DNA of 64,000 bases from a virus: positions 1 through 64,000 of the IMG/VR virus record IMGVR_UViG_3300032093_000070; one strand, given 5' to 3'. The notes beneath the pieces were generated by a model that saw only the letters and a list, made by a program, of their open reading frames with translations, was not told the DNA's origin and made no database searches. A program made the position numbers and the translations under genes. This document shows positions 1 through 64,000 of this stretch, piece after piece (position 1 is the stretch's first letter; every line of letters begins with the position of its first letter).

Positions 1-22
1 TCAGTTCATAGAGGACTACACC

Positions 23-295
23 ATGGTCATGGACAATGACCACGATGCTTATAGAGATCTCATTACAACCGCGAAGTTAAATGGAGAGGAGGTGGTCGGC
101 TTTGCCGATCATCTCCGCAACGAATGGGAGGATTATGTGGATCAAGTAGCTGAGTTATGCGCTCGCCAATGGGGTCATGAGGCTCCCGCAACCCTGATTA
201 TTCGGCAGATGCTGGGTGGATGGGGTCAAGCTCCGTTTGATCGATTAGCCAGGCATTACATCGAGCTGGCCCAGGAAGCTGAGGTGAACGTATGA
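23..295 (+). CDS. Hypothetical small early protein (90 aa)
   Basis: I do not recognise this gene. It is a mostly alpha-helical looking, acidic 90-residue protein with several Trp and His residues and no visible catalytic motif. An AGAGGA Shine-Dalgarno lies just ahead of the ATG; an in-frame ATG two codons later is a possible alternative start. It overlaps the next gene by four bases (ATGA), so the two are translationally coupled. It is probably part of an early, host-takeover type gene run that starts before the window. Confidence 0.65.
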   Translation: MVMDNDHDAYRDLITTAKLNGEEVVGFADHLRNEWEDYVDQVAELCARQWGHEAPATLIIRQMLGGWGQAPFDRLARHYIELAQEAEVNV

Positions 296-501
296 GCTTA
301 AGCCCGGAAGAGATCAACAACCTGGTCGAAGAGCTTATGTCTGTCGATCCAGCTGGCGGCTACCCGGATGGGTACGATGGCCGCGTTTTGGACGCGATCG
401 GCGCGATTATCGCCTCAGATGGAGATGCGTATACAGATAATGAATGCCTAGGGATGATCCATCAGCTTGTCAACCACTGGTCAGAGGTGGTCGATCTGTG
501 A
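292..501 (+). CDS. Hypothetical small acidic protein (69 aa)
   Basis: Unknown function. It is an acidic 69-residue protein, mostly helical by composition, starting at the ATGA overlap with the upstream gene and followed within 30 bases by a strong GC-rich hairpin terminator, so it closes this small operon. No domain is recognisable. A role as a host-interacting early protein is only a guess from position and size. Confidence 0.65.
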   Translation: MSLSPEEINNLVEELMSVDPAGGYPDGYDGRVLDAIGAIIASDGDAYTDNECLGMIHQLVNHWSEVVDL

Positions 502-528
502 GCTGATCCTATCCAGCTCACCAACAGT

Positions 529-562
529 GGTCCGGCGCAGCGAGCGCCGGGCCATTTGTTTG
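529..562 (+). terminator. Rho-independent terminator after the first operon
   Basis: GGTCCGGCGC at 529-538 pairs with GCGCCGGGCC at 544-553 (one G-U pair) around the loop AGCGA, followed by a T-rich run (ATTTGTTTGTG). It lies 27 bases after the stop of the preceding gene. Confidence 0.75.
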
Positions 563-618
563 TGTTGAAGGCCCACCCACCCCTTCTTCTAGGGAATATA
601 TCTATCTATTTAAGCTCC

Positions 619-651
619 GGAGAGAGATCGGGCCAGCCAGGAGAGAGATCG
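619..651. repeat. Two direct repeats GGAGAGAGATCG, 21 bp apart
   Basis: The 12-base word GGAGAGAGATCG occurs at 619-630 and again at 640-651. The 21-base period is two helical turns, which would put both copies on the same DNA face, as for a protein-binding iteron or operator pair. Confidence 0.6.
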
Positions 652-654
652 AGC

Positions 655-676
655 TGATCGATCCCTAGATCGATCA
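655..676. repeat. Inverted repeat TGATCGAT-CCCTAG-ATCGATCA
   Basis: Perfect 8-base arms (655-662 and 669-676) with a 6-base centre, immediately after the direct repeats. It is rich in GATC. It could be an operator for a dimeric regulator or part of an origin; no T-tract follows, so it is not a terminator. Confidence 0.55.
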
Positions 677-848
677 ATTGTCTACAAATAGACTTATAGA
701 TTTAGGCTACTGCCGGGAGTAAGCCGGGAGCACGACGTGTAAGGCCAGGTTTTGAATAGGGTCGGCGCGGCAGTTATCTGATAAGAGAGAGTCTGATCCA
801 AAGAGAGAGAAGAGAGATAGAGAGAGTACGGCGTGTCGTGGCAGGGTA

Positions 849-879
849 TTGACAGTAAAGCTAGAGCCAATGCTAGTGT
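849..879 (+). promoter_or_regulatory. Possible promoter for the 962-3194 gene run
   Basis: TTGACA at 849-854 matches the -35 consensus. Downstream, TGCTAGTGT (871-879) resembles an extended -10, with a rather long 19-base spacer. It lies ahead of the plus-strand gene run and after the terminator at 529-562, where a promoter is needed. The -10 match is weak. Confidence 0.35.
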
Positions 880-961
880 GTCCTAGTAGCTATATCTATA
901 TCCAATGATAGGTATAAAGGGAGATTCCCGCGATCTAGCTATTCTATGGAAAGGTAAAGCA

Positions 962-1156
962 ATGATTACAGAAGTAGAGCTACCTAAGCTCAATAGTAAG
1001 AAGAAGGCTCCGGCCCAGCTGATCGATCTAGATACCAATGAGGTATTGATCAATGCTGAATTAACACTTCCCGCAGTAAAGCGCTTCATTAAGCACTATA
1101 AGGTATTCGGTATCTATACCCGCGCCACCCACAATGGAGTGGAGGTATCAGCATGA
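962..1156 (+). CDS. Hypothetical protein (64 aa)
   Basis: Unknown function. A small protein with a Lys-rich N-terminal part and a hydrophobic and basic C-terminal part (FIKHYKVFGIYTRA). An upstream in-frame ATG at 905 exists, but AAAGG stands at the right distance before the ATG at 962, and the residues encoded before it look unconstrained, so the shorter form is preferred. It overlaps the next gene by four bases. Confidence 0.55.
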   Translation: MITEVELPKLNSKKKAPAQLIDLDTNEVLINAELTLPAVKRFIKHYKVFGIYTRATHNGVEVSA

Positions 1157-1728
1157 AGGATGATAAGGAGTATTACTTCAGCAACGATGGCACTATCCGC
1201 TCATGGGTAGAGTCTGATGATGAACCTATGGATCCCCGCGAATGGGATAACTTCGGCACTATGGTGTGCTTCCACAATAAGTACAAACTAGGTGATAGCA
1301 CCGACTTCAAGAAGGATGACTATGACTCATGGAGTGAAGTCCGTGATGCTATTGAAGCTAACGGCGGTGTACTTATCCTTCCGCTCGGACTTTATGATCA
1401 TGGTGGTATCTCTATGTATGTAGGGAATTCTCATGATAGGTGGGACGGCGGGCAGGTGGGATTCATATATTGCTCAATGAAGGATATTCAAAGAGAGGGA
1501 TTTACTCTCGAAAGCGCCGAACGCCTACTTCGCCAAGAGGTGGAGTATTACGACCGTTACCTCCGCGGATCAGTTTATAAGTATGTAGTTCAAGAGAAGT
1601 TAGCCAAGTGCTCATGCGGAGAGTGTGAAGAGTGGTTACTTATTGACTCATGCGGTGGGTACTTTGATTACGACGACGCTATTGCCAGCGCAAAAGCAAT
1701 GGTAGGCATAAAGGAGGTGGCAGGATGA
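1153..1728 (+). CDS. Conserved phage protein of the LPLGLYDHGGISM / WDGGQVGFIY family
   Basis: A 191-residue acidic protein. The central segment ILPLGLYDHGGISMYVG, followed by RWDGGQVGFIY and a later LRGSVYKYVV, matches from memory a family widespread in phages and plasmids whose role is unknown. The C-terminal part has CSCGEC and a further Cys, possibly a metal site. A strong GGAGGT Shine-Dalgarno precedes the ATG, which overlaps the previous stop (ATGA). The family match is from recall and has not been searched. Confidence 0.75.
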   Translation: MKDDKEYYFSNDGTIRSWVESDDEPMDPREWDNFGTMVCFHNKYKLGDSTDFKKDDYDSWSEVRDAIEANGGVLILPLGLYDHGGISMYVGNSHDRWDGGQVGFIYCSMKDIQREGFTLESAERLLRQEVEYYDRYLRGSVYKYVVQEKLAKCSCGECEEWLLIDSCGGYFDYDDAIASAKAMVGIKEVAG

Positions 1729-1943
1729 AGCCACATAGATCATGGAAGGGAGAGCCTGATATGGGCTCAAAGAGCTCGGGAGTATTACTGATCTGCCGAC
1801 AATGCGGGATCAAGCATTCCGTTCAAGGTAAGTTCATTACTTCCACCATCGAGGTGGATGCTGAGACATTAGCTGAGGTAGATAGTATCGCCCTAGTTAA
1901 AGAATGCCCTGATTGCTGGGATCCAATACTAAGAGGCAAGTAA
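1725..1943 (+). CDS. Small zinc-ribbon protein (72 aa)
   Basis: Two CxxC pairs (CRQCG near residue 24 and CPDC near 64) flank about 36 residues, the layout of a four-Cys zinc ribbon. The start follows GGAGGTGGCAGG and overlaps the upstream stop. An internal ATG at codon 13 is a possible alternative. Target and role are unknown; such proteins in phages are usually small nucleic-acid or protein binders. Confidence 0.6.
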   Translation: MKPHRSWKGEPDMGSKSSGVLLICRQCGIKHSVQGKFITSTIEVDAETLAEVDSIALVKECPDCWDPILRGK

Positions 1944-2071
1944 TGAGCATAGACACCGATCCACCCAAGAAGATAAACGACTGTAAAGCTTGCTACGGGA
2001 CCGGCATTCAAGGCTGGGCTATTGATGGTGAGTATGAAGTCCGCCCGTGCGATGTATGTATGAAAGATTAA
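1943..2071 (+). CDS. Tiny zinc-finger protein (42 aa)
   Basis: A 42-residue frame starting on the TAATG overlap with the previous stop. It carries CKACYGTG near residue 14 and CDVC near residue 36, so a CxxCxGxG half-site like the DnaJ zinc centre plus a second CxxC. The tight overlap, AGAGG upstream and paired Cys motifs support it as a real gene. Function unknown. Confidence 0.6.
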   Translation: MSIDTDPPKKINDCKACYGTGIQGWAIDGEYEVRPCDVCMKD

Positions 2072-2141
2072 GTTACTCGCCAGTAGCGGGAAGGTTACTC
2101 AGGAGTAATGAGTTAGAGTTTCTGAATGGAGGTGATGCCTA

Positions 2142-2456
2142 ATGGTTAAAACGGACAATGATCCGAATGTAATCGATCTATGGCATGAGGGAGATAAGCT
2201 CCCTGATGGCCGGATCTATAATGATGATGAAACTATTATTAAGATTGAGGATCGGTTATACGAAGGATACGATGCCTTTATTGCAGAAGTAACTGATTAC
2301 CCTAAAAATGTACTCGGTTTTGATGTGGATAAGGTAACTGGCGTAAGAATTGATGGACTACTACTCGAAGTCTTTTACAAAGATAGAGACGGAAAAGAAG
2401 AATCAATTCACTTTGGTTATGATCATGTAAATGTCGTAACACTTGTAAAGCTGTAA
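2142..2456 (+). CDS. Hypothetical acidic protein (104 aa)
   Basis: Unknown function. It has a very strong Shine-Dalgarno (GGAGGTGAT) ahead of the ATG, implying high expression. Acidic, with alternating hydrophobic stretches suggesting a beta-rich fold; no motif recognised. A hairpin terminator follows 11 bases after the stop. Confidence 0.65.
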   Translation: MVKTDNDPNVIDLWHEGDKLPDGRIYNDDETIIKIEDRLYEGYDAFIAEVTDYPKNVLGFDVDKVTGVRIDGLLLEVFYKDRDGKEESIHFGYDHVNVVTLVKL

Positions 2457-2467
2457 GAGGAGAGAGA

Positions 2468-2491
2468 GTGGGCGGTAACCCCGCCCACTTT
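2468..2491 (+). terminator. Hairpin terminator between small early genes
   Basis: GTGGGCGG (2468-2475) and CCGCCCAC (2481-2488) form a perfect 8-base stem with loop TAACC, followed by only three T. It probably gives partial termination, since the next gene starts 15 bases downstream with no clear new promoter. Confidence 0.55.
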
Positions 2492-2506
2492 CACAAAGGA
2501 GAGGGT

Positions 2507-2695
2507 ATGTGTATGAAGATCAAAGCAATATGCGAGATTGAGTATGATGTCGAGGATGTCATGCGTGATTACAAAAACGACTATCCTGATGTAGATTTTG
2601 GGATAGACGATGCAAAGAGTATGATCCACCAATGGATTAAGGACGACTTCGGATGTCTCCTTATGGACTACAAAGTAGAGGAAATAAATGCCTAA
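2507..2695 (+). CDS. Hypothetical acidic protein (62 aa)
   Basis: Unknown function. A GTG at 2468 would extend it, but that codon sits inside the terminator hairpin; AAAGGAGAGGG just before the ATG at 2507 decides the start (ATG 2513 is a second option). The middle is acidic (YDVEDVMRDYKNDYPDVDFG) and helical. It overlaps the next gene by eight bases. Confidence 0.6.
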   Translation: MCMKIKAICEIEYDVEDVMRDYKNDYPDVDFGIDDAKSMIHQWIKDDFGCLLMDYKVEEINA

Positions 2696-2963
2696 AGTAG
2701 AAAGAGAAGCTCGCGTAGAGCTACGCAAGATTGATGAGAAGGGCCGTGCATGGCTCGCAAAGTATGAGATCTTTGAAGGTGAATTTATAGTGATGCGTGA
2801 GTTTTCAGCATGGTCTAATCCTTCCGCAGCAAAGCGTTGGGTAAAGACAATACTGTTAGCAACAACACCACGAAAGAGCATGCCATTCTTAGCTGGTAAT
2901 CACAATGAGAAGGGTAAGCCAATGCTGTTTACTGGTAGCGTACGATTTAAGGTTGATGCGTGA
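2688..2963 (+). CDS. Hypothetical basic protein (91 aa)
   Basis: Unknown function. Basic, with a segment (WSNPSAAKRWVKTILL) that looks like an amphipathic helix. Coupled by overlap with both neighbours: its start lies inside the upstream gene and the next frame's GTG overlaps its TGA. Confidence 0.55.
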   Translation: MPKVEREARVELRKIDEKGRAWLAKYEIFEGEFIVMREFSAWSNPSAAKRWVKTILLATTPRKSMPFLAGNHNEKGKPMLFTGSVRFKVDA

Positions 2964-3064
2964 GTACCAGCCCGTGGGATCCAAAGATCCTGCCAAACAT
3001 TCCTGATGAGGAGATCTATGAAGAAGATGACGATCAAGACGACGACGATTACGACGACGACTAA
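2960..3064 (+). CDS. Tiny poly-acidic protein (34 aa), GTG start
   Basis: A GTG overlapping the TGA of the previous gene opens a 34-residue frame ending in a run of Asp and Glu (IYEEDDDQDDDDYDDD). The overlap arrangement matches the other genes here, and the acidic tail resembles DNA-mimic or host-binding tails. The same bases are also read by the Thr-rich gene starting at 3018, so one of the two frames may be spurious. Confidence 0.4.
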   Translation: MSTSPWDPKILPNIPDEEIYEEDDDQDDDDYDDD

Positions 3065-3194
3065 AACAATAGTCATCCCTGATGATCTTTCAGAGTTAGA
3101 GTTTATTGAAACCTATGAGGCGTTAAAGCGATACCTTTCCGCCAAGGACAATCATGATGGGACCCTATCATCCCTAGTTGTACCTGCGCCGTAA
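3018..3194 (+). CDS. Hypothetical protein with Thr-rich N-terminus (58 aa)
   Basis: The ATG at 3018 follows GAGGAG at ideal spacing. The first residues (TIKTTTITTTTK) are encoded by the GAC/ACG repeat shared with the overlapping acidic frame. After that comes a normal helical part (LSELEFIETYEALKRYLSA). It is the last gene before the convergent terminator. Function unknown. Confidence 0.5.
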   Translation: MKKMTIKTTTITTTTKTIVIPDDLSELEFIETYEALKRYLSAKDNHDGTLSSLVVPAP

Positions 3195-3230
3195 TAGAAG
3201 AGTCTTAGGGATCTTTCCACCTAAGATTAA

Positions 3231-3270
3231 AGAGCCCCACGGTCCTCCATCGTGGGGCTCTTATTTTTTA
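3231..3270. terminator. Strong terminator between convergent blocks
   Basis: AGAGCCCCACG (3231-3241) pairs with CGTGGGGCTCT (3251-3261), an 11-base perfect stem, followed by TATTTTTT on the plus strand. It separates the plus-strand early genes from the minus-strand block ending at 3268. On the minus strand the A/T content after the stem is weaker, so it mainly stops plus-strand transcription. A smaller inverted repeat, TCTTAGG/CCTAAGA, lies just upstream. Confidence 0.85.
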
Positions 3271-5304
3271 CTGATTATCTTTTATTAGCTTGATCTCACA
3301 CGCATCAGTTGTGCAATAAGCTTCACCAATAGCATCGGCAGCCATGCCAGCATAGACTCCAGAGAAGTCAATCGGGAATAACTTCATCGTATAGTCTTCG
3401 TACTCTTCAGCTGTGATCTGTGTGTAGGGCATCTGGGGATATACCGCGTTGCCCATAGGTAAGAAAGAGATAGTCTTGAGACGACCATCAAACATATGGA
3501 GCACCGTTCCAACCGCAGATCTCTCTTTCTCTGCATCAAAGCTCACCGTCACTGAGACTGAGTTATCAGACCAATGGTTTTGAGCTGTAGCCGCGAGAGA
3601 AACCTTTTCATAGATCGACACGTCCTTTTCTGATCTTTTAGCATCAGACTTGATCGGGAAGAACACAACGGAAGTAGTCTTAGGTGACTCTGACGCTGGT
3701 TCTATTCTGTAGTTAGCCATCTTAAATAACGGAAGCATAGGATCTTCGTTACTAAATCTAATAGCTCGAAGGAAGTACTCACCGCCGGGTGTCCAGTGAA
3801 CTCCTGGTGACTCACCTGCGAGGATAGAAACTGTTCCTGATGGCTTGACTGTTGTAGTTTTAATTGACTCACGAATACCTAGCCACTCTGAATAACCTTT
3901 GTCATATTGCTGGATCACTCCGTATCCTTCATCCATCCAGTCACGAAGTACAGACCAACCGACACGATCAGCAAAGTTAGCTACACCGGACATGGAGGTT
4001 CCAATGCGACGGTTGCGTTGCATAATCGCGTTGGTGTCTTCCCAGTGGGTAGGCAATAGGGTTACAGTCTTGGCATACAAATACGCAAACTTCAAGGTGC
4101 GCTTGTAATCTTCTAGTGAGTCATGACGGTTGAGGTAAGTCTCTACCAAAGTACAGCACTCAAAGCTTTCTAATGACTGCTCAGCACATGGGTTATACCC
4201 AGCCGCCCGCCAATCTTTATTGTTGGGTGCATCTTTGAGGCGACCATACTTACGGGTGACGTCCATCCAAATCACACCAGGCTCACCGTTTAATGCGATG
4301 CCATCAATGATATTGCTGAAATCATCTCCAACACAAACCTCGACGCTGTTGTTGCTCATCCATGCCCAGCCGGGTGCCTTTGGATCATAGGAGTTGCGCT
4401 CTGGATATACCGCAGGGTTCTTTAGGTTTAAGAAGTCTTTATCATCAAGACGACCCATAAGAAGCTCAGCACTACGGCGAACATTGCCAGATACAACGCA
4501 CACTCCAATAAGGTTGCCGATATCCGCAATATCTTTACGAGTAAGCTTTTCACCGGATCTCCCCTTAAATATCTTACGGATATAGTTGTGAAGCTTTTCT
4601 AACGGTTCGTGTCCCGCGGCTGTACCGCCGAAGGTCTTGATTGGCGTTCCCGCTGGACGGATCTCTTTGTAATCAAATACTGGGCTCTTCTGATCTGGTC
4701 GTAGGTAGGAATTGATGAGGAGGCTAACTGATTCAACCCATCCTTCTCTGGTGTCTGGGATGACGATTGGATCGGTGTCTGGTTGTGGGTCATAGATCAC
4801 GAAGTCCTTGTCTGCTCCCTTGTCATCAAATCCGACTCCCACACCTAGCATGGAAGCTTCCATAAGGAAAGCAAACGGCTTGGATGGATCGTTCTTGGTC
4901 ATGGAGCTAGTTGAAGCGAAGGCGCAATTCTGCAATGCCGCGGAGTTTTTGTACTCATTAACTAATGGGGTACCCATCACCCATAGCCCACGTCCTGGGG
5001 GTGTCCACTTCAAGTTAAATAATCGATCAAACGCCTCTTTAGCTGAGGACTGAGCTTTGGCATCATTCCATGGTAGGCGCTGGCTCTTGCAATGATCCTT
5101 TTGGATGGAGTACATACCCTCAATGACCCGCTGGCAAACATCAGTCCATGACTCTTTGGTTCCGTCTTCTTTCAAACGGGAGTAGGTACGAAGGAAGGTC
5201 ACTTCACCGACAGAATTACCTGCGGCATCTTGGTATCCCCATGGCACCTTTTTGGATTTATACCCCGCCAAAAATTCTTCTGTTAAACGGAACGATAACG
5301 CCAT
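3268..5304 (-). CDS. nrdJ: Class II (adenosylcobalamin-dependent) ribonucleotide reductase
   Basis: Reduces ribonucleotides to deoxynucleotides for phage DNA synthesis using a B12-derived radical. At 678 residues it matches the monomeric Lactobacillus leichmannii RTPR type (about 740). Visible key residues: NPCAE at 371-375 (thiyl radical Cys373, Glu375, Asn371), the redox Cys127 in QNCAFAS, its partner in the ECC pair near 383-384, and the C-terminal shuttle pair C664/C669 in CTTDACEIK. The finger-loop region TTTVKPSGTVS is also present. It is the last gene of the minus block, next to the terminator. No obvious cobalamin riboswitch is seen in the 110-base leader. Confidence 0.95.
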   Translation of the reverse strand: MALSFRLTEEFLAGYKSKKVPWGYQDAAGNSVGEVTFLRTYSRLKEDGTKESWTDVCQRVIEGMYSIQKDHCKSQRLPWNDAKAQSSAKEAFDRLFNLKWTPPGRGLWVMGTPLVNEYKNSAALQNCAFASTSSMTKNDPSKPFAFLMEASMLGVGVGFDDKGADKDFVIYDPQPDTDPIVIPDTREGWVESVSLLINSYLRPDQKSPVFDYKEIRPAGTPIKTFGGTAAGHEPLEKLHNYIRKIFKGRSGEKLTRKDIADIGNLIGVCVVSGNVRRSAELLMGRLDDKDFLNLKNPAVYPERNSYDPKAPGWAWMSNNSVEVCVGDDFSNIIDGIALNGEPGVIWMDVTRKYGRLKDAPNNKDWRAAGYNPCAEQSLESFECCTLVETYLNRHDSLEDYKRTLKFAYLYAKTVTLLPTHWEDTNAIMQRNRRIGTSMSGVANFADRVGWSVLRDWMDEGYGVIQQYDKGYSEWLGIRESIKTTTVKPSGTVSILAGESPGVHWTPGGEYFLRAIRFSNEDPMLPLFKMANYRIEPASESPKTTSVVFFPIKSDAKRSEKDVSIYEKVSLAATAQNHWSDNSVSVTVSFDAEKERSAVGTVLHMFDGRLKTISFLPMGNAVYPQMPYTQITAEEYEDYTMKLFPIDFSGVYAGMAADAIGEAYCTTDACEIKLIKDNQ

Positions 5305-5390
5305 AAGTATGATCCTCTCTTCTAAAGTTACATCGTAGTTGGTTTAAAGCTTTACTTCGAGACATATACCGTTCCATGGTCTGCTACATG

Positions 5391-5407
5391 CTGTTATCAC
5401 GTAACAG
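5391..5407 (-). promoter_or_regulatory. Inverted repeat in the nrdJ leader
   Basis: CTGTTA (5391-5396) and TAACAG (5402-5407) flank TCACG, in the 110-base gap upstream of the ribonucleotide reductase start. It may be a small operator or an mRNA hairpin. The match is short, so the evidence is modest. Confidence 0.3.
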
Positions 5408-5414
5408 TGGAAGG

Positions 5415-6881
5415 CTATTCCTCTATAGATTTACGAATTATCTCGGTGGTTTCGACTTCATTTAGCCCGCCGTTAGGTAGCTCTTTGAGGGCTTGAGCCT
5501 TGTCTCCGAAGATAGAAGACAGAACTCCAGCCGATCCTTGGCGCTCCACGGTCATGCGAATGAACTCTTTTGAACTACCCATTTCTTGCATCTGGGCGAC
5601 CAATTTGTAGAGGCGGTCAATCTCTTGGGAAAGGTTCGGATCAGCGTATCCACCATTCATTTCTTCAGCAAATCGCATAAAAGCGACCCTTTGACCCTGC
5701 ATTTCAATGATTGCATTAAGTAATGCTTTGAGCTGATCTTTGGTCTTAACTTCAATTGGAAGCTTGAATGCACACATAGATTGGGGCTTAAAAGCAGGGC
5801 AGTTGCTGGCAATAAAACAGGTGTCACACTGACGAAGTGATGCTCCTTGGGTCTCAATAGACACCCGCTCTTGGATCACTCCATCGTCATCTACTTCGGT
5901 GGTTGTCTTGTATCCAAATACCGGTAAATTGGCAATTTCGTCTGGATTTCGTGGTTCAATTTTCCGCATCTGGACCCCCTTGTTATCAGGTACAGATACC
6001 CCCTTTTCCCCACTTTCCCCCACTTCACTCCCCTCGCTCTTATTATATAAGAACTCTTCTTCATCTTCATGGGTCATGCGATTTACCTTCATTTCAAATT
6101 GTTCGTATGACCAAACAGCCAAACGACATACCTCTTGGGGATCGTCTTCGAAGATCTTATCGGCGTCAATTCCAGCTTTCTCATAGATATGACGGTAGCG
6201 AGCGCGAGCTTGCTCTTTCATCTTCTTTGGATATCTTACCAGCCTAGTGCCGTCCCAAATAATTGTTTCACCGTGCATCATGGGTGATAGCCATGACAAG
6301 GTGCTTGCGGTCTCAACCTTTACTTGACGTAAGTTGTCTGGCTTGGCACACCCTAACGCATGGAATCTGGATCCATCTTTGGTTGCGTGTAGTCTGGTTG
6401 CGCTGGCTAGCTGACTGTCGTGCTCAATAGCTTCCCCCGATATTGCTATATCAAGGTAGGTATCGGTCAACGCCTTGAGCCCCCGTAATCCCGTCTCAGA
6501 GCTCCATACAGGCAAGAACTTACCCGGAGGTACCTCTGACCAGGCAGTGCGCCTTTGTTGGTCTACGAACTCTCTGGAGGCAAAATCACCGCTGATCTCT
6601 GTAAAGTAGGTCAATCGATCTATATTGGTGGCTATAAAGTCCTCGTATTTAGCGGCAAACACTTCCAAGTCAAGGCGATCCAATCTGGTTCCCTTAGGTA
6701 TGCCTGGGTGCACATAAATGTATGTGTCCTTTGAAAAATAGTTTTCCAATAAAAAGTCGCTCTTCTTGGGCAGTCCCCGCTTCATAGCCCGCCAGTAGCT
6801 AAACCCAACATGGTTAGCTGTGGTGGTCTCTAACAGTACGCGGTTACTGGGAACTTCCGCGCCCATGTAAACAATTCTCAT
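5415..6881 (-). CDS. Large conserved phage protein, possibly TGT/DpdA-like
   Basis: A 488-residue protein. The N-terminal half starts IVYMGAEVPSNR and reads like an alpha/beta barrel. Around residues 175-205 it has RFHALG followed by VETASTLSWLSP, reminiscent of the H..G and DSxSW segments of queuine/preQ0 transglycosylase-like DpdA proteins, though the Asp expected there is not obvious. The C-terminal third has a Cys cluster (CDTC, NCPAF, SMCAF) that may bind a metal or FeS cluster, then a helical tail. If DpdA-like, it would insert a deazaguanine into DNA; no queuosine-pathway gene is visible here. The family assignment is tentative. Confidence 0.4.
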   Translation of the reverse strand: MRIVYMGAEVPSNRVLLETTTANHVGFSYWRAMKRGLPKKSDFLLENYFSKDTYIYVHPGIPKGTRLDRLDLEVFAAKYEDFIATNIDRLTYFTEISGDFASREFVDQQRRTAWSEVPPGKFLPVWSSETGLRGLKALTDTYLDIAISGEAIEHDSQLASATRLHATKDGSRFHALGCAKPDNLRQVKVETASTLSWLSPMMHGETIIWDGTRLVRYPKKMKEQARARYRHIYEKAGIDADKIFEDDPQEVCRLAVWSYEQFEMKVNRMTHEDEEEFLYNKSEGSEVGESGEKGVSVPDNKGVQMRKIEPRNPDEIANLPVFGYKTTTEVDDDGVIQERVSIETQGASLRQCDTCFIASNCPAFKPQSMCAFKLPIEVKTKDQLKALLNAIIEMQGQRVAFMRFAEEMNGGYADPNLSQEIDRLYKLVAQMQEMGSSKEFIRMTVERQGSAGVLSSIFGDKAQALKELPNGGLNEVETTEIIRKSIEE

Positions 6882-6896
6882 AAGACGGCGTCCTCT

Positions 6897-7355
6897 TTAG
6901 CCATTGACACGAGGATCCTCTAGTAAAGCTTCTTCTTGTTTATCTAATTCCTGTATTACTTCGTCCCATGACTTCTTTGTAAGGCTATCTGGACGGTAGC
7001 GGTCATCTATGTATAAAGGGTTCAAGAATACAAGGGCGGTTATACCTTGCTGTAGTAATAACGCTGCGAGCTCTGGGTTCTCTGTAATCACATAATCTAC
7101 TGGGCCTAGACCGCGTACATATTCAACCTGCCGATACTCAGGGTTATCTCCTAAGTAAGTTAGGTTCTGATCTACCAAATCATCTAGCTTAAATATTTTA
7201 TTTTGTTTAAGCCAGTTGTTATCTTTTTCTTTATCTTTACATAAAATTAAAACTCTATTGGTTTCATTCAATGATCTGTATAACAACATCCCATTTGGGA
7301 TCGGTGCGTTCTTTTTATTTCGTAGAACACCATCTAAAAATACAAGTACGGCCAT
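6897..7355 (-). CDS. Conserved hypothetical protein, alpha/beta (HAD-like?)
   Basis: 152 residues. The start VLVFLDGVLRN resembles motif I of HAD-fold proteins but lacks the second Asp. Later VDYVITENPELAALLLQQGITALVFLNP reads like a Rossmann-type strand-helix-strand. It may be a degenerate HAD-like or nucleotide-binding protein. It lies 15 bases downstream of its neighbours in the minus operon. Confidence 0.55.
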   Translation of the reverse strand: MAVLVFLDGVLRNKKNAPIPNGMLLYRSLNETNRVLILCKDKEKDNNWLKQNKIFKLDDLVDQNLTYLGDNPEYRQVEYVRGLGPVDYVITENPELAALLLQQGITALVFLNPLYIDDRYRPDSLTKKSWDEVIQELDKQEEALLEDPRVNG

Positions 7356-7367
7356 AGCCGAACACTA

Positions 7368-7463
7368 TCACCTGTGGTGAAGGTCTATTGCCTCAACAGC
7401 GTCTATCGCGTCGTCAACATTCCATTCGTGTTGTACACTGCATTTTCCACACTGATAACACAT
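7368..7463 (-). CDS. Tiny zinc-finger peptide (31 aa)
   Basis: A 31-residue frame that begins on the TAATG overlap with the stop of the upstream gene and ends 12 bases before the next start. The N-terminus MCYQCGKC carries three Cys and the C-terminus ends HHR, so a metal site is possible. Placement and overlap support translation; function unknown. Confidence 0.5.
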   Translation of the reverse strand: MCYQCGKCSVQHEWNVDDAIDAVEAIDLHHR

Positions 7464-8389
7464 TAGCGACCGCCTATAGCCCTACGGATCAAGGTGCTTG
7501 CGTCAGGCAATTCCATGCCATAGGTCTGAGTCTCGAACTCCCGTTTACTTTGTGACGCTATATCTTTTAACTTTCTTAATGCTTGAATTGTTCCGGCAGA
7601 CTTACCTGCTTGCCAACGATAGTTATTTATATCGGCGTATCCTCCACCTGATGGACTAAAGGCATACTTCCTACCTTGATGAATATCTTCATACAAGTGT
7701 GCTCCTTGATCCACAGCTAATTTTAACGCAGTCTCGGCATTACGACGTGCCACATCGTTTTGAGCCATTTGGATATCATTCAAAGCTTTGGTGTATCGAT
7801 CAATAATCTCTGACGCCATTGAGGTATCTTGTGCCACTTTACGATCCCAGTGTTGGTTGATCGGTGGTTTCTTTAACTCTGGTTGTACCGTCCAGTCGTC
7901 GTTGATGAGGGAGTAGGCGGCATAGGGCTTGATGCTTCGTATATCTGATTGAACATTTACATAGAAGGTAAGCTCAAACGCCTCAAGGAAGTTTTGGTTC
8001 TTTTGGTTTAGCTCTCTAAAGTCTTGGTTAAACATAGACGCGATCTCTTTATCGCTCAACGCTTTGTACTTAGGGTTAGCTTGCCTAAACAATAGATAGT
8101 TGATACCTAGCAAACAGTCTAGGTCGGCTGGTGTTCTTGCCGCTGTCCATTGATAAGACACCCCAGATCCGGCGAGCCAAGCATGGACATACGCCTCAGG
8201 GTTGTAATAATTTGTCTTTAGAAAATCAAAAAGGATCCGTAAAACGGAGGATCTAACTGCCGGTACTAACTTGCCACTTCTAAACAATCTGGGATCTAGC
8301 CCAGTGGCTGGGGTGCTGAAATAAGAACTTTCAGATGGCTCTACTGATACGGGTTTCGCCTGTGAGACCAGCGCATCGTAGTAATTCAT
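7463..8389 (-). CDS. Nucleotidyltransferase-like protein
   Basis: 308 residues. Near residues 70-95, WLAGSGVSYQWTAARTPADLDCLLGINY fits the Pol-beta superfamily signature: a Gly-Ser loop, about a dozen residues, then DxD (DLD) and a hydrophobic strand. A third acidic residue further on is not obvious. Similar proteins occur in actinobacteriophages (recalled, not searched). Possible roles are tRNA or nucleotide modification or an antitoxin/toxin-like AMP transfer; the substrate cannot be told. Confidence 0.6.
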   Translation of the reverse strand: MNYYDALVSQAKPVSVEPSESSYFSTPATGLDPRLFRSGKLVPAVRSSVLRILFDFLKTNYYNPEAYVHAWLAGSGVSYQWTAARTPADLDCLLGINYLLFRQANPKYKALSDKEIASMFNQDFRELNQKNQNFLEAFELTFYVNVQSDIRSIKPYAAYSLINDDWTVQPELKKPPINQHWDRKVAQDTSMASEIIDRYTKALNDIQMAQNDVARRNAETALKLAVDQGAHLYEDIHQGRKYAFSPSGGGYADINNYRWQAGKSAGTIQALRKLKDIASQSKREFETQTYGMELPDASTLIRRAIGGR

Positions 8390-8396
8390 CTATTTA

Positions 8397-8603
8397 TTAT
8401 AGTTCTTTTTCCTTTTTATCTACGTAGGTAATGTCGTAACGAGTCAACTTATCTTGAATATCTGTTCTCATTGAAGACATAAATCCGCACTCTGTGTGCT
8501 GTCCCACAAACGCATGAGCCCAAACCAGAATCAGATTGTCACTATCTGGAAGATCTGCTTGAAAACTTGCACCGCAGTTACATGTCATCTCAACAAATGC
8601 CAT
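8397..8603 (-). CDS. Small Cys-containing conserved protein (68 aa)
   Basis: Starts MAFVEMTCNCGASF, with a second region HTECGF, so three Cys and a His could form a zinc site. The pattern (Cys pair, acidic middle, amphipathic WAHAFVGQH helix) resembles small phage zinc-binding proteins. Function unknown. Confidence 0.6.
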   Translation of the reverse strand: MAFVEMTCNCGASFQADLPDSDNLILVWAHAFVGQHTECGFMSSMRTDIQDKLTRYDITYVDKKEKEL

Positions 8604-8645
8604 GGGTGACCGCCCTTCGCTATGTAACTACAGTATACAGATGCC

Positions 8646-8909
8646 TTACGAAGCTTGGCTTTCTGAATTATCATCGGCTGGAGGGGTTGGAGGGGTAAAA
8701 AGCGCCCTAATTGAGGCAACAATGTCGTTACGGTCAAGGACAGCCACCAGCTCTCGGCATGCGGACTTCAGTTCAAATAATGAAATCGGCTGTGCCTCTG
8801 ACAGATCAAGCTCGGTGTTTAGGTTAGGAATAATACGATAGACATCATCCTCACCTTTAATAACAGTAAAACCAGTTTTGGCTTTTAGTAACGGGGTTTC
8901 TTCGGTCAT
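8646..8909 (-). CDS. Hypothetical protein (87 aa)
   Basis: Unknown function. An acidic, mostly helical protein with a Pro-rich tail (FTPPTPPADD). It overlaps the upstream gene by four bases, so it is translated with it. Confidence 0.6.
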   Translation of the reverse strand: MTEETPLLKAKTGFTVIKGEDDVYRIIPNLNTELDLSEAQPISLFELKSACRELVAVLDRNDIVASIRALFTPPTPPADDNSESQAS

Positions 8910-9448
8910 TTGTATAGTCCCTTTTCTGTGAAGGCTCTCTTTTGGTTGTACATCTTAACAGGACAGAAGTCACAAAGGTAAATCTTTGCTTTAGACTTGG
9001 CTAAGCCAGCCTCTTTTCTTTCTGCCTTGGTATCTGGCTCTAACACTTTTTTGTCAGACTTATAGTCCGAGCACTGACCCTTGGGTCTATTGTGGAGTCC
9101 GTAGCAGGTCATGGCATCAGCTGAATAAGTGTCCTTGACATTGTAAAAGTCACCAAATACATCTAAGCCAGACGACCCGCCGGCAAGCATTTGCTCTTTG
9201 ATCTTTTCAATTGTTGCTTTTTTAATATCAGGATGACCCAACCAAGCCACTGCTGGGATATCTAAAAGGCGACCAACATGTCCTTGTTTCTCATGTGGTT
9301 CCACAACCATCGGTAAAAATGGGTTGTTGCTTTGATCGTACTTCCCGTCTCCGAGGTACTTTCCGTTGTTTACATATGGGATCTCTTCGATGCTTTTGCA
9401 TTGGTAGCAAACGAGGAGAAGGAGGTAACTGACTTCCGTATCTGACAT
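8906..9448 (-). CDS. Cys-rich conserved phage protein (180 aa)
   Basis: Has CYQCKSIEEIP near the N-terminus, two single Cys near residues 115-126 (TCYG, QCSD), and CDFCPVK near 160, suggesting one or two structural zinc sites. Soluble, mixed alpha/beta. The family seems familiar from actinobacteriophages but has no function I can name. Confidence 0.6.
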   Translation of the reverse strand: MSDTEVSYLLLLVCYQCKSIEEIPYVNNGKYLGDGKYDQSNNPFLPMVVEPHEKQGHVGRLLDIPAVAWLGHPDIKKATIEKIKEQMLAGGSSGLDVFGDFYNVKDTYSADAMTCYGLHNRPKGQCSDYKSDKKVLEPDTKAERKEAGLAKSKAKIYLCDFCPVKMYNQKRAFTEKGLYK

Positions 9449-9476
9449 GTCGGAAGCCTAGCATAGATTTATTGGC

Positions 9477-9758
9477 TTACGGGTAAAATTTGGAGGGCTT
9501 GTCGGGGGCGGAACTAATCTTCCACCAGCCACCTTCTCTACCACTTCCCGCGGTTTCAGCGCGTTCTGCAACTTCTAGGCGAGAAAGGTACGCTCTCTCA
9601 TCATCTGTCCAACCCGCAGCATCTAGCTTGGACTTTTTGTTTTTTGCCATGCGACGGCGGTTACCCTTGTAACTTTGTTCATCTGGATCAACCACATTTA
9701 CATGGCTAATTGGATTTTGAAAAACTCTGCGTGAGTCTTTAGAACGATCCTTTGGCAC
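9477..9758 (-). CDS. Small basic protein with N-terminal DRSKDSRR motif (93 aa)
   Basis: Starts at a GTG overlapping the previous TAG. The N-terminus MPKDRSKDSRR is shared in pattern with two nearby genes (MPKDRANDPKRR and MSAPDRSNDPRR). The rest is basic (RRRMAKNKKSK), then helical. The shared N-terminus suggests a common targeting or binding role. Function unknown. Confidence 0.6.
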   Translation of the reverse strand: MPKDRSKDSRRVFQNPISHVNVVDPDEQSYKGNRRRMAKNKKSKLDAAGWTDDERAYLSRLEVAERAETAGSGREGGWWKISSAPDKPSKFYP

Positions 9759-9934
9759 TATTCTGCACCAGGCGCTGGACGCTTACGATCCGCGTATTCT
9801 TCAAAAGACTCCCAATCTGGGTGACCTTTTGATAAACCAGGATTTATTTTCTTTTCAAAATCATTGACATCTTCTTGGGTCATATCCCCATAAACAAAAC
9901 GACGTTTTGGGTCGTTAGCTCTGTCTTTAGGCAT
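9758..9934 (-). CDS. Small protein with N-terminal DRANDPKRR motif (58 aa)
   Basis: A 58-residue frame with ATG at 9934, ending on the base that starts the next gene. The N-terminus MPKDRANDPKRRFVYGD is clearly related to that of its downstream neighbour. The rest (GHPDWESFEEYADRKRP) is charged and helical. The shared motif and gapless packing support it as real. Confidence 0.6.
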   Translation of the reverse strand: MPKDRANDPKRRFVYGDMTQEDVNDFEKKINPGLSKGHPDWESFEEYADRKRPAPGAE

Positions 9935-9935
9935 A

Positions 9936-10145
9936 TTAGTTACCTGCTGGGTTTACTTTTGCTGGCTCTTCTGAATTGATGAATCCATAGTTCATATATG
10001 GGTGCAAACCAGCGCGGTTCTTGACGACGAGCTGATCTCCCATACCCGCAGCCAAAGTAGTATTAGGACGACGCTTACGGTACTTGCCGTCAGTTCCGCC
10101 CTCGTTCAACTCTGCGTTCTGTGAACGTGAAATGTTTACTGTCAT
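9936..10145 (-). CDS. Hypothetical basic protein (69 aa)
   Basis: Unknown. Basic in the middle (KYRKRRPN), with low-complexity composition. It overlaps the upstream gene by four bases (ATGA) and ends a base before the next start. Possibly a minor virion or DNA-associated protein. Confidence 0.55.
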   Translation of the reverse strand: MTVNISRSQNAELNEGGTDGKYRKRRPNTTLAAGMGDQLVVKNRAGLHPYMNYGFINSEEPAKVNPAGN

Positions 10146-10375
10146 GCCATTCGGCCTTTCACTAGTTTGCTTAGCTTACGACGCTTGCAGGATGGGCAAA
10201 TGTCTTCGCTTAACAATGATTGTACGGGGTTCATTAGAATCCCGCATGCTTGACAGCCTCTGGAACCGTTATAAACGGTGTCTTTTAGCTCCTGCTGGGT
10301 CTCTAAACTGACATCAGTAGCGCCGGCCATACCCTCGCCAGTGCTATCTGTAAACAATCCAGGATCATTACTCAT
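10142..10375 (-). CDS. Small zinc-ribbon protein (77 aa)
   Basis: CQACG and CPSCKRRK, about 22 residues apart, form a zinc-ribbon layout with a basic tail suited to nucleic-acid binding. An ATG further upstream (10474) would add 33 basic residues out of the neighbouring gene; the ATG at 10375, overlapping the upstream stop by eight bases, is more likely the start. Confidence 0.55.
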   Translation of the reverse strand: MSNDPGLFTDSTGEGMAGATDVSLETQQELKDTVYNGSRGCQACGILMNPVQSLLSEDICPSCKRRKLSKLVKGRMA

Positions 10376-10568
10376 TGTTGTCTTTTCTTTTTTCTTTATT
10401 GTAAAAAGGGTCTCCAGCCTTTTTCCAAGCTTCATAGCTTCTATTAAAGGCGTTTTCGTCAACCTCTTCTTCACGTCTTTTGTTTAAAGTTTTTTGCTTA
10501 CCCGCAGCCTCACTAACATTAATACTGGGGGCACGATCTTGATCAAAATCTCTATTATTGCGTCCCAT
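10368..10568 (-). CDS. Small charged protein (66 aa)
   Basis: Unknown. Highly charged and probably helical or disordered. GGAG six bases before the ATG at 10568 selects this start over the ATG four codons upstream, which is buried in the preceding gene's end. Confidence 0.55.
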   Translation of the reverse strand: MGRNNRDFDQDRAPSINVSEAAGKQKTLNKRREEEVDENAFNRSYEAWKKAGDPFYNKEKRKDNNE

Positions 10569-10569
10569 A

Positions 10570-10926
10570 TTAAACTCCATACCCTAGGGTGTTTCGGCTC
10601 GAACTCTGTGGGGTGTTCGGGCTCTGGCTAAAGTCTGATTCTACTCTCTGTTGAGCCCTGCGTGGTAGCTCAATTATGTCTTCTATTCCAAGTTCGCTCT
10701 CTGTATAGCCAAGTCGATCTGGGAAAAGCTGGATTTGAGGCAGTGGTGGGCGAACATGCTCTTGAAGCTCTGGGCCACTCATTGTCAATGCGGCTAAGGA
10801 CTGGCTTAGTAGTCGCTCTTGATTAGACTGAAATGGACCAATGTATTCTTGTGGAGGATACGCAGCCTCTGGCGGCGCAATCCATGGTTTACGAGCGTAA
10901 ACGCCATCCGCATATAAACCAGCCAT
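10570..10926 (-). CDS. Hypothetical Pro/Gln-rich protein (118 aa)
   Basis: Unknown. Rich in Pro, Gln and Ser with a tyrosine-rich N-terminus and no motif; likely partly disordered. It shares a base with the upstream stop. The composition is similar to other members of this run, which could be minor structural proteins. Confidence 0.55.
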   Translation of the reverse strand: MAGLYADGVYARKPWIAPPEAAYPPQEYIGPFQSNQERLLSQSLAALTMSGPELQEHVRPPLPQIQLFPDRLGYTESELGIEDIIELPRRAQQRVESDFSQSPNTPQSSSRNTLGYGV

Positions 10927-11234
10927 TACTTATCTCCAAAGTTTTTCTTGTCTAATCCAGCAGCTTCTTCTTTAGTGATGTGCCCATCTTTCAAAGCACT
11001 TTGTATATCGGATGGGTTAGGGGTTTTAGCAACATCGGATCCGGGTGGTACATGCGTAGTCCAACGATCTTTACCATCATCCATTCTTAATCTAAGCTTG
11101 CTTGTTCCAGTTTTATTCTCAACAATTTCTTCAATCTTTCCAGTTATCCCAGAACTGTGAGTTGTATACATATCTCCTAATTTAGGTGGTGTGTACTTCC
11201 TTCTAGGATCGTTAGATCTATCTGGTGCGGACAT
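10926..11234 (-). CDS. Small basic protein with DRSNDPRR motif (102 aa)
   Basis: The ATG at 11234 overlaps the upstream stop (TAATG) and is preferred to one three codons earlier. The N-terminus MSAPDRSNDPRRKY repeats the motif of the genes at 9477 and 9758. Residues 20-65 (GDMYTTHSSGITGKIEEIVE...LRLRMDDGKDRWT) look like a small SH3-like beta barrel. The acidic and basic C-terminus is helical. Role unknown. Confidence 0.6.
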   Translation of the reverse strand: MSAPDRSNDPRRKYTPPKLGDMYTTHSSGITGKIEEIVENKTGTSKLRLRMDDGKDRWTTHVPPGSDVAKTPNPSDIQSALKDGHITKEEAAGLDKKNFGDK

Positions 11235-11767
11235 TATCGCCACCCCGGACGCATACGCGCCATTTGATCCACACGACGTTTATCTAATGCCTGTGGTGAT
11301 GTGCTACGCATATTTGCTTTACCATCATTTGGTAGATGTGGAGCTGGCGCAACAGTCGCATCCTCTACATAGCGTGGGCTCATGTAAACAGTTCCGCTCT
11401 TTGCAGCTTTCATTTGTCTACGAATACCACGCATGTTATCTAGACCAGCTGGGTAGTAATACTCAGACTGATCAATGCGCTCGCCTTTGTGAACACCGCG
11501 TTCGTACGAGCGTTGACCTACTCGTACTTTAAGGCTATTTAATACTGTTTCTGATGTGCTGTTTGGGCGACCACGATCATCGCGTCTTGTACGAATTGTA
11601 CCTAGGTAGCCATCTGGATATTCTGCTTGCGGTGCTCGACCCACACCCATACGTAAAAAGTCGAGCTCAGAACGAGCAACTGGTACACCGCCGCCACCAT
11701 AATTGGTATATGTTCCATACATACCTCCAGCACCGAGGTTTTGTGTATTTTGATGGCTACCAGGCAT
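11234..11767 (-). CDS. Gly/Arg-rich protein (177 aa), possible virion component
   Basis: Gly/Tyr-rich start (GGMYGTYTNYGGGG) followed by a strongly basic body with many Arg and short hydrophobic words (VYMSPRYVED). No enzyme motif. The composition suggests a disordered, nucleic-acid or virion-associated protein. It is packed against the metallophosphoesterase gene upstream. Confidence 0.55.
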   Translation of the reverse strand: MPGSHQNTQNLGAGGMYGTYTNYGGGGVPVARSELDFLRMGVGRAPQAEYPDGYLGTIRTRRDDRGRPNSTSETVLNSLKVRVGQRSYERGVHKGERIDQSEYYYPAGLDNMRGIRRQMKAAKSGTVYMSPRYVEDATVAPAPHLPNDGKANMRSTSPQALDKRRVDQMARMRPGWR

Positions 11768-11772
11768 AACAC

Positions 11773-12969
11773 CTATGGTAAGCGGTTTTCTCCTGCCAGT
11801 ACCGCTAAATCACGGCGTGGATCGTAACCTTCTCCAACAACTAAACCAACAATACCTGTTGGGGACTCTAAACCTTTACGGTCTCTAAACCAAGCGCTTC
11901 CGCCATCCATGGCTGGTAATTGGATCCATAATCTTGGGCCAACTTGTGCGGCATGGAAATGATGAAAGTGTCCAGTAATTAAAACATCTGCGGATCCAAC
12001 TGGTGTCTTACCTGTTGCTTGTCCGTACCACCACTTACCCATGTCTTTTGCTTGGTGTCCGTGAGCCAAACCTAAAATAGTTCCGCCCAAATCAATTGCT
12101 AAGGTAGCGTGATCAGGAGCTGGATATCTAAACTCAACATGAGCGAGCGCTGGGTTTTCCGCACACGCATCTTGAACCGCAGACGCTACTTCAATTTGCC
12201 ATGAGTCAATAGGATCAGTCAACACAAACCGATGCGCTTCATCATGGTTACCCGGCACCACTGGAATAATTAACTTGTCGCAAAGTGGGGCAAATGCCTT
12301 AATCCACTGCATAAGGACACGGCGACCAATGCGAACCTGCTGGGTTATACCTAAGTCACTTCGTCCTAATACTTTTCCGCCTTGTGATGTTGAACCTTCT
12401 ATGCAATCACCGAGCTGAGGGAGGACAACAGTTCCTATTTTTCGACCTAGCTTTAGGAGCTCCTTGTGACGGGCTACTGATTCGTCTATCGCTTTTAAAA
12501 CTCTGTGAACTGTAGCTTCCGTTCCACCGCCCGCGTCCTTCCCATACTGTGTGTCCCCGATCGCGTAAATAGCGTATAAGGGACCCGTGTGAGTCTCCTG
12601 CTTGCCTGGTTTCCATTTAACTATTTCCTCAACTAATTTGTCGTAATCTTCGCCTGTGTAAACAAATCCATCTTGTAACGCTGGCTTTACGGATACTCGT
12701 GCAGCCTCTAACCATTCACCGTCATATCTTTGCCAACGGCTTTTCCTAACACTAACTACCTGCCATACATTTGGATCTAGATCAAAGTCTTTAAATAAAT
12801 CAACAGCGTCTGGTAATTCTCCAGCTGTTCTAGGTGTTGATATAAAAAATCCGCCCTGCTCATCAAGCTCTAGGCGGGCTCTCCAATCTTGTGGAGTATT
12901 TGCGTTTTTAACATCAGATCCGGCACCATTTAAAGAAGCCGAAATAATACTTAAGATATCTTTTGACAT
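11773..12969 (-). CDS. Calcineurin-like metallophosphoesterase
   Basis: The C-terminal two thirds carries the metallophosphoesterase motifs in order: GDTQYG, LGDCIEG, PGNHDE, AHGH and TGHFHHF, which supply the two-metal site. The first 130 residues are a separate domain with no motif, perhaps a DNA-binding one. The arrangement recalls phage SbcD/Mre11-like nucleases or phosphodiesterases; the substrate is not known. A GTG two codons upstream is too close to GAGG, so ATG 12969 is chosen. Confidence 0.85.
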   Translation of the reverse strand: MSKDILSIISASLNGAGSDVKNANTPQDWRARLELDEQGGFFISTPRTAGELPDAVDLFKDFDLDPNVWQVVSVRKSRWQRYDGEWLEAARVSVKPALQDGFVYTGEDYDKLVEEIVKWKPGKQETHTGPLYAIYAIGDTQYGKDAGGGTEATVHRVLKAIDESVARHKELLKLGRKIGTVVLPQLGDCIEGSTSQGGKVLGRSDLGITQQVRIGRRVLMQWIKAFAPLCDKLIIPVVPGNHDEAHRFVLTDPIDSWQIEVASAVQDACAENPALAHVEFRYPAPDHATLAIDLGGTILGLAHGHQAKDMGKWWYGQATGKTPVGSADVLITGHFHHFHAAQVGPRLWIQLPAMDGGSAWFRDRKGLESPTGIVGLVVGEGYDPRRDLAVLAGENRLP

Positions 12970-13214
12970 GGGCACTTTCCTCTAAAATGAGTGCGAAATG
13001 AAGTTAGTCCAAAAGGTAGGTCGTCAGCATCAAATAAATCTTGATACATGCCGTTCAAACTTACTAATTCGTTCTTTTCTTTTATTAAGGCAAATGCTTG
13101 TTTTTCTTGTTCTGTCAAAGTATCAATCCATTTACCAACAACGCAGCCTTCTTTTGCACCGTCTAAGTGTCTCTGCAATATATTAAGAACTTGTGTGTTC
13201 TCTTTTGTCGGCAT
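12951..13214 (-). CDS. Possible HTH-type small protein (87 aa)
   Basis: AGAGGAGAG before the ATG at 13214 selects this start; the frame is open further up but lacks a ribosome site. The C-terminal segment LPFGLTSFRTHFRGKC reads like a recognition helix found in phage HTH proteins, and the N-terminal half is helical. It may regulate the genes below. Assignment uncertain. Confidence 0.5.
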   Translation of the reverse strand: MPTKENTQVLNILQRHLDGAKEGCVVGKWIDTLTEQEKQAFALIKEKNELVSLNGMYQDLFDADDLPFGLTSFRTHFRGKCPCQKIS

Positions 13215-13266
13215 CCGCTCTCCTCTGTCAGATTTTGACAGGAAAAGATTACCACACAAATGGGAC

Positions 13267-13291
13267 AAAAAAACCCCGCTAAAAAGCGGGG
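13267..13291 (-). terminator. Minus-strand terminator
   Basis: Read on the minus strand, CCCCGCT and AGCGGGG form a stem (13274-13280 with 13285-13291, loop of four) followed by a run of seven T (complement of 13267-13273). It lies downstream of the small basic gene ending at 13308. Just beside it is an 18-base palindrome, TAATTTGTCGACAAATTA (13293-13310). Confidence 0.8.
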
Positions 13292-13307
13292 CTAATTTGT
13301 CGACAAA

Positions 13308-13658
13308 TTAATTTAAGTCGGCTGATCCAGCTTGGAAGTTAGGAGCTTGGCGCTTGACTGCTGAGGTAAAAATGCGACCATTTGATTGAGTAGCACCTGC
13401 TTCTGGTGCAACAGTGGCATTCATCTTTACTCCAACGCCATAACGAGCACCATAACTAGTTGCTCCCGCATGCTTAACATTCTTGCGTGAAGGTTTTGCT
13501 TGCTTATATGGATCGGCAGCCTGTGCGCCCTTTTTCTTTACAAGGGTGCCGGCTTTTGGAGACGCGGAAGGCGTCTTAAACTTTAGACCCGAAGCGTTTT
13601 CGGTACCCGCACTTACGGGCGCGATTGGCGCTGGGTTCTTCTTTGAATCTTTGTTCAT
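13308..13658 (-). CDS. Basic low-complexity protein (116 aa)
   Basis: Unknown. Ala, Pro, Lys and Ser-rich, basic throughout, ending in a more ordered part (GVGVKMNATVAPEAGATQSNG). It could be a DNA-associated or internal virion protein. It is followed by a clear terminator, so it ends a transcript. Confidence 0.6.
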   Translation of the reverse strand: MNKDSKKNPAPIAPVSAGTENASGLKFKTPSASPKAGTLVKKKGAQAADPYKQAKPSRKNVKHAGATSYGARYGVGVKMNATVAPEAGATQSNGRIFTSAVKRQAPNFQAGSADLN

Positions 13659-13717
13659 AATACTCCTTGGCCTAAGGGTTTCAATAAATGTACGGCATAA
13701 CGCCTACAAATACAGCC

Positions 13718-13996
13718 CTAATTAGCCACTACAAGGAATACGATGGCTGAGATCTGGCCGTCATGGCTCTCAATACTGGCAAAACCAGGAATACAGCTCA
13801 AATCCAAGCCTCTTGGCGCTGTATAGCCACGTGCAATTGCAATTGCCTTCACGGCTTGATTTACGGCTCCAGCACCTACCGCACGGATCTTGCATTGGCG
13901 ATTCTCATAAATTGCGTGAGCAATAGCTGAAGCGACTGATTGGGGGTTAGATCCGGCGGATACCCGCAGGATGTTTTCGGTTTGTTCTGATGTCAT
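13718..13996 (-). CDS. spoVS: SpoVS-family protein
   Basis: A 92-residue match to stage V sporulation protein S (Alba-like fold, about 86 residues): ILRVSAGSNPQSVASAIA, then IRAVGAGAVNQAVKAIAIARGY and the late segment ISAIVFLV. SpoVS proteins are small dimeric nucleic-acid-binding regulators in bacteria, known from sporulation in Bacillus and also seen in non-sporulating lineages. In a phage it may modulate host development or bind RNA/DNA. The ribosome site GAGGTAAC could pair with an upstream TTACCTC (see the hairpin entry). Confidence 0.9.
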   Translation of the reverse strand: MTSEQTENILRVSAGSNPQSVASAIAHAIYENRQCKIRAVGAGAVNQAVKAIAIARGYTAPRGLDLSCIPGFASIESHDGQISAIVFLVVAN

Positions 13997-13998
13997 TG

Positions 13999-14048
13999 TT
14001 ACCTCGGTTTACGAATAGTGGTTTCCCCGTCCGTAAAGTATGAGGTAA
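13999..14048 (-). promoter_or_regulatory. Hairpin that could hide the spoVS ribosome binding site
   Basis: On the minus strand, TTACCTC (complement of 14042-14048) can pair with GAGGTAA (complement of 13999-14005), which is the Shine-Dalgarno of spoVS, and TTTACG pairs with CGTAAA inside (14032-14037 with 14008-14013). The loop is about 18 bases. Closing this hairpin would block translation, so it may be a binding site for SpoVS itself or another regulator. Confidence 0.45.
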
Positions 14049-14052
14049 TTTA

Positions 14053-14235
14053 CTAACTCTTTGTGTCTAAAGGTGTTGGGGCAGTTGCTAAATTACCGCA
14101 CAATGAGCATTCCATATCAAGCATGTATAGGGATATAGCCCCGTCATCATCAAACATAGCCTTTACATCCCATAGCATTGAGCCACAGGAACATATCCGT
14201 AATGGATTGTCTTTATCCCTAAGATCTAGTGCCAT
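14053..14235 (-). CDS. Small zinc-binding protein (60 aa)
   Basis: ICSCGS near residue 15 and CSLCGN near 45 form a four-Cys site. The ATG at 14235 overlaps the preceding TAA (TAATG) and follows GGATGGTGG, so it is preferred to a start five codons upstream. Third in a run of consecutive tiny zinc proteins. Confidence 0.6.
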   Translation of the reverse strand: MALDLRDKDNPLRICSCGSMLWDVKAMFDDDGAISLYMLDMECSLCGNLATAPTPLDTKS

Positions 14236-14399
14236 TAGATTGACCACCATCCTTGTAAAGTAGCTTTACCGCTTGCGATCCAGTCTCTATGAAGCTCATG
14301 CTGTTTAGTCCAGTCCGTTCTATGTGAGGGCTTTCCGCAGAAAGGGCACGGGTCAGAGTCAACCTCTTCGTAAACATGACGGCAATACTCATTGCCCAC
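14235..14399 (-). CDS. Small zinc-finger protein (54 aa), GTG start
   Basis: A GTG at 14399 opens a 54-residue frame: EYCRHVYEEVDSDPCPFCGKPSHR, with a C..H and CPFC set, ending WIASGKATLQGWWSI. AGGGAGG stands ahead of the GTG, and the frame ends on the start of the next gene. The longer frame on the same strand at 14219-14404 lacks such features and is likely a shadow. Confidence 0.6.
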   Translation of the reverse strand: MGNEYCRHVYEEVDSDPCPFCGKPSHRTDWTKQHELHRDWIASGKATLQGWWSI

Positions 14400-14559
14400 C
14401 CCATCCGCCTCCCTTAAATATTACGCCAGCTGGGGCTGAATAGTATCGATCCATGGGGTTTTTGCAGAGGGGGCAGTCCATTGACTTTTCGTCGTTAATA
14501 CCGAACTGTGCCGATCCATAAGACTGACACTTAGAACACTTGAACTCGTATGTTGGCAT
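14389..14559 (-). CDS. FmdB-like zinc ribbon protein (56 aa)
   Basis: Begins MPTYEFKCSKC, the hallmark start of FmdB-family small zinc ribbons (usually MPTYEYxCxxCG), with the second pair CPLC at residues 30-33. It ends GVIFKGGGWGGQ, also typical of actinobacterial FmdB-like proteins (SAP...FKGGGW). Family function is uncertain, annotated as regulatory. It begins on the last base of the resolvase gene upstream. Confidence 0.75.
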   Translation of the reverse strand: MPTYEFKCSKCQSYGSAQFGINDEKSMDCPLCKNPMDRYYSAPAGVIFKGGGWGGQ

Positions 14560-15107
14560 TATTTCTCCCTAAATTTAGGATCCTGAAGTTTAGCGTAAAT
14601 TTCTTTTTCGTAGGCTAATGAATGTCTGCCAGACACTAAATGAGCCAAAGCATAGGAGTCGGCGGCGTTGTCGTCGTTTATATCTATTCCCCATTTTTTA
14701 TACACATGCAAAAGAATCTGACTTTTTGATATGCCTTGACCCTTGCCAGTTACATACTTCTTTAAACTGGTAGGAGGAACAATCAAGGGATAGTACGGAC
14801 CTAGTTCATGTAAAGTAACCTTTACAAGACCACCGAGCTCACCCAACATGTTAGCCATTTGACTACCAAACGCATACCCTTCTATTGCTACATCATTAAT
14901 AGATTTAAATTGCAAAACATTGGACATATGATGTTTTATGTCAACTAACCTATCTACCCCACGCAATGGGGATTTATAAACAGTTGTTGAATGTCCCGTG
15001 TTGTTTAATAGAGTTATAGCAAATCCACTATAGGACTGATCAATACCCACATACACAGGATTATCGTTTAAATCCCCTTGTGTAAATACTTTTATGGCAC
15101 TAGCCAT
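14559..15107 (-). CDS. ruvC: RuvC-like Holliday junction resolvase
   Basis: 182 residues with the RNase H-fold RuvC layout: VGIDQSYSGFAI (Asp23), VAIEGYAFG (Glu76), a basic region KKYVTGKGQGISKSQ, and DDNAADSYALAH (Asp146/Asp150) at the C-terminus. It would cut branched DNA during recombination or before packaging. It overlaps the upstream gene by 16 bases and sits with other recombination genes. Confidence 0.85.
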   Translation of the reverse strand: MASAIKVFTQGDLNDNPVYVGIDQSYSGFAITLLNNTGHSTTVYKSPLRGVDRLVDIKHHMSNVLQFKSINDVAIEGYAFGSQMANMLGELGGLVKVTLHELGPYYPLIVPPTSLKKYVTGKGQGISKSQILLHVYKKWGIDINDDNAADSYALAHLVSGRHSLAYEKEIYAKLQDPKFREK

Positions 15108-15589
15108 GAACTACGCCCTGTAGATTTATTTATATTTACTCGACGGGTGATCTCACGATTAATAAAAGAAATGTCTTTAGATAGACGATCTGAAATGATT
15201 TGTATTAAACCGTGGTAATTAGATAACTCCTGAAAGACATCAAACTTTTCTCTGTACTCTGGATCTACTTCTACCTCGGCGTCTATCATGGCTACTGCTT
15301 TGCCAGAATTCTTTAACTCTAATTTTTTTCCGGCCCTCTTTAAATTCATAATCTTTTCCGCCTCAGCTTTATCAACTTGAGCGCACCACAATTGAAGGTT
15401 AATAAATTCTAAATAAGCAACATACTTGGCGTACAACTCCATAACCTGCTCGTCTGACATGCCTGTAATGTCTGACGGTAAAGTTGGAGCGTCGTACCCG
15501 TACTGCTCATTGACTAAAAGACCTTGTGATTTTAAAGTAGCAATAGTCTTGTTGCTAGCCTCGGCAACCCGTAGCTCAATTGGACTCAT
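15092..15589 (-). CDS. Hypothetical helical protein in recombination operon (165 aa)
   Basis: Unknown. Nearly all helical, with probable coiled-coil parts; one Cys. The frame is open to 15670, but ATG 15589 with GAGGTT upstream and a short overlap with the nuclease gene is the likely start. Its place between a Cas4-like nuclease and RuvC suggests a role in recombination or replication (for example a mediator), which is inference only. Confidence 0.6.
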   Translation of the reverse strand: MSPIELRVAEASNKTIATLKSQGLLVNEQYGYDAPTLPSDITGMSDEQVMELYAKYVAYLEFINLQLWCAQVDKAEAEKIMNLKRAGKKLELKNSGKAVAMIDAEVEVDPEYREKFDVFQELSNYHGLIQIISDRLSKDISFINREITRRVNINKSTGRSSWLVP

Positions 15590-16442
15590 CTGTGTAACCT
15601 CCACATCTCTTGCACCCAGTGGTGCCAATATTACAGACAGGTGGAGTTTTGTTGGCAACCGCGTCGGCAATCATCTGAGCTGCTTCAAATAAATGGCTGA
15701 TGCCAAAATCACTTTTAGGGACTACAAACTCTTTGGCTTCTTGGTTTGATTTAGATTCATAAACCAATACAGCTTCTTGAGGTTTGTATTCTAGATCTAA
15801 TAGTTCAGCAAGTTTCATGTAGATTTGAACTTGATTTACATGCTTCATAAAAGGGCTAGTAACTGCTTTCCAAGTCTTGTCAAAGTCACCGTTGTTCTCA
15901 GCAAATAACTCACCTGCTTCCCACCGCAAAGTACCAGCGCCGATGGATTTAATCTCAAGCATTAATGGATCACCCATATCTAAAAGTAAGCCGTCTGAGT
16001 GCCCAGCTATATGTAACTTTGGGTAATTTAATGTGACTTCTAAATACTCATAGCCATGCAACGGCACTTTTGGATCGTGATCTTTAGGTCGTCCCCAAAA
16101 AATCTCATTGCACTCATGACATTTCCATTTGCCCCAAAGGGTTCCCATTTCTTTAAACCAATTTTGCCACTTAGCGTGAATTGCATGACCCTCTTCAAAT
16201 ACAGAAAGGATTCTAAAACTGTAATCTCTTTTTACTGGTGTGTGACCAAGGATGTGAAAGTAAGAAGCTCTATGGCACCACGCATCGTCAACCATATCTG
16301 AAGGATGTAGAACATTTGTTCGCCTAGATGTATCCATAGGCTTTGAAAGAACATGGCGCTCGACAGATCCTAGAACTCTAGTCTTTATCTTGCCAGCTTC
16401 TATAAAATCTTTTAAGGATCCGGTTGGCTTGTACTGTGTCAT
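15576..16442 (-). CDS. Cas4/RecB-like PD-(D/E)XK exonuclease
   Basis: 288 residues. HPSDM...WCHRASYF near residue 50 carries the first Cys and the entry motif; GHSDGLLLDMGDPLMLEIKSI (about 147-167) holds the D...ExK catalytic core; HVNQVQIYM is motif QxxxY. The C-terminal CNIGTTGCKRCG provides the remaining Cys of a probable FeS cluster. CHECN near residue 108 is an extra metal pair. It should act as a single-strand or end-processing nuclease in phage recombination. Confidence 0.8.
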   Translation of the reverse strand: MTQYKPTGSLKDFIEAGKIKTRVLGSVERHVLSKPMDTSRRTNVLHPSDMVDDAWCHRASYFHILGHTPVKRDYSFRILSVFEEGHAIHAKWQNWFKEMGTLWGKWKCHECNEIFWGRPKDHDPKVPLHGYEYLEVTLNYPKLHIAGHSDGLLLDMGDPLMLEIKSIGAGTLRWEAGELFAENNGDFDKTWKAVTSPFMKHVNQVQIYMKLAELLDLEYKPQEAVLVYESKSNQEAKEFVVPKSDFGISHLFEAAQMIADAVANKTPPVCNIGTTGCKRCGGYTDESN

Positions 16443-16454
16443 GGCGTCAATCTA

Positions 16455-16766
16455 TCATGATTGACTGACATATTCCTCTAGCGACTTGCCCAGCTTTTTA
16501 GCTTTACGCTTAAGGGCATTGCGCTCACGATGGCTCATGCCACCCCAGATACCGTGTTGCTCTTCCATCTTTTCTGCGTACAACAAGCACTGTTTACGCA
16601 CTGGGCATTCAGGTAAACCATCTCGCCCAAAGCACACGGCCTTTGATACTTCCGCGATCTTGCGATACTTTGTTTTGTCTCGTGGCGGATACCAAAGCTC
16701 GGTGTCCATGCCACGGCATTTAGCTTTATAGCGCCAGGATTCTACGCTTCCTGTGTCTTCGTACAA
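16455..16766 (-). CDS. whiB: WhiB-family FeS transcription regulator
   Basis: 103 residues with four Cys (17, 45, 54, 60), CPVRKQC, and the diagnostic turn GIWGGMSHRER followed by a basic C-terminal tail. WhiB proteins bind a 4Fe-4S cluster and the sigma factor; the family is restricted to Actinobacteria and their phages, which indicates the host. The spacing between Cys45 and Cys54 is eight residues instead of the usual two. No ATG or GTG precedes Cys17; a TTG at 16766 with AGGAG five bases ahead is the likely start. Confidence 0.92.
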   Translation of the reverse strand: MYEDTGSVESWRYKAKCRGMDTELWYPPRDKTKYRKIAEVSKAVCFGRDGLPECPVRKQCLLYAEKMEEQHGIWGGMSHRERNALKRKAKKLGKSLEEYVSQS

Positions 16767-17083
16767 GTGTGCTCCTGAAGAGTCTGGCGAAGTTCCAGAA
16801 AATCATCTTCAGTTAGCATTACATAATTCTCATTATTGAGACTGAAGCCGAGGACCGGAGTCCGACCGTCAAGGATTGCTTCCTTAACAATCTTTTCCAA
16901 AACCGTCGCTTTAACGGTGAAGGAGGCTTTGCCAGTCCACTTGTGTTCTATTAACAAGTCCTTAGATCTGACATCGCCCTTACGACTCCAAAAAGATCCG
17001 CTTCCAGCGTTGCGCTGTCCACCTATCTTTTTTGATAGTCGTACCTCGTGCTTCTTTGACTCGCGTTGACCCTTACTCTTCAT
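16742..17083 (-). CDS. PD-(D/E)XK (Hjc-like) nuclease-fold protein
   Basis: 113 residues. KKHEVRLSKKIGGQRNAGSGSFWSRKGDV then LLIEHKWT gives E...GD...ExK in the spacing of Hjc/VRR-type small nucleases, followed by helix VKATVLEKIVKEAI and strand TPVLGFSL. It may cut DNA junctions or be a packaging or recombination helper. It overlaps RecA upstream and WhiB downstream. Confidence 0.65.
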   Translation of the reverse strand: MKSKGQRESKKHEVRLSKKIGGQRNAGSGSFWSRKGDVRSKDLLIEHKWTGKASFTVKATVLEKIVKEAILDGRTPVLGFSLNNENYVMLTEDDFLELRQTLQEHTCTKTQEA

Positions 17084-18125
17084 TTACATGCTTTGACCCG
17101 GCTTTAATCGAGTCCAGCACATCCCGTTCTAAGGTCTCGCGCAAATCTATCTCCTCGCGTATGGAGCTAAGCATAGCATCAGAACCCTGCCACTGACGAT
17201 CCGCATACCTGTAGTAGGCACCAGCTCGTTTGATGACCTTGTTAAGCATGCCAATAGCCAAGATCTCTTTGGCAAAGTCAAAGGATCCAGCTGGGAGTTC
17301 TCCGCCTTCGGCAAAATAAAAGTCAACCAAAGCTACCTGTGAAGGAGGGGCGGACTTATTCTTCAATACTCTTACCTTGATGGTTTGCCCTACTCGGCGC
17401 TTTTCCTGCCCAGTGCCAGATTCAATCCAATCGTCTCTTCGTACCTCGATACGGGTGAAGAAGGCATAGTCTTTTCCCAATCCGCCTGGTGTTGTTCGTG
17501 GGTCTCCATACATTACTCCAATCTTTGATCGCCATTGGTTAATCATTAAACCAATGAATGGTCTTTCTGGTTTTGTAAGACTTCTCTTGCTGGCTTTACC
17601 GACCTTACGAAAGAATTTATTAGTAAGTAGCGCCCCACGTCCCACTGTAGCTGTCTCCATCTCCGCCGCATTTTCCGTCGTAGGGACGAGGGCGGGAAGA
17701 CTGTCAATGACAATACAATCCACAGCCTTTGACTGAGCGATTTGAACAACTGCCTCATATGCCTCTTCCATAATGTTTGTAGAAACTACATAGACTCGTG
17801 AAGGATCAACCCCACATATCTGAGCATACTCTGGCACCCACTCTTCTGCCGCTACCCACACCGTGGTGAACTCAGGATCTCTGGCTTGATTAGCCGCAAT
17901 CGTCTTCAAGGCTATAGCAGTCTTTCCGTTGCTTGCCTCACCAATAATTTCGTGCCATTGATTAGCTGGCCAGCCACCACCAAGTGCAACATCAACAGCA
18001 ACGGATCCGCTTGTAAGTCGTTTACCTGATTCTGTAATTTCTGAACCTAAAACAATAGTGTCATCGCCCATTTTTTTATTTATTGCGGCAAAAACTTTTG
18101 CCAAATCGCCAGTAAGAGTAGTCAT
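17073..18125 (-). CDS. recA: RecA/UvsX-like recombinase
   Basis: 350 residues, like bacterial RecA. Walker A GEASNGKT (62-69), Walker B DCIVIDSLPAL (Asp141) and the segment TPGGLGKDYAFFTRIEVRR are RecA landmarks. It catalyses strand exchange for recombination-dependent replication and repair. It sits between the zinc-ribbon protein and the nuclease genes in one overlapping operon. Confidence 0.9.
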   Translation of the reverse strand: MTTLTGDLAKVFAAINKKMGDDTIVLGSEITESGKRLTSGSVAVDVALGGGWPANQWHEIIGEASNGKTAIALKTIAANQARDPEFTTVWVAAEEWVPEYAQICGVDPSRVYVVSTNIMEEAYEAVVQIAQSKAVDCIVIDSLPALVPTTENAAEMETATVGRGALLTNKFFRKVGKASKRSLTKPERPFIGLMINQWRSKIGVMYGDPRTTPGGLGKDYAFFTRIEVRRDDWIESGTGQEKRRVGQTIKVRVLKNKSAPPSQVALVDFYFAEGGELPAGSFDFAKEILAIGMLNKVIKRAGAYYRYADRQWQGSDAMLSSIREEIDLRETLERDVLDSIKAGSKHVNEE

Positions 18126-18478
18126 TAAATGTGTCCTATGATCGTTTGTGGATTAAATCCGCCAGATTGTACTTGTTTAGCAGCTTGAGTTGGACCCTGT
18201 GATTGTTGACCACCTACTATGCCGGCACCAACGCCGGATCCACTCTGTTGAATTGGGTAACCGCAGTCATAGCATCTAGCTCTTGACTCCGCTGTACCGC
18301 CGTAGTTTGAACTTCCGCAACCAGGACAACGAGGTGACATTTGAATCTGTTGTGATGGTGGGTAGTGTGATTGAACAGGTTGTTGAAAGGTTGGTTGTGG
18401 TTGTACCAATGGAACTTGTTGAGCAGGTACCTGTGGTGTGGGATTACCTAGTTTCTTTGACCACCAATCAGAAGCCAT
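18125..18478 (-). CDS. Pro/Gln-rich zinc-ribbon protein (117 aa)
   Basis: A disordered Pro/Gln-rich N-terminal part (PQVPAQQVPLVQPQPTF), then a zinc ribbon CPGCGSSNY...ARCYDCGYP, then a Gly/Ser/Gln tail. GGAGG lies six bases before the ATG at 18478, choosing it over the ATG at 18484. Similar proteins accompany recA in actinobacteriophages (from memory); the role is unknown, perhaps a DNA-binding helper. Confidence 0.65.
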   Translation of the reverse strand: MASDWWSKKLGNPTPQVPAQQVPLVQPQPTFQQPVQSHYPPSQQIQMSPRCPGCGSSNYGGTAESRARCYDCGYPIQQSGSGVGAGIVGGQQSQGPTQAAKQVQSGGFNPQTIIGHI

Positions 18479-18950
18479 CTTCATCCTCCAACTTCTTTAT
18501 CGCTATGTCCGATGCTATCGCATTATTGGTAACTAGCCCTAATTGCAACGCTATGGAGAAGCCCCCTACTAGGCTTGATACCGCAATGGCTTTGTAAACG
18601 GACTGCATGGTTATCATATCGTCTTCAAGATCAGCGGTTTCTGAGATCACCCCAGCTTTTTGCATCTCTTTTAACTGCATACTGGACACCGCGTCCGCGG
18701 CTACATCTGATATAAAATCAAGGTACGGCATTAGATCTAAAACTTGTTCGAGGCGTAACTCGCTGTCCTGTCTTTCCTTTTTATTTCCCTCTTCGCTTAC
18801 TGGAGTTAAACCAATCAGTTCGGCAATCTCATTCTCATGCCCCATGCCGGTGTCGTATATGTACCACCGCATTAAAGTTGTTAGGGGAACATCTTTGCTA
18901 ACTGTTACAAAGTCATTATCTTTTCCAAAGAGCTTACGAAACCATCTCAC
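18468..18950 (-). CDS. Hypothetical protein next to DNA polymerase (160 aa)
   Basis: Unknown. Basic N-terminus (MRWFRKLFGK), then helical acidic body and a hydrophobic stretch (AIAVSSLVGGFSIALQLGLV) that might touch membrane but is moderate. It overlaps the polymerase start by four bases and the zinc-ribbon gene downstream, so it is co-translated with them. Confidence 0.6.
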   Translation of the reverse strand: MRWFRKLFGKDNDFVTVSKDVPLTTLMRWYIYDTGMGHENEIAELIGLTPVSEEGNKKERQDSELRLEQVLDLMPYLDFISDVAADAVSSMQLKEMQKAGVISETADLEDDMITMQSVYKAIAVSSLVGGFSIALQLGLVTNNAIASDIAIKKLEDEDGF

Positions 18951-20914
18951 TTAGCCTCACCCCACCGTGTCACAACAGCCATGTCGGCCAACAGTGGGAC
19001 CTTCAAAACATTTATATTTTCCATGGCATCACGGATCGCTTCCTTAGTCTCTTCAACCAAATGGTCTGGAGCTAGGGTAACTAATTCGTCGTGAACGGTA
19101 AGTATGAGCTTGGATTCCTTTGGCAGTCTTTCGTATGCCCTAACCATAGCTAATTTTATAATATCCGCAGCGGAACCCTGAATGCGGGTATTGAACGCCT
19201 GTCTTTCAGCTGAGGCTCGTAGCGCTATATTGTTAGAACGAATGTCTGGTAGGTAGCGACGCCTCTTGTAAAGGGTACTAACATAACCAAGCTTCTTGGC
19301 TACTCCAATCACCAACTGCTTATAGTTGCCAACAGAAGGGAATCGATCAGAGAAATTTGTAAGAAGATCCCTAGCCTCCTGTATAGAGCAACCAATCTGA
19401 CGAGCAATCTTGTCTGGGCCAACGCCGTAGGCAATAGATAGAACCAGCACCTTACCTGCTTTGCGATCCACACCCATCTCATTACCTACAGTGGTATAGA
19501 TGTCACTGCCGTCAAGGTAGTTCTTGATCATGATGGGGTCTTCTGACATGGAAGCAATGATGCGTGGTTCAATCTGTGAGTAGTCTGCTACCACTAACTT
19601 GTAACCCTCTGGTGCATAAAATAAGTTTCTAATGGCGCGACCATGATCTGTGTTAGGCGCAGGAACATTCTGCAAGTTTGGATTCTTACTAGAAAATCTA
19701 CCTGTCTCAGCCCCCCAAGGAATAAAGTCTGCATAGATCTTTCCATTAACTAACAGGCTGTCTCTGTGCTCAACCTTTGACTTACCATTTGTCGTCTTTA
19801 CAACCTCGCCGCCTAAGTAAGGGACAACATAGGTGCTCAATAACTTGTTTAGATCTGAGTACTCAAGTAGTACCTTTACTAGCTCGTCAGTCTCTCTAAA
19901 GTCCTCTAAAGCCTCAGCTGATACTGAATAATCTTTGTAAGTCTTTTCGCCTTCTTTATCTTTACCTTTGCCTGTCAAAAGCTTTGGCTTCAATCCTCGA
20001 CAGCCCTCTTCCTTTGGGCCGTACAAGATGTATTGTTTTTCAGCATTTGAATTGATGTTAAAAACTCCGCCGATCCTATAGATCTCTTTCTTTACTTCTT
20101 CTACCTCTACGCTGATCTTGTCGTATAAAACCTGTAACTGATCTGTGTCAATAGATGCCCCAGTCAGCTTCATCTCACAAAGGACGCGTAACACATCCAT
20201 TTCTAAGTTCATTACCTCGTTAACATTTGCTTCTTTTAATTTAGGAACAAGGTTCTGCCAGAGGAGGAAAGTGTATTTAGCATCTAGGTATGAGTACTTA
20301 GCAACCTCACTAAAACTGTAGTCCTCTACTTTATGACCAATGCCCTTCTCCATGCTGTAACCAAGTTCTCTTTGCAAACAATCATCAAGACCAAGACGAC
20401 CACGATTTTGATTACTGTTGTATAAGAAGGAAGCCATCAAGGTATCAAAGTAAGGCTTACAAGGAACCTCACCGCCGTAATACTTTGCAACAGAACTAAG
20501 ATCAAAACCTAAATTGTGCCCAATCTTTAATGCTTTATCGTTGAAGAATAAAGGCTGGAGTGCTTTGAATACTTCACTCGGGTATAACTGTGCAGGGGCT
20601 TTGCCAAACTCTTTAACAGCTTTTTTCTTATCCCGCGAATAATCTGACTCACGAGCTGGTAATCCTTCAAGTACACGCTTTTCCCCTTGACCGGTAAGCG
20701 GATAGGTTTCACCAATAAACTCACCGTTAGGATGACCAAGTGGTATGACATCGCACCTGCCATAAGTCGCAAACGATAACCAAAGGACTTCATTGACAGC
20801 AGGTACTTCCCTTCGATCACCTACAGTTTCAACATCAAATGCAAAAGCATCTTGCTGTAGGTAGTACGAAATCATTTCGTCTAACTGATCTTTAGTCGTA
20901 ATTATAAAAGTCAC
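18947..20914 (-). CDS. polA: Family A DNA polymerase (Pol I type) with 3'-5' exonuclease
   Basis: 655 residues, no 5'-3' exonuclease domain. An N-terminal DEDD exonuclease is visible (FDVETVG near residue 25, HNLGFDL near 155, YLDAKYTF near 210). Polymerase motif A is DYSQIEPRIIASMSED, motif B KVLVLSIAYGVGPDKIA, and motif C LTVHDEL. This is the replicative polymerase of the phage. It starts with a GTG behind GGGAGA. A 12-base-stem hairpin lies just upstream. Confidence 0.95.
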   Translation of the reverse strand: MTFIITTKDQLDEMISYYLQQDAFAFDVETVGDRREVPAVNEVLWLSFATYGRCDVIPLGHPNGEFIGETYPLTGQGEKRVLEGLPARESDYSRDKKKAVKEFGKAPAQLYPSEVFKALQPLFFNDKALKIGHNLGFDLSSVAKYYGGEVPCKPYFDTLMASFLYNSNQNRGRLGLDDCLQRELGYSMEKGIGHKVEDYSFSEVAKYSYLDAKYTFLLWQNLVPKLKEANVNEVMNLEMDVLRVLCEMKLTGASIDTDQLQVLYDKISVEVEEVKKEIYRIGGVFNINSNAEKQYILYGPKEEGCRGLKPKLLTGKGKDKEGEKTYKDYSVSAEALEDFRETDELVKVLLEYSDLNKLLSTYVVPYLGGEVVKTTNGKSKVEHRDSLLVNGKIYADFIPWGAETGRFSSKNPNLQNVPAPNTDHGRAIRNLFYAPEGYKLVVADYSQIEPRIIASMSEDPIMIKNYLDGSDIYTTVGNEMGVDRKAGKVLVLSIAYGVGPDKIARQIGCSIQEARDLLTNFSDRFPSVGNYKQLVIGVAKKLGYVSTLYKRRRYLPDIRSNNIALRASAERQAFNTRIQGSAADIIKLAMVRAYERLPKESKLILTVHDELVTLAPDHLVEETKEAIRDAMENINVLKVPLLADMAVVTRWGEAK

Positions 20915-20933
20915 AAATAGTCTCCCAATAGGC

Positions 20934-20974
20934 TGAAGGGCTAGTCTAGGGGGTCACCTACAACTAGCCCTTCA
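20934..20974 (-). promoter_or_regulatory. Long inverted repeat upstream of the polymerase gene
   Basis: TGAAGGGCTAGT (20934-20945) and ACTAGCCCTTCA (20963-20974) form a perfect 12-base stem with a 17-base loop, in the only sizeable gap of this operon. No T-run follows on the minus strand, so it may act as an mRNA structure, attenuator or processing site setting polymerase level. Confidence 0.5.
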
Positions 20975-20986
20975 ACATCTCACTGT

Positions 20987-21652
20987 TTAGGACAAAGCGT
21001 TAGCGATTGCCTCTAGCTCATCCCAAGTTGGCGCTTTAAAAATAGAACTATCGTACGCTTGCATTTCGTTAACGATAGGGGTGACGGCAGCAAGATCAAT
21101 GCCCCAGTCCTCTTGTAGATCTCTCTCTTTGACTGGGTTTACCTGATAGGTAATCGCAGCCATCTCACCAGTTCTACTAAGAGCCCAGTAGCTTCTATTT
21201 AACGGGCCGAATTGTTGATTGTGGTGCGCTGCATAAAGAGTTTTATACAAACGCGGAGTTGCCTTTAATACCTGACGCTGAGGTCCACCTTGGGCGCTGA
21301 GGTTGGCAATAGTAAATGCGCGAATATGGCGAGGAACGCTTCCAAGCTTTACGCATAATGGATCATTAGATCCTAGGGAGATGTATGAACGCTTTCCAGA
21401 AGTTTTCTGAGTAAGCCAATGCTCTTTGTAAGAAGCAAATGGTGTTGCGCTCGGATCAATGAACTTAACGATCTGGAATTGACCGTCAATGAATTTGAAA
21501 TCAACTGGGTAATTTCCACCGCCAGCGGCTGGGGTATCCCATCCACTTGATGAAATAGCGTTTGATGGACGACCTGCGATTTCTGTAGCATTTTGTACTG
21601 AAAAATCATCATTCTCAGTAACGATAGGTGTTTCTTCTCTATTGATTGCCAT
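20987..21652 (-). CDS. Possible single-stranded DNA-binding protein (221 aa)
   Basis: The central segment FKFIDGQFQIVKFIDPSATPFASYKEHW then GKRSYISLGSNDPLCVKLG resembles phage gp32-like SSB cores in which a CPLC knuckle follows a GKRSY strand; here only one Cys remains. The C-terminus (SIFKAPTWDELEAIANALS) is acidic and helical, as in SSB tails. The location between polymerase and regulators fits. The assignment rests on recall. Confidence 0.45.
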   Translation of the reverse strand: MAINREETPIVTENDDFSVQNATEIAGRPSNAISSSGWDTPAAGGGNYPVDFKFIDGQFQIVKFIDPSATPFASYKEHWLTQKTSGKRSYISLGSNDPLCVKLGSVPRHIRAFTIANLSAQGGPQRQVLKATPRLYKTLYAAHHNQQFGPLNRSYWALSRTGEMAAITYQVNPVKERDLQEDWGIDLAAVTPIVNEMQAYDSSIFKAPTWDELEAIANALS

Positions 21653-21663
21653 TAGTATTCTTT

Positions 21664-22131
21664 CTATTTGGTTTCGGTTGCGCGGATGTTAGTCCACGCC
21701 TCGGCTAACTCTTTGCTGAGTTGCCGGTGTTCGGACCATTCTATACGGGTTACCGTAAGGAGTCCAGCCTTATCCAGCATCTCTACAAAGGTTTCAATCA
21801 TTGCTCTAGACCACATCCTTCGACCTGGGCGTTTAGTCCCATACTTGTCAATGGTGTCAGACAACCGATAAGGCGAGGCAGGAATATGCCCTTCCTTGAT
21901 CCACGTGCGGATTGTTATTACGGGTCGTCCAACAGCTGAGGCTAAAGCTCCGATAGTAAACATCTCGATATCAGTCCCGTTAGGCAAAGTTTTTTTGTAA
22001 GGCTTTGCATCCCAGTTTTTATCAACTGTTACTTCCGGATCTTTTTGCACAGGCGCTTTACGCTTGCGCTTACTGCCTGGATAATAATCATCCAGATCAG
22101 CAAAACTATTTTCAATGAAGTCTTCGCTCAT
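21664..22131 (-). CDS. MerR-like helix-turn-helix protein (155 aa)
   Basis: Middle segment FTIGALASAVGRPVITIRTWIKEGHIP is a MerR/excise-type winged HTH (recognition of DNA), followed by a wing with RRMWSRAMIETFVEML. The first 45 residues are charged with a basic KRKRK patch. It could regulate the replication operon. Overlaps the next gene upstream by four bases. Confidence 0.7.
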   Translation of the reverse strand: MSEDFIENSFADLDDYYPGSKRKRKAPVQKDPEVTVDKNWDAKPYKKTLPNGTDIEMFTIGALASAVGRPVITIRTWIKEGHIPASPYRLSDTIDKYGTKRPGRRMWSRAMIETFVEMLDKAGLLTVTRIEWSEHRQLSKELAEAWTNIRATETK

Positions 22132-22535
22132 GCTTCTTTAACGAGGAAGGCGTAAGTAATTTTCTCTGGGAACATGGAGTCAATGTCTGCCTCAGAAAGC
22201 TTGCCCTCATAGAAAGCAGCCATGATCGCAGACTCATCTAATGTTGGAATCATTTTGATGCACTGCTCTTTAATGCCGCGTTCTTCAAGAAGCTTTTCGG
22301 CAACAGTAATATCAAGATTTTTAAAAACTTTGCGTTGTTTTGTTAATGTAATTTCGCCTTTAATTGGGTCTTCAACAGTAAGAGTAAGATGACCCTTTTC
22401 AGCAGTCTCGCCGTTGCTTTCAACGTGCTCAGTTAAACGAGTTTTTAATGTATTGACGCGATTGGTGAGTAGCTCTACTTCACCCTTTAATGATAGATAC
22501 TGTCTAAGACTTGTTCTTAGATCTTCTAAAATCAT
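22128..22535 (-). CDS. Coiled-coil hypothetical protein (135 aa)
   Basis: N-terminal heptad-like helix (LRTSLRQYLSLKGEVELLTNRVNTLKTRL), then a small beta part and helical C-terminus. The ATG at 22535 follows AAGGGGG. Familiar from actinobacteriophage replication regions but with no known role. Confidence 0.6.
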   Translation of the reverse strand: MILEDLRTSLRQYLSLKGEVELLTNRVNTLKTRLTEHVESNGETAEKGHLTLTVEDPIKGEITLTKQRKVFKNLDITVAEKLLEERGIKEQCIKMIPTLDESAIMAAFYEGKLSEADIDSMFPEKITYAFLVKEA

Positions 22536-22563
22536 TTTGACCCCCTTGTTAGGTGGGTTCAAA

Positions 22564-22722
22564 TTAATCTAAAGGGTCTACCTCTGTCAAGTACTTCTCT
22601 AGCGCGGCGATAATCACGCTGGTTACGGTCACCTTCTGGCGGGCAGCTTTCTTTTGCACGGCAAGCCAAAGGTCGTCAGGGACGCGGATCGTCCTCGTAG
22701 GGGTCTTAGGTGCGTTAGGCAT
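22564..22722 (-). CDS. Ribbon-helix-helix DNA-binding protein (52 aa)
   Basis: A 52-residue frame: TRTIRVPDDLWLAVQKKAARQKVTVTSVIIAALEKYL matches the Arc/CopG ribbon-helix-helix fold (strand TIRVPDD, helix, turn, helix ending LEKYL). These bind DNA as dimers or tetramers. It lies between the SNF2 helicase and the coiled-coil gene, so it is a plausible repressor of this operon. Confidence 0.75.
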   Translation of the reverse strand: MPNAPKTPTRTIRVPDDLWLAVQKKAARQKVTVTSVIIAALEKYLTEVDPLD

Positions 22723-22731
22723 CCGAATAGT

Positions 22732-24321
22732 TTATACGGTGGCGTAGGCTAAGAACTGCTTAAGACTGCCTACAGTCATAGGAATTCCACCCTGCTCATC
22801 AATACCTTCGCCGTCAATGACCGCACTTGCCACAGCATTTTTTTGTTGAAGTAGCTCGTACTGTCTATCCTCAATAGATCCGTTAACGATGATGTCTTGG
22901 ATAACAATTGACGGCCAAGTAGAACTGGCTCGTTTTATTCTTCCGTTTCGTTGAGTCGCAGAACCACTGCTCCAAGGCAGATCATAGTTAATGAGTAAGT
23001 TAGCCGCTGGAAGATCGACTCCATAACCACCTGCGTCAGAAGAAACCAAAACACGAATAGTAGGATCAGTGTTGAACGCTGTTTTGTTATCTTCTTTTGC
23101 CTTGGCATCTAACTTACCTGAGTACTTTCTACAAATATCTGTGCCTAAAGCATCAGTTATTTTGTCTAACATATCCACATATGTAGCAAATATAACTACC
23201 TTGTTAGCATCGTTTTGTTCTAAAAATTCTTTTACATATTGGACTAGGAAGTCAAGCTTAGGGGAGGAATCAATTCCATCCAGATACCCAGACTCAACTA
23301 ACTCGCTGGCATACATAGATCCTTCGCCGTTCATGGCGGCAAACTTGCGAGCGCTAGTCCTTAACAGATCTGGGTGAGAGCAAAGCATCTTTAAGCAACC
23401 TATCTTAGACATGATGCGACCTCTGATCTCATCCTCCGGCCCTCCACCTTTGTTCTCTAAACCATAGTGAGCCATAACATTAAAGGAGGCGCCAAATAAG
23501 TTCTGAGCTTCGTCAAGGTCATCCACCAAATCAGTGGCTATCTTGAAGTAAAGCTTTGATGCTTTACGATCTAAAACAATCTTTATAGGATCTTTATGTA
23601 TGGTGTCAGGAAGGAAAGGGGCTACATCTGGATCTTTCTGCGCCTTTCGTACGGCTGCTTCCTTCATCTTCTCATGCAAAGTCTTCAAGTTTCTGTAGTG
23701 CTGAACCGCACCCCAATTGTTTCTAACAATAAAAGCCGAATCAAAGATATCAAATCGACCAAGCACGGATGAATCAACAAACTGCATGATGCTGTATAGC
23801 TCTTCAGGCTTACCGTTTTCTACGGGTGTTCCAGTTAGAGCAAATCTGTACTCTGCGTCGCTTAACTTCTTTACGGCTTTGGATCGTTTTGATCTAAAAG
23901 ATTTAATTGCTGTGGCTTCGTCGCAGACGACGAATGATCGTGGGAGTTTAGATACGGATGCCCAGTCATTAACAACCTGCTCGTAGTTAAGAATGATGTA
24001 ATCAACCCCTGAAGTCCGCCACGCCATTGCTTCGGCGTACTGCTCTGCTCTTTTCTTTGGCGTTCCATCAATAACCAAAGCTCGTGAAGATCCATCTGTA
24101 AACTTCTCAATCTGGTTTGCCCACTGGTACTTTAAACTGGATAGGCAAATAATAAGACCTGGCTCATTTATTTTCCGCTCATCCATCAGCTGTTCTATGG
24201 CGGCTATGGTTATGACTGTCTTGCCCAACCCAAGGTCGTAGGCAACCAATACCTTCTTGCGGTCAATCATTCTGTTTACCGCTTCTGGTTGGTAAGGTAA
24301 AAGAGATCCAGTAAATGTCAT
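22732..24321 (-). CDS. SNF2-family DEAD/DEAH-type helicase
   Basis: 529 residues. N-terminal RecA lobe: LLPYQPEAV (Q-like), DLGLGKT (Walker A), VVCDEATAIKS (motif II, DEAT), LTGTPVEN (motif III). C-terminal lobe: VVIFATYVDML, VLVSSDAGGYGVDLPAANLLINYDLPW and TQRNGRIKR (motifs V and VI). It is a short SNF2-like ATP-driven translocase, likely for replication or recombination. Overlaps dNMP kinase by four bases. Confidence 0.9.
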   Translation of the reverse strand: MTFTGSLLPYQPEAVNRMIDRKKVLVAYDLGLGKTVITIAAIEQLMDERKINEPGLIICLSSLKYQWANQIEKFTDGSSRALVIDGTPKKRAEQYAEAMAWRTSGVDYIILNYEQVVNDWASVSKLPRSFVVCDEATAIKSFRSKRSKAVKKLSDAEYRFALTGTPVENGKPEELYSIMQFVDSSVLGRFDIFDSAFIVRNNWGAVQHYRNLKTLHEKMKEAAVRKAQKDPDVAPFLPDTIHKDPIKIVLDRKASKLYFKIATDLVDDLDEAQNLFGASFNVMAHYGLENKGGGPEDEIRGRIMSKIGCLKMLCSHPDLLRTSARKFAAMNGEGSMYASELVESGYLDGIDSSPKLDFLVQYVKEFLEQNDANKVVIFATYVDMLDKITDALGTDICRKYSGKLDAKAKEDNKTAFNTDPTIRVLVSSDAGGYGVDLPAANLLINYDLPWSSGSATQRNGRIKRASSTWPSIVIQDIIVNGSIEDRQYELLQQKNAVASAVIDGEGIDEQGGIPMTVGSLKQFLAYATV

Positions 24322-24857
24322 CTGTGTAAGGCTGCAACCACTTCTAAAGAAAGGTCTTTAAAGTCCCCGCTATTATCAACGATGCGATCGTAGGAATAAC
24401 CATCCATTTGAGTCTCTGAGATATGGGAGTTGACCGCGGTAACGCCGGGGCGAATGACTCTCCAGATCTGACCACCACGTTTCTTTATGGCTTCAGCTTC
24501 GTTAATAAACCTGACATCCGTTATGACTAATCCATCATTTTGGGTAGGTGTGCTGAGGGCAGCGTTAATCCAAACATCTTCGCCCAAATAGTTTCTAGCT
24601 GAAACCCCAAGGTCTTGTAGTAAACGACGAACCTCTGGGTGCTGTTTAGCGCCCTCCCATCCGTTCAAAGCAACAAGGTCTGACAAAGTAGTGTGATTGT
24701 AATTTGATGGGCCAATGCCTACATAAGGATTTAAATCCAAAAGCATGTGCCTAATGTTGTCTGCAAAGGCAACTCTGGTATATCCATAGTTCTCTACGAG
24801 AAATTGAGCCACGGTGTCTTTGCCGGATCTTGCGTATCCAGATAACCCAATGATCAT
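24318..24857 (-). CDS. Deoxynucleoside monophosphate kinase
   Basis: 179 residues with P-loop GYARSGKDT (7-15), the substrate and lid region FADNIRHML...RRLLQDLG, and VITDVRFINEAEAI. These are the marks of T4 gp1-like dNMP kinases that phosphorylate dNMPs for phage DNA synthesis. It is translationally coupled to primase and helicase genes. Confidence 0.85.
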   Translation of the reverse strand: MIIGLSGYARSGKDTVAQFLVENYGYTRVAFADNIRHMLLDLNPYVGIGPSNYNHTTLSDLVALNGWEGAKQHPEVRRLLQDLGVSARNYLGEDVWINAALSTPTQNDGLVITDVRFINEAEAIKKRGGQIWRVIRPGVTAVNSHISETQMDGYSYDRIVDNSGDFKDLSLEVVAALHR

Positions 24858-25780
24858 ACGACTGCCTTCTTCCCTTGAGCTATGTGCTTGGCTTTTTCTA
24901 GTCCCAACCTTATCTCATCTAAGCTCATAGCCCCGACATCCTTCATATCTGTGTGTTGGTAGTTAAAAAACCACGCCTCTACCCCCATCTCTTGGCACTT
25001 GTTCAGTAGCTCAATTGATGAGGAGGTTCCCGCTAAGTCGTTGTCCATAGCAAAGATAATGCGGTCAGCCCCTCGAATAGCGTTCAATTGAGACTGAGAT
25101 ACTAAAGCGCCCATAGTAGCCACCCCGCCAGTAAAACCTAAAGAGTGTAAGCGAACCGTATCTAAAGGAGACTCAACTACGATCATGTCTCCGCCTTTGT
25201 ATTGCTGATACCCAAACAAAGAATGACTCTTTTTCATCTTAGGAGGTTGGTTGTTAAAGTAACGAGACGCAAATCCCTTTTCTTGCCATCCTAAAAGCTT
25301 TCCTTGTAGATCTCTAACAGGAAGAATCCAATTATTTTTTCTGTGATCCCACAACACTTGGTAGTGCTGAGCTGAGGTTAGAAGTAAGCCTCGTGATGTC
25401 AAAGCTTCAGCTGGCGGATCAACAAAAGCACTTAACATTGATTCGGTGATCAATGACGGCTCTTCAATTGGTTGTTTCTTTTCGTTAGTAACTCTGTGGA
25501 ATCTTTGTACTAAAGCGTCTGGAGAATCCATCCAATCTTTTGCCTTATCAAAGTCAATACCTTTAACATAACTAATAAGACCGTACAGACTTCCCTTGAA
25601 CTGGCACGAAAAACAAATGTGTTGACCTGTATCTGCGTTGATCCACCATGACGGATTACGATCCTCGTGACCAGTTCTGTCTTTGTGTGCTGGACAGCTT
25701 GCCTGTAGCTCGCTACCTCGATTAGAAAGTACTTTTATCCCGAGACTAGCGAGAGTAGTTTCCATCTCCTCAGAAGTCAT
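24854..25780 (-). CDS. dnaG: DNA primase (zinc finger plus Toprim)
   Basis: 308 residues from ATG 25780 (GGAGGACTTCC ahead; a longer in-frame form to 25885 lies wholly inside the helicase gene). Zinc finger CPAH...CFSC in the first 60 residues, then a Toprim domain: MIVVESPLDTVRLHSLGF, ATMGA and IIFAMDNDLAG. It makes primers with the DnaB-like helicase, which it overlaps by 11 bases. Confidence 0.9.
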   Translation of the reverse strand: MTSEEMETTLASLGIKVLSNRGSELQASCPAHKDRTGHEDRNPSWWINADTGQHICFSCQFKGSLYGLISYVKGIDFDKAKDWMDSPDALVQRFHRVTNEKKQPIEEPSLITESMLSAFVDPPAEALTSRGLLLTSAQHYQVLWDHRKNNWILPVRDLQGKLLGWQEKGFASRYFNNQPPKMKKSHSLFGYQQYKGGDMIVVESPLDTVRLHSLGFTGGVATMGALVSQSQLNAIRGADRIIFAMDNDLAGTSSSIELLNKCQEMGVEAWFFNYQHTDMKDVGAMSLDEIRLGLEKAKHIAQGKKAVV

Positions 25781-27017
25781 CAGGAAGTCCTCCAAGATCT
25801 TCTTCTGATATCTCTCTAAATTCTCCTGTGTTCCAGTCCCAACATAGTGGAACCTCGGCAAGACCTGAGTTACGGCTTGCAACAATCTTTAAAGTTCTAA
25901 GGTCATCGTTTGCTTCCTCTTGCCTTTGCAGACCAAAAATAACATCAGCATCTTGATGGAATGAGGATGAGTATCCAATAGCATCAGCAGAGACTTGACC
26001 CTTCTTCATCTTCCACGACAACACCTGCGTAGTAATAACCACAGGCTTTTGTATCTTTTGCGCCAGTCGTTTCAAAGATCGAGTGATGTTAGTAAGGGCT
26101 TGAGGTGTATTGGACTCGCCCGTTTGCTCATCAATCATGAGGTAGGTGCCGTCAATAAAAACAATATCTGGATTTCTGTTTTGGATCTTGCTAGCAATAC
26201 CACTTACCGTTTGACCGCTAGCTGAGTCTACAAACCAGAACTTATCTCTCATGTCTTGAATTGACTTAACCTTGGCGTAATACCGTGCTTCTTCCTCTGG
26301 GCTCAAAGATCCGGTCATTAACCTTCTATGTGAGATGCGAGAACGCATAGCGTAGTAGCGGCTCTCTTGTTCTGCGTTGCTCATCTCAAACGAGTAGAAC
26401 ATAGGGACTTTACCCTCTAGGTGTGAGTTGATAGCAATCTGTAAAGCTAATGTGGATTTACCTGTCTTTGGTGGCGCAATGATCACAACTAGTTGACCTG
26501 GCTGTAGACCAGAGGTTGCCTCATCCATAGTAGGAAATCCAGTAGGGATACCAAGTAGCCCAGGATTATTCTTTCTATGTTCATACGCATCAATAGCATT
26601 TTGCGCTGCCTTAGTAACTTCGAGGTCAGTAGATTTATTAAGTCCTTCTTCCTCTAACTTGATGATGCCAAGTTCCATGGCACGAAGAGCAGACTCGTGA
26701 TCCTGCGCTTTCTCCATTGCATCAAGAGCTGAACCCAAGGTTGCGATGATGCGTTGTTTACGACGCTCATTTGTTAAGGAGTCAACTAAATAAAAAATGC
26801 TGTCTTCTACAGCAGTTAGTTCAAACGAAGGAAAGTTTTCTTTTACTACATCAAGGCTTGGGCACTCTTGATAGTTTGAGTAGTGGTCGTGTAAAAATCT
26901 AAATATCTTTTTATCAGTAGGATCGGAAAACCAAGACTCATTGATATTACTTTCTAAGGCAAGAGAAAGATCTCTGTCTTTTATTATCTTGCTTAGAAGC
27001 CTCGTTTGATTATTCAT
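25770..27017 (-). CDS. dnaB: DnaB-like replicative helicase
   Basis: 415 residues. An N-terminal helical domain (ESNINESWFSDPTDKKIFRFLHDHY), a linker, then a RecA-type core: PTGFPTMDEATSGLQPGQLVVIIAPPKTGKST (Walker A), MFYSFEM, DIVFIDGTYLM (Walker B) and VVITTQV. The start at ATG 27017 has CGGAG ahead and overlaps the upstream gene by four bases; an in-frame codon eight residues earlier is less likely. Confidence 0.92.
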   Translation of the reverse strand: MNNQTRLLSKIIKDRDLSLALESNINESWFSDPTDKKIFRFLHDHYSNYQECPSLDVVKENFPSFELTAVEDSIFYLVDSLTNERRKQRIIATLGSALDAMEKAQDHESALRAMELGIIKLEEEGLNKSTDLEVTKAAQNAIDAYEHRKNNPGLLGIPTGFPTMDEATSGLQPGQLVVIIAPPKTGKSTLALQIAINSHLEGKVPMFYSFEMSNAEQESRYYAMRSRISHRRLMTGSLSPEEEARYYAKVKSIQDMRDKFWFVDSASGQTVSGIASKIQNRNPDIVFIDGTYLMIDEQTGESNTPQALTNITRSLKRLAQKIQKPVVITTQVLSWKMKKGQVSADAIGYSSSFHQDADVIFGLQRQEEANDDLRTLKIVASRNSGLAEVPLCWDWNTGEFREISEEDLGGLPDDF

Positions 27018-27421
27018 AATACTCCGATGTCCAATCCCCAATGCCCATACCGTAACAGCCTATCCGGTTTATCTAACACACCTAACACCTCTGGTCGGTA
27101 AGGTAGTTCATTAACGAGCTGTTCTACTTTCCCGTAAGAGGTGTAGTATCTAAATGGGTTGCCCCCTATTTCGTCAAGTGTATCTACCAAAGATTTAAGA
27201 TCTTCTTCAGATAGATCATAAGAAATTAACTCAAGGGTTGTTCCAGTTCTAGTTGTGTATAAGTACAACCAACTTAAGAACTGACGGTTTATCTTCTTAT
27301 CAATTTTAGGCACAGGAAATATCCTGAGCTTTTTTTGTACAGTGACCTCAACCGTTAAGAATGTATCTGTAGTTACGATTATTCTTCTCGGGAGATCATT
27401 ACTAATGTCTCCCTTACGCAA
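27014..27421 (-). CDS. Conserved hypothetical in replisome operon (135 aa), TTG start
   Basis: Unknown. Alternating strands and helices (LRIFPVPKIDKKINRQFLSWLYLY ... LKSLVDTLDEIG). It starts with TTG directly after the upstream TAG, with AGAGG eight bases earlier. Position between SWIM protein and DnaB suggests a replication role. Confidence 0.6.
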   Translation of the reverse strand: MRKGDISNDLPRRIIVTTDTFLTVEVTVQKKLRIFPVPKIDKKINRQFLSWLYLYTTRTGTTLELISYDLSEEDLKSLVDTLDEIGGNPFRYYTSYGKVEQLVNELPYRPEVLGVLDKPDRLLRYGHWGLDIGVL

Positions 27422-27742
27422 CTAAATGACCTCTACTTTTCCAAACTTAATTATGAAATCGCGGAAATCATTATTTGATCTGCGAGCTTTCTCTGCGTCT
27501 TCAGCTGTGGCTCGACTGGAGATCTCTAAAGGGTAACCATTACCTTGGTTAGCTTCAACTCTAGCCTTTACAAACCTGATGTGTTTACAACTAGATCGGC
27601 TTACATAGCCGGGGCAAGTGCAATAGTACTTGCCACTCTTTTCTCCATAAGAAACTTCATAGATGCCAGTACCAGAAGTATTGGTGTTTGGTAAAAAGAT
27701 TTGAACTAATCTAGCATCGTCAAGCATGGGTGTTTCTCTCAT
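27422..27742 (-). CDS. SWIM-type zinc finger protein (106 aa)
   Basis: The segment YYCTCPGYVSRSSCKHIRFV gives CxC-x8-CxH, the SWIM zinc-finger signature, preceded by a short beta hairpin GIYEVSYGEKSG. SWIM domains bind DNA or proteins and occur with SNF2 helicases and recombination mediators. Starts on an ATGA overlap with the helicase loader. Confidence 0.75.
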   Translation of the reverse strand: MRETPMLDDARLVQIFLPNTNTSGTGIYEVSYGEKSGKYYCTCPGYVSRSSCKHIRFVKARVEANQGNGYPLEISSRATAEDAEKARRSNNDFRDFIIKFGKVEVI

Positions 27743-28428
27743 CGTAAGTCCCCTCGTGTTGGATCAATAGGCAGATAGGTGAAAGCCTCCTTGGCAAAAC
27801 TTGCCGTTGCGTCACCATATAAACCATCCCAATTTTCACGAGCGATGTTAGTGGTAACTATAGTAGGCAATCCGTTGTTAAATCGGGTGCGTAAAACATG
27901 ATGAAGTTGATTTTTTTGCCAGCCTGATAGGGAGGCATGCTCTTTACCCACATCATCAATAACAAGAACGCGGATGTTATAGGCATCGTCTTTGGCTTCG
28001 CCAAGAACTCCGTCCCACAAAAGGGTATCCTCTTCTGTTGGGTCATCGGACATCGTCCGACCCTTTAGATCAAGCACATCGTTGTAAGTAGCAAAGTAGC
28101 AAGGTCGCAATAAGATCTTGCCGTCTGTAGGAGCAAAAGACTCTAAAGGAAGCTTGGTCAATAGCTCTTGAATAATCGCTAAGCTCAAAGTAGTTTTACC
28201 TATACCTGGCTTTCCATAGATCAACATGCCAAGACCACAACTTTTTTTACCTAAAGCTTTTATAACTGCCCCTGCTTTTACTACCCGTAACCACATCTTT
28301 ACTTTATCAATGTCGCTTTGAGTTAGGTCAGTGCAATCTGATAGCAAGTAGCCGACGCGAGCGCTAGGTATCCCAGCTACCTTTACCCAAGACTTACGAA
28401 CTAATTGCAGGTCAGTTAACTTATACAC
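27739..28428 (-). CDS. DnaC-like AAA+ helicase loader
   Basis: 229 residues. Walker A YGKPGIGKTT, Walker B VLVIDDVGKEHAS, sensor I PTIVTTNIARE. This is the layout of DnaC/IstB-type loaders that place the DnaB helicase on DNA. It starts with a GTG right after the upstream TAA and lies beside the winged-helix protein and DnaB. Confidence 0.85.
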   Translation of the reverse strand: MYKLTDLQLVRKSWVKVAGIPSARVGYLLSDCTDLTQSDIDKVKMWLRVVKAGAVIKALGKKSCGLGMLIYGKPGIGKTTLSLAIIQELLTKLPLESFAPTDGKILLRPCYFATYNDVLDLKGRTMSDDPTEEDTLLWDGVLGEAKDDAYNIRVLVIDDVGKEHASLSGWQKNQLHHVLRTRFNNGLPTIVTTNIARENWDGLYGDATASFAKEAFTYLPIDPTRGDLR

Positions 28429-29298
28429 TTACAGCCCTTCCTCCTCTGCAAACTGCTTGAGTCGATCAATTGATTTCTCTGATTGAACTGTAGCGGCTTC
28501 TGTTCTTTCTTGAGTAACCTCGCTCAATCTGATATCGGCAAGAAGACTACCAAACTGTTTGATAAACATCTTCCAGATAATTTCTGGGTCATTGATCTTC
28601 TTATTATGTGAGATCTGTTTGAAGAACTTCTCGTACATCAAGTTCTCGTAGTACCCGTTGGTGCCGTACAAAGACCGAGCATTGGCTAGGGCGATGCGGA
28701 AACGACTCTCGCCAATATGCCAAGGCAACACATGAAACAGATCTAACATCCTTGAAGCAAACTCGTAGGCACTGTCTGTGACTGACCACTTGGATGGATC
28801 GGGGCTCCGCCTGACCATAGCCTTTTCGTAACGCTGGTTCTTCTGCTCAGCCTTCTGGTCGTACTTAAGCTTGTCAGCTCGCCGACGAGCCTGATCAATA
28901 TCATCGGGGTCATACGCGGCAGGGAAATCGGACATAGTGCCTCCTTCAAGATTTACTTTTAAAAACTTTTCTTTCTCTCCCGGCTCCGCCGGGATATTTG
29001 CATTACTTATGTAGAAATTACTTATAACGTAGTTATTACTATTTCTTAGTACCTTAAGGATCAGGCCGCCTGTTTCTGCCGGCCAGTATTCGGGCTCTAC
29101 TAGAATGTTGACCGTCATGATACGGCCCCCAATTCTCTCCTTATGGGTCTTTAAAATACCTGCCTCACGCAGTTCGTTTAGGGCAGCCCTGACCGCCTTG
29201 TCGCCTTCTTTGGCTAACCCAGCAAGGGTCTCAGAATTGATCCTGGAGCCCGTAGAGGCTAGGTACATGTAGAGACCTAATGCCCTCCATGAAATCAT
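28429..29298 (-). CDS. Winged-helix replication protein (DnaD/RepA-like)
   Basis: The first 75 residues form a winged HTH (ALGLYMYLASTGSRINSETLAGLAK...VRAALNELREAGIL), the type used by phage replication initiators. The middle is a charged linker, and residues about 165-250 are helical, as in DnaD-like or O-protein C-termini. It likely binds the origin and recruits the loader encoded next. Confidence 0.75.
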   Translation of the reverse strand: MISWRALGLYMYLASTGSRINSETLAGLAKEGDKAVRAALNELREAGILKTHKERIGGRIMTVNILVEPEYWPAETGGLILKVLRNSNNYVISNFYISNANIPAEPGEKEKFLKVNLEGGTMSDFPAAYDPDDIDQARRRADKLKYDQKAEQKNQRYEKAMVRRSPDPSKWSVTDSAYEFASRMLDLFHVLPWHIGESRFRIALANARSLYGTNGYYENLMYEKFFKQISHNKKINDPEIIWKMFIKQFGSLLADIRLSEVTQERTEAATVQSEKSIDRLKQFAEEEGL

Positions 29299-29960
29299 TC
29301 CTGCGGGCCTCCTGTGCCCTTTTTGCGGGCTTCTAGTTCTTCGGCGAAGGCTTTGGCAAAGACTTTCGCGATGGCTTCGATACCGAAATAGACATTGTCC
29401 ACTTCTTCGTACTCTTCTTCGTCCTCTTCGTCTTCGCCTTCGTCGTCTTCTTCTTCTTCCTCATCCTCGTCTTCGTCCTCCTCGTCTTTTTCTAAAGTCT
29501 CTTGCTTAGGGATTACTGGGGCAGCCACAGGCTTAAGGTCAGATGAAGGGGTTAAGGGGAGTAGCCCTTCGGTCAGATCAAAGCAGGGTATCCCAGCATC
29601 CTTACATAGGGCTAGGCTTGTTTGGCATCCTGAATCTTCGTCAGACCAGAGTAGGAATGCGGAAGCTTTTAGTCCGCGTAAAAAATCTACGGCGCTAGAT
29701 AGTGGATCGGAGCTTAGCTCCACACTGGCACTAGGCGCTCCGTCAAACCTACCGCTTTCGGTAGTAAATAACAGAATTTCTTTGTCTTTGTCTTTTGAGA
29801 ACTGAATTGCGTAGACCTGTTCGGGCGTTGGCTTAGTCTCATACGCGACAACTATTGTTCCGGATTTACCGTTTTTGTAGTAATGATCTTCAAGCAAAGC
29901 TTCAATGTTTGCTCGACTGGTTTTACCGTTACCAGTTACTAGCACATAGTAATTGTCCAT
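29295..29960 (-). CDS. Conserved protein with long Asp/Glu tract (221 aa)
   Basis: The first 130 residues look like an alpha/beta fold (YYVLVTGNGKTSRANIEALLEDHYY, and SAFLLWSDEDSG), perhaps nucleotide-binding. An acidic run of about 35 residues (near 157-192) follows, then a helix (EAIAKVFAKAFAEELEARK). The acidic tract may mimic DNA or bind basic proteins. Overlaps the winged-helix gene by four bases. Confidence 0.65.
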   Translation of the reverse strand: MDNYYVLVTGNGKTSRANIEALLEDHYYKNGKSGTIVVAYETKPTPEQVYAIQFSKDKDKEILLFTTESGRFDGAPSASVELSSDPLSSAVDFLRGLKASAFLLWSDEDSGCQTSLALCKDAGIPCFDLTEGLLPLTPSSDLKPVAAPVIPKQETLEKDEEDEDEDEEEEEDDEGEDEEDEEEYEEVDNVYFGIEAIAKVFAKAFAEELEARKKGTGGPQE

Positions 29961-29998
29961 AGGACCTCCTTGTTAGGGGAGGCACACACTACACGATT

Positions 29999-30274
29999 CT
30001 AGTTGGATGGGTTAATAATGGTTGGCCGGTATGTCGCAATCCGCTCCACCCCAGCAAGCAAAGCATTGCCAAGAAACCCGCCAGCTACTGTCCACAATAT
30101 GAGACTTTTTATATCTTCGTAGCCAACTAACCAATTTGCCAGCCAAGCAAACAGCAAAGAAAAGACTGCGTTTACTATCTTGGTGTTGATAAAAATAGAT
30201 ATCAAACTTACCAATGGCTCTACTACAGCTAACAAAAACGCGGTAAACATACCGATCAAGACTAGGTCAAGCAT
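29999..30274 (-). CDS. Small membrane protein, possible holin (91 aa)
   Basis: Three hydrophobic segments (LDLVLIGMFTAFLLAVVEPLV, AVFSLLFAWLANWLV, LILWTVAGGFLGNALL) predict a membrane protein with a short polar C-terminus, the size range of holins. It sits at the border of tail and replication genes. ATG 30274 is preferred to a TTG two codons earlier. No endolysin is visible nearby, so the holin role is tentative. Confidence 0.6.
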   Translation of the reverse strand: MLDLVLIGMFTAFLLAVVEPLVSLISIFINTKIVNAVFSLLFAWLANWLVGYEDIKSLILWTVAGGFLGNALLAGVERIATYRPTIINPSN

Positions 30275-30286
30275 GACCAAATACTA

Positions 30287-32809
30287 CTATGTTTTTGGCT
30301 GTGCTAAGTAAATCGCAAAAGTAGAGCCTAAGGTTAGGTACTCACTCAACAGATCTGTGGTGAGTCGATTCTGGATAGCAAACCTATTTTTGTATAGGTG
30401 GCTTCTAGAGGCACTAGCCGTTCCTTCCCAGAAAAGATCTGTACCGTCGCAAGGGCCGTAGTCACCATCAAAGTAAGGCAAGATCACGCCAACATTTTCA
30501 AACAGAGCTTTATCTAGTCCAAGGGTACTTCCGTCAATGACCTGCCATGTAAGTCGCACTGAAGCATACGCCGCGTTACTTGGCGCGGTTGCGATTAATG
30601 AAAGACGATTCCACGATGTTCCTGAAGCTGTGACTGTGTACTCAGTTCCTATGCTAGAGCTAATAAGGGTCTTTGAACTGTTGTACCAAATGATCTCTGG
30701 GGTAACTTCTTCCTGACCTCCGCCAAGAATTTGAGCATAGACACTAAACGCATAAGAAGTATTTGGATAGTGGATATCCATGTAGTCTGCATTAGTTGTA
30801 TAGGAATCAATAAGCACTGTTGATCCAGTTGCGCTTACTCGTAAAGAAGTTCCTGATCTATACGCCGTGCCCGATACTGTAGTTCGCGGAACATTGGCTG
30901 TGGTTAGGGCGTATGTAAAGGTAAGAGAGTTGAGCAGAGAATCTACGGTATTAATACCAGTAGTTGCCACAGTAAACGCTCCGTCGTAAGGAGAACCTAA
31001 ACCAGAAATAACAATGGTAGATCCGGCTTCTATGTCGTGACTTACAGAGGTTTCTATTCTCACCACATTTGAGTCTACGGTGTAGTGCGTAATTGTGTAC
31101 ACATCTGAGTCAGGCTCTTGTGCTAAAACATTTATTGACCCAGATCCATCGGTAATGTTCCAAGGAGCTATTGGGGAAGCAAAGTGTGGGTTTTTTAATT
31201 CATTAATTCTTGTGGCTTTTAAAGTTAACTTAAGTTGTCTAGCCTCTTCAAAGGCAGTGGCTGTGGCACTATTTTCAAATTGCGCTCCATCAAAATAATG
31301 ATGTTCTGTGGCTACACTATCAGCAGATGTTATTTGAATAACGGGGACTGCAAAGTATGAGTTAGCTGGGGCGGTAGCGGTAACCGTTGGTCGAGCGGTG
31401 AATCCATTTAATACTGTTGTAGTAGAAGATCCAGTGCTTGTAGAAATCAAAGTTCCAAGGCGGTCGTACCACTTTATCTTCAATACAATTCCTCTGACAG
31501 TACCAACAGAAGATGCGTAAGTGCTAAAGGTATATTGCTGACCAGCGGTAATTGGAATTCCTTTAAGGATCGGGTTATCGTCCCCGCACTCAATAGTTGT
31601 ATTTCCAGTGCCCGTGGTTTTACGCACAGATAAAATTCCAGATTGTTTATTTGGATAGCCTGTAGGAGCGGTAGCCTCGGCATAAGGAGCTGGGTACGGA
31701 GCTACTTGCGTGTAAGCCTCAGTAACTTTATTGAATCCAGATTGAGCAGCAAAAGAAGTAATAGTAGACGCAACAGATATTGAGGTTGCATCCACCGCTG
31801 TAATTGTTAAAGGCAAACTAGAGTTAAATGCTGGGTATGGACTACCGCTTACTGTTACCTTATGATTAACTTTGTAGTTATGCGCTCCAATAACTAACTT
31901 AGCAACGCTAGCAGTAACGGATATTTGCGTCACATCTTTTTTTACTAAGCTGTTTATAGTGGCTGTAGAATCTGAAGAGATCCAATGACCTTTGGACTCT
32001 TCAAAAGAAGAATCGTTATAATCAAGGAATAAGTTTTTACCTACAAGTACTCCGTCTGTGCTTGGGTTTGGAGTTCCAGCAAGTGGCTCCGGCACTCCAT
32101 AACCAGTAAACGATTTAATAAAGCTTCTTAATCCGTCTTGACTACCTTTCTTTTTAAAGTTTTCAATGGCATCTCGAAGGATAATTCTGGCTTGTTGGAG
32201 TCCTACCTCTGGCTCAAAGTTGATGCCAAATTGTTTTAAGAAGTATGGAATTAAAAGACCGCTGACGCGCTCTAGGTTGTATCGGTCTTCAAGCAAAGCA
32301 ATTAGTGTGTGGGTTCTATCTAAGTCAAAACCAAAAACAGAAACAAAGTTATAAAGGTCTTGATTGTTCAAGCTTCCAGACGCGTCATAAATTTGTTCCA
32401 TTTTCATAATGTCTGGTAGTGAATCGTAGACTTTATTTCTATAGTTATAATCTTTTACAGACAAACCAATAACGTTAGATGCTCTTACCCATGCGTAGGC
32501 AGTAAGCTCAAATACAAATAGAGAGTAATAATAAAAAGATCCTGGCAGAAGGTTTTGATCTAGGTAGTTAGTAGGATCGGTTTCTTTTGCAGCGTTAACA
32601 AGTACATCACCATCAAAGGCATTAACTGGAAATCCGTACGGGTTTCTTACAAGTCTTACTTTTGACCACTCACCCGCAGCGCTATTCCAAGAGAGCTGAA
32701 TAGTTCCGTAGTCTGTAGGATCAGCAGTAAAATTTGTAGCAACAAAACTTACGGGGTTGTCTGGACCGTAATAAGCTAAGTTGTAATAGTTTAACCCGTA
32801 ACGTGACAT
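30287..32809 (-). CDS. Tail protein I-like baseplate/fibre protein (840 aa)
   Basis: Layered protein. Residues 1-105 resemble a fibronectin III domain (LSWNSAAGEWSKVRLVRNPYG). Residues about 120-250 (LPDIMKMEQIYDASGSLNNQDLYNFVSVFG ... LRSFIKSFTGYGVPEP) resemble P2 gpI/tail protein I, which links baseplate to fibres. The rest holds two CBM-like sandwich domains (NPHFASPIAPWNIT) and copies of the NKALTS-type beta module (TVSGSPYPAFNSS and SHDIEAGSTIVISGL). It follows baseplate J, as gpI follows gpJ in P2. Confidence 0.8.
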   Translation of the reverse strand: MSRYGLNYYNLAYYGPDNPVSFVATNFTADPTDYGTIQLSWNSAAGEWSKVRLVRNPYGFPVNAFDGDVLVNAAKETDPTNYLDQNLLPGSFYYYSLFVFELTAYAWVRASNVIGLSVKDYNYRNKVYDSLPDIMKMEQIYDASGSLNNQDLYNFVSVFGFDLDRTHTLIALLEDRYNLERVSGLLIPYFLKQFGINFEPEVGLQQARIILRDAIENFKKKGSQDGLRSFIKSFTGYGVPEPLAGTPNPSTDGVLVGKNLFLDYNDSSFEESKGHWISSDSTATINSLVKKDVTQISVTASVAKLVIGAHNYKVNHKVTVSGSPYPAFNSSLPLTITAVDATSISVASTITSFAAQSGFNKVTEAYTQVAPYPAPYAEATAPTGYPNKQSGILSVRKTTGTGNTTIECGDDNPILKGIPITAGQQYTFSTYASSVGTVRGIVLKIKWYDRLGTLISTSTGSSTTTVLNGFTARPTVTATAPANSYFAVPVIQITSADSVATEHHYFDGAQFENSATATAFEEARQLKLTLKATRINELKNPHFASPIAPWNITDGSGSINVLAQEPDSDVYTITHYTVDSNVVRIETSVSHDIEAGSTIVISGLGSPYDGAFTVATTGINTVDSLLNSLTFTYALTTANVPRTTVSGTAYRSGTSLRVSATGSTVLIDSYTTNADYMDIHYPNTSYAFSVYAQILGGGQEEVTPEIIWYNSSKTLISSSIGTEYTVTASGTSWNRLSLIATAPSNAAYASVRLTWQVIDGSTLGLDKALFENVGVILPYFDGDYGPCDGTDLFWEGTASASRSHLYKNRFAIQNRLTTDLLSEYLTLGSTFAIYLAQPKT

Positions 32810-34521
32810 TAGACGAGGATTCCTCCACTTAGGGTAAGGGTAATATCATTTGCTTCTGGTATTTCGTTTACACCACAGATGATGTCGCTAACCGTAAGGA
32901 TAGTTGATTGACCGGTTGCGGCAGCCGATGTTACGTTAGCCGCTACTAAAGCATAAGAAAAAGTAGTGGTAGTAGGAACTGCGGTGATGATAAAAGTTCC
33001 ATCAAATGTCGCATCTACGCCAGTAACTTTTACAGTTTGACCTACGGTAAACCCGTGCGCCGCACTTGTAGTTAAAGTTGCTACTGAAGAAGTCAGAGCT
33101 TTGTTAGTAATAGTTCTAGTAACATCTTGATCTTGTCTTACTAGTTTGCTTACCTGTGTATAAGCAACGCCCGGTATAGAACTGATTGCAGAGATAACAT
33201 CTTGTAGGCTGATTCTGTCGTTAAACAACACATTGTCAAAGTCTAATAGTTCGTTAAGGATTGACTCCACAGAAGCTTGGATAGTGCTCTGACGATATTG
33301 AGGTAAGCATGTGATAGCCGCGGTTATATTAACACCAACATAGCTAGGTGGTTGGAAGGTAACTGTAGTGTTAGCTGGGATCTTATCTTTTAGATATTCT
33401 GTGACATCTGTCTTTAACGCATTAAAGACAGCAGATGGGGTAGTCCCGTCATTCTCAACTCCTTTGTCTCCATACGGAGCAAAGAACACATTAACACTGG
33501 TATACACATCTGCAATAGCGGTTGCTTTTGCGATACCGCTTACCTGTAAAGTGAGAGCAGAATAATCAGAGATAGATACAGCTCTGTTTAATGATTTAGT
33601 GCTAAGGGGGGCATTGATACGGATTGAGTCAGTTGATTCTGCGTCTGCTCCGCCAGTAGCTGATCCATCATTTGTAGCAGATACATATTGGTTAAGTACA
33701 GAGAGTCCATTAACTTGATTAGTTTCAATAAACTTTATTGTGTTTGCGGATACATTGCCCTGTATGCCTCCACCTACGCGATAGGTACAAATAATTTCAG
33801 CATTATTGGGAGGAATACGACCGCTTACTCCGTCACCAAAAACAATATAAGTGACGCCATTAGCATTAGTTACAGTCGTGTAAACAGGATCGTACCCTTG
33901 ATAATCAATAAGGTACGGAACTTCCGTGTATTCAACTCCACCAACAGTTACAGAAGTGCTTCCATTAATTACAGGAGACTCTGATAATTGATAGAGCTGA
34001 TTAGGTTGTCCGTTAGATGTACCAATAGTTTCTGGATCCGGCGTTTCACCTTGAGTCGCTAACACAGTTGCTGCTCCATCAACAATTCCAACTTTTGCTG
34101 GGACAGTTACAGCGGTGTCAGTTTCAAAAACAATACGAGTAGTGTTACCACTTATAACTGTAGTGGTAGAAACTTTAGTTCCAGCAGGTACTGTAATAGG
34201 ACTAGCTGTTGAGTTTTTAAAAGTCAAAGTCACCGTTGATGCGGTAGCTTCTGTTGGCTTATAACTAAGTAGACGAGCTAATTGAAGAACGCTTTCACGT
34301 TGACTAGCTGTTGTGATAAACGCTTCATTAGCCGCTCTATCAATGTAGTAGTTAAGCAGGTCGCCCATGTAAGAGTATGCCTCTAGGATGGTCATACCAA
34401 AATCGGCTGGGTCGCGGTTTGTCCACTCAGGTGCGTATTCTGGAATAAGGTTTATAACATCGCGACGAATTGATTCGTAGTCGCGGGATGTGTAATCCGT
34501 TTGCGGAATATAGTTTGCCAT
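32809..34521 (-). CDS. Baseplate J-like protein, with inserted beta module
   Basis: 570 residues. The N-terminus (YTSRDYESIRRDVINLIPEYAPEWTNRDPADFGMTILEAYSYMGD) is the signature of Mu gp47/P2 J-type wedge proteins; further segments (VFGDGVSGRIPPN, STDSIRINAPLSTKSLNRAVSISDY) fit the same family. Residues about 471-540 hold an extra module (NKALTSSVATLTTSAAHG...GVDATFDGTF) also found in the fibre genes, placed before the usual C-terminal EIPEANDITLTL strand. Confidence 0.92.
   Translation of the reverse strand: MANYIPQTDYTSRDYESIRRDVINLIPEYAPEWTNRDPADFGMTILEAYSYMGDLLNYYIDRAANEAFITTASQRESVLQLARLLSYKPTEATASTVTLTFKNSTASPITVPAGTKVSTTTVISGNTTRIVFETDTAVTVPAKVGIVDGAATVLATQGETPDPETIGTSNGQPNQLYQLSESPVINGSTSVTVGGVEYTEVPYLIDYQGYDPVYTTVTNANGVTYIVFGDGVSGRIPPNNAEIICTYRVGGGIQGNVSANTIKFIETNQVNGLSVLNQYVSATNDGSATGGADAESTDSIRINAPLSTKSLNRAVSISDYSALTLQVSGIAKATAIADVYTSVNVFFAPYGDKGVENDGTTPSAVFNALKTDVTEYLKDKIPANTTVTFQPPSYVGVNITAAITCLPQYRQSTIQASVESILNELLDFDNVLFNDRISLQDVISAISSIPGVAYTQVSKLVRQDQDVTRTITNKALTSSVATLTTSAAHGFTVGQTVKVTGVDATFDGTFIITAVPTTTTFSYALVAANVTSAAATGQSTILTVSDIICGVNEIPEANDITLTLSGGILV
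32902..33111 (-). repeat. Copy of the NKALTS beta module inside baseplate J
   Basis: About 70 residues (NKALTSSVATLTTSAAHG ... GVDATFDGTFIITAVPTTTTFSYALVAANV) nearly match modules in fibre genes at about 56070-56280, 55220-55440, 60400-60610 and 59560-59760, with a more divergent one in the tail protein I-like gene. Confidence 0.8.
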
Positions 34522-34928
34522 CAGTCGCTTACCTCCAAAATAACCTCACCAGTTCTGGTAAGGATAGCCGTTTTTAGTTTTACTCTCTGCTCATTTTGAC
34601 GAGGATTATATTTGTAAAAGACCTCGATCATTAAGTACCCATCTGTTTTATCTGAGTAGGCATCAACTTTAAGTAATTGAAGTTGAGGTAGCCATTTGCT
34701 GAAAGCGGCAGAGACAGACTTCCTTATAGATGCCGCAGCCCCTTCATCGTTTTCAAATAGATAGGTTTGAATTTCGCTTCCATATGTAGGGCGCATAATG
34801 CGCTCGCCAAGACGAGTCATCAACATAAGGACTACTCGATCTTGCCAAACCTTTGCCTCATCGCTTGTAAACGCAACAGCCCCAGACGCGTCAAAAGAAA
34901 AAGGCAATGAGATAGCTTTTTGAGCCAT
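34521..34928 (-). CDS. Baseplate wedge protein, gp25/gpW type
   Basis: 135 residues with the family line VVLMLMTRLGERIMRPTYGSEIQTYLFEN and, later, VEVFYKYNP; this is the T4 gp25/P2 W lysozyme-like wedge subunit. Ends overlap baseplate J by one base and follow the spike gene, conserving the usual order. Confidence 0.9.
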   Translation of the reverse strand: MAQKAISLPFSFDASGAVAFTSDEAKVWQDRVVLMLMTRLGERIMRPTYGSEIQTYLFENDEGAAASIRKSVSAAFSKWLPQLQLLKVDAYSDKTDGYLMIEVFYKYNPRQNEQRVKLKTAILTRTGEVILEVSD

Positions 34929-35617
34929 TAGCTTCCTCCGATCCAGAGCGGAAAGTTAGGATCTCCGCCTTCAAACATAACCCACACCCCTTGGCTGGGT
35001 TGGGGTTTCCATTTACCAATTAAGTTTAATGTAGCAATTATACCTGGAACCGCTGGGCCAACCCCCGCGTTGTCGTGACTTAGGAAGGTATTAGTGCTGT
35101 TAGCAGAGGATACAAATTCAATATAGTCCTTTGCCTCCAGATCCAAAATAAGGCTGACAGTCATGGTGATTTCTGAGTTGTTTCCAGCTAATGTGATTTT
35201 GGTATTGCTGTCTGGAATGTCTACTCCGTTTTTTCTAAACCACATGCTAGCTGTACCAGAGTTAGCGGTAGTTTTAATAAACATGGCAGAGAACTGTACA
35301 AAGTAGTCGCCAGTCTCTTCTACATAGATTCGTGTCCCATCAAGATACGATTTACTGGTATCGGCTTCTATCCAGTTATTGACTACTGTAGCTGTGTTGA
35401 CCCCGATGGCTTGATCAGAAGTGGTGTAGAAAGTTCCGTAAGGCCAACTCTTTTGAGCTATGGCTCCCCCGACTGGGTAAGCCCACTCAGTCACTTCACT
35501 TCCTAAAACCTGTGGTACAACAAGTTGTACACGTCCCTGATTCTCCGGATCACTGGAACTGTAAACAAAGCCACGGTAGATGCCGTAAAACCTTTTGTCT
35601 GGGCTGTCAATACTCAT
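34928..35617 (-). CDS. gp5/VgrG-type spike OB protein with an inserted C1q/TNF-like domain
   Basis: Residues 1-45 (FYGIYRGFVYSSSDPENQGRVQLVVPQVLG) are the N-terminal strands of the gp5/VgrG OB domain, and the last 25 (QGVWVMFEGGDPNFPLWIGG) are its closing strands. Between them is about 140 residues of beta sandwich (NWIEADTSKSYLDGTRIYVEETGDYFVQFSAMFI ... ITMTVSLILDLEAKDYIEF) that reads like a C1q/TNF jelly roll. The OB domain normally sits on the central hub and spike; an insertion of this sort is unusual. No needle is present. Confidence 0.75.
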   Translation of the reverse strand: MSIDSPDKRFYGIYRGFVYSSSDPENQGRVQLVVPQVLGSEVTEWAYPVGGAIAQKSWPYGTFYTTSDQAIGVNTATVVNNWIEADTSKSYLDGTRIYVEETGDYFVQFSAMFIKTTANSGTASMWFRKNGVDIPDSNTKITLAGNNSEITMTVSLILDLEAKDYIEFVSSANSTNTFLSHDNAGVGPAVPGIIATLNLIGKWKPQPSQGVWVMFEGGDPNFPLWIGGS

Positions 35618-36942
35618 CGAGCAACCCTGCTCAATCTATTAATAACTGCGGAGGACTTTGTAGTTTGAGGTATCACGGTGCTTAAGGTAGAGGTAGCTGA
35701 CTTCCATGTTGGAGCAGAAACAGATGCGGCTCGACTCCTATTGTTTACCGATCCAAATGAGGTTTCTGTCTGAGGAGTAGACCGTCTACCAGTTTTCTTT
35801 AATTGAGTTTTAGGCGCTACTTTTGTTTGTTTAACATTAGGAATTAAAGTTCTTTGGGGTAGGTAGTCGGGAGACAGGATCTCTTTGCTATCCGTCCATC
35901 TGTCTGCCTTTCCTAGTGAGTCCGTTCCAACTTCAAGGATAGTTGTATAGCGGTGCCTGTTTAGTTCCTCTTCAACAATGACATGTTCTGTAGACAACAC
36001 TGTCCAAAAACCAGAATAGGTTTGACCTAGACCATCTAAATAAACAGGGAAATCTGGTCGTAGGGTTGGATCACCAATGACTTCTACCTTAGCTCTATAA
36101 GGAAACGCATTCCTAGCTTCAGCAGCTTCCGCCTCGTACTTAGCAACATCAAGACTCGGGGCTACAGACACGGTATCAAATTGATCAAGGATCTCCGACT
36201 TCTTTTTCTTTCTAGTTTTTTTATTTGCTTTCTGTTTTGTATAAGATACTTGGCTAGCAGTAAGGACATCTACACCGGATACGGCCACTGCCGCTTTTCT
36301 TGCGTCGTCAAACTCTATAGTCTCTCCAATAACTGGATTGAATGAATAGATGGTTGTACCATCCAAACTAGATGTTGGCTTCTTTACAAATCGAGGGGCT
36401 TCAGCTCTGTACTTTGTATAGTCTTCAAGGATTGGCTGGAAGTAAAGCTCAGTGTTGGTGGCTCTAAGCGTATAACCACATTGCTTTGCCAGCCTGACCA
36501 TAAGCTCCCAATCACTGTGACCAGTTTGAGATATCTGTGGGAAAACTCTTGGGTGAGGTACTGAATAGCAAACAAAGTTGTGCTTCTTTGCAATTTCTCT
36601 AACTACCCGATCAGCTGTTGCATTCTTATAAATCTTTTGTGATTGTCGTTTCATAAGGAAAGACGCACCAATTAAAACTACTGTTACAAAGTTTTTGCCT
36701 GGTGTCTGCTCTGGTGCAATGTGATGAACATATCCGTAGAACTCTCGTCTTTTACCTGGGCCGTACATGGTTACATTAACTGGGCTATTTGGTTCAACAA
36801 CCTCGTAGGGTAGATCCCAATCTCTAAAGGTTATTGTCATAATTTCGTGAGAGTATCGGTTTTGTTTTAGGGTAGCCGAGTACACAAATGAAGGCTGTAC
36901 TGAAGGAGACTCTGGAAACTTAACTTTTACATAATTAAACAT
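35614..36942 (-). CDS. Baseplate hub protein (gpD/gp27-like)
   Basis: 442 residues. HEIMTITFRDWD and PVNVTMYGPGKRREFYGYVHHIAPE, then ADRVVREIAKKHNFVCYSVPHPRVFPQISQTGHSDWELMVRLAKQCGYTL, are the gpD/gp27 hub landmarks. The C-terminal 60 residues are Ser/Thr/Arg rich and disordered. The neighbours (LysM protein, spike) are as expected for the hub. Confidence 0.9.
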   Translation of the reverse strand: MFNYVKVKFPESPSVQPSFVYSATLKQNRYSHEIMTITFRDWDLPYEVVEPNSPVNVTMYGPGKRREFYGYVHHIAPEQTPGKNFVTVVLIGASFLMKRQSQKIYKNATADRVVREIAKKHNFVCYSVPHPRVFPQISQTGHSDWELMVRLAKQCGYTLRATNTELYFQPILEDYTKYRAEAPRFVKKPTSSLDGTTIYSFNPVIGETIEFDDARKAAVAVSGVDVLTASQVSYTKQKANKKTRKKKKSEILDQFDTVSVAPSLDVAKYEAEAAEARNAFPYRAKVEVIGDPTLRPDFPVYLDGLGQTYSGFWTVLSTEHVIVEEELNRHRYTTILEVGTDSLGKADRWTDSKEILSPDYLPQRTLIPNVKQTKVAPKTQLKKTGRRSTPQTETSFGSVNNRSRAASVSAPTWKSATSTLSTVIPQTTKSSAVINRLSRVAR

Positions 36943-37216
36943 TAGGAATCCTTAATTGGGTTCCCGCTGGGATATCCGTAATGTCTTCTAGCTCTGGGTT
37001 GTACTCTGGAATAATCCACCAGAACTCTGGTTTGCCATAGTACTTAGCCGCAATTTGATCCAAGCGTTCGCCTTTTACATACTCATGAACCCAATAGCGA
37101 ACTAAACCAAGGGGTGAAAATTGATAGAACACTACAGGGTTTTCTGCGCCGTCAGGCGTAATAGAAAAGTAATCAACTGTTGAGTATTCGTAGCGAGAGC
37201 CTTTAAAGATAGCCAT
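36935..37216 (-). CDS. LysM-like baseplate protein (gpX/gp53 type)
   Basis: 93 residues ending in a LysM-type domain: HEYVKGERLDQIAAKYYGKPEFWWIIPEYNPELEDITDIPAGTQLRIP. Such proteins (P2 gpX, T4 gp53) connect tail tube or hub and wedge. Overlaps the hub gene by eight bases. Confidence 0.85.
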   Translation of the reverse strand: MAIFKGSRYEYSTVDYFSITPDGAENPVVFYQFSPLGLVRYWVHEYVKGERLDQIAAKYYGKPEFWWIIPEYNPELEDITDIPAGTQLRIPNV

Positions 37217-38352
37217 TACTTGCTAGCTCCTATTCCGGATCCAGAGAAGCATTCAATAGAGATTGAAACTTGTGTTTGAAGCGGGATCATGGTCTCTGTG
37301 AACTTAGTATGGTTCATAGAAAGGTTAGAGATCCAACCAACATAGGAAAGATTATCTTGCGTAGGTCCAAGTTCTATACCTAGAAGCGTTGGCTGTAAAT
37401 AACCAATATTGGCGGTTACTCTGTTTAGTAGGTTGGTGTAATAGCCGGGTTTGCCATCAGGTCCAATGAATCCCGATCCGTTTACTGCTCTAAATAAATA
37501 TTCAAGATCATAGAGGGTTCCTTGCCGTAGTAAGGCATCCATCTCTGTAGCAAAGTCTTGCTTTAGTTCGTTTGGGTATCTATTGAGGTAGTAGGTTTCA
37601 AAAGTTTTTAAGTCAGAAGTGGTGCCCTGTGAAGCATGCTTGATACAGGCAAAGTCATTAGTTCTATCTAGAAGAAGGTTTAAGCTAACCGTCTCTTGAC
37701 CTGGAAACACACCTGTTACTACACGAAGAGCATCCGCAGCAGACGGGGTGATGTCCATATTTCTAGCAACATTTACAGAGATTGATTCTGGGTTCCATAA
37801 GAATTGGAAAGCATACTTTCTATCTTCTAAGTTAATTTCGCTTCCGCCAACGACTTTTGTGCCAGCAACTTTTTCAGCCGCGGTTACAGTTTCTCCAGTA
37901 GATGAGTCAATTTGAGTGATGTCGCCAGAGGTGTTCCAGTACCAAATACGACCACGACGAAGACCATGGAAAGATGTTCCAGATCCATTAGCTCCGCTTA
38001 CTATAGTTGAATCAACTTCAACTGGTCGTAGCGGGATACTCCACTGATGAGGTGGCAAGTTAAACTTGTAGTCTTTAGGTGAAGCCGTCCAATTATTTTT
38101 TGCTGTGGTAACTACATCATTTGAGTTTGGTTTTTCTTGAGCCTTATCAGCGTCTAATGCCAACAACAAAGCAATATTTCTGTTAGTAAACCCACCTTTT
38201 AATCCAGCTTCAATAAGATCTAGTTCGGTATAGGTTTTACCGTTAAGTACTTTAGTTAAACGCTTATTACCTGTAGAGGTTGAGTTAGTTGAATTAGCGG
38301 CAGATGTTTTTTGGTTGTATGAGCCGTAGTTGGTAGCGTCTAAATATCCCAT
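37216..38352 (-). CDS. Tail/baseplate connecting protein (378 aa)
   Basis: Residues about 190-255 (YAFQFLWNPESISVNVARNMDITPSAAD...GQETVSLNLLLDRTNDFAC) match a family of tail proteins found just after tape measure in contractile tails (tube-to-hub adaptor like T4 gp54/gp48, or PBSX XkdP). The first 90 residues are Ser/Thr/Asn-rich. Its exact position in the tail is inferred from gene order. Confidence 0.75.
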   Translation of the reverse strand: MGYLDATNYGSYNQKTSAANSTNSTSTGNKRLTKVLNGKTYTELDLIEAGLKGGFTNRNIALLLALDADKAQEKPNSNDVVTTAKNNWTASPKDYKFNLPPHQWSIPLRPVEVDSTIVSGANGSGTSFHGLRRGRIWYWNTSGDITQIDSSTGETVTAAEKVAGTKVVGGSEINLEDRKYAFQFLWNPESISVNVARNMDITPSAADALRVVTGVFPGQETVSLNLLLDRTNDFACIKHASQGTTSDLKTFETYYLNRYPNELKQDFATEMDALLRQGTLYDLEYLFRAVNGSGFIGPDGKPGYYTNLLNRVTANIGYLQPTLLGIELGPTQDNLSYVGWISNLSMNHTKFTETMIPLQTQVSISIECFSGSGIGASK

Positions 38353-40661
38353 TACTTACTCGCCGCCTTTTCTAGTATCTTCTCATCTGAGAACATCTTC
38401 TTAATAGTCTCAGCAATTTTCTTAGCGTTGTCACCAAGTACATTTATAACTACTCCGCCATAGTTGTGGGTAACCCCGCCAGAGCTTAGGGCGCTTGTCA
38501 GCATACCCATACCGCCCGCAGCGCTAGCGCCTTGATTAATAAAAGACTTAAGATCTTTTACTTGAGTTGCGTACTGTGGATCTTTAAGAAGTTTATTAAC
38601 TTCAGCTAGTGTCTTAGCATCAAGAGATGCAGGATCAACACCAAAGAATGTAGCAACATCTTCAGCGCTTGTGGTTCCTCCACCACCTTTGCCCGTACCC
38701 CACTTAGACGCGTAAACCGCATCCATAATTCTAGATTTATCTTTTCCGCTGACGATAGCATTAACGATCTTGTCGTAGCCTCGTTCTTTTGCTTTTTCAG
38801 TCAGCGTTAATACAGTTGCTTCTAGACCTTGATTCCAGCTGGTGTAGTGCCGTACTCCGTGAGATCTTCCAGGTCCTGCATCCATAAGACTTGAGCCAGG
38901 TAGAATGCGAGTAGTGTTAAGTGGGTTGTAGCCAGCAGAGTTATTCCAGTGCCCACCTTCTTGATCCATCCATGATGTAACAGCAGCCATATTAGCGTCT
39001 GTTGGCGATCCACCTAGCTTTGTGATTAAAGCTCTAGCCCAATCTTGTTTACTTAAATTTGGACCTGTATCTTTTACGCTTCCACCATGGTGCCTAAATG
39101 GATTTTTGTTATCCATATTAGGAATGATTGTTCCATCGGTTTTCGGAATAAATAATTCTGGGCCTTCTTCACCAACAACATAGGGAACCTTATCGCTTAC
39201 TCCACCACCAGTAGCTTTTCCTTTAATGCCTAATAGCATCGTTAAGATTTTGGTTAGGAAATCGTTTCCAGATCCCATTAGCGTGGTCACAAAAGCATTT
39301 CCGCGAGTAGCCAACTGTAGAACACCTGTAAATCGATCAAGCATGTTCATGAACTGACCAAGCATCGTCAAGCTTTGAGCCGCTTGTTCATAGCCAATAG
39401 CTCCAGCGTTTGCCACTTGACCAAGTCCTTGAGCGGCAGCGGCATTTCTCTTGCTGAACGCACTAACAGCAGCAGTAGTTCCACCAAACTCTTGAATGTT
39501 TTCTTTAGTAATAGCTCCGCCACCAGTCTTTGCTTTAAACAAAAGACCGTTAGCAACTAACTGTTTTGCCATAGGATCGTTGCCAAAATACATATCAAGC
39601 ATGGAGTCCATAGAGTTACCAGGCTGTAAGCCGATAAGGACTTCGCGCTCAGACGGCTTTCTATCTGAGCCGTAAGCTCGTGCGTAGTCGCGGCAAATCT
39701 TTTTCCAGAGGTCGTCAATGATCTGATCAGGTGGCTTTAGGTTGCCCTGCTCATCACGAAGACGAATACCAATTCCGCGAAGCATGTTTACATTGCGTCC
39801 CTGTTGCATTGCGCCAAAGGCTCGCATTGATCCTTCGGCACCGATGCCGGGAAGAAGGTTGGATACTTGAGCAACGCCCATACCGACGCTACCAAATTGA
39901 CCACCAGCTTGAGTGATGTTAGGCCCAGTGATGCCGTAGCTTTGAGCGGCGACCAAAGATCGCATCGCATCCATCTTGTCAAGAACCGTGCCTTCATAAG
40001 ACATTCGTTCTTGTAATTGACGCATACGTTCAAAGTCGTATGTTCCACCAATCATTGGGTTCTCCATGAGAACCTCTTTGCCAGATGTAAGTCTTCTACC
40101 GCTAGGACCAGCAGAGTTAAAGAACGCGGCGCGTTGCATGAGAAGTTGAGCCTCTACTGCATCAGACGCAGAGAACAAAGCTCCGCTTGCTGCGCCGGCA
40201 AATAGAGCGCCCGCAGCAGGGTTTTCTTTTATAAAGTCTGTGAGGTTAGTGCCACCTGTAAATCTGCCACCGCCACCACCGCCTGTAGTGGAAATATCAG
40301 GAGTATATGCAACTACTGTCCCACCTCGACTGTATGGGACCATGCCACCGCCACCGCCAGTAAGAGCAGGTGGTTGAGCGCCTCCGCCTCCACCTCCACC
40401 TATTGCGGCTTGACCTGCTGGTGGAGTAAATTCTGGATCCGGTGCAACTTGATTTGAGCTTCCACCAATTCCACCACCGCCACCGCCCATCTTGATGCTA
40501 GACATAGCATCTCTAAAGCGTTGGGCAGATGTGGTGGCGTCTTGAAGCTCTTGCTTAAAAAGTCTAAATTCTTGACGAGCATCAACTATGCCGTTTTTGA
40601 GGTCAACAATAAAAGACGCTCGGGTTGATCCACCTAGCCCCAAACGATCTTTGCTATCCAT
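38352..40661 (-). CDS. Tail tape measure protein with lysozyme-like domain
   Basis: 769 residues. N-terminal helical part with Gly-rich linkers, then hydrophobic parts typical of tape measures and the motif GGGVSDKVPYVVGEEGPELFIPKTDGTIIPN. Residues about 535-660 (AVTSWMDQEGGHWNNSAGYNPLNTTR ... HYTSWNQGLEATVLTL) form a lytic-transglycosylase/lysozyme-like domain seen in actinobacteriophage tape measures, which would open the cell wall during DNA entry. The start shares a base with the frameshifted chaperone stop. Confidence 0.88.
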   Translation of the reverse strand: MDSKDRLGLGGSTRASFIVDLKNGIVDARQEFRLFKQELQDATTSAQRFRDAMSSIKMGGGGGGIGGSSNQVAPDPEFTPPAGQAAIGGGGGGGAQPPALTGGGGGMVPYSRGGTVVAYTPDISTTGGGGGGRFTGGTNLTDFIKENPAAGALFAGAASGALFSASDAVEAQLLMQRAAFFNSAGPSGRRLTSGKEVLMENPMIGGTYDFERMRQLQERMSYEGTVLDKMDAMRSLVAAQSYGITGPNITQAGGQFGSVGMGVAQVSNLLPGIGAEGSMRAFGAMQQGRNVNMLRGIGIRLRDEQGNLKPPDQIIDDLWKKICRDYARAYGSDRKPSEREVLIGLQPGNSMDSMLDMYFGNDPMAKQLVANGLLFKAKTGGGAITKENIQEFGGTTAAVSAFSKRNAAAAQGLGQVANAGAIGYEQAAQSLTMLGQFMNMLDRFTGVLQLATRGNAFVTTLMGSGNDFLTKILTMLLGIKGKATGGGVSDKVPYVVGEEGPELFIPKTDGTIIPNMDNKNPFRHHGGSVKDTGPNLSKQDWARALITKLGGSPTDANMAAVTSWMDQEGGHWNNSAGYNPLNTTRILPGSSLMDAGPGRSHGVRHYTSWNQGLEATVLTLTEKAKERGYDKIVNAIVSGKDKSRIMDAVYASKWGTGKGGGGTTSAEDVATFFGVDPASLDAKTLAEVNKLLKDPQYATQVKDLKSFINQGASAAGGMGMLTSALSSGGVTHNYGGVVINVLGDNAKKIAETIKKMFSDEKILEKAASK

Positions 40662-40831
40662 CAGCTAATTCCTCTTCTGCTATAACGTTGCGCTCGGTCT
40701 AACCAGTTGAGGCGCTCTCTATAAGAAAGCTTCCTAATCTCCGATAGCGTCCATCCGCTAAAGGTTCTAGTTAGAACTTCGTATTGGTTAAGAAGATGTT
40801 CGTAGTCTTGCTTGCTATAAGCGAAACAAGT
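40661..40831 (-). CDS. Second frame of the tail assembly chaperone (no start codon; frameshift product)
   Basis: An open frame of 56 codons that overlaps the end of the chaperone gene and ends on the tape-measure start. It contains no ATG, GTG or TTG in frame, but encodes a typical helical, charged protein (SKQDYEHLLNQYEVLTRTFSGWTLSEIRKLSYRERLNWL) and lies exactly where phages read a second chaperone frame by ribosomal frameshifting. The shift would be +1 (or -2), within TTG TTT CGC TTA TAG; TTT slipping to TTC is a good candidate. Confidence 0.8.
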   Translation of the reverse strand, partial: TCFAYSKQDYEHLLNQYEVLTRTFSGWTLSEIRKLSYRERLNWLDRAQRYSRRGIS

Positions 40832-41606
40832 CGGTCAAACTTAACGGTAGAGGAATATCCTCACCGCATGCCTGACAAGTCTTCTTCACCTCCCCAAGGC
40901 GTGGGCCTGGGTTACGGTTCAGGATCTCATCAATAATCTTGTTTCGATCTGCCATACCAAGTGATAAAGCAGTTCGAGCGCCTACTGATGGAGCCCCGTT
41001 AATAGATGTAATGCAACCAGAAAGAAGAATGGTGTTTACCTCAGCGGCTGTCTTATCAATATTGTCCATAAGTTTCTTTTGAACAATACCGTTAGGTAGC
41101 GCTACGGTTACGGTGCCCTTCTTTGTTTCTACAACCCAGTTTCGGTCATTGACCGCATCCTTTAGTTCCTTTGATGGAACATCAGTTAGCAGGTCAATTA
41201 CTACCTGTTGTTGCTGGCTGCAATTACCGCATCTAACTGTCACATTCAGCTCACTGCCAAATGTAATAGTCCTGATGCCTATGAGAATTGCATCTCTGTC
41301 GCCGGATAGTAGCTGGTCTAGGTGATCCCGAGTTACCTCTTCGTTTCCAATTTTAACTAAACCGCGTTCCAGTAAAGCGTTGAGCGCTTTAGCTGTTGAC
41401 CCGGTTCTTGAAACAATCTCCTCGTCCTCTCCGTTTAGTTCTCTAACTTCAGCGGTGCGAACAACACCGCTTGGGGTTAGGTAACCACCCGGTAAAGTTA
41501 CTTCGGAGTCGGATGGAGCCCGAGTTGTTACTTCTGCCTCGGGCTCCTCCAGAGCCTTCTTTGCGTATTGATTAACTAGTTCCGCATCAGTAATGATTTC
41601 AGTCAC
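40815..41606 (-). CDS. Tail assembly chaperone / T4 gp26-like protein
   Basis: 263 residues. VRELNGEDEEIVSR ... LLSGDRDAILIGIRTITFGSELNVTVRCGNCSQQQQVVIDL resembles T4-type baseplate/tail chaperones with a CxxC site; a second pair CQACGED lies at the C-terminus. The gene lies between tail tube and tape measure, the canonical chaperone position, and its end overlaps a start-less second frame, supporting the chaperone role. Confidence 0.8.
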   Translation of the reverse strand: MTEIITDAELVNQYAKKALEEPEAEVTTRAPSDSEVTLPGGYLTPSGVVRTAEVRELNGEDEEIVSRTGSTAKALNALLERGLVKIGNEEVTRDHLDQLLSGDRDAILIGIRTITFGSELNVTVRCGNCSQQQQVVIDLLTDVPSKELKDAVNDRNWVVETKKGTVTVALPNGIVQKKLMDNIDKTAAEVNTILLSGCITSINGAPSVGARTALSLGMADRNKIIDEILNRNPGPRLGEVKKTCQACGEDIPLPLSLTDLFRL

Positions 41607-41648
41607 GGTTTATTACTCCCTATTGTTTGGTTATTACGCTTGTACTAC

Positions 41649-42293
41649 TTATCCCTTTGCTCCACCTTCGACTGGTGTAAAGCCTGTATCAGTAAAGAAT
41701 ACTGACAAACCTTCGTGCACCAAGCTCATGGATTCAAACAAGATTGCTCCATCGTTAGCATTTAGATCGGTGTAGTTTAATCCACTGATCCAAGCGTTGT
41801 GTACTTTGAAGCCCATGCGAGGGACATTTGCATCTGTAGGTCCAGCGTTTGGATGATCCATAACCCAGATCTTTAGATTGACGCGGAAGGTTTTCTTTTC
41901 GGCTAAGCCTACTTTTAGACCATCACCAGCAGCCGCAGCAAACAAACCACGCATCCATGTGATTGCTTGGTCGTTTCCGTATAGGACGCCGCGTTGCATT
42001 GTGATTGGGCTGAAAGTGGTCATACCAGGTACTTGATGTACGGTGGTGTTGTAGCCGCCTTCACGGTATTGAATTGATTGAGTGGTGATGTTAAGACCAC
42101 TGATATTTGTAAAGCCTCCTGCCCAGCCTACTGACTTACCAGAAGTGCTAGCTGCCGCATCTGATGACTTAATACGATCATCAAATACAGTTTCTCCGTT
42201 ACGGCCAACTACTTCGAATTCAACATAGAATCGAAACGAGCGTAACGGATCTGTCGCTAGGGTAGAGAAGCGATTGATTGTTGTGTTTGGCAT
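41649..42293 (-). CDS. Tail tube protein (gp19-like)
   Basis: 214 residues. DPLRSFRFYVEFEV at the N-terminus, GGFTNISGLNITTQSIQYREGG, and HNAWISGLNYTDLNANDGAILFESMSLVHEGL at the C-terminus are the T4 gp19/PBSX tube fold marks. It follows the sheath gene as usual. Confidence 0.92.
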   Translation of the reverse strand: MPNTTINRFSTLATDPLRSFRFYVEFEVVGRNGETVFDDRIKSSDAAASTSGKSVGWAGGFTNISGLNITTQSIQYREGGYNTTVHQVPGMTTFSPITMQRGVLYGNDQAITWMRGLFAAAAGDGLKVGLAEKKTFRVNLKIWVMDHPNAGPTDANVPRMGFKVHNAWISGLNYTDLNANDGAILFESMSLVHEGLSVFFTDTGFTPVEGGAKG

Positions 42294-42308
42294 GTGTGAT
42301 TATCTCCT

Positions 42309-43802
42309 TTACGCCACAGTAACGGTGGTTCCACCGTCAAATTGACCGATCTTGATAACAACAAATTCAGCTGGACGCTGTAGTGCCACACCAACTTCGA
42401 TATGGACTTCTCCATTATCAATAGATGCTTGTGGGTTATTTGTTGCATCAACCTTAACAAAGAACGCCTGTTGCGGGGTCGCTCCACGAAGACCGCCCTG
42501 TGACCAGAAGCCTGTTAAGAATCCGCTGACAGTCGCGTTGATACGACGCCATAGAGCCTCATCGTTTGGCTCAAAGATCGCAAACTCTGTGAGATCTGTG
42601 AGTGCCTTACGGAGGTAAATAAGAGTTCTGCGTACTGGAACATACTTGTCAACATATCCAGTCTTAAGAGTGCGTGAACCCATAACGACAATGCCTGATC
42701 CTGGAACATACTTAATTGCGTTAACTGGGGCTGCTGCTGAGTTCAAGCTATCTAGCTCTGTATTAGTAAGTGTTGCCACTGAAACTGCTCCAGCAACTCT
42801 GGTTTGTAGTCCTGCTGGCGCTTTGAAGACACCGCGAGAAGCATCAGTAGTTGAATAAATACCTACTAAAGCTGCTCCAGCACCTACGGTTTTTGTTTGA
42901 CCGCTTGCTCCTCCAACACCAACTGTTGGGTCAGAGATAACGAGAGGTGGGTAGTAAACCGCGGCGTATGAGGTTGGTGTGTATGTTGCAGCAAGTGTCA
43001 AAGCATCTGCCGCAGTAGCACTAGTTGAGTCAATAACAACAAAGACATCATCTCTGCTTTCAGCGTATGAGATAGCAGCGTTGATAGTAGTTGCAGCGGT
43101 TACGCCGGGAACATTGAGAATCAAAGACTGATTAATTACATCAAATCCAGAGAAGTCTGTAATGTTTCCAACGGTAGATCCGTTAGCACCAGTGCTTAGG
43201 GCTTGGTTAGTTACAACAGATGGGTTTCTATCAGAACCTGTAGTAGCAGATCCTAGATCTGTTGCTGTTACATATACCGAACCAGCATTAATAACTGAAA
43301 CTGCAAAACGAGTATCTGTAGGGGTCATGCTTAGATCAGTAAACTTCTCTACAATTTCAGCATCAGTGTTTCCACCGTAATAAACAGTAAGATCAAACTT
43401 ACCTGTTGTTAGAGAGTTAGAGATAGTAACGTTAATGCTGTTACCCCATGTACCCTCGTTTTTAGAATTAAGGCGAAGCGTTGCCAAAGGCGTTCCAGCA
43501 CGATCGTTGAAAGTACGGACTGCGGTTGCGGCTCCAGCTCCTACGACACGCTTAACATAAGCGCGGCTTCCTCCGTTTGCGAAGAACATATAAACACCTA
43601 GTGGCAAGTTATTGCTTGCGGTGGTGTTCCATGTTCCAAACAGATTTGTGTACTGGCTCCACGATGTAACCAGTGTTGGTGTAGTAGGTCCACGATCGTT
43701 AGTGCCGATGAAAGCACCAACTGAATCGGAGTTAGGCCCTACTGTTGATTGAATAGGATTTAGTACTTCTTGTACATAAACCCCAGGGCGTTGAAATGCC
43801 AT
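42309..43802 (-). CDS. Contractile tail sheath protein
   Basis: 497 residues. FQRPGVYVQEVLNPIQSTVGPNSDSVGAFIGTNDRGPTTPTLVTSWSQYTNLFG is the classic sheath start, and WSQGGLRGATPQQAFFVKVD ... EVHIEVGVALQRPAEFVVIKIGQ the classic C-terminal domain. This makes the virion a myovirus. Confidence 0.96.
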   Translation of the reverse strand: MAFQRPGVYVQEVLNPIQSTVGPNSDSVGAFIGTNDRGPTTPTLVTSWSQYTNLFGTWNTTASNNLPLGVYMFFANGGSRAYVKRVVGAGAATAVRTFNDRAGTPLATLRLNSKNEGTWGNSINVTISNSLTTGKFDLTVYYGGNTDAEIVEKFTDLSMTPTDTRFAVSVINAGSVYVTATDLGSATTGSDRNPSVVTNQALSTGANGSTVGNITDFSGFDVINQSLILNVPGVTAATTINAAISYAESRDDVFVVIDSTSATAADALTLAATYTPTSYAAVYYPPLVISDPTVGVGGASGQTKTVGAGAALVGIYSTTDASRGVFKAPAGLQTRVAGAVSVATLTNTELDSLNSAAAPVNAIKYVPGSGIVVMGSRTLKTGYVDKYVPVRRTLIYLRKALTDLTEFAIFEPNDEALWRRINATVSGFLTGFWSQGGLRGATPQQAFFVKVDATNNPQASIDNGEVHIEVGVALQRPAEFVVIKIGQFDGGTTVTVA

Positions 43803-43840
43803 TAGTTTATCTCCTTAGTTTTAAACAGAGTACCCATGTA

Positions 43841-44464
43841 TTAGACCATCTCGTATCCAGTAGGGGGAGTCGTCTTATCCAGAAAGACTTCATCAACAAT
43901 TGGAGTTGCGGTGACTGCCACATAAGGTGACATCTCACTTATCACTCTGACTGTTAATGCGTTGCGAAGAATACGACGGGCTCCGCCAGTATCCTCCTCA
44001 ACTCCGTCTAGTTTTGTATATCCATCAAGGAACATACTTCGGTATGCCGTCTCAGTACCTAACTGATTTGGCACAGCTAGCTTGCCGTACTTTGATGGAA
44101 ACTTTTGTAGTAGTTGAATTAATAAAGCTCTATCGTGGCGTGGATGGCGCGAGTGTGAAGTAACTTGATACACAATGTCATATGCCACTGGGACATCATA
44201 GGTGTAAATCAGCGATCCACTTGCTGCGATTGTTCCTTGATAGTCTGCGTCAGAGAGGCGACCTTGGATCTGTCGATCATTTGCTGGAACGATATCTAAA
44301 AGATCAATGGTGACAAAAGGAAACTTTTGGTCACGTATTTCTACATCTGGGTACCCAAACCACACTTGAACAGGTCTTCCCATATTTTTTTCATCAGAGA
44401 CCGTCATACCAGCTAGGTAGGTTTTCAAGGCTAGGTCTTCAGCAATAACAAATGGATTAGGCAT
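43841..44464 (-). CDS. Tail terminator/neck-like protein (207 aa)
   Basis: Mixed beta protein. AYDIVYQVTSHSRHPRHDRALLIQLLQKFP fits a tail-completion or terminator family where a helix follows a strand; it precedes sheath, the expected place for T4 gp15/lambda U-like terminators. Assignment mainly by position. Overlaps the upstream gene by eight bases. Confidence 0.6.
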   Translation of the reverse strand: MPNPFVIAEDLALKTYLAGMTVSDEKNMGRPVQVWFGYPDVEIRDQKFPFVTIDLLDIVPANDRQIQGRLSDADYQGTIAASGSLIYTYDVPVAYDIVYQVTSHSRHPRHDRALLIQLLQKFPSKYGKLAVPNQLGTETAYRSMFLDGYTKLDGVEEDTGGARRILRNALTVRVISEMSPYVAVTATPIVDEVFLDKTTPPTGYEMV

Positions 44465-44795
44465 ATATCTCCTCTAGGTTAAAGAGGTTGGACGCGACAT
44501 GATCTTTATAAAACTCTTTAATCAACGGCTGGATCTTGTAGATGAAAGATCTCAATACCGAGTTAGGTACCTGCCCAGTTTTTCCGTACTCCAGATCCTG
44601 GACTATTTGAGCTACCTCTTCTGGGTAGTCAATGTAAAGGGAAGCGCCATCAAAGGAAACCGTCAGTTGTTTAATTACTCGAGCCGGCCAGTTAGAGGCT
44701 AGGGCTAGGGACTGAAGCTCGTCAGTCAATACGGGGATTAGGTAGAAGGCAGCGTCAGAGACAGTCGCGTCTACTTCATTTGTTTCTGCGATCAC
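44457..44795 (-). CDS. Neck/connector-type small protein (112 aa), GTG start
   Basis: Unknown. A helical, acidic protein (AAFYLIPVLTDELQSLALASNWPARVIKQL). It lies between the head-tail neck genes and the terminator gene, so a head-completion role is possible. GTG start inside the end of the upstream gene. Confidence 0.5.
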   Translation of the reverse strand: MIAETNEVDATVSDAAFYLIPVLTDELQSLALASNWPARVIKQLTVSFDGASLYIDYPEEVAQIVQDLEYGKTGQVPNSVLRSFIYKIQPLIKEFYKDHVASNLFNLEEIYA

Positions 44796-44946
44796 GCTTC
44801 AAAGCCTTCCCTACTACATATGCCCCTAATGCGCCGTAGAAAAGTTTTGTGCTGTCGTCCTTGTCAGGAAGGTTCTTTGCTATCTCTCTAGCAAACAGAA
44901 CTTGATCAGGCTTATCTACTTTTGGTTGGTTCGGTAAACCAAACAT
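44776..44946 (-). CDS. Hypothetical basic protein with C-terminal hydrophobic helix (56 aa)
   Basis: A 56-residue frame, MFGLPNQPKVDKPDQVLFAREIAKN then LFYGALGAYVVGKALKRDRRNK: one short hydrophobic helix capped by basic residues. The frame overlaps the downstream gene by 20 bases. It could be a minor virion or membrane-touching peptide; unknown. Confidence 0.5.
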   Translation of the reverse strand: MFGLPNQPKVDKPDQVLFAREIAKNLPDKDDSTKLFYGALGAYVVGKALKRDRRNK

Positions 44947-45033
44947 CGCAGTCTCCTTGTGGAGTAGGGCACGTGTACAGCGCAGGGGTAGAACTTTGAT
45001 TCCCGCATGGAATCAAAAATAGTATAAAGGCAA

Positions 45034-45053
45034 AAGCCCCCTTTCGGGGGCTT
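45034..45053 (-). terminator. Hairpin terminator below the Lys-rich gene cluster
   Basis: AAGCCCCC (45034-45041) and GGGGGCTT (45046-45053) form a perfect 8-base stem with loop TTTC; on the minus strand it is followed by TTTTGCCTTTAT. It separates the Lys-rich mini-gene cluster from the neck/tail genes downstream, so those may need readthrough or their own promoter. Confidence 0.7.
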
Positions 45054-45057
45054 AGCC

Positions 45058-45318
45058 TTACTTCTTTTCTTTCTTCTTTTCGGCTTTTTCTTCAGCCTTT
45101 TCTTTTGCCTTGACCTTCTTGATAATCGCATCGTCCTTCTTGCGATCCTCAGCTATGGTCTTTGGCTTCTTCTTTTTGCCGTGGGCTTTGTCCAGTTTTT
45201 CGAACATAGCCTTATCGTCCTTGTCTTTGATGCCGGCTTTTTTCATAAGGCGGGCATCCATCTTTTCGTCCTTAGACTTTGTGTATTTGCCCTTCATGAA
45301 GCTAGGGGTCTTGGACAT
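45058..45318 (-). CDS. Very Lys-rich small protein (86 aa)
   Basis: About a third Lys plus many Glu/Asp, ending in a coiled-coil run KVKAKEKAEEKAEKKKEKK. Such proteins can condense DNA or fill the head. It is the last gene of a cluster of eight tiny, positively charged or Cys-rich proteins. No family recognised. Confidence 0.6.
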   Translation of the reverse strand: MSKTPSFMKGKYTKSKDEKMDARLMKKAGIKDKDDKAMFEKLDKAHGKKKKPKTIAEDRKKDDAIIKKVKAKEKAEEKAEKKKEKK

Positions 45319-45377
45319 CAGTGCTTTCCCTTACAAACTTTGCAGGAGCACTTGCAGTTATCTTTCTTGCAGCCCAT
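45318..45377 (-). CDS. Cys-rich micro-peptide (19 aa), metallothionein-like
   Basis: MGCKKDNCKCSCKVCKGKH: five Cys in 19 residues with C-x-C and C-x2-C spacings. ATG overlaps the upstream stop and the TGA overlaps the next ATG (TGATG-like join), i.e. exact packing in the mini-gene cluster. It could bind Zn, Cu or FeS. Very short, so confidence is limited. Confidence 0.45.
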   Translation of the reverse strand: MGCKKDNCKCSCKVCKGKH

Positions 45378-45505
45378 TATTTTTTACCCTTCTTCTTGTC
45401 TTTTACAGGCGCACCCTTCTTTGCAGCAAACTTCTTGTTCGCCGCTTTGAGGGTCTTCATCCCGTGCTTGTCCTTGGGACGGCCACAACCGCAGGTCGCG
45501 CACAT
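45377..45505 (-). CDS. Lys-rich mini-protein with MCATCGC start (42 aa)
   Basis: MCATCGCGRPKDKHGMKTL then a Lys/Ala-rich tail (AANKKFAAKKGAPVKDKKKGKK). The N-terminal MCATCGC is shared with the next gene, indicating duplication. Metal-binding head and basic tail; function unknown. Confidence 0.55.
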   Translation of the reverse strand: MCATCGCGRPKDKHGMKTLKAANKKFAAKKGAPVKDKKKGKK

Positions 45506-45666
45506 TACTTCTTCTTCTTTGCACGAAGAGCAGCGAAGTCTGATCCTTCTAACTTGCCGTTCTTGTTTGTATCAAGTTTCTTTTGCTTAGAAGATAATCC
45601 CTTTGTTGCTGCCTTCTTAGCTGGGGCTTTCTTCTTGTTACCCATGCAACCACATGTAGCGCACAT
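45505..45666 (-). CDS. Mini-protein with MCATCGC start and EF-hand-like loop (53 aa)
   Basis: The N-terminus MCATCGCMGNKKKAPAKK is a paralogue of the preceding gene's start. The middle, LDTNKNGKLEGSDFAAL, matches an EF-hand/dockerin-type Ca-binding loop (D-x-N-x-N-G-x-L-x-x-x-D). It ends with KKKK. A basic peptide with two possible metal sites; role unknown. Confidence 0.55.
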   Translation of the reverse strand: MCATCGCMGNKKKAPAKKAATKGLSSKQKKLDTNKNGKLEGSDFAALRAKKKK

Positions 45667-45812
45667 TACTTCTTACCTGCTTTCTGTTTCTTGGGTTTTG
45701 CGACTTTGTTCTTGCCGGATCCTTCTGGGACACAGTTAGGAACCTTCTTGCCATTTTTCATTTTAAAACCAACTTGGACATAGCCGTCCCAGCATGGACC
45801 TTGCTTTGCCAT
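45666..45812 (-). CDS. Small basic protein with PCWDGYVQVGFK...VPNCVP motif (48 aa)
   Basis: The stretch CWDGYVQVGFKMKNGKKVPNCVP is a recurrent phage motif (a Cys, a hydrophobic VQVG, then NGKxVPNCVP) seen in many myoviruses near head genes, function unknown. The tail is Lys-rich. Packed by TAATG overlaps on both sides. Confidence 0.6.
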   Translation of the reverse strand: MAKQGPCWDGYVQVGFKMKNGKKVPNCVPEGSGKNKVAKPKKQKAGKK

Positions 45813-46021
45813 TATTTCTCCTTCTTATGCGGATTCTTTTTGTGCCAGTCCTTGACGGCTTTGACGCCTTCTTTGACTGTTTTAGATCCACCTTTTTTAG
45901 TGAGGTTAATCTTATCCCACTTGCCAGCCTTTGCCTTGGCTTCGTGGTCTACAACAACATCGCCCTTTTTGTTTTTCTTGACGGTGTGTTTAACCCCAGC
46001 AACTTTCAAGGTCTTTGCCAT
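45812..46021 (-). CDS. Lys-rich basic protein (69 aa)
   Basis: Very basic with regular Val/Lys alternation (KTLKVAGVKHTVKKNKKGDVVVDHEAKA), which could form a small beta sheet, then a helical GVKAVKDWHKKNPHKK tail. Probably nucleic-acid or virion-associated. Packed in the mini-gene cluster. Confidence 0.6.
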   Translation of the reverse strand: MAKTLKVAGVKHTVKKNKKGDVVVDHEAKAKAGKWDKINLTKKGGSKTVKEGVKAVKDWHKKNPHKKEK

Positions 46022-46185
46022 TACGAGCTCTTTCTATAGCGGATAGTGGCTTTAGGTTTGCGGATAATTCCGCCAGCTTTTTTTCGGGATTTAGCGCCGC
46101 CAGTTTTGTATTTGCTACCAGTCAAGGCAACATCTACAGACTTCTTTGGGTCCTTTCCCGCGGTTTGACCGATTCTCTTAGGCAT
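46021..46185 (-). CDS. Lys/Arg-rich basic protein (54 aa)
   Basis: MPKRIGQTAGKDPKKSVD..., with GGAKSRKKAGGIIRKPKATIRYRK at the C-terminus: basic, Gly-rich and likely disordered, ribosomal-protein-like in composition. It overlaps the next stop (TAATG). Possibly a DNA-condensing internal protein. Confidence 0.55.
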   Translation of the reverse strand: MPKRIGQTAGKDPKKSVDVALTGSKYKTGGAKSRKKAGGIIRKPKATIRYRKSS

Positions 46186-46187
46186 AG

Positions 46188-46349
46188 TTATTTCTTCTTT
46201 TTCTTAGACATTCCAGCTTCGCTCATGGCAATAGCCACAGCTTGCTTCTTTGATTTGACTACAGGACCTTTGCCAGGACCTTTCTTGCCAGACTTCAAGG
46301 TTTTATTCTTGAACTCCTTCATTACTTTCTGTACTTTATCCTGCGCCAT
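46188..46349 (-). CDS. DUF6496-like Lys-rich protein (53 aa)
   Basis: VQKVMKEFKNKTLKSGKK followed by GPVVKSKKQAVAIAMSEAGMS matches the recurrent small family with VMxEFKxGxLKSG and KSRKQAIAIALSEA words (DUF6496 as I recall), common in phages and environmental bacteria; function unknown. It is the first gene of the mini-gene cluster. Confidence 0.7.
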   Translation of the reverse strand: MAQDKVQKVMKEFKNKTLKSGKKGPGKGPVVKSKKQAVAIAMSEAGMSKKKKK

Positions 46350-46357
46350 GGTTCCTC

Positions 46358-46900
46358 CTAGGACTGAGCGTAAGTTGCAAACTGAGCGTCGTTGACCAAC
46401 TCTTCAGGCATGAGCTGAGCACACTTGAGAACAATAATTGTACCGCGGTCAGTGACATAACCTTGGGTCTGTGTCTGGATCGGACGATACAACTGACCCT
46501 GCCAAGCCACTCGATACTTGTTAGCGAAGTTAATCTGTGGTCGGATAAAGCCGCGTTCATCAAAGAAAAGCTCAGGGCTAACTTCTTGTAGATCGTCAAT
46601 GTTTACAGTGAGCTTGAGGGAGTCGGATGAGTAGAAGCCTCGTTGGTTAGCTTGATTAACACCATGGGTGATAGATGCGCTAATAACTAGTAGTTCGTAA
46701 GGGCCGTCCCATACGCGACCACTGCCGATTGGCTCAACATCATAGATAGGATCTTTAGTTGAGGAAACATCGTTGTAGATCCACCACTCCGCAGAGGTAC
46801 CAAAAGGATTAGTTGCATCAACAGTTATGCCAGTGCCTACTTCGTCAAGTTCCCAGTCAGTAGAGAACCGACCACCCGGCTCAAAGGATCTTTGTGGCAT
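46358..46900 (-). CDS. Head-tail neck-like protein (180 aa)
   Basis: A beta-rich protein (DGPYELLVISASITHG, KLTVNIDDLQEVSPELFFDE, YRVAWQGQLYRPIQTQTQGYVTDRGTIIVLKCAQL). It lies upstream of the neck genes and may be a connector or head-closure protein. No family recognised with confidence. Confidence 0.5.
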   Translation of the reverse strand: MPQRSFEPGGRFSTDWELDEVGTGITVDATNPFGTSAEWWIYNDVSSTKDPIYDVEPIGSGRVWDGPYELLVISASITHGVNQANQRGFYSSDSLKLTVNIDDLQEVSPELFFDERGFIRPQINFANKYRVAWQGQLYRPIQTQTQGYVTDRGTIIVLKCAQLMPEELVNDAQFATYAQS

Positions 46901-47946
46901 TAGCTCTCCTTGGCTTTGTAGAATACTAGGTTACGGCTTAACCGCTCGTCTGTGGGGTTGAGCTCCACTGCCTTCTGCCCGTATTCAATAGCCAATTCTG
47001 TAAGCCCTAAGTTATAAGCAGCAAGCGCCGCTAAGTCATAAACCTCATGCCCCCAAGCAAAGTCTTCAACGATGTAGTCAAGTCTTTTTTCTTTTATAAG
47101 AAGGGCGTTCTGCGCCCAGTCAAGGCACAGGCTCCAGTCTTTGTCATAGTAGTGCCGCGCCAATAGAACCATTGGCTCTCTGCTACCAGAGTATTCAGCA
47201 ATAGACTTTTCGCACCAGTAAGGTGCGTTCTCTGGTTCTACACGAGCAAGGTAATTCATAGCTGATGCTTTTTCAGGTGACCACCAAGCCATAGTTAAAT
47301 AGCGTTTAAATTCTTTTGCTGATTGACTATACAAACCGTGAAAGTAAAGTTCTCTTGCATAGTAAAACGACGCTCGTTCGCTATGCGGTTCTTCATGAAC
47401 AGCCATGGCTAATAAAGGCAAGTACTGTCCGCGAGACTTTGTGTGATCTGGTCTGTGATGGATTTCAAAATTCATTTTCATGCGTTTTTCTTCAATACCA
47501 TAGGGACTAGGTATTTCGTGGATCGGAAAACGCCAACGGTATCCAAAGCGAGTATGGATTCTAAAACCATCAAACTCTGTGCCAGGACTTCCATCTGGAA
47601 GCCATGATGTTATAAATCTGTATAGGGGTCTAGTAATCCCCTGCTCGTGCGCTCGCTCAAGTTCTTCACGCCAGCCGGGTTGTAGAACCTCGTCCATATC
47701 AAGAGCAATGCAGTAATCAATATCTGTAGGTAGCATGAAGAGTGCGGCATTGCGGGCGTCATCAAAACGCCATGGCTTAATAGTTACTTGGTGAACATTG
47801 ATCCCAAGCTCTAAAGCTTTCTCCACAGTACGGTCAGTTGACCCTGTGTCCATGATCATGAAGTAATCGGCGCCTTCGCCGGATCTAAACCAGCGTTCTA
47901 CGAATTGTTCTTCGTTAAGGGCGATTGTATAAATCGCTACCTTCAT
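46900..47946 (-). CDS. GT2-family glycosyltransferase with TPR tail
   Basis: 348 residues. The N-terminal half is a GT-A fold: YTIALNEEQFVERWFRSG, MDTGSTDRTVEKA, then DARNAAL and ALDMDEVLQPGW (DxD metal site); H..HEI at about 145. The C-terminal half has helix-turn-helix repeats (AREL YFHGLYSQSAKEF, YNLGLTELAIEYGQKAVELNP) of the TPR type. This combination resembles phage and bacterial glycosyltransferases acting on proteins or wall. Sitting beside collagen-like fibres, it may modify them. Confidence 0.88.
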   Translation of the reverse strand: MKVAIYTIALNEEQFVERWFRSGEGADYFMIMDTGSTDRTVEKALELGINVHQVTIKPWRFDDARNAALFMLPTDIDYCIALDMDEVLQPGWREELERAHEQGITRPLYRFITSWLPDGSPGTEFDGFRIHTRFGYRWRFPIHEIPSPYGIEEKRMKMNFEIHHRPDHTKSRGQYLPLLAMAVHEEPHSERASFYYARELYFHGLYSQSAKEFKRYLTMAWWSPEKASAMNYLARVEPENAPYWCEKSIAEYSGSREPMVLLARHYYDKDWSLCLDWAQNALLIKEKRLDYIVEDFAWGHEVYDLAALAAYNLGLTELAIEYGQKAVELNPTDERLSRNLVFYKAKES

Positions 47947-48053
47947 TACTCAGAAAATACTAAGTCGTATCCGATTACTGCGCCAGAGTCGTCTGTTACT
48001 TCAAACTTCTCAGCACCAGTTTCTGGATCAATACCTAAACTTCTACGTGGCAT
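47946..48053 (-). CDS. Micro-protein between fibre and glycosyltransferase (35 aa)
   Basis: [35 protein letters not shown]: a small acidic frame with TAATG overlap at both ends, probably translated as part of the operon. Unknown. Confidence 0.45.
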   Translation of the reverse strand: MPRRSLGIDPETGAEKFEVTDDSGAVIGYDLVFSE

Positions 48054-49852
48054 TATTCGAACCTCCCCCACACTCCAACGATACTTGATGTAAAGGATGA
48101 AGCGGTAGTTGGAAGATCAGCTTGAGCAGATACCAAACCTGTCATTCTTGGAGAGAGCGCTCCCATTGCAGATGGGATTAGGTCAAACGCTGTATACAAG
48201 TTAGCTGGTGAGCTTCCTACCCAGATAACACCTAGGGCGTAGCGTTGACCCGCTAGTAGGGTATAGGTTGCTGGATACCCACCAGTGGTATCAAAGTTGC
48301 GAACATAAGCAGTGTTGGTGCTTGCAAATAGGCTGGTATCAGAGGCCGTTCTTGCTACTAATGTAGCAGTACTGCCGTCAAAGGTATACAAACCAAGTCG
48401 AGCAAGAGTAGTTCCAGTAGCCGCGGTAGCCGCGCTTACAACACGAATCTGATCAACCGTTACTTCATAACGAGGAGTAAAGAAAGTAAAGTAGACATTT
48501 CCTGTAGCCACAGATCCATTCCAGTTACCTTGACGAGGTGCGACATCTACTGCACTGAGGTCTTCGTTTCTAGATCCGGCAGAGGCTGAGGTTTCATCAA
48601 CCCAGATAAGTCCTGTAGAGGTAGAGGATTTAGCTTTGAGGACATAGGTGTCTGTTCCCACGGGAAGTCTAGTAATAGCATTAGATCCGGTCGCCACGAG
48701 TAGATCTCCCTTTGCTGTAGCAATATGGCTACCAAGCAAAGTGGTATCTGCAGCAGGAACTGTTACGGTTACATCCGCAACTGGATCTGTAAAGCTAAGA
48801 GTTGTTTCATAGGCGTCAGCGCTAGATCCCTCAACCGTAATACTGGAGTCAGACAGATAAAGACCAGAGACTGTAGGTGAGGTTAGGGTAAGACCTGCGA
48901 CAGTAGCGGCTGTTCCACCAAGAGCTACTGAGGTAGATCCAATAGTTACGCTGTCGTATTGAAGCTTAGCGTTAGTGACATTATCGTCTGCAATTTTAGT
49001 AGTAGTAACCGATCCATCTACTGGTGTACGCTCATTAGTTAAACGAGTGTCATTTCCTTTAACTACTTCGCTAGTTCCGGCATCTCCAGTAGCCGCGACA
49101 TTATGAGTGGATGCGGTACCAAGACCTGTTACTTGGGTGTTAGCGATGCTAATTAAAGACTGATTAATACCTACAGTTTGAGTAGGGCTATCGTATGTAA
49201 TTGGTGATGTAGCAGTAACAACACTGTTAGGGCCAGTTGGACCTGTCGCTCCAGTGGCTCCTGTTGGGCCTGTATCACCTGTAGGACCAGTAGGGCCAGT
49301 ATTACCTTGCGGACCAGTAGGGCCGGTAGCGCCAACAATTTGTCCTGCGCTATACCAAACAGATCCATCCCATATATAAAGATCGCCGTCTGCATCTACG
49401 ATATACGCATCGTTAATTGCAAGACCTACAGCAGGTAGTGCGCCTACTGTTGCAACGCTACCAATTAAATTAATACCAACACCTTGTGGACCAGTGGCTC
49501 CTGTAGCGCCAGTAGGGCCTGTAGGACCCACGCTTCCTGTTGCACCTGTCGCTCCAGTAGATCCAGTCGCACCAGTTTGAAGAGTTAAATTAAGAGTTTG
49601 ATTTGGAGCTGTACCTGTAATTGTTGCTGCGGCGGGTCCAGCTGATACCGTTCCAATTGTTAAAGAATTAGTAGGTCCTGTTGGTCCAGTTGTACCTGAT
49701 GAATAAGGAAGCGAGTTCCATGCTTGCGATCCATTACCAATTTTAAATTTGCCAGTATCGTATTCGTAACCAGCTTCACCTTGTGAAAGAATTGGGTTTG
49801 CAGATGTCCACTGCGCTGCAGTGCCTCGTCTAAATTGAACTTTAACTGCCAT
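48053..49852 (-). CDS. Collagen-like tail fibre (599 aa)
   Basis: N-terminus [46 protein letters not shown] is a common phage fibre head domain. It is followed by two collagen-like Gly-X-Thr runs ([20 protein letters not shown]) around the spacer [29 protein letters not shown], then a long beta-rich C-terminus ([28 protein letters not shown] ... [19 protein letters not shown]). ATG 49852 has GGAGGACCC ahead and overlaps the upstream stop. It probably binds the host. Confidence 0.85.
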
Positions 49853-50193
49853 CAGGGTCCTCCGCAATCAACGGGGTCAACGCCACCATAGATCGATGTG
49901 GGATCTCCACAATCGACATTTTGAAAAATAGGACCTTGTGGTCCTGTTGCACCTGTAGGACCAGTTGCTCCTGCACCAGTTGGTCCAGTTGGTCCAGTAG
50001 GTCCAGTAGGTCCCGGTACAGTAGAAGGTTCAGTTGATACAGGTCCTGTTGGTCCTGTAGCTCCAGTTGGTCCAGTAGGTCCAACTAAAGATATTACTAC
50101 AGTTCGCCAAACATTTCCGTCCCATTCCCATGCTTGACCACCATAAGTATATTGTTGACCTATGGAAGGGGATGAGGGAAAATCTGCCGGCAT
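49852..50193 (-). CDS. Short collagen-like fibre protein (113 aa)
   Basis: [32 protein letters not shown] head domain, homologous to the start of the gene at 57583, then two collagen-like GPT/GAT runs separated by [10 protein letters not shown], ending with a Cys-containing tail ([21 protein letters not shown]). Two Cys could lock the trimer. Paralogue of the larger fibres. Confidence 0.8.
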
Positions 50194-50202
50194 GTTTTAA
50201 TT

Positions 50203-50583
50203 CTACTGGTAAAGCCACATATCTTCGGGCTCTACCCAATGCTCTTGCAGAACAAAGTGCATCCCTAATTCTTTCATTCTTTCTTGGACTTGCCGCTGTG
50301 CGCCAGCCCCATAGTATGTTTCTAGCCCTTTTCCTTTTAGTTCATTTTCCCAGCCTGTACGAACCATATAAAATTCAGCGTAAGGACTCCAAGCTGCGTA
50401 TACCCCCCAACCTCCACTGTACTCAGCAACCACTTCCCATATGTCTACATCTTCAATTTGTAGCTCTCTTGCGTAGTCCCAATCTCTTTTAGGGGGAAGG
50501 ATGACCTTGTCACTATCCATCCAATTAGGATCAAAGTACTCGCCAAAGTCCTTAAATATATTGTGGGTGGTTTTAAATCTCAT
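50203..50583 (-). CDS. Conserved phage protein (126 aa)
   Basis: Tryptophan- and tyrosine-rich, with the segment DWDYARELQIEDVDIWEVVAEYSGGWGVYAAWSPYAEFYMV. I recall similar small proteins in other environmental phages near fibre genes; no known function. Divergent from the plus-strand cassette; the gap between the two starts is 47 bases. Confidence 0.6.
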   Translation of the reverse strand: MRFKTTHNIFKDFGEYFDPNWMDSDKVILPPKRDWDYARELQIEDVDIWEVVAEYSGGWGVYAAWSPYAEFYMVRTGWENELKGKGLETYYGAGAQRQVQERMKELGMHFVLQEHWVEPEDMWLYQ

Positions 50584-50591
50584 AGCAAAGT

Positions 50592-50599
50592 AGTATACT
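50592..50599. promoter_or_regulatory. Palindromic -10-like box between divergent genes
   Basis: AGTATACT, self-complementary, contains TATACT on both strands. In the 47-base divergent gap it could serve as the -10 of the plus-strand cassette (transcript start near 50606, 25 bases before the ATG) and, read the other way, of the minus-strand gene. No convincing -35 is seen. Confidence 0.35.
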
Positions 50600-50630
50600 C
50601 ACTGTACTTACAGAAAGGTCATTAAAACTG

Positions 50631-51260
50631 ATGGCTACTCAAATACACGGTCTATTTCCTGGAGAACTATTGCCCTCTACCACCGTGGCAGGTTGCGTTG
50701 ATATATTTGAAAATGCTTGGCCTAACCCAAAAGAGACCATAGAAATGGTTGAGGGTGAATGTGCCAAAATTGGTTCTGGCATGGCTTGGTCAAGAGCAAC
50801 AACAATGGGTCAAGGCATTCATCAAAATATTAGAACTAATTATCATTTAGGAATAACTGAAGCGGGATCAACTTACGACAACCCTGTTGCTCACACAGTA
50901 CATAATCAAATGTATGTCCTTTTGCTATCTACAACTCTTCCTTATTCAAGGAAACATGATATTGAATACATGCAACATGAGCCGTACAACATGTTGAAGT
51001 ACAGCGGAGGTCAAGAGTATAAAGCTCATGCGGACGGGACTACTGAAACTGGAAGAGCAATTTCTGCAATCGTTTATTTAAACGATGAATTTGAAGGTGG
51101 CGAAGTAGAGTTTGTAAACTTTGGCGTTAAAATAAAACCAGAGCCGGGAATGCTGTTACTGTTTCCTTCTACTTATCCTTACACCCATATAGCTCATCCA
51201 GTAACTTCTGGAACTAAATACGCTTTAGTAACTTGGATTCACGATAGGGCAATTAAATGA
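50631..51260 (+). CDS. Prolyl 4-hydroxylase-like 2OG-Fe(II) dioxygenase
   Basis: 209 residues. The double-stranded beta-helix core has the HxD iron site in EYKAHADGT (His133, Asp135), distal His in YTHIAHPV (His189) and the 2OG-binding Lys196 in GTKYALVTW. LKYSGGQEYKAH and SAIVYLNDEFEGGEVEFVNF are typical of prolyl 4-hydroxylase-type enzymes. It is on the opposite strand to the fibres, first in a three-gene cassette, and AT-richer than its surroundings. Likely target: virion collagen-like fibres or a host surface protein. Confidence 0.85.
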   Translation: MATQIHGLFPGELLPSTTVAGCVDIFENAWPNPKETIEMVEGECAKIGSGMAWSRATTMGQGIHQNIRTNYHLGITEAGSTYDNPVAHTVHNQMYVLLLSTTLPYSRKHDIEYMQHEPYNMLKYSGGQEYKAHADGTTETGRAISAIVYLNDEFEGGEVEFVNFGVKIKPEPGMLLLFPSTYPYTHIAHPVTSGTKYALVTWIHDRAIK

Positions 51261-51880
51261 ACGAAGATTTTAAAACTAAAAAGTACTGTGTTGTTGAGTC
51301 TGGTCTTTCTAAAGACATTATAAATTTGGTTACTCAATACGCCCTTTTTGATGAAATGCAGAATTACAGCCCAGAGACAAGTGAACAACAGGTTCCGGGC
51401 GCTCACAGTTGTTATGCCGATCCTTTGATGGAGTCTCTCTTGCTTCATTTGCAACCAGAGATTGAAAAACATACTGGGCTATCTCTATACCCTACTTACT
51501 CTTACTACCGCGTCTATCACCCAGGAGACGAATTAAAACACCATGTTGACAGGCCTTCATGCGAAATATCTTTAACGATATCTTTTGAGTTTGATTTTAA
51601 AGGGGAGCTAAAAGCTTGGCCTATATACATAGATGGTACCCCTGTCGAACTAATGCCTGGTCAAATGGCTATTTATCGAGGAATTGATTTAGATCACTGG
51701 AGAGAAAAGTTAGAGGCCCCAGAGGGATCCTGGCATGTACAAGCTTTCCTTCATTATGTAGATGTAAACGGGCCGCATGCCGAGTATAAGTGGGATAAGA
51801 GAAACTCAATAGGAGTAGCAAAACCAAATGTAATTTCAAACGCTACACCTAAAAAGAGTTATATTACTTATACAAAATGA
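51257..51880 (+). CDS. Second 2OG-Fe(II) oxygenase-like protein
   Basis: 207 residues. YYRVYHPGDELKHHVDRPSCEISLTISFEF carries HxD (His96, Asp98) in the usual strand context, and IDLDHWREKL gives the distal His (147). It overlaps the upstream hydroxylase by four bases (ATGA), so they are co-translated. It is distinct in sequence from the first oxygenase. Substrate unknown: a second hydroxylation step on protein or sugar. Confidence 0.78.
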   Translation: MNEDFKTKKYCVVESGLSKDIINLVTQYALFDEMQNYSPETSEQQVPGAHSCYADPLMESLLLHLQPEIEKHTGLSLYPTYSYYRVYHPGDELKHHVDRPSCEISLTISFEFDFKGELKAWPIYIDGTPVELMPGQMAIYRGIDLDHWREKLEAPEGSWHVQAFLHYVDVNGPHAEYKWDKRNSIGVAKPNVISNATPKKSYITYTK

Positions 51881-53511
51881 TTGTTGTAGGAGTAAGCAGA
51901 TTCCACAACTCCTCTGTTTGTTTAATAAAAGATGGGGAAATACTTTTCCACATAGACAACGAACGCCTATCTAATATTAAATACGACAGGTATCCTTTTT
52001 TAGCCTTGTCTAAAATAAAAGAGTATGTTGACCATGTTGATGTTGTAGCGATCGCCGGTCTTGGTCCAACTGTACCCGGGGAATACTTTGAAAGCACAGA
52101 TGTCTACACTACTTTTATTCGTGGGCTTGGTAAAACTTTCTTTAACTCAGACATAAAAATTTATAACTTTAGTATGGAGCACCATTTGACTCATGCTGCA
52201 TCTGCGTTTTATTCCTCTGGGTTTTCTAATGCTCTCTGTATAGTAAAAGATGGGATGGGATCTGAGGTCTATTTAAATGATTCAATGTTTCTTGAAGGCA
52301 CCTTTGGGAGAGAAACAATGTCTGTGTTTAAGGCGTCTTATCCAAGCAAGTTTAGTCGTTTACATCAAGAGGTTCTTGTTAACTTTAAAACCGATCCTAT
52401 CTACCTAAAAGAAGGTGTTTCTGTTACAAATAATTTTGGAGAGGCGCTTGCGTTTGAAGATACATCAAAGGCTTTTGGTTTTCACGGCCTTGATGCAGGT
52501 AAAGTAATGGGCATGTCGTCTTACGGTAAATCAAATAAAAACATTCCACCCATATATGTAGACGGAAGAATAAACACTAATATTTTTTATGTGGGTAGCT
52601 CTTTATTGGATCGAGAGTTGAGGTACAACAAGTTTAACGATTTTCAAGATAAAGCTGATTTTGCCTATTCCTTACAAAAAGCAACGCAAACACATGTAAA
52701 AGATCAAATTATTAAATGGCATGAAAGCACAGGAGTAAAAGATATTTGTTTATCTGGCGGGTTCTTTTTAAACTGTGTTGCTAATTACGAATATCTTAAA
52801 GACCTCCCAAAAGGTGTACGACTTTATATAGAACCTATATCAAGTGACTCTGGAACAGCTATGGGTGCCGCAAAATTAGCGTGGCACATGGAAACAAAAG
52901 ATATGTCTATCAGAGAACAAAAATCCGTATATTACGGTCCAATGCCTGTTATTGATAGTAATAAATATGTAAAAAACACATCTAGTTCTGAGGTGGCAAA
53001 CAAACTTGTAAAAGGAAAAATTATTGCCATATATCAAGGTAGATCAGAAGCTGGACCTAGGGCCTTAGGCAATAGAAGTATTTTATTTGACCCTAGAGTT
53101 AGAGATGGAAAAGACATTGTAAACAGGGTTAAAAAGAGAGAATGGTTTAGACCCTTCGCGGGTACGGTTCTTCTTGATTATGCCCACGAGTGGTTTGATC
53201 TTAGGGGTCTTGAGGAAAGTCCCTTTATGATGTATGCCGTTGATGTTTTAGAAGATAAGAAAGACAAAATTCCAGCCATTGTTCATGTAGACGGAACATG
53301 TCGAATTCAAACAGTTACCAGAGAGCAGAACCCGCATTACTACGATTTAATAAATGAGTTCTATAAACTTACTGGCGTCCCAATACTATTTAACACTTCG
53401 TTTAACTTAGCTGGAGATTGCATTGTAGAGACCTTAGACGATGCGATCTCTACAGTGCAGGAAAGTGATATTGACTTTCTTTATCTTCCAGAACTACAAG
53501 TATTACTTTAA
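51877..53511 (+). CDS. NodU/CmcH-type O-carbamoyltransferase
   Basis: 544 residues, the full length of the family. FHNSSVCLIKDGEI, HHLTHAASAFYSSGFSNALCIVKDG, GGFFLNCVANYEYL, GRSEAGPRALGNRSILFDPR and HVDGTCRIQTVTREQNPHYY...TGVPILFNTSFN are conserved motifs (ATP/carbamoyl-phosphate YrdC-like plus Kae1-like fold). These enzymes carbamoylate hydroxyl groups on sugars (nodulation factors, aminoglycosides, cephamycin). Here the acceptor may be a fibre glycan or a hydroxylated residue. Cassette overlaps by four bases; it converges on the adhesin gene at 53508. Confidence 0.92.
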   Translation: MIVVGVSRFHNSSVCLIKDGEILFHIDNERLSNIKYDRYPFLALSKIKEYVDHVDVVAIAGLGPTVPGEYFESTDVYTTFIRGLGKTFFNSDIKIYNFSMEHHLTHAASAFYSSGFSNALCIVKDGMGSEVYLNDSMFLEGTFGRETMSVFKASYPSKFSRLHQEVLVNFKTDPIYLKEGVSVTNNFGEALAFEDTSKAFGFHGLDAGKVMGMSSYGKSNKNIPPIYVDGRINTNIFYVGSSLLDRELRYNKFNDFQDKADFAYSLQKATQTHVKDQIIKWHESTGVKDICLSGGFFLNCVANYEYLKDLPKGVRLYIEPISSDSGTAMGAAKLAWHMETKDMSIREQKSVYYGPMPVIDSNKYVKNTSSSEVANKLVKGKIIAIYQGRSEAGPRALGNRSILFDPRVRDGKDIVNRVKKREWFRPFAGTVLLDYAHEWFDLRGLEESPFMMYAVDVLEDKKDKIPAIVHVDGTCRIQTVTREQNPHYYDLINEFYKLTGVPILFNTSFNLAGDCIVETLDDAISTVQESDIDFLYLPELQVLL

Positions 53512-54476
53512 GAATTAACTGGGTAGCGGATAATCACAACGCCGTGACCACCAGCTCCGCCTTCTCCACCAGGAGTTGGAGGAGGAGATGCTCCAGCACC
53601 GCCTCCGCCTCCGCCACCAAGACCGTTTGTTCCAGCGTATCCAGTACTTGGACCAGAACTGTTTAACCAACCACCGGCTCCGCCACCGCCAGGTCCGCCA
53701 GCTCCGCCAGCAACTCCCGGTGCGGGACCTCCGCCTCCGCCTCCGCCGCCTCCGGCGTAAGTAATAGAAGAACCTGAAATAGAAAATGCTAAACCGCTTC
53801 CGCCAACAGTTACACGGCCTTGACCTCCAGGGTTACCAGCGCTTCCAGCACCACCACCACTAGATCCACTATAAATTGGCGAGTTAATGCAGTCGCCACC
53901 TTTAAATCCATAACCAATTCCGCCACCACTAGGTCCCTGTGTTGCAGATCCTCCGGGTGCGTTTGGTTGTGATCCACCACCACCGCCACCACCGCCGGAT
54001 CCGCCTGGACCTCCAAAGCTTCCTGGACCTCCAGGTCCGCATCCGCCGTAGCCACCACCGATAGCAGTGATTCCATTGAATACTGAGTTGCCACCTTGGT
54101 TTCCTGGTGACTGAGAGTTTCCTGCGGTAAATGTAGCTCCCGCTCCAACTGTTACAGATAAAGCACCAGATGTTACTGGGCTTGCAGAGTGATAAACAAG
54201 ACCACCTGCTCCAGCACCACCGCCACCATCTGAACCACCGGTGTTTGCGCCAGAGTTTCTAGATCCACCAGATCCACCGCCAGCAAGCACTAATACTTCA
54301 ACATTTCCAGAAGCAGTGGCAGTAAAAGTTTGAGCACCACCTGTATAGTTAAAAGTATGAATGCGGTAACCACCAGCAGTTGTAATGGTTCCGCCAGTAG
54401 AGTCGCTTAATCTGGCAGTTGGTCTAAACCGTCCCTGTGGTCCGAACGAAGATCGAACAGATGCTATAAAAGGCAT
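53508..54476 (-). CDS. Glycine-rich adhesin/fibre tip (322 aa), copy B
   Basis: MPFIASVRSSFG, a GGTITTAGGYRIHTFNYTG beta unit, then long Gly/Ser/Pro stretches (GGGGGGGGS and GGPG), ending VVIIRYPVNS. This pattern (short beta domain, polyglycine type region, GxGVVIIRYP end) is that of phage receptor-binding Gly-rich adhesins. Paralogue of 58050-58982. Its end overlaps the plus-strand carbamoyltransferase by four bases. Confidence 0.8.
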   Translation of the reverse strand: MPFIASVRSSFGPQGRFRPTARLSDSTGGTITTAGGYRIHTFNYTGGAQTFTATASGNVEVLVLAGGGSGGSRNSGANTGGSDGGGGAGAGGLVYHSASPVTSGALSVTVGAGATFTAGNSQSPGNQGGNSVFNGITAIGGGYGGCGPGGPGSFGGPGGSGGGGGGGGSQPNAPGGSATQGPSGGGIGYGFKGGDCINSPIYSGSSGGGAGSAGNPGGQGRVTVGGSGLAFSISGSSITYAGGGGGGGGGPAPGVAGGAGGPGGGGAGGWLNSSGPSTGYAGTNGLGGGGGGGAGASPPPTPGGEGGAGGHGVVIIRYPVNS

Positions 54477-54485
54477 TTAAGCTCC

Positions 54486-56960
54486 TTAGAAGTTTAGAGA
54501 CGCTGCGCCGTAGACGATCCAAGAACCACCTGAAGTGCGTTGCATTGTAAAGTTGAAGATATCAATCTTATTAGCAGATGAGGTTGGAGTTGGAGCAGCA
54601 CTACCTAACCAACGAATAGTTTGAGAAGCTCCTGCAATTTGGAAAGTTGTTGGAATGTATCCGGTAGAACCTTGTGTAACTATGACGTTAATTGTCATAA
54701 TTTTAGATCCTTCTGTAGGAACATTTGTTACGTTAAAGGTCATTGCGCCAGAAGGAGCGGTAGCGATATAGAAAATGTTTCCAGCAGTCCAATCAAGGGT
54801 TCCCACATTGGAAGCTAGGGTTACATCAACTACCTGCTCACGAAGTTCTTGAACGTCTGTAGTACCAGAGAAGGACGCTCCACCAGTAAATGTAAGAGAT
54901 CCGGAAGAAGAAACTCCACCGTTGGCTGTAAGTAACCCAGTAACTCCAAGGGTACCCGCAACTGCGGCGTTTCCAGTTGTTGCGTTAACAGTGAACTTAT
55001 TAGTTGCGACGGCAAAGTTTCCTGTTACATCTCCAGTACCGCCAACTGCAAGAGTTCCCGTAGCTTCGATGTTCTTTGCCTTAAAGTCCGCAAATACTAA
55101 ACCACCTTCAGAGAAGTTAACTGTAGATGTAGGTTTTGTTGTTGCGTCCGCAAATATTTTAATAATTCCATCTGAAGCGTCACGAACAATTCCTGAGAAC
55201 TTGCGTCGAGCAGATACAGATGCGGATCCTGTTGGACTTACGGCTGTTGAAGACACATTTGATGCAGTCTTAGCGTAGGTAAATGTAGTTGAAGTAGGCA
55301 CGGTAGTAATTTGATATGTGCCGTTAAATGTGGCGTCTACGCCTGTTACTGTAACCCAATCACCAACTAGATAGTTGTGGTTTGCTGCTGTGGTTAGGGT
55401 AGCCACATTTGAAGTAAGAGCCTTGTTATTAACAACCGCAGTAATAGCTGATACGGTTACAGCGTACTCCCCAATTAATCCAAGATCAAGAGTGTCTGCG
55501 TTGTTAGCGTTACCAACAAATACAAGTGGGTCAGAAACCGCTAGGTTAGATGTAGTAGTAGATCCACCACCAAATGAAAGGTTACCTACGATTGCCACAT
55601 CACCAGCAATATTCATATCGCCTTGGATACCCACGCCACCAACAACTGTTAGAGCACCTGTTGTAGGAGAGGTAGATTCCGTTGGAATTTCAATATGAAC
55701 ATTTACATCTGGAGTAATTTCCATCTGTGTGTTGTCAGATCCCAAACCTCCAGCGGCAAAAACAATCTTGTTTTCTGCGCCAGTATCGCCTGTAGCAAGA
55801 ACAAGGTTTCCGTTTCCAGATGATCCGACAGGGGCGGTTACGAAAATGTAACCGTCGTTAGGACCTGTGATGGTGAACTCTGGATCGCTAAAGGTAGAAC
55901 TTGTGATACCTAAATCAATATAACCAGCAAAGTCAGTTCCGTTATCTGGGTAAGCAATGAAGTCGGAAGACGCATTAGGATCAGTGCTGGTGTTTTGCAT
56001 GATGACCTGTGAGTAGTCATCTCCATCAATAGTAAAGAAAGCTACTGGGTTAGTAAAGCCTGTTACCGCAGATACAGTACCGCCTGATGCAACAGAGGTT
56101 ACATTTGATGCGGTTACGGCATAGGTAAATGTAGTAGTGGTCGGGGTATCAATAATTTCATGAGTACCGTTAAAAGTTGCATCTACCCCAGCTACAGTTA
56201 CAAATTGGAAAGGAGAGTAGCCATGAGCTGCGCTTGTTGTAAGTGTTGCTACGTTAGACGTTAAAGCTTTGTTGGTAACAGTCTTAACATTTGTTCCGTT
56301 AGCGTCTGCCGTAGTTTTGGCATCTGCACCTACATAAAGAGCGCCGGATGTGTTTGATACTTCGGTATCCCCATCAACGGTTAATCCTGCCAGAGTTGGT
56401 GTCCCTGTCCAAGATGCTGATGTTCCATCAGTAGTTAAAACTTTTCCAGCGTTACCTGCTTGATTTGGATATGTTCCGTCTACTAACTTATCCCAAAACG
56501 CAGTATCTGTTGGGGCATTACCAGAGCTAGTGTTAGCTGTAAGGATGTAAGCAGATCCGCCGTAAGAAACTACATCACTCTTTTGATAAGTTGCAACACC
56601 TGAATAAGCTCCTTCGTACTGAATTCCATCAGAGATAAGAGTAAAGAAGCTGGTATTAGTTGGTGCTGTTCCCGGAGAAGCGTCTGCGGTGCAAAGGTAT
56701 AACTTTCCACCTTGAGAGATTACTTCGCCAACTTTGTATCCAGTGCTACCAGAGTACGCACCAACATATTTAAGACCAGATAAAATTAAATTCCAGTAAG
56801 TTGTATTAGTTGGAGCATACCCGCTTGCTGTTGTTGCAAACTTGTAGTGGTACAGGTTTCCACCGTAGCTGACTACATCGTTAAACTCGTAACTGGTTGC
56901 GCCGCTATAAACGCCTGTATAGGTAAAGCGCAGCTTTCCTAGATCAATGATTTGGGACAT
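54486..56960 (-). CDS. Large tail fibre with repeated carbohydrate-binding-like units (824 aa), copy B
   Basis: Starts GKLRFTYTGVYSGATSYEFNDVVSYGGNLYHYK, one of three tandem about 48-residue units of the ChtBD3/tail-fibre type (GAYSGSTGYKVGEVISQGGKLYL and so on). Two NKALTS-type beta modules follow, then a long beta domain (TSNLAVSDPLVFVGNANN ... GGVGIQGDMNIAGDVAIVGNLSFGG). Its C-terminus (LDWTAGNIFYIATAPSGAMTFNVTNVPTEGSKIMTINVIVTQG) is shared with the copy at 58987. Confidence 0.8.
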   Translation of the reverse strand: MSQIIDLGKLRFTYTGVYSGATSYEFNDVVSYGGNLYHYKFATTASGYAPTNTTYWNLILSGLKYVGAYSGSTGYKVGEVISQGGKLYLCTADASPGTAPTNTSFFTLISDGIQYEGAYSGVATYQKSDVVSYGGSAYILTANTSSGNAPTDTAFWDKLVDGTYPNQAGNAGKVLTTDGTSASWTGTPTLAGLTVDGDTEVSNTSGALYVGADAKTTADANGTNVKTVTNKALTSNVATLTTSAAHGYSPFQFVTVAGVDATFNGTHEIIDTPTTTTFTYAVTASNVTSVASGGTVSAVTGFTNPVAFFTIDGDDYSQVIMQNTSTDPNASSDFIAYPDNGTDFAGYIDLGITSSTFSDPEFTITGPNDGYIFVTAPVGSSGNGNLVLATGDTGAENKIVFAAGGLGSDNTQMEITPDVNVHIEIPTESTSPTTGALTVVGGVGIQGDMNIAGDVAIVGNLSFGGGSTTTSNLAVSDPLVFVGNANNADTLDLGLIGEYAVTVSAITAVVNNKALTSNVATLTTAANHNYLVGDWVTVTGVDATFNGTYQITTVPTSTTFTYAKTASNVSSTAVSPTGSASVSARRKFSGIVRDASDGIIKIFADATTKPTSTVNFSEGGLVFADFKAKNIEATGTLAVGGTGDVTGNFAVATNKFTVNATTGNAAVAGTLGVTGLLTANGGVSSSGSLTFTGGASFSGTTDVQELREQVVDVTLASNVGTLDWTAGNIFYIATAPSGAMTFNVTNVPTEGSKIMTINVIVTQGSTGYIPTTFQIAGASQTIRWLGSAAPTPTSSANKIDIFNFTMQRTSGGSWIVYGAASLNF

Positions 56961-56961
56961 A

Positions 56962-57240
56962 CTACTTTACCTCCATGAGAAGTCGATCTCCGCTCCAAGA
57001 AAAACCAAGATTGTATTCATTCCAAAGCCAGTGCTTGTAAGCCTCTGGATCGGCTTCTGCACCATCATCTGGAAGATCAATATCATCACCGCTATTAGGA
57101 GTTACCTGCTCAACAGTAACCCTGCTAGTTGTGTGATCCATTTTAAAACCGTAAAAGGTATTAACCGCAGCAAGATTAATTGCAGGAGCAGTGTCCTGTG
57201 TAACATTTGTTACAGGACGTGTATAAGCATACCCTGGCAC
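56962..57240 (-). CDS. Small fibre-associated protein (92 aa), copy B
   Basis: GTG start with AGGAGA ahead. It shares its layout with 61065-61334: FYGFKMD...VTVEQVT... and NLGFSWSGDRLLMEVK versus FYGFKYD...LTIEEYLWG... and FTFSWDTTYTDQLIMEVD. Likely a fibre assembly or baseplate-attachment piece. Confidence 0.7.
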   Translation of the reverse strand: MPGYAYTRPVTNVTQDTAPAINLAAVNTFYGFKMDHTTSRVTVEQVTPNSGDDIDLPDDGAEADPEAYKHWLWNEYNLGFSWSGDRLLMEVK

Positions 57241-57248
57241 TTAGTCTC

Positions 57249-57581
57249 CTATACGGTTACTTGGTCAATACCTTGTGCGTAAAACGATACTCCCGCGCTA
57301 CCAGCAACTTTGACGACATCGCCATTGTTAACCGCAAAACGGAAAGTTTCATATGTATTGTATCCAGAAAGAGGAAGACTGTAAGCAACTAAGGCATATT
57401 GAGAAGCTTGAGTTGCTCCGCTAGGCACAATAAATACATAAATACTTGCGTTTGTAGGCTCTGTGTTGGTAGCTATTACAGAAAGCAGATAGTTATCTGT
57501 TGCAGTGAAGATCGTGGTTCCTGAGCTAAAAGCAACCTCTGAGGATAGCTTTACTACGCCGAGTCGTTCGATGCCGGCCAT
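57249..57581 (-). CDS. Small beta-rich fibre protein (110 aa), copy B
   Basis: Paralogue of 61331-61663. Both have beta strands ending VVKVAGSAGVSFYAQGI / VITVRAAAATVSFNAFGTEI and a middle with IYVFIVPSG / FRIAVRPNS. A small beta-sandwich protein for the fibre complex. Confidence 0.7.
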   Translation of the reverse strand: MAGIERLGVVKLSSEVAFSSGTTIFTATDNYLLSVIATNTEPTNASIYVFIVPSGATQASQYALVAYSLPLSGYNTYETFRFAVNNGDVVKVAGSAGVSFYAQGIDQVTV

Positions 57582-57582
57582 A

Positions 57583-58050
57583 TCAGACTCCTAACCACCA
57601 CGATAATGAGTAACTACCCGATCCACCTTCGCCTGTTGCTCCAGTAGCTCCTGTCGCACCAGTCGCTCCAGTAGCACCTGTAGGACCCGGTACTGTTGAT
57701 GCCGGTCCAGTTGCACCTGTCGGTCCTTGAGGACCTACAGATCCGGCAGGACCTGTGGCACCTGTTGGACCAATTGGGGCAGCACCTGCTTCCACCCAGT
57801 ATCCGTCATAATAAATAAAAATTCCGCCTGTACTTGGATCAAACCAAGCATCACCAGCTTGCGGATTTACTGGAGCAGTAGATGTAGAAGACCAAACACC
57901 AGGTGCACCTGTAGCTCCCGTGGCTCCTGTAGGTCCGACAACAGGTGTGCGAATTACATTCCACGCAACACCATCCCACTTCCATGTAGTGGATCCAGAA
58001 GTAAATTCTTGATTGAGTGTAGGTGAATTAGGAAAATCAATTGCTGTCAT
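57583..58050 (-). CDS. Collagen-like fibre protein (155 aa), copy B
   Basis: Head domain MTAIDFPNSPTLNQEFTSGSTTWKWDGVAWNVI, then collagen-like runs separated by the spacer WSSTSTAPVNPQAGDAWFDPSTGGIFIYYDGYWVEAG and a STVPGP break, with a terminal GATGATGATG run. Homologous in head to 49852-50193, and in spacer to 61692-63266. First gene of cassette B. Confidence 0.8.
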   Translation of the reverse strand: MTAIDFPNSPTLNQEFTSGSTTWKWDGVAWNVIRTPVVGPTGATGATGAPGVWSSTSTAPVNPQAGDAWFDPSTGGIFIYYDGYWVEAGAAPIGPTGATGPAGSVGPQGPTGATGPASTVPGPTGATGATGATGATGATGEGGSGSYSLSWWLGV

Positions 58051-58982
58051 TAGATTGGATACCTAATAACTACAATACCTGAACCACCTACAACAACATC
58101 AGGAGGGTCACTCCAAGAAGAACCTCCACCACCTGAGCCAGTATTAGCACCACCAGCTCCTCCTGGTCGGTTATCACCTACTGTTCCAGATGCTCCAGAG
58201 TTCAATGCGCTACCGCCGCCAGATCCTGCTGATCCACCACTTGTGGCAGAGCCACCGCCACCTCCACCTATACCACCATTTCCAGATTGCCCACCTGTAT
58301 AAACACTACCCCCACCGCCTGCAGCCCAATAATAATTTGTTCCTAAAATAGAATTTTGTAAACCGCTTCCGCCATGAGCAGTATCGCTACCTGATGAGCC
58401 GGCGCTTCCAGCACCACCACCTCCGCCGCCTCTTCTGTCGTTATTAATTCCAGGTCTACCGGCTCCGCCAGCATTACCTGTTCCTTGACCATTAGCAGAT
58501 CCACCAGCAGTACCGTTGTCCGCACCACCGCCGCCTGAGCCACCAGATTTACCAGATGTAGAGTTTGATCCACCAGCATGTGAACCACCAAATCCACCAC
58601 CGCTAGAAATTAAATTAAACGCAGATGAATCTCCACCATTTGTACCTCCAGAGTCATTATTTCCTGAAGCAATTCCACCATTACCAACAACAATTGAATA
58701 ATTTTGTTGATTTATAGCAAGTGAACCAGACCTGTAGCCTCCAGCGCCTCCGCCTCCGCCAATAGCGCCTCCGCCTCCGCCACCGCCAATAATTAAATAT
58801 TCAACTGTTCCGCCAGAATCTGGTACAAAAGTTGAAGTTCCAACAGCAGTAAAAGCATGAATGCGATATCCGCCGGCAGTTGTAATAGTTCCGCCAGTAC
58901 TGCCGGTACCTAAACGACCAGTTTGTCCTCTAAGTCTGCTTTGAACTCCGTAGCTTCCACGAACAGAGCTAACAAAAGGCAT
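58050..58982 (-). CDS. Glycine-rich adhesin/fibre tip (310 aa), copy A
   Basis: MPFVSSVRGSYGVQSRLRG, GGTITTAGGYRIHAFTAVG, long Gly/Ser runs, ending GIVVIRYPI. Same plan as 53508-54476 but divergent in the Gly-rich part, consistent with alternative receptor specificity. Shares the GGGGGTAATTAAATG-type start region. Confidence 0.8.
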   Translation of the reverse strand: MPFVSSVRGSYGVQSRLRGQTGRLGTGSTGGTITTAGGYRIHAFTAVGTSTFVPDSGGTVEYLIIGGGGGGGAIGGGGGAGGYRSGSLAINQQNYSIVVGNGGIASGNNDSGGTNGGDSSAFNLISSGGGFGGSHAGGSNSTSGKSGGSGGGGADNGTAGGSANGQGTGNAGGAGRPGINNDRRGGGGGGAGSAGSSGSDTAHGGSGLQNSILGTNYYWAAGGGGSVYTGGQSGNGGIGGGGGGSATSGGSAGSGGGSALNSGASGTVGDNRPGGAGGANTGSGGGGSSWSDPPDVVVGGSGIVVIRYPI

Positions 58983-58986
58983 TTAA

Positions 58987-61065
58987 TTACCCCCAGTTTA
59001 AGTTAGCGGAGCCTAGTACTGTCCATGCACTGCTAAGACGAATAAGTGTAAATGTGAAAACATCAATTCTTCCTGCTGTTGATGTTGGAGTAGGAGCAGC
59101 AGCTGTAGGCCACTTAGGAGTAATAGATCCACCGCCATTAATAGTTAATGCACTTGGAATATACCCAGTTGCACCTTGAGTAACAAATACGTTTATTGTC
59201 ATAACGCGATCATTATCAGTTGGTACATTTGTTAAATTAACTGTAAAGTTTGCGCTAGGAGTTGATGTTACCCAGAAGATGTTTCCAGAAGACCAATCAG
59301 CCGCAATAGCGTTAGAAGAAATAGCAAGAGATACTACAGTTTCACGCATCTCTTGGATATCAACTGTACCGCTAAGAGACACTGTGCCAGAAGCTGTTAA
59401 ACCGCCCACTCGAATATCAGCAAACGCAGCTCCAGCTTCTCCAAAGTTTGCAGTAGATGTTGGCTTAGTAGTTCCATCTTTATAGAACTTTATAACGCCG
59501 TCAGTAGCATCACGAAGAACACCTGCATATTTACGACGCTTACTTACCGATGCGCTACCTGTGGCGGCAGCAGAAGACACGTTAGCGTTGGTTTTAGCAT
59601 AGCTAAATGTGTTTGAGGTAACTGCTGTAATAGCATAGGTACCATTAAATGTAGCATCTACTCCAGTTACTACAACAATATCTCCCTCTAAGTAAGTGTG
59701 AGATGTAGAAGTTGTGAGAGTAGCGACATTTGAAGTTAAAGCTTTATTTGTAACAGTGGTTACAATGGCTGAGATAGTAGTTGCGTACTCTCCAACAAGA
59801 CCTAGATCAAGAAGGTCATCAGAGTTAGCGTTTCCAACAAAGACGATTGGATCGGTAACAGTAAGGTTTGCAGTAGTTGTAGAGCCTCCGCCGAAGGTCA
59901 AGTTACCTGTGATAGTGGTATCACCAAGAACATTTAAATTACCTGAAACACCAACACCGCCAACTACAGTTAAAGCACCCGTAGTAGGAGATGTAGATTG
60001 AGTTGCAATTTCAACATGAACATTGACATCTGGGGTAATAGACATCTGCTCGTTGTCAGACTGTAGACCACCAGCAGCAAAGATAATTTTGTTTTCTGAT
60101 CCCTTATCGCCAGTTGCAATAACTAGGTTACCAGCTCCTACGGTATCGGTTGGAGCGTCGTAGAAGAGGTAAGCGTCATTAGGTCCAGTGAGGGTAAACT
60201 CTGGATCAGCAAAAGCCGAACTGGTTACACCATGAGAGAACCAACCAGCAAAGTCAGTTCCATTATCTGGATAAACAATAAAGTCTGTAGAAGAGTTAGC
60301 GCCATTACCACGATTTCTAAATGCTACTTGAGCAAAGTCATCATCTGCATCCACGGCAAATACAGCAACTGCATTTGTGTATCCTGGAATTGCAGACACT
60401 GTACCAACAGTAGCTTGCGATCCAATGTTTCCCGTTACCTTATCAAAGGTAAATGTATTAAGTGTTGGAGTCGAAGTGATTTCGTAGGTGCCATCAAAGG
60501 CAGCATCAGCTGGGCTGAGGGCAATTGTTACAAATTGAAATGGAGCAAATCCGTGTGCGGTTGCTGTAGTAATAGTTGCAACATTGGAAGTAAGAGCTTT
60601 TGTTGTTACATTGATTACGCTAGTACCAAGAGTCTCAGCGTCGTTGCGAGCACCATTACCTACATATAATTCACCTGCGGTTGTTCCAACATCAAGGTCA
60701 GCAGTTACTCCAAGATTACCAAATTCGTTTGACCAAGAAGCATTGGTGCCGTCTGTTTTAAGAAATTTACCTGAGTTACCTGTTTGAGAAGGTACTTGGC
60801 TTACAGTGGCAAACTGAAAAGCAGATCCGGTAGTTTGTAAGAACTGACCATTAGTTCCTGAAGTAGGGTCTGTATAACCATCAATCATCTTTGACCAATA
60901 TGAGGTATTGGTTGGGGCGTTACCTGTGGTTGCGCCTGTGTTGATGTACACATAGAGGTTATTGGTGTACTTGACTACATCGTTAAGTTGGTATTCAGTA
61001 GCGCCGCTATAGGCACCTTTGTAGGTAAAGCGGAGCTTACCTAAATTAAAGATCTGGGCAGCCAC
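58987..61065 (-). CDS. Large tail fibre with beta modules (692 aa), copy A
   Basis: Starts GKLRFTYKGAYSGATEYQLNDVVKYTNNLYVYINT, so one ChtBD3-like unit instead of three. Two NKALTSNVATITT/LTT modules follow, then the same long beta body as copy B (TANLTVTDPIVFVGNANSDD) and C-terminus (AADWSSGNIFWVTSTPSANFTVNLTNVPTDNDRVMTINVFVTQG). The high identity to 54486 shows recent duplication. Confidence 0.8.
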   Translation of the reverse strand: MAAQIFNLGKLRFTYKGAYSGATEYQLNDVVKYTNNLYVYINTGATTGNAPTNTSYWSKMIDGYTDPTSGTNGQFLQTTGSAFQFATVSQVPSQTGNSGKFLKTDGTNASWSNEFGNLGVTADLDVGTTAGELYVGNGARNDAETLGTSVINVTTKALTSNVATITTATAHGFAPFQFVTIALSPADAAFDGTYEITSTPTLNTFTFDKVTGNIGSQATVGTVSAIPGYTNAVAVFAVDADDDFAQVAFRNRGNGANSSTDFIVYPDNGTDFAGWFSHGVTSSAFADPEFTLTGPNDAYLFYDAPTDTVGAGNLVIATGDKGSENKIIFAAGGLQSDNEQMSITPDVNVHVEIATQSTSPTTGALTVVGGVGVSGNLNVLGDTTITGNLTFGGGSTTTANLTVTDPIVFVGNANSDDLLDLGLVGEYATTISAIVTTVTNKALTSNVATLTTSTSHTYLEGDIVVVTGVDATFNGTYAITAVTSNTFSYAKTNANVSSAAATGSASVSKRRKYAGVLRDATDGVIKFYKDGTTKPTSTANFGEAGAAFADIRVGGLTASGTVSLSGTVDIQEMRETVVSLAISSNAIAADWSSGNIFWVTSTPSANFTVNLTNVPTDNDRVMTINVFVTQGATGYIPSALTINGGGSITPKWPTAAAPTPTSTAGRIDVFTFTLIRLSSAWTVLGSANLNWG

Positions 61066-61334
61066 TAGTCAACCTCCATAATAAGCTGGTCTGTATAGGT
61101 AGTATCCCACGAAAAAGTGAATTCGTAAGGGGTTAGCGCGGTTGTGTAATAGGTATCGTCATATCGAGCGTATACCGTTCCATCATCATTTACTTGAGGA
61201 ACAATGATTTGAGCTGATGTATCTCCCCATAGGTATTCCTCAATAGTCAAAGTGTCATTAATAGGATCGTATTTAAAGCCGTAAAAGTTCTGTTTATCCT
61301 TGCCACCAGATGGTGGAAAGCTTGCAAGACTCAT
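61065..61334 (-). CDS. Small fibre-associated protein (89 aa), copy A
   Basis: Paralogue of 56962-57240 (FYGFKYD, ending LIMEVD). Coupled by overlaps with both neighbours. Likely a small connecting protein of the fibre complex; function inferred only from position. Confidence 0.7.
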   Translation of the reverse strand: MSLASFPPSGGKDKQNFYGFKYDPINDTLTIEEYLWGDTSAQIIVPQVNDDGTVYARYDDTYYTTALTPYEFTFSWDTTYTDQLIMEVD

Positions 61335-61663
61335 GCGGTGATCTCCGTCCCAAAAGCATTGAAGGACACTGTGGCAGCCGCAGCGCGGACTGTTATAACA
61401 TCCCCAGCGTCTAAGGTGATACCCAAGGTAAATACTTGAGTGCTATTACGATCAAGAGTGATTTCATACGCCACATAGTGACGGTTTGCCAAAACCTCAG
61501 AATTAGGACGCACAGCAATTCTAAAGGTAGTGCTAACTGAATCTCTATTGGCTACAGTAATGGAGCTAACTACTGTTTGAGTTGACGCTGGAACAGTGTA
61601 TAGATCTACCTCTGTGCCCGCGATTGCCACAGCTTGACCTAACACTTTATATGTAGTTGCCAT
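61331..61663 (-). CDS. Small beta-rich fibre protein (110 aa), copy A
   Basis: Paralogue of 57249-57581. Beta-strand pattern with SITVANRDSVSTTFRIAVRPNSE and GITLDAGDVITVRAAAATVSFNAFG. Overlaps its neighbour by four bases. Confidence 0.7.
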   Translation of the reverse strand: MATTYKVLGQAVAIAGTEVDLYTVPASTQTVVSSITVANRDSVSTTFRIAVRPNSEVLANRHYVAYEITLDRNSTQVFTLGITLDAGDVITVRAAAATVSFNAFGTEITA

Positions 61664-61691
61664 TACTCACTTCCTATTCTTCTTAATTTTA

Positions 61692-63266
61692 TTATGCGCC
61701 CATTAACAAGAACGGGTGAAAGCCCGCTTCGCCAATTGGACCTGTTGGTCCCGTTGCGCCAGTTGGACCTGGAACAGTAGATGCTGGCCCTGTAGCTCCT
61801 GTTGGTCCTGTTGGACCCGTAGGACCTGTGGGACCTGTTGCACCAGCAGGTCCTGGACCTCCAGCTGGACCTGTAGGACCGGCTGGTCCCGCTGATCCGG
61901 TTGGTCCTGGCACTGTAGATGCTGGGCCTGTTGGGCCTGTTGGACCTGCGGGTCCTGTTGGACCAACATCTGAAGATGCCCATTCAACCCAGAAGCTGTC
62001 GTAATAAACATAAACTTTTGCGTTATTAGTATTAAACCAAACATCACCTAGTGCAGGTGAAGCTGGCGCTGTTGCACTTGCATACCAAATACCAGTCGCA
62101 CCAGTTGGTCCAACGATCTGTCCAACATCATCCCATGAAGATGTTCCAGTATCCCAAACATAAAGATGACCGTTATCACCAACAACAATATATGCGTCAC
62201 CAGCAGCACCGGTAGCAGGAAGATCTCCAGTAGTAGAAACGCTTCCTAAAATATTTAATGAAGTTCCTTGAGCACCAGTAGGTCCTGTTGGACCTGTGGG
62301 TCCTTGAACGGTTGAGTCTGCTCCAGTTGGACCCGTAGCACCAGTAGGTCCTGTAGCGCCTGTGGCACCAGTAGGTCCTGGAACAATTGAATCAGCTCCA
62401 GTTGCGCCTGTTGCTCCCGTCGCACCTGTCGCACCGATTGCTCCAGTTGCTCCCGTTGCTCCAGTTGCTCCAACATCTCCAGTCGCGCCCGTTGCACCAG
62501 TGGCTCCCGTTGGTCCGGGCACAGTAGAATCTGCGCCAGTAGCTCCTGTAGGGCCAGTAGCACCAGTGGCACCAGTTGATCCAGCAGGTCCTGGTATTAG
62601 TGAATCTGCACCAGTAGCACCAGTTGCACCTGTAGCTCCAGTTGGACCTGAAACACCCTGTGGTCCTGTCGCTCCAGTAGCACCCGTAGCACCTGCTACA
62701 CCAGTAGCACCCGTAGGTCCCGTTGCTCCTGTAGCACCTGTTGCGCCATTAGTACCCGCTGTGCCAGTTGCACCCTGCGGACCAGTAGGACCAACAATTT
62801 GTCCTACATTGTTCCAACTATCGCCATCCCATACATAAAGATCTCCATTTGAGTCAACAATATATGCGTCGTTAACTGCAGCAGTAGCGCCAAGTGAAGC
62901 AAGATACGATGGATCGGGAACTGATCCTCTAAATGTTATTGATGTTCCTTGTGCACCAGTCGCACCAGTCGCACCCGCAGGTCCAGTTGCACCTGTTGGT
63001 CCAGCGGCGCCTGTAGCGCCTGTAGGACCCGCATCACCTTCTGGGCCTACAAAACCAATAGGACCCTGTGGACCAGTGGCTCCTGTGGCTCCTGTGGCCC
63101 CTGTTGCACCTGTTAAACCAGTAGCACCAGTTGCGCCTGTGGCGCCTGTAGCACCTGTTGCACCAGCGGCACCTGCTGCACCCGTAGGACCGGTGGCGCC
63201 ATTACCACCAATAGATACTTGAATTTCAGGTTGCGGAGATACCGATATTTGAATTTCTTCTGGCAT
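61692..63266 (-). CDS. Long collagen-like fibre protein (524 aa), copy A
   Basis: [21 protein letters not shown] start, then long Gly-X-Thr runs ([20 protein letters not shown]), broken regularly by ADSxVPGP inserts and by two spacers (INDAYIVD-type: [21 protein letters not shown] and [20 protein letters not shown]). Thr is almost always in the third (Y) position of the triplet, Pro or Ala in X. This would form a triple helix. A paralogue of smaller collagen-like genes here. Confidence 0.85.
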
Positions 63267-64000
63267 TAGTCAACCGTCACTTGTTGAGTTACGAACACCT
63301 GTCCTTTGATGTATGTTTTTTGGAAAGTAGCATCTACTGTGGAGGTTGCTTGTAGATCCCAGAAAGCGCGAACAGGTAGGTAAGCTGTTTGTTGTTTTGT
63401 TAAAGATAATTGAATCTTCTTTAGCACTGGATCTGTAACGGTAACCGTGAACTCTGCGTATCTAGCTGGAGCATTTGGATATGTTCTGATCTGTGCTTTA
63501 AATACTAAGTTAGAGATATTGTAGGTATCTGGGAAATCTAAAATGATTGAGAAGCTGTCGCCTTGATATATCACAAGGTCATAAATAGCAGCCGTTGTCG
63601 GCATAGGACTTCTGCCCAACATATCATTTTGTATATAAACTCTTTCAGGCTTGCGGGCATCATCAATTTCTTGAGGCATATAGACAGGAACAAGCTTGTT
63701 GGTATGACGAGATACTCGACGAAGGGTTCCGATCTCAAGTCTCCATAGACCAATATTTAGCGCAGAGCAGAGGGTTCTATATTGCTCTTGGCGCTGGTTG
63801 ATCATATTGACGAGCTGGTGGTAACGCTCAGAACGAGGAATAGTAACTCCGTCTGGAGCAAAGATATTAATGTCAAAGGACGCATCTGTTGCAAGAGCCC
63901 ACAAGGCTTCAATTACAGCAAGGATGGCAATTGGATACTCTTCAACGGCAGGTACCTTAGCCAAGGTCATCTGGTTTCCAAAACCGTCTGTGCGGTTGTA
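63266..64000 (-). CDS. Tail fibre/baseplate attachment protein, cut by window edge
   Basis: Open to the window edge: codons before ATG 63970 ([10 protein letters not shown]) look coding, so the true start probably lies outside; ATG 63970 is a weaker alternative. Helical N-terminal part ([38 protein letters not shown]), then an Ig-like beta end ([32 protein letters not shown] ... [12 protein letters not shown]). It ends at the first codon of the collagen-like gene, as the first known member of the fibre operon. Confidence 0.65.

Follow-up and report, generated by a model that had tools for sequence, protein, structure and literature searches.

The leader of a phage spoVS gene probably hides its ribosome-binding site on read-through RNA, in the manner of T4 gene e

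Several phage genes, among them T4 e, soc, 49, I-TevI and segB and Aeh1 mobE, are preceded by a helix that hides the Shine-Dalgarno sequence (SD) in long read-through transcripts, and in genes of this type a promoter located within the 5' strand of the helix yields a short, translatable mRNA devoid of that strand (PMC3014915, PMC2988022). The T4 promoters concerned are gp55-type late promoters (TATAAATA) of known timing. A comparable arrangement is found in the transposase genes of IS10 and IS50, whose read-through RNA folds over the SD whereas RNA initiated at the inner promoter does not, the inverted repeat being contributed by the ends of the mobile element. The autoregulation of T4 gp43 and gp32 likewise involves a leader structure at the SD, in this instance a conserved RNA operator bound by the nucleic-acid-binding phage protein itself.

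The phage spoVS leader analyzed here resembles the gene e group in that, by computation, its SD is hidden in the long transcript and a promoter lies inside the 5' strand. It differs from that group in the nature of the promoter, which looks host-like (a -35-like element followed by a CATAAT -10), in the gene controlled and in its actinobacterial hosts. As in IS10 and IS50, the SD is predicted to be hidden in read-through RNA and not in own-promoter RNA, except that the complementary strands of spoVS turn over freely within a phage operon. With gp43 and gp32 it shares a structure at the SD and a phage protein of nucleic-acid-binding kind, but no stem sequence is conserved. Our best reading is thus that the mechanism already known from T4 gene e is at work in a large group of uncultured actinobacterial phages, and we assign a probability of about 0.7 to the spoVS leader being a gate of this type, closed on read-through mRNA and open on mRNA from the gene's own promoter.

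The window, i.e., the whole stretch of DNA that was analyzed, comprises 64,000 nucleotides of an 81 kb virus record. Since the contig encodes a tail sheath, a baseplate, a family A polymerase, RecA, a Cas4-like exonuclease, a RuvC-like resolvase and a WhiB-like protein, it most likely belongs to a contractile-tailed phage of Actinobacteria. The WhiB-like protein (16455-16766, minus strand) points to an actinobacterial host. Between 62 kb and 3 kb nearly all genes of the window run on the minus strand, and spoVS therefore sits within a long one-way gene array. A lone plus-strand open reading frame (45464-45739, 91 aa), without a PHROG match, is found inside this array; the energy required to open its SD is the second highest of the window (8.9 kcal/mol, 4.3 once shortened). 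A match to the queuine tRNA-ribosyltransferase PHROG (5415-6881, minus strand) adjoins ribonucleotide reductase (3268-5304). Searches for near-identical phage records found none, an Rfam scan of the window returned no match and ARAGORN detected no tRNAs in it.

The SpoVS protein of the window matches Pfam PF04232 (E 1.1e-29; 102.4 bits for a cut-off of 24) and the SpoVS structures 2eh1 and 2ek0 of the PDB (E 4e-17), its fold being already solved in 2eh1. An earlier note on this DNA, prepared from the sequence alone, had presented SpoVS as a normally chromosomal regulator. This premise of an unusual chromosomal gene fails in view of the abundance of viral matches, at least ~590 confirmed ones per viral-contig scan; the closest cellular SpoVS proteins found share no more than 64% identity with that of the phage and are mostly from Bacillota. 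The features of the locus are as follows, with the evidence for each in parentheses.

13718..13996, minus strand: SpoVS coding sequence, 92 aa, ATG start (Pfam PF04232, PHROG 35646, PDB 2eh1)
13999..14005, minus strand: GAGGTAA, SD and 3' strand of the outer stem (sequence, fold)
14008..14013, minus strand: CGTAAA, 3' strand of the inner stem (sequence, fold)
14000..14020, minus strand: CACTATTCGTAAACCGAGGTA, conserved element within the transcribed leader (leader comparison; one occurrence in the window)
14030, minus strand: predicted start of transcription at the A of ACGGGG, 12 nt past the -10 start (spacing rule and conserved purine-rich ACGGGG / GGGAG at +12/+13)
14032..14037, minus strand: TTTACG, 5' strand of the inner stem, lying past the -10 hexamer and ahead of the predicted start site (sequence, fold)
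14037..14042, minus strand: CATACT, predicted -10, CATAAT in most relatives (58/67 non-redundant leaders; position weight matrix unique in the window)
14042..14048, minus strand: TTACCTC, outer 5' (anti-SD) strand, which shares its final base with the start of the -10 hexamer (sequence, fold, coupling scan)
14060..14071, minus strand: TTTAGACACAAA, conserved 12-mer of the -35 region, 29 nt 5' of the -10 start (48/58 leaders)
14053..14250, minus strand: co-directional gene upstream of spoVS, encoding 65 aa with the C-terminus ..ATAPTPLDTKS; it stops 56 nt short of the SpoVS ATG and is the presumed source of read-through RNA
13308..13658, minus strand: small basic protein downstream of spoVS, probably in the same transcription unit
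13272..13293, minus strand: intrinsic terminator at the end of the spoVS unit, with a 9 bp stem (6 G-C) and a T run

From 5' to 3', the leader thus reads TTTAGACACAAA-(17)-CATACT-TTACGG-ACGGGG...CACTATTCGTAAACCGAGGTAACA-ATG. At the other end of the locus, the strong terminator found past the gene 3' of spoVS (13272-13293, minus strand) probably marks the end of a two-gene spoVS unit.

The two-part stem of the earlier note, in which TTACCTC pairs with GAGGTAA and TTTACG with CGTAAA over the SD, is present on the minus strand as described. The leader fold has an energy of -16.5 kcal/mol (z -3.0), a value equaled by 3 of 200 shuffled sequences, so that this single stem is only moderately better than chance. 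The cost of opening the SD of spoVS, in contrast, is the highest among the 63 predicted genes of the window (9.0 kcal/mol for a median of 2.6). As to whether the stem is conserved in related phages, the answer differs for its pairing, which is retained (see below), and for its letters, which are not: the exact TTACCTC arm is missing even from the closest relatives L002 and L003, where the strong arm is lost, and the nearest relatives other than L001 have a weaker stem. Both the loss of the exact arms in the next relatives and a shuffling z of only -3 are what would be expected from a one-leader coincidence devoid of function; this explanation is nonetheless extremely improbable, as it is already contradicted for the family by a coupling that extends over 67 lineages while the controls are flat.

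That coupling was measured on 297 loci from relatives, which yielded 95 distinct leaders and 67 non-redundant ones (<85% identity). The letters of the arms turn over rapidly, pairs such as TTACCTC/GAGGTAA, TATACCTC/GAGGTATA, TGTACCT/AGGTACA, TGTTCCT/AGGAACA, TAATACT/AGTATTA and TTATGCT/AGCATAA replacing one another, and column covariation on one alignment would therefore miss the pairing. Instead, the 5' segment of each leader (-65..-30) was paired with its own SD region and with the SD regions of its relatives. Own pairing was stronger than cross pairing (-9.14 versus -7.02 kcal/mol, z -8.8, 67 non-redundant leaders), whereas the flanking segment -100..-65 (z -0.7) and a coding segment (z +1.3) gave flat controls. 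Restricting the permutation to protein clusters left the signal in place (z -7.6 to -9.9) and the controls flat. In a test on sister pairs, where common descent has less influence, 34 comparisons were negative and 8 positive (p 3e-5); the control segment -100..-65 also displayed a small bias in this test (29 versus 12, mean -0.2 kcal). The own-versus-cross value was -2.10 +/- 0.39 for spoVS as compared to -0.06 +/- 0.12 for 414 control genes from the same contigs, and 64 leaders of chromosomal spoVS genes yielded no pairing signal (z -1.1).

In sliding windows, the coupling was maximal at +3..+20 from the -10 start, and absent or reversed farther down, in the transcribed leader. One common register pairs the discriminator (+6..+12) with positions -2..-8; in this register, 6 or all 7 of the 7 positions are paired in 13 of 58 leaders, where 3.3 were expected, and these leaders achieve it through at least four sequence solutions (AGGTACA, AGGAACA, AGTATTA and AGCATAA). 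The stem is thus real and its pairing is confirmed to be maintained across relatives. Because it covers the ribosome-binding site and its pairing is conserved in related phages, it is likely to control the initiation of spoVS translation. The possibility that the stem merely reflects the promoter -10 (CCTC before ATAAT) was ruled out by the cross-pairing controls.

The promoter that overlies the 5' strand had escaped the earlier note. A [CTG]ATA[AC]T motif is found 30-60 nt before the ATG in 58 of the 67 leaders, and TTTAGnCnnACA, located exactly 29 nt before CATAAT, is unique to spoVS. With a threshold of 8 of 12 positions, the 12-mer TTTAGMCWKACA occurs at offset 29 in 48 of the 58 leaders; none of the other offsets between 20 and 39 has it in more than 4. 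The same bases encode Pro-Leu-Asp of the upstream gene in some phages and its stop codon in others; the constraint therefore acts on DNA. A position weight matrix of the promoter scored the spoVS site of the window, itself one of the 48 training sites, at 26.8 bits and the next site of the window at 10.2 bits, while non-spoVS sites in 796 kb of loci reached at most 13.6 bits; no convincing copy of this promoter was thus found by the matrix at other genes in the window or in those 796 kb. A scan of the window for consensus sigma-70 promoters did not call the spoVS site because its -35 hexamer is weak: at 17-bp spacing it reads CACAAA, a poor match to TTGACA that counts against the gate. The type of promoter suggests recognition by a host-type polymerase. 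With the usual spacing of 6-7 nt after the -10, transcription is predicted to begin at the purine of ACGGGG/GGGAG, which is position 14030 of the window. The two 5' strands of the stem are both upstream of this position, and since the 5' strand is in and just behind the conserved promoter, it should be missing from the mRNA that spoVS makes for itself. In one divergent leader (L006), the usual promoter motif is absent and the SD-hiding duplex is the strongest of the set (-17.5 kcal/mol).

As the complementarity overlies a promoter, the two strands might alternatively be operator half-sites in DNA, an inverted repeat that spans promoter and leader and is recognized by SpoVS or by a phage repressor. 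Pairing computed on the sense and antisense strands was indeed similar in strength (z -9.7 versus -7.5; paired p 0.06-0.42), and the asymmetry between strands, G-U over A-C, is only suggestive of pairing at the RNA level. A protein operator, however, would keep both half-sites and the distance between them, whereas both vary between relatives; the DNA reading is unlikely because the half-sites change while the protein is nearly constant. It is further at odds with a pairing centered on the SD and AUG rather than on a fixed position of the promoter, and with control genes and chromosomal spoVS, whose SD opening does not show the effect.

Truncation in silico bears on which RNA would carry the block. 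The cost of opening the SD was 5.37 kcal/mol for spoVS leaders and 2.72 kcal/mol for controls (p 6e-14). Upon shortening from the 5' end it stayed at ~5 kcal/mol until the -10 and reached control level at +12, where RNA starting at that position required 2.15 kcal/mol in spoVS and 2.43 kcal/mol in controls. In the window, opening fell from 9.0 to 1.9 kcal/mol when the RNA began at the predicted start. Truncation to +12 reduced the cost by more than 1 kcal in 45 of 58 leaders; in about a fifth of them (~13 of 58, e.g. L008, L017, L011 and L220), the gain was small or nil. The genomic context is that expected for read-through: in 67 of 67 leaders the upstream gene has the orientation of spoVS and ends 45-87 nt before the ATG, and a terminator-like site separates it from spoVS in one of the 67.

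Were transcription to start further upstream, the hairpin would form in the mRNA of spoVS itself and could serve as a translation damper, a thermosensor or a riboregulator. Such a reading would fit a leader fold that is stable when the 5' sequence is included, but we regard it as very unlikely, given that the start predicted from the fixed-spacing promoter motif falls past the 5' strand, that the outer arm of the window extends upstream of the -10 itself and that the transcribed part shows either no coupling or a reversed one.

The gate on read-through mRNA is, in computational terms, supported by the stem, the lineage-specific complementarity, the promoter motif, the co-directional upstream genes and the loss of the block upon truncation. 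From these we infer the start site, the two classes of transcript and the effect on translation. Long polycistronic mRNA would enter spoVS from the co-directional genes upstream, and the strand encoded by the -10 and discriminator would pair with the SD/AUG region and block ribosome binding. Transcription from the gene's own promoter would begin ~12 nt past the -10 start, downstream of the blocking strand, and on the resulting short mRNA the SD would be open and SpoVS translated. Synthesis of SpoVS would then depend on the firing of the gene's own promoter alone, and read-through would not contribute to it.

Since such a gate explains the data, binding of SpoVS to its leader is not needed. The earlier note had proposed that SpoVS represses its own translation through the hairpin and had taken the hairpin as a hint that SpoVS binds RNA. 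The Alba superfamily to which SpoVS belongs by its fold does include RNA binders as well as DNA binders (PMC11621453), a hairpin does cover the SD, and the transcribed leader does contain a conserved CACTA-TTCGTAAACC. Yet phages whose SpoVS proteins share 78-98% identity have stems that are unlike in sequence, in register and in loop, and this speaks against recognition of a specific sequence; the arms vary freely while the protein hardly changes, and a conserved recognition element of the gp43 type was not found in the hairpin. Moreover, mRNA from the gene's own promoter should lack the 5' strand, and the conserved leader element is single in the window, with no second copy there that could represent another target in a SpoVS regulon. 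Autoregulation thus finds no support and is very improbable indeed, nor is the proposal that SpoVS binds RNA supported by the hairpin, which says nothing about the nature of the SpoVS ligand. CACTA-TTCGTAAACC, located just 5' of the SD, is kept across many lineages with variants ACTAATTCGAGCATAA and CATTCGTAACCC, and the gate does not explain this element.

Read-through gates have been documented for a handful of T4-type genes; the present one would extend them to dozens of environmental phage lineages, whose many natural compensatory solutions provide a test set for the evolution of anti-SD strands inside promoters. Phage SpoVS, which is commonly classed as an auxiliary gene of sporulation, would become a protein whose timing or amount of production is carefully guarded by the phage, a concrete reason to ask what role it plays in infection. 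More tentatively, and with somewhat less than an even chance of being right, the leader may be part of an insulator widespread among uncultivated actinophages, in which selection retains only the complementarity between discriminator and SD, leaving the letters free, and in which SpoVS is produced strictly from a single host-type promoter of its own (perhaps active only early, the opposite of T4), with a terminator doing the same job in Streptomyces phages. If so, mistimed or excess SpoVS would be costly to the phage.

The Streptomyces phages LuckySocke (L379), pSt2308 (L380), BRock (L381) and GiJojo (L384) resemble the window in that a RuvC-like resolvase gene is followed by spoVS in the same direction, an order deduced in pSt2308 from position and length, as the neighbors are annotated there only as hypothetical. 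They differ from it in that spoVS is apparently insulated by termination instead: in all four, the two genes are separated by a very stable terminator-like hairpin, which precedes a TACAAT element and was only weakly matched by a simple terminator pattern because its loop is long. This looks like a second route to the same insulation of spoVS. The TACAAT region of LuckySocke also pairs with the SD side (GGATAC/GTATCC).
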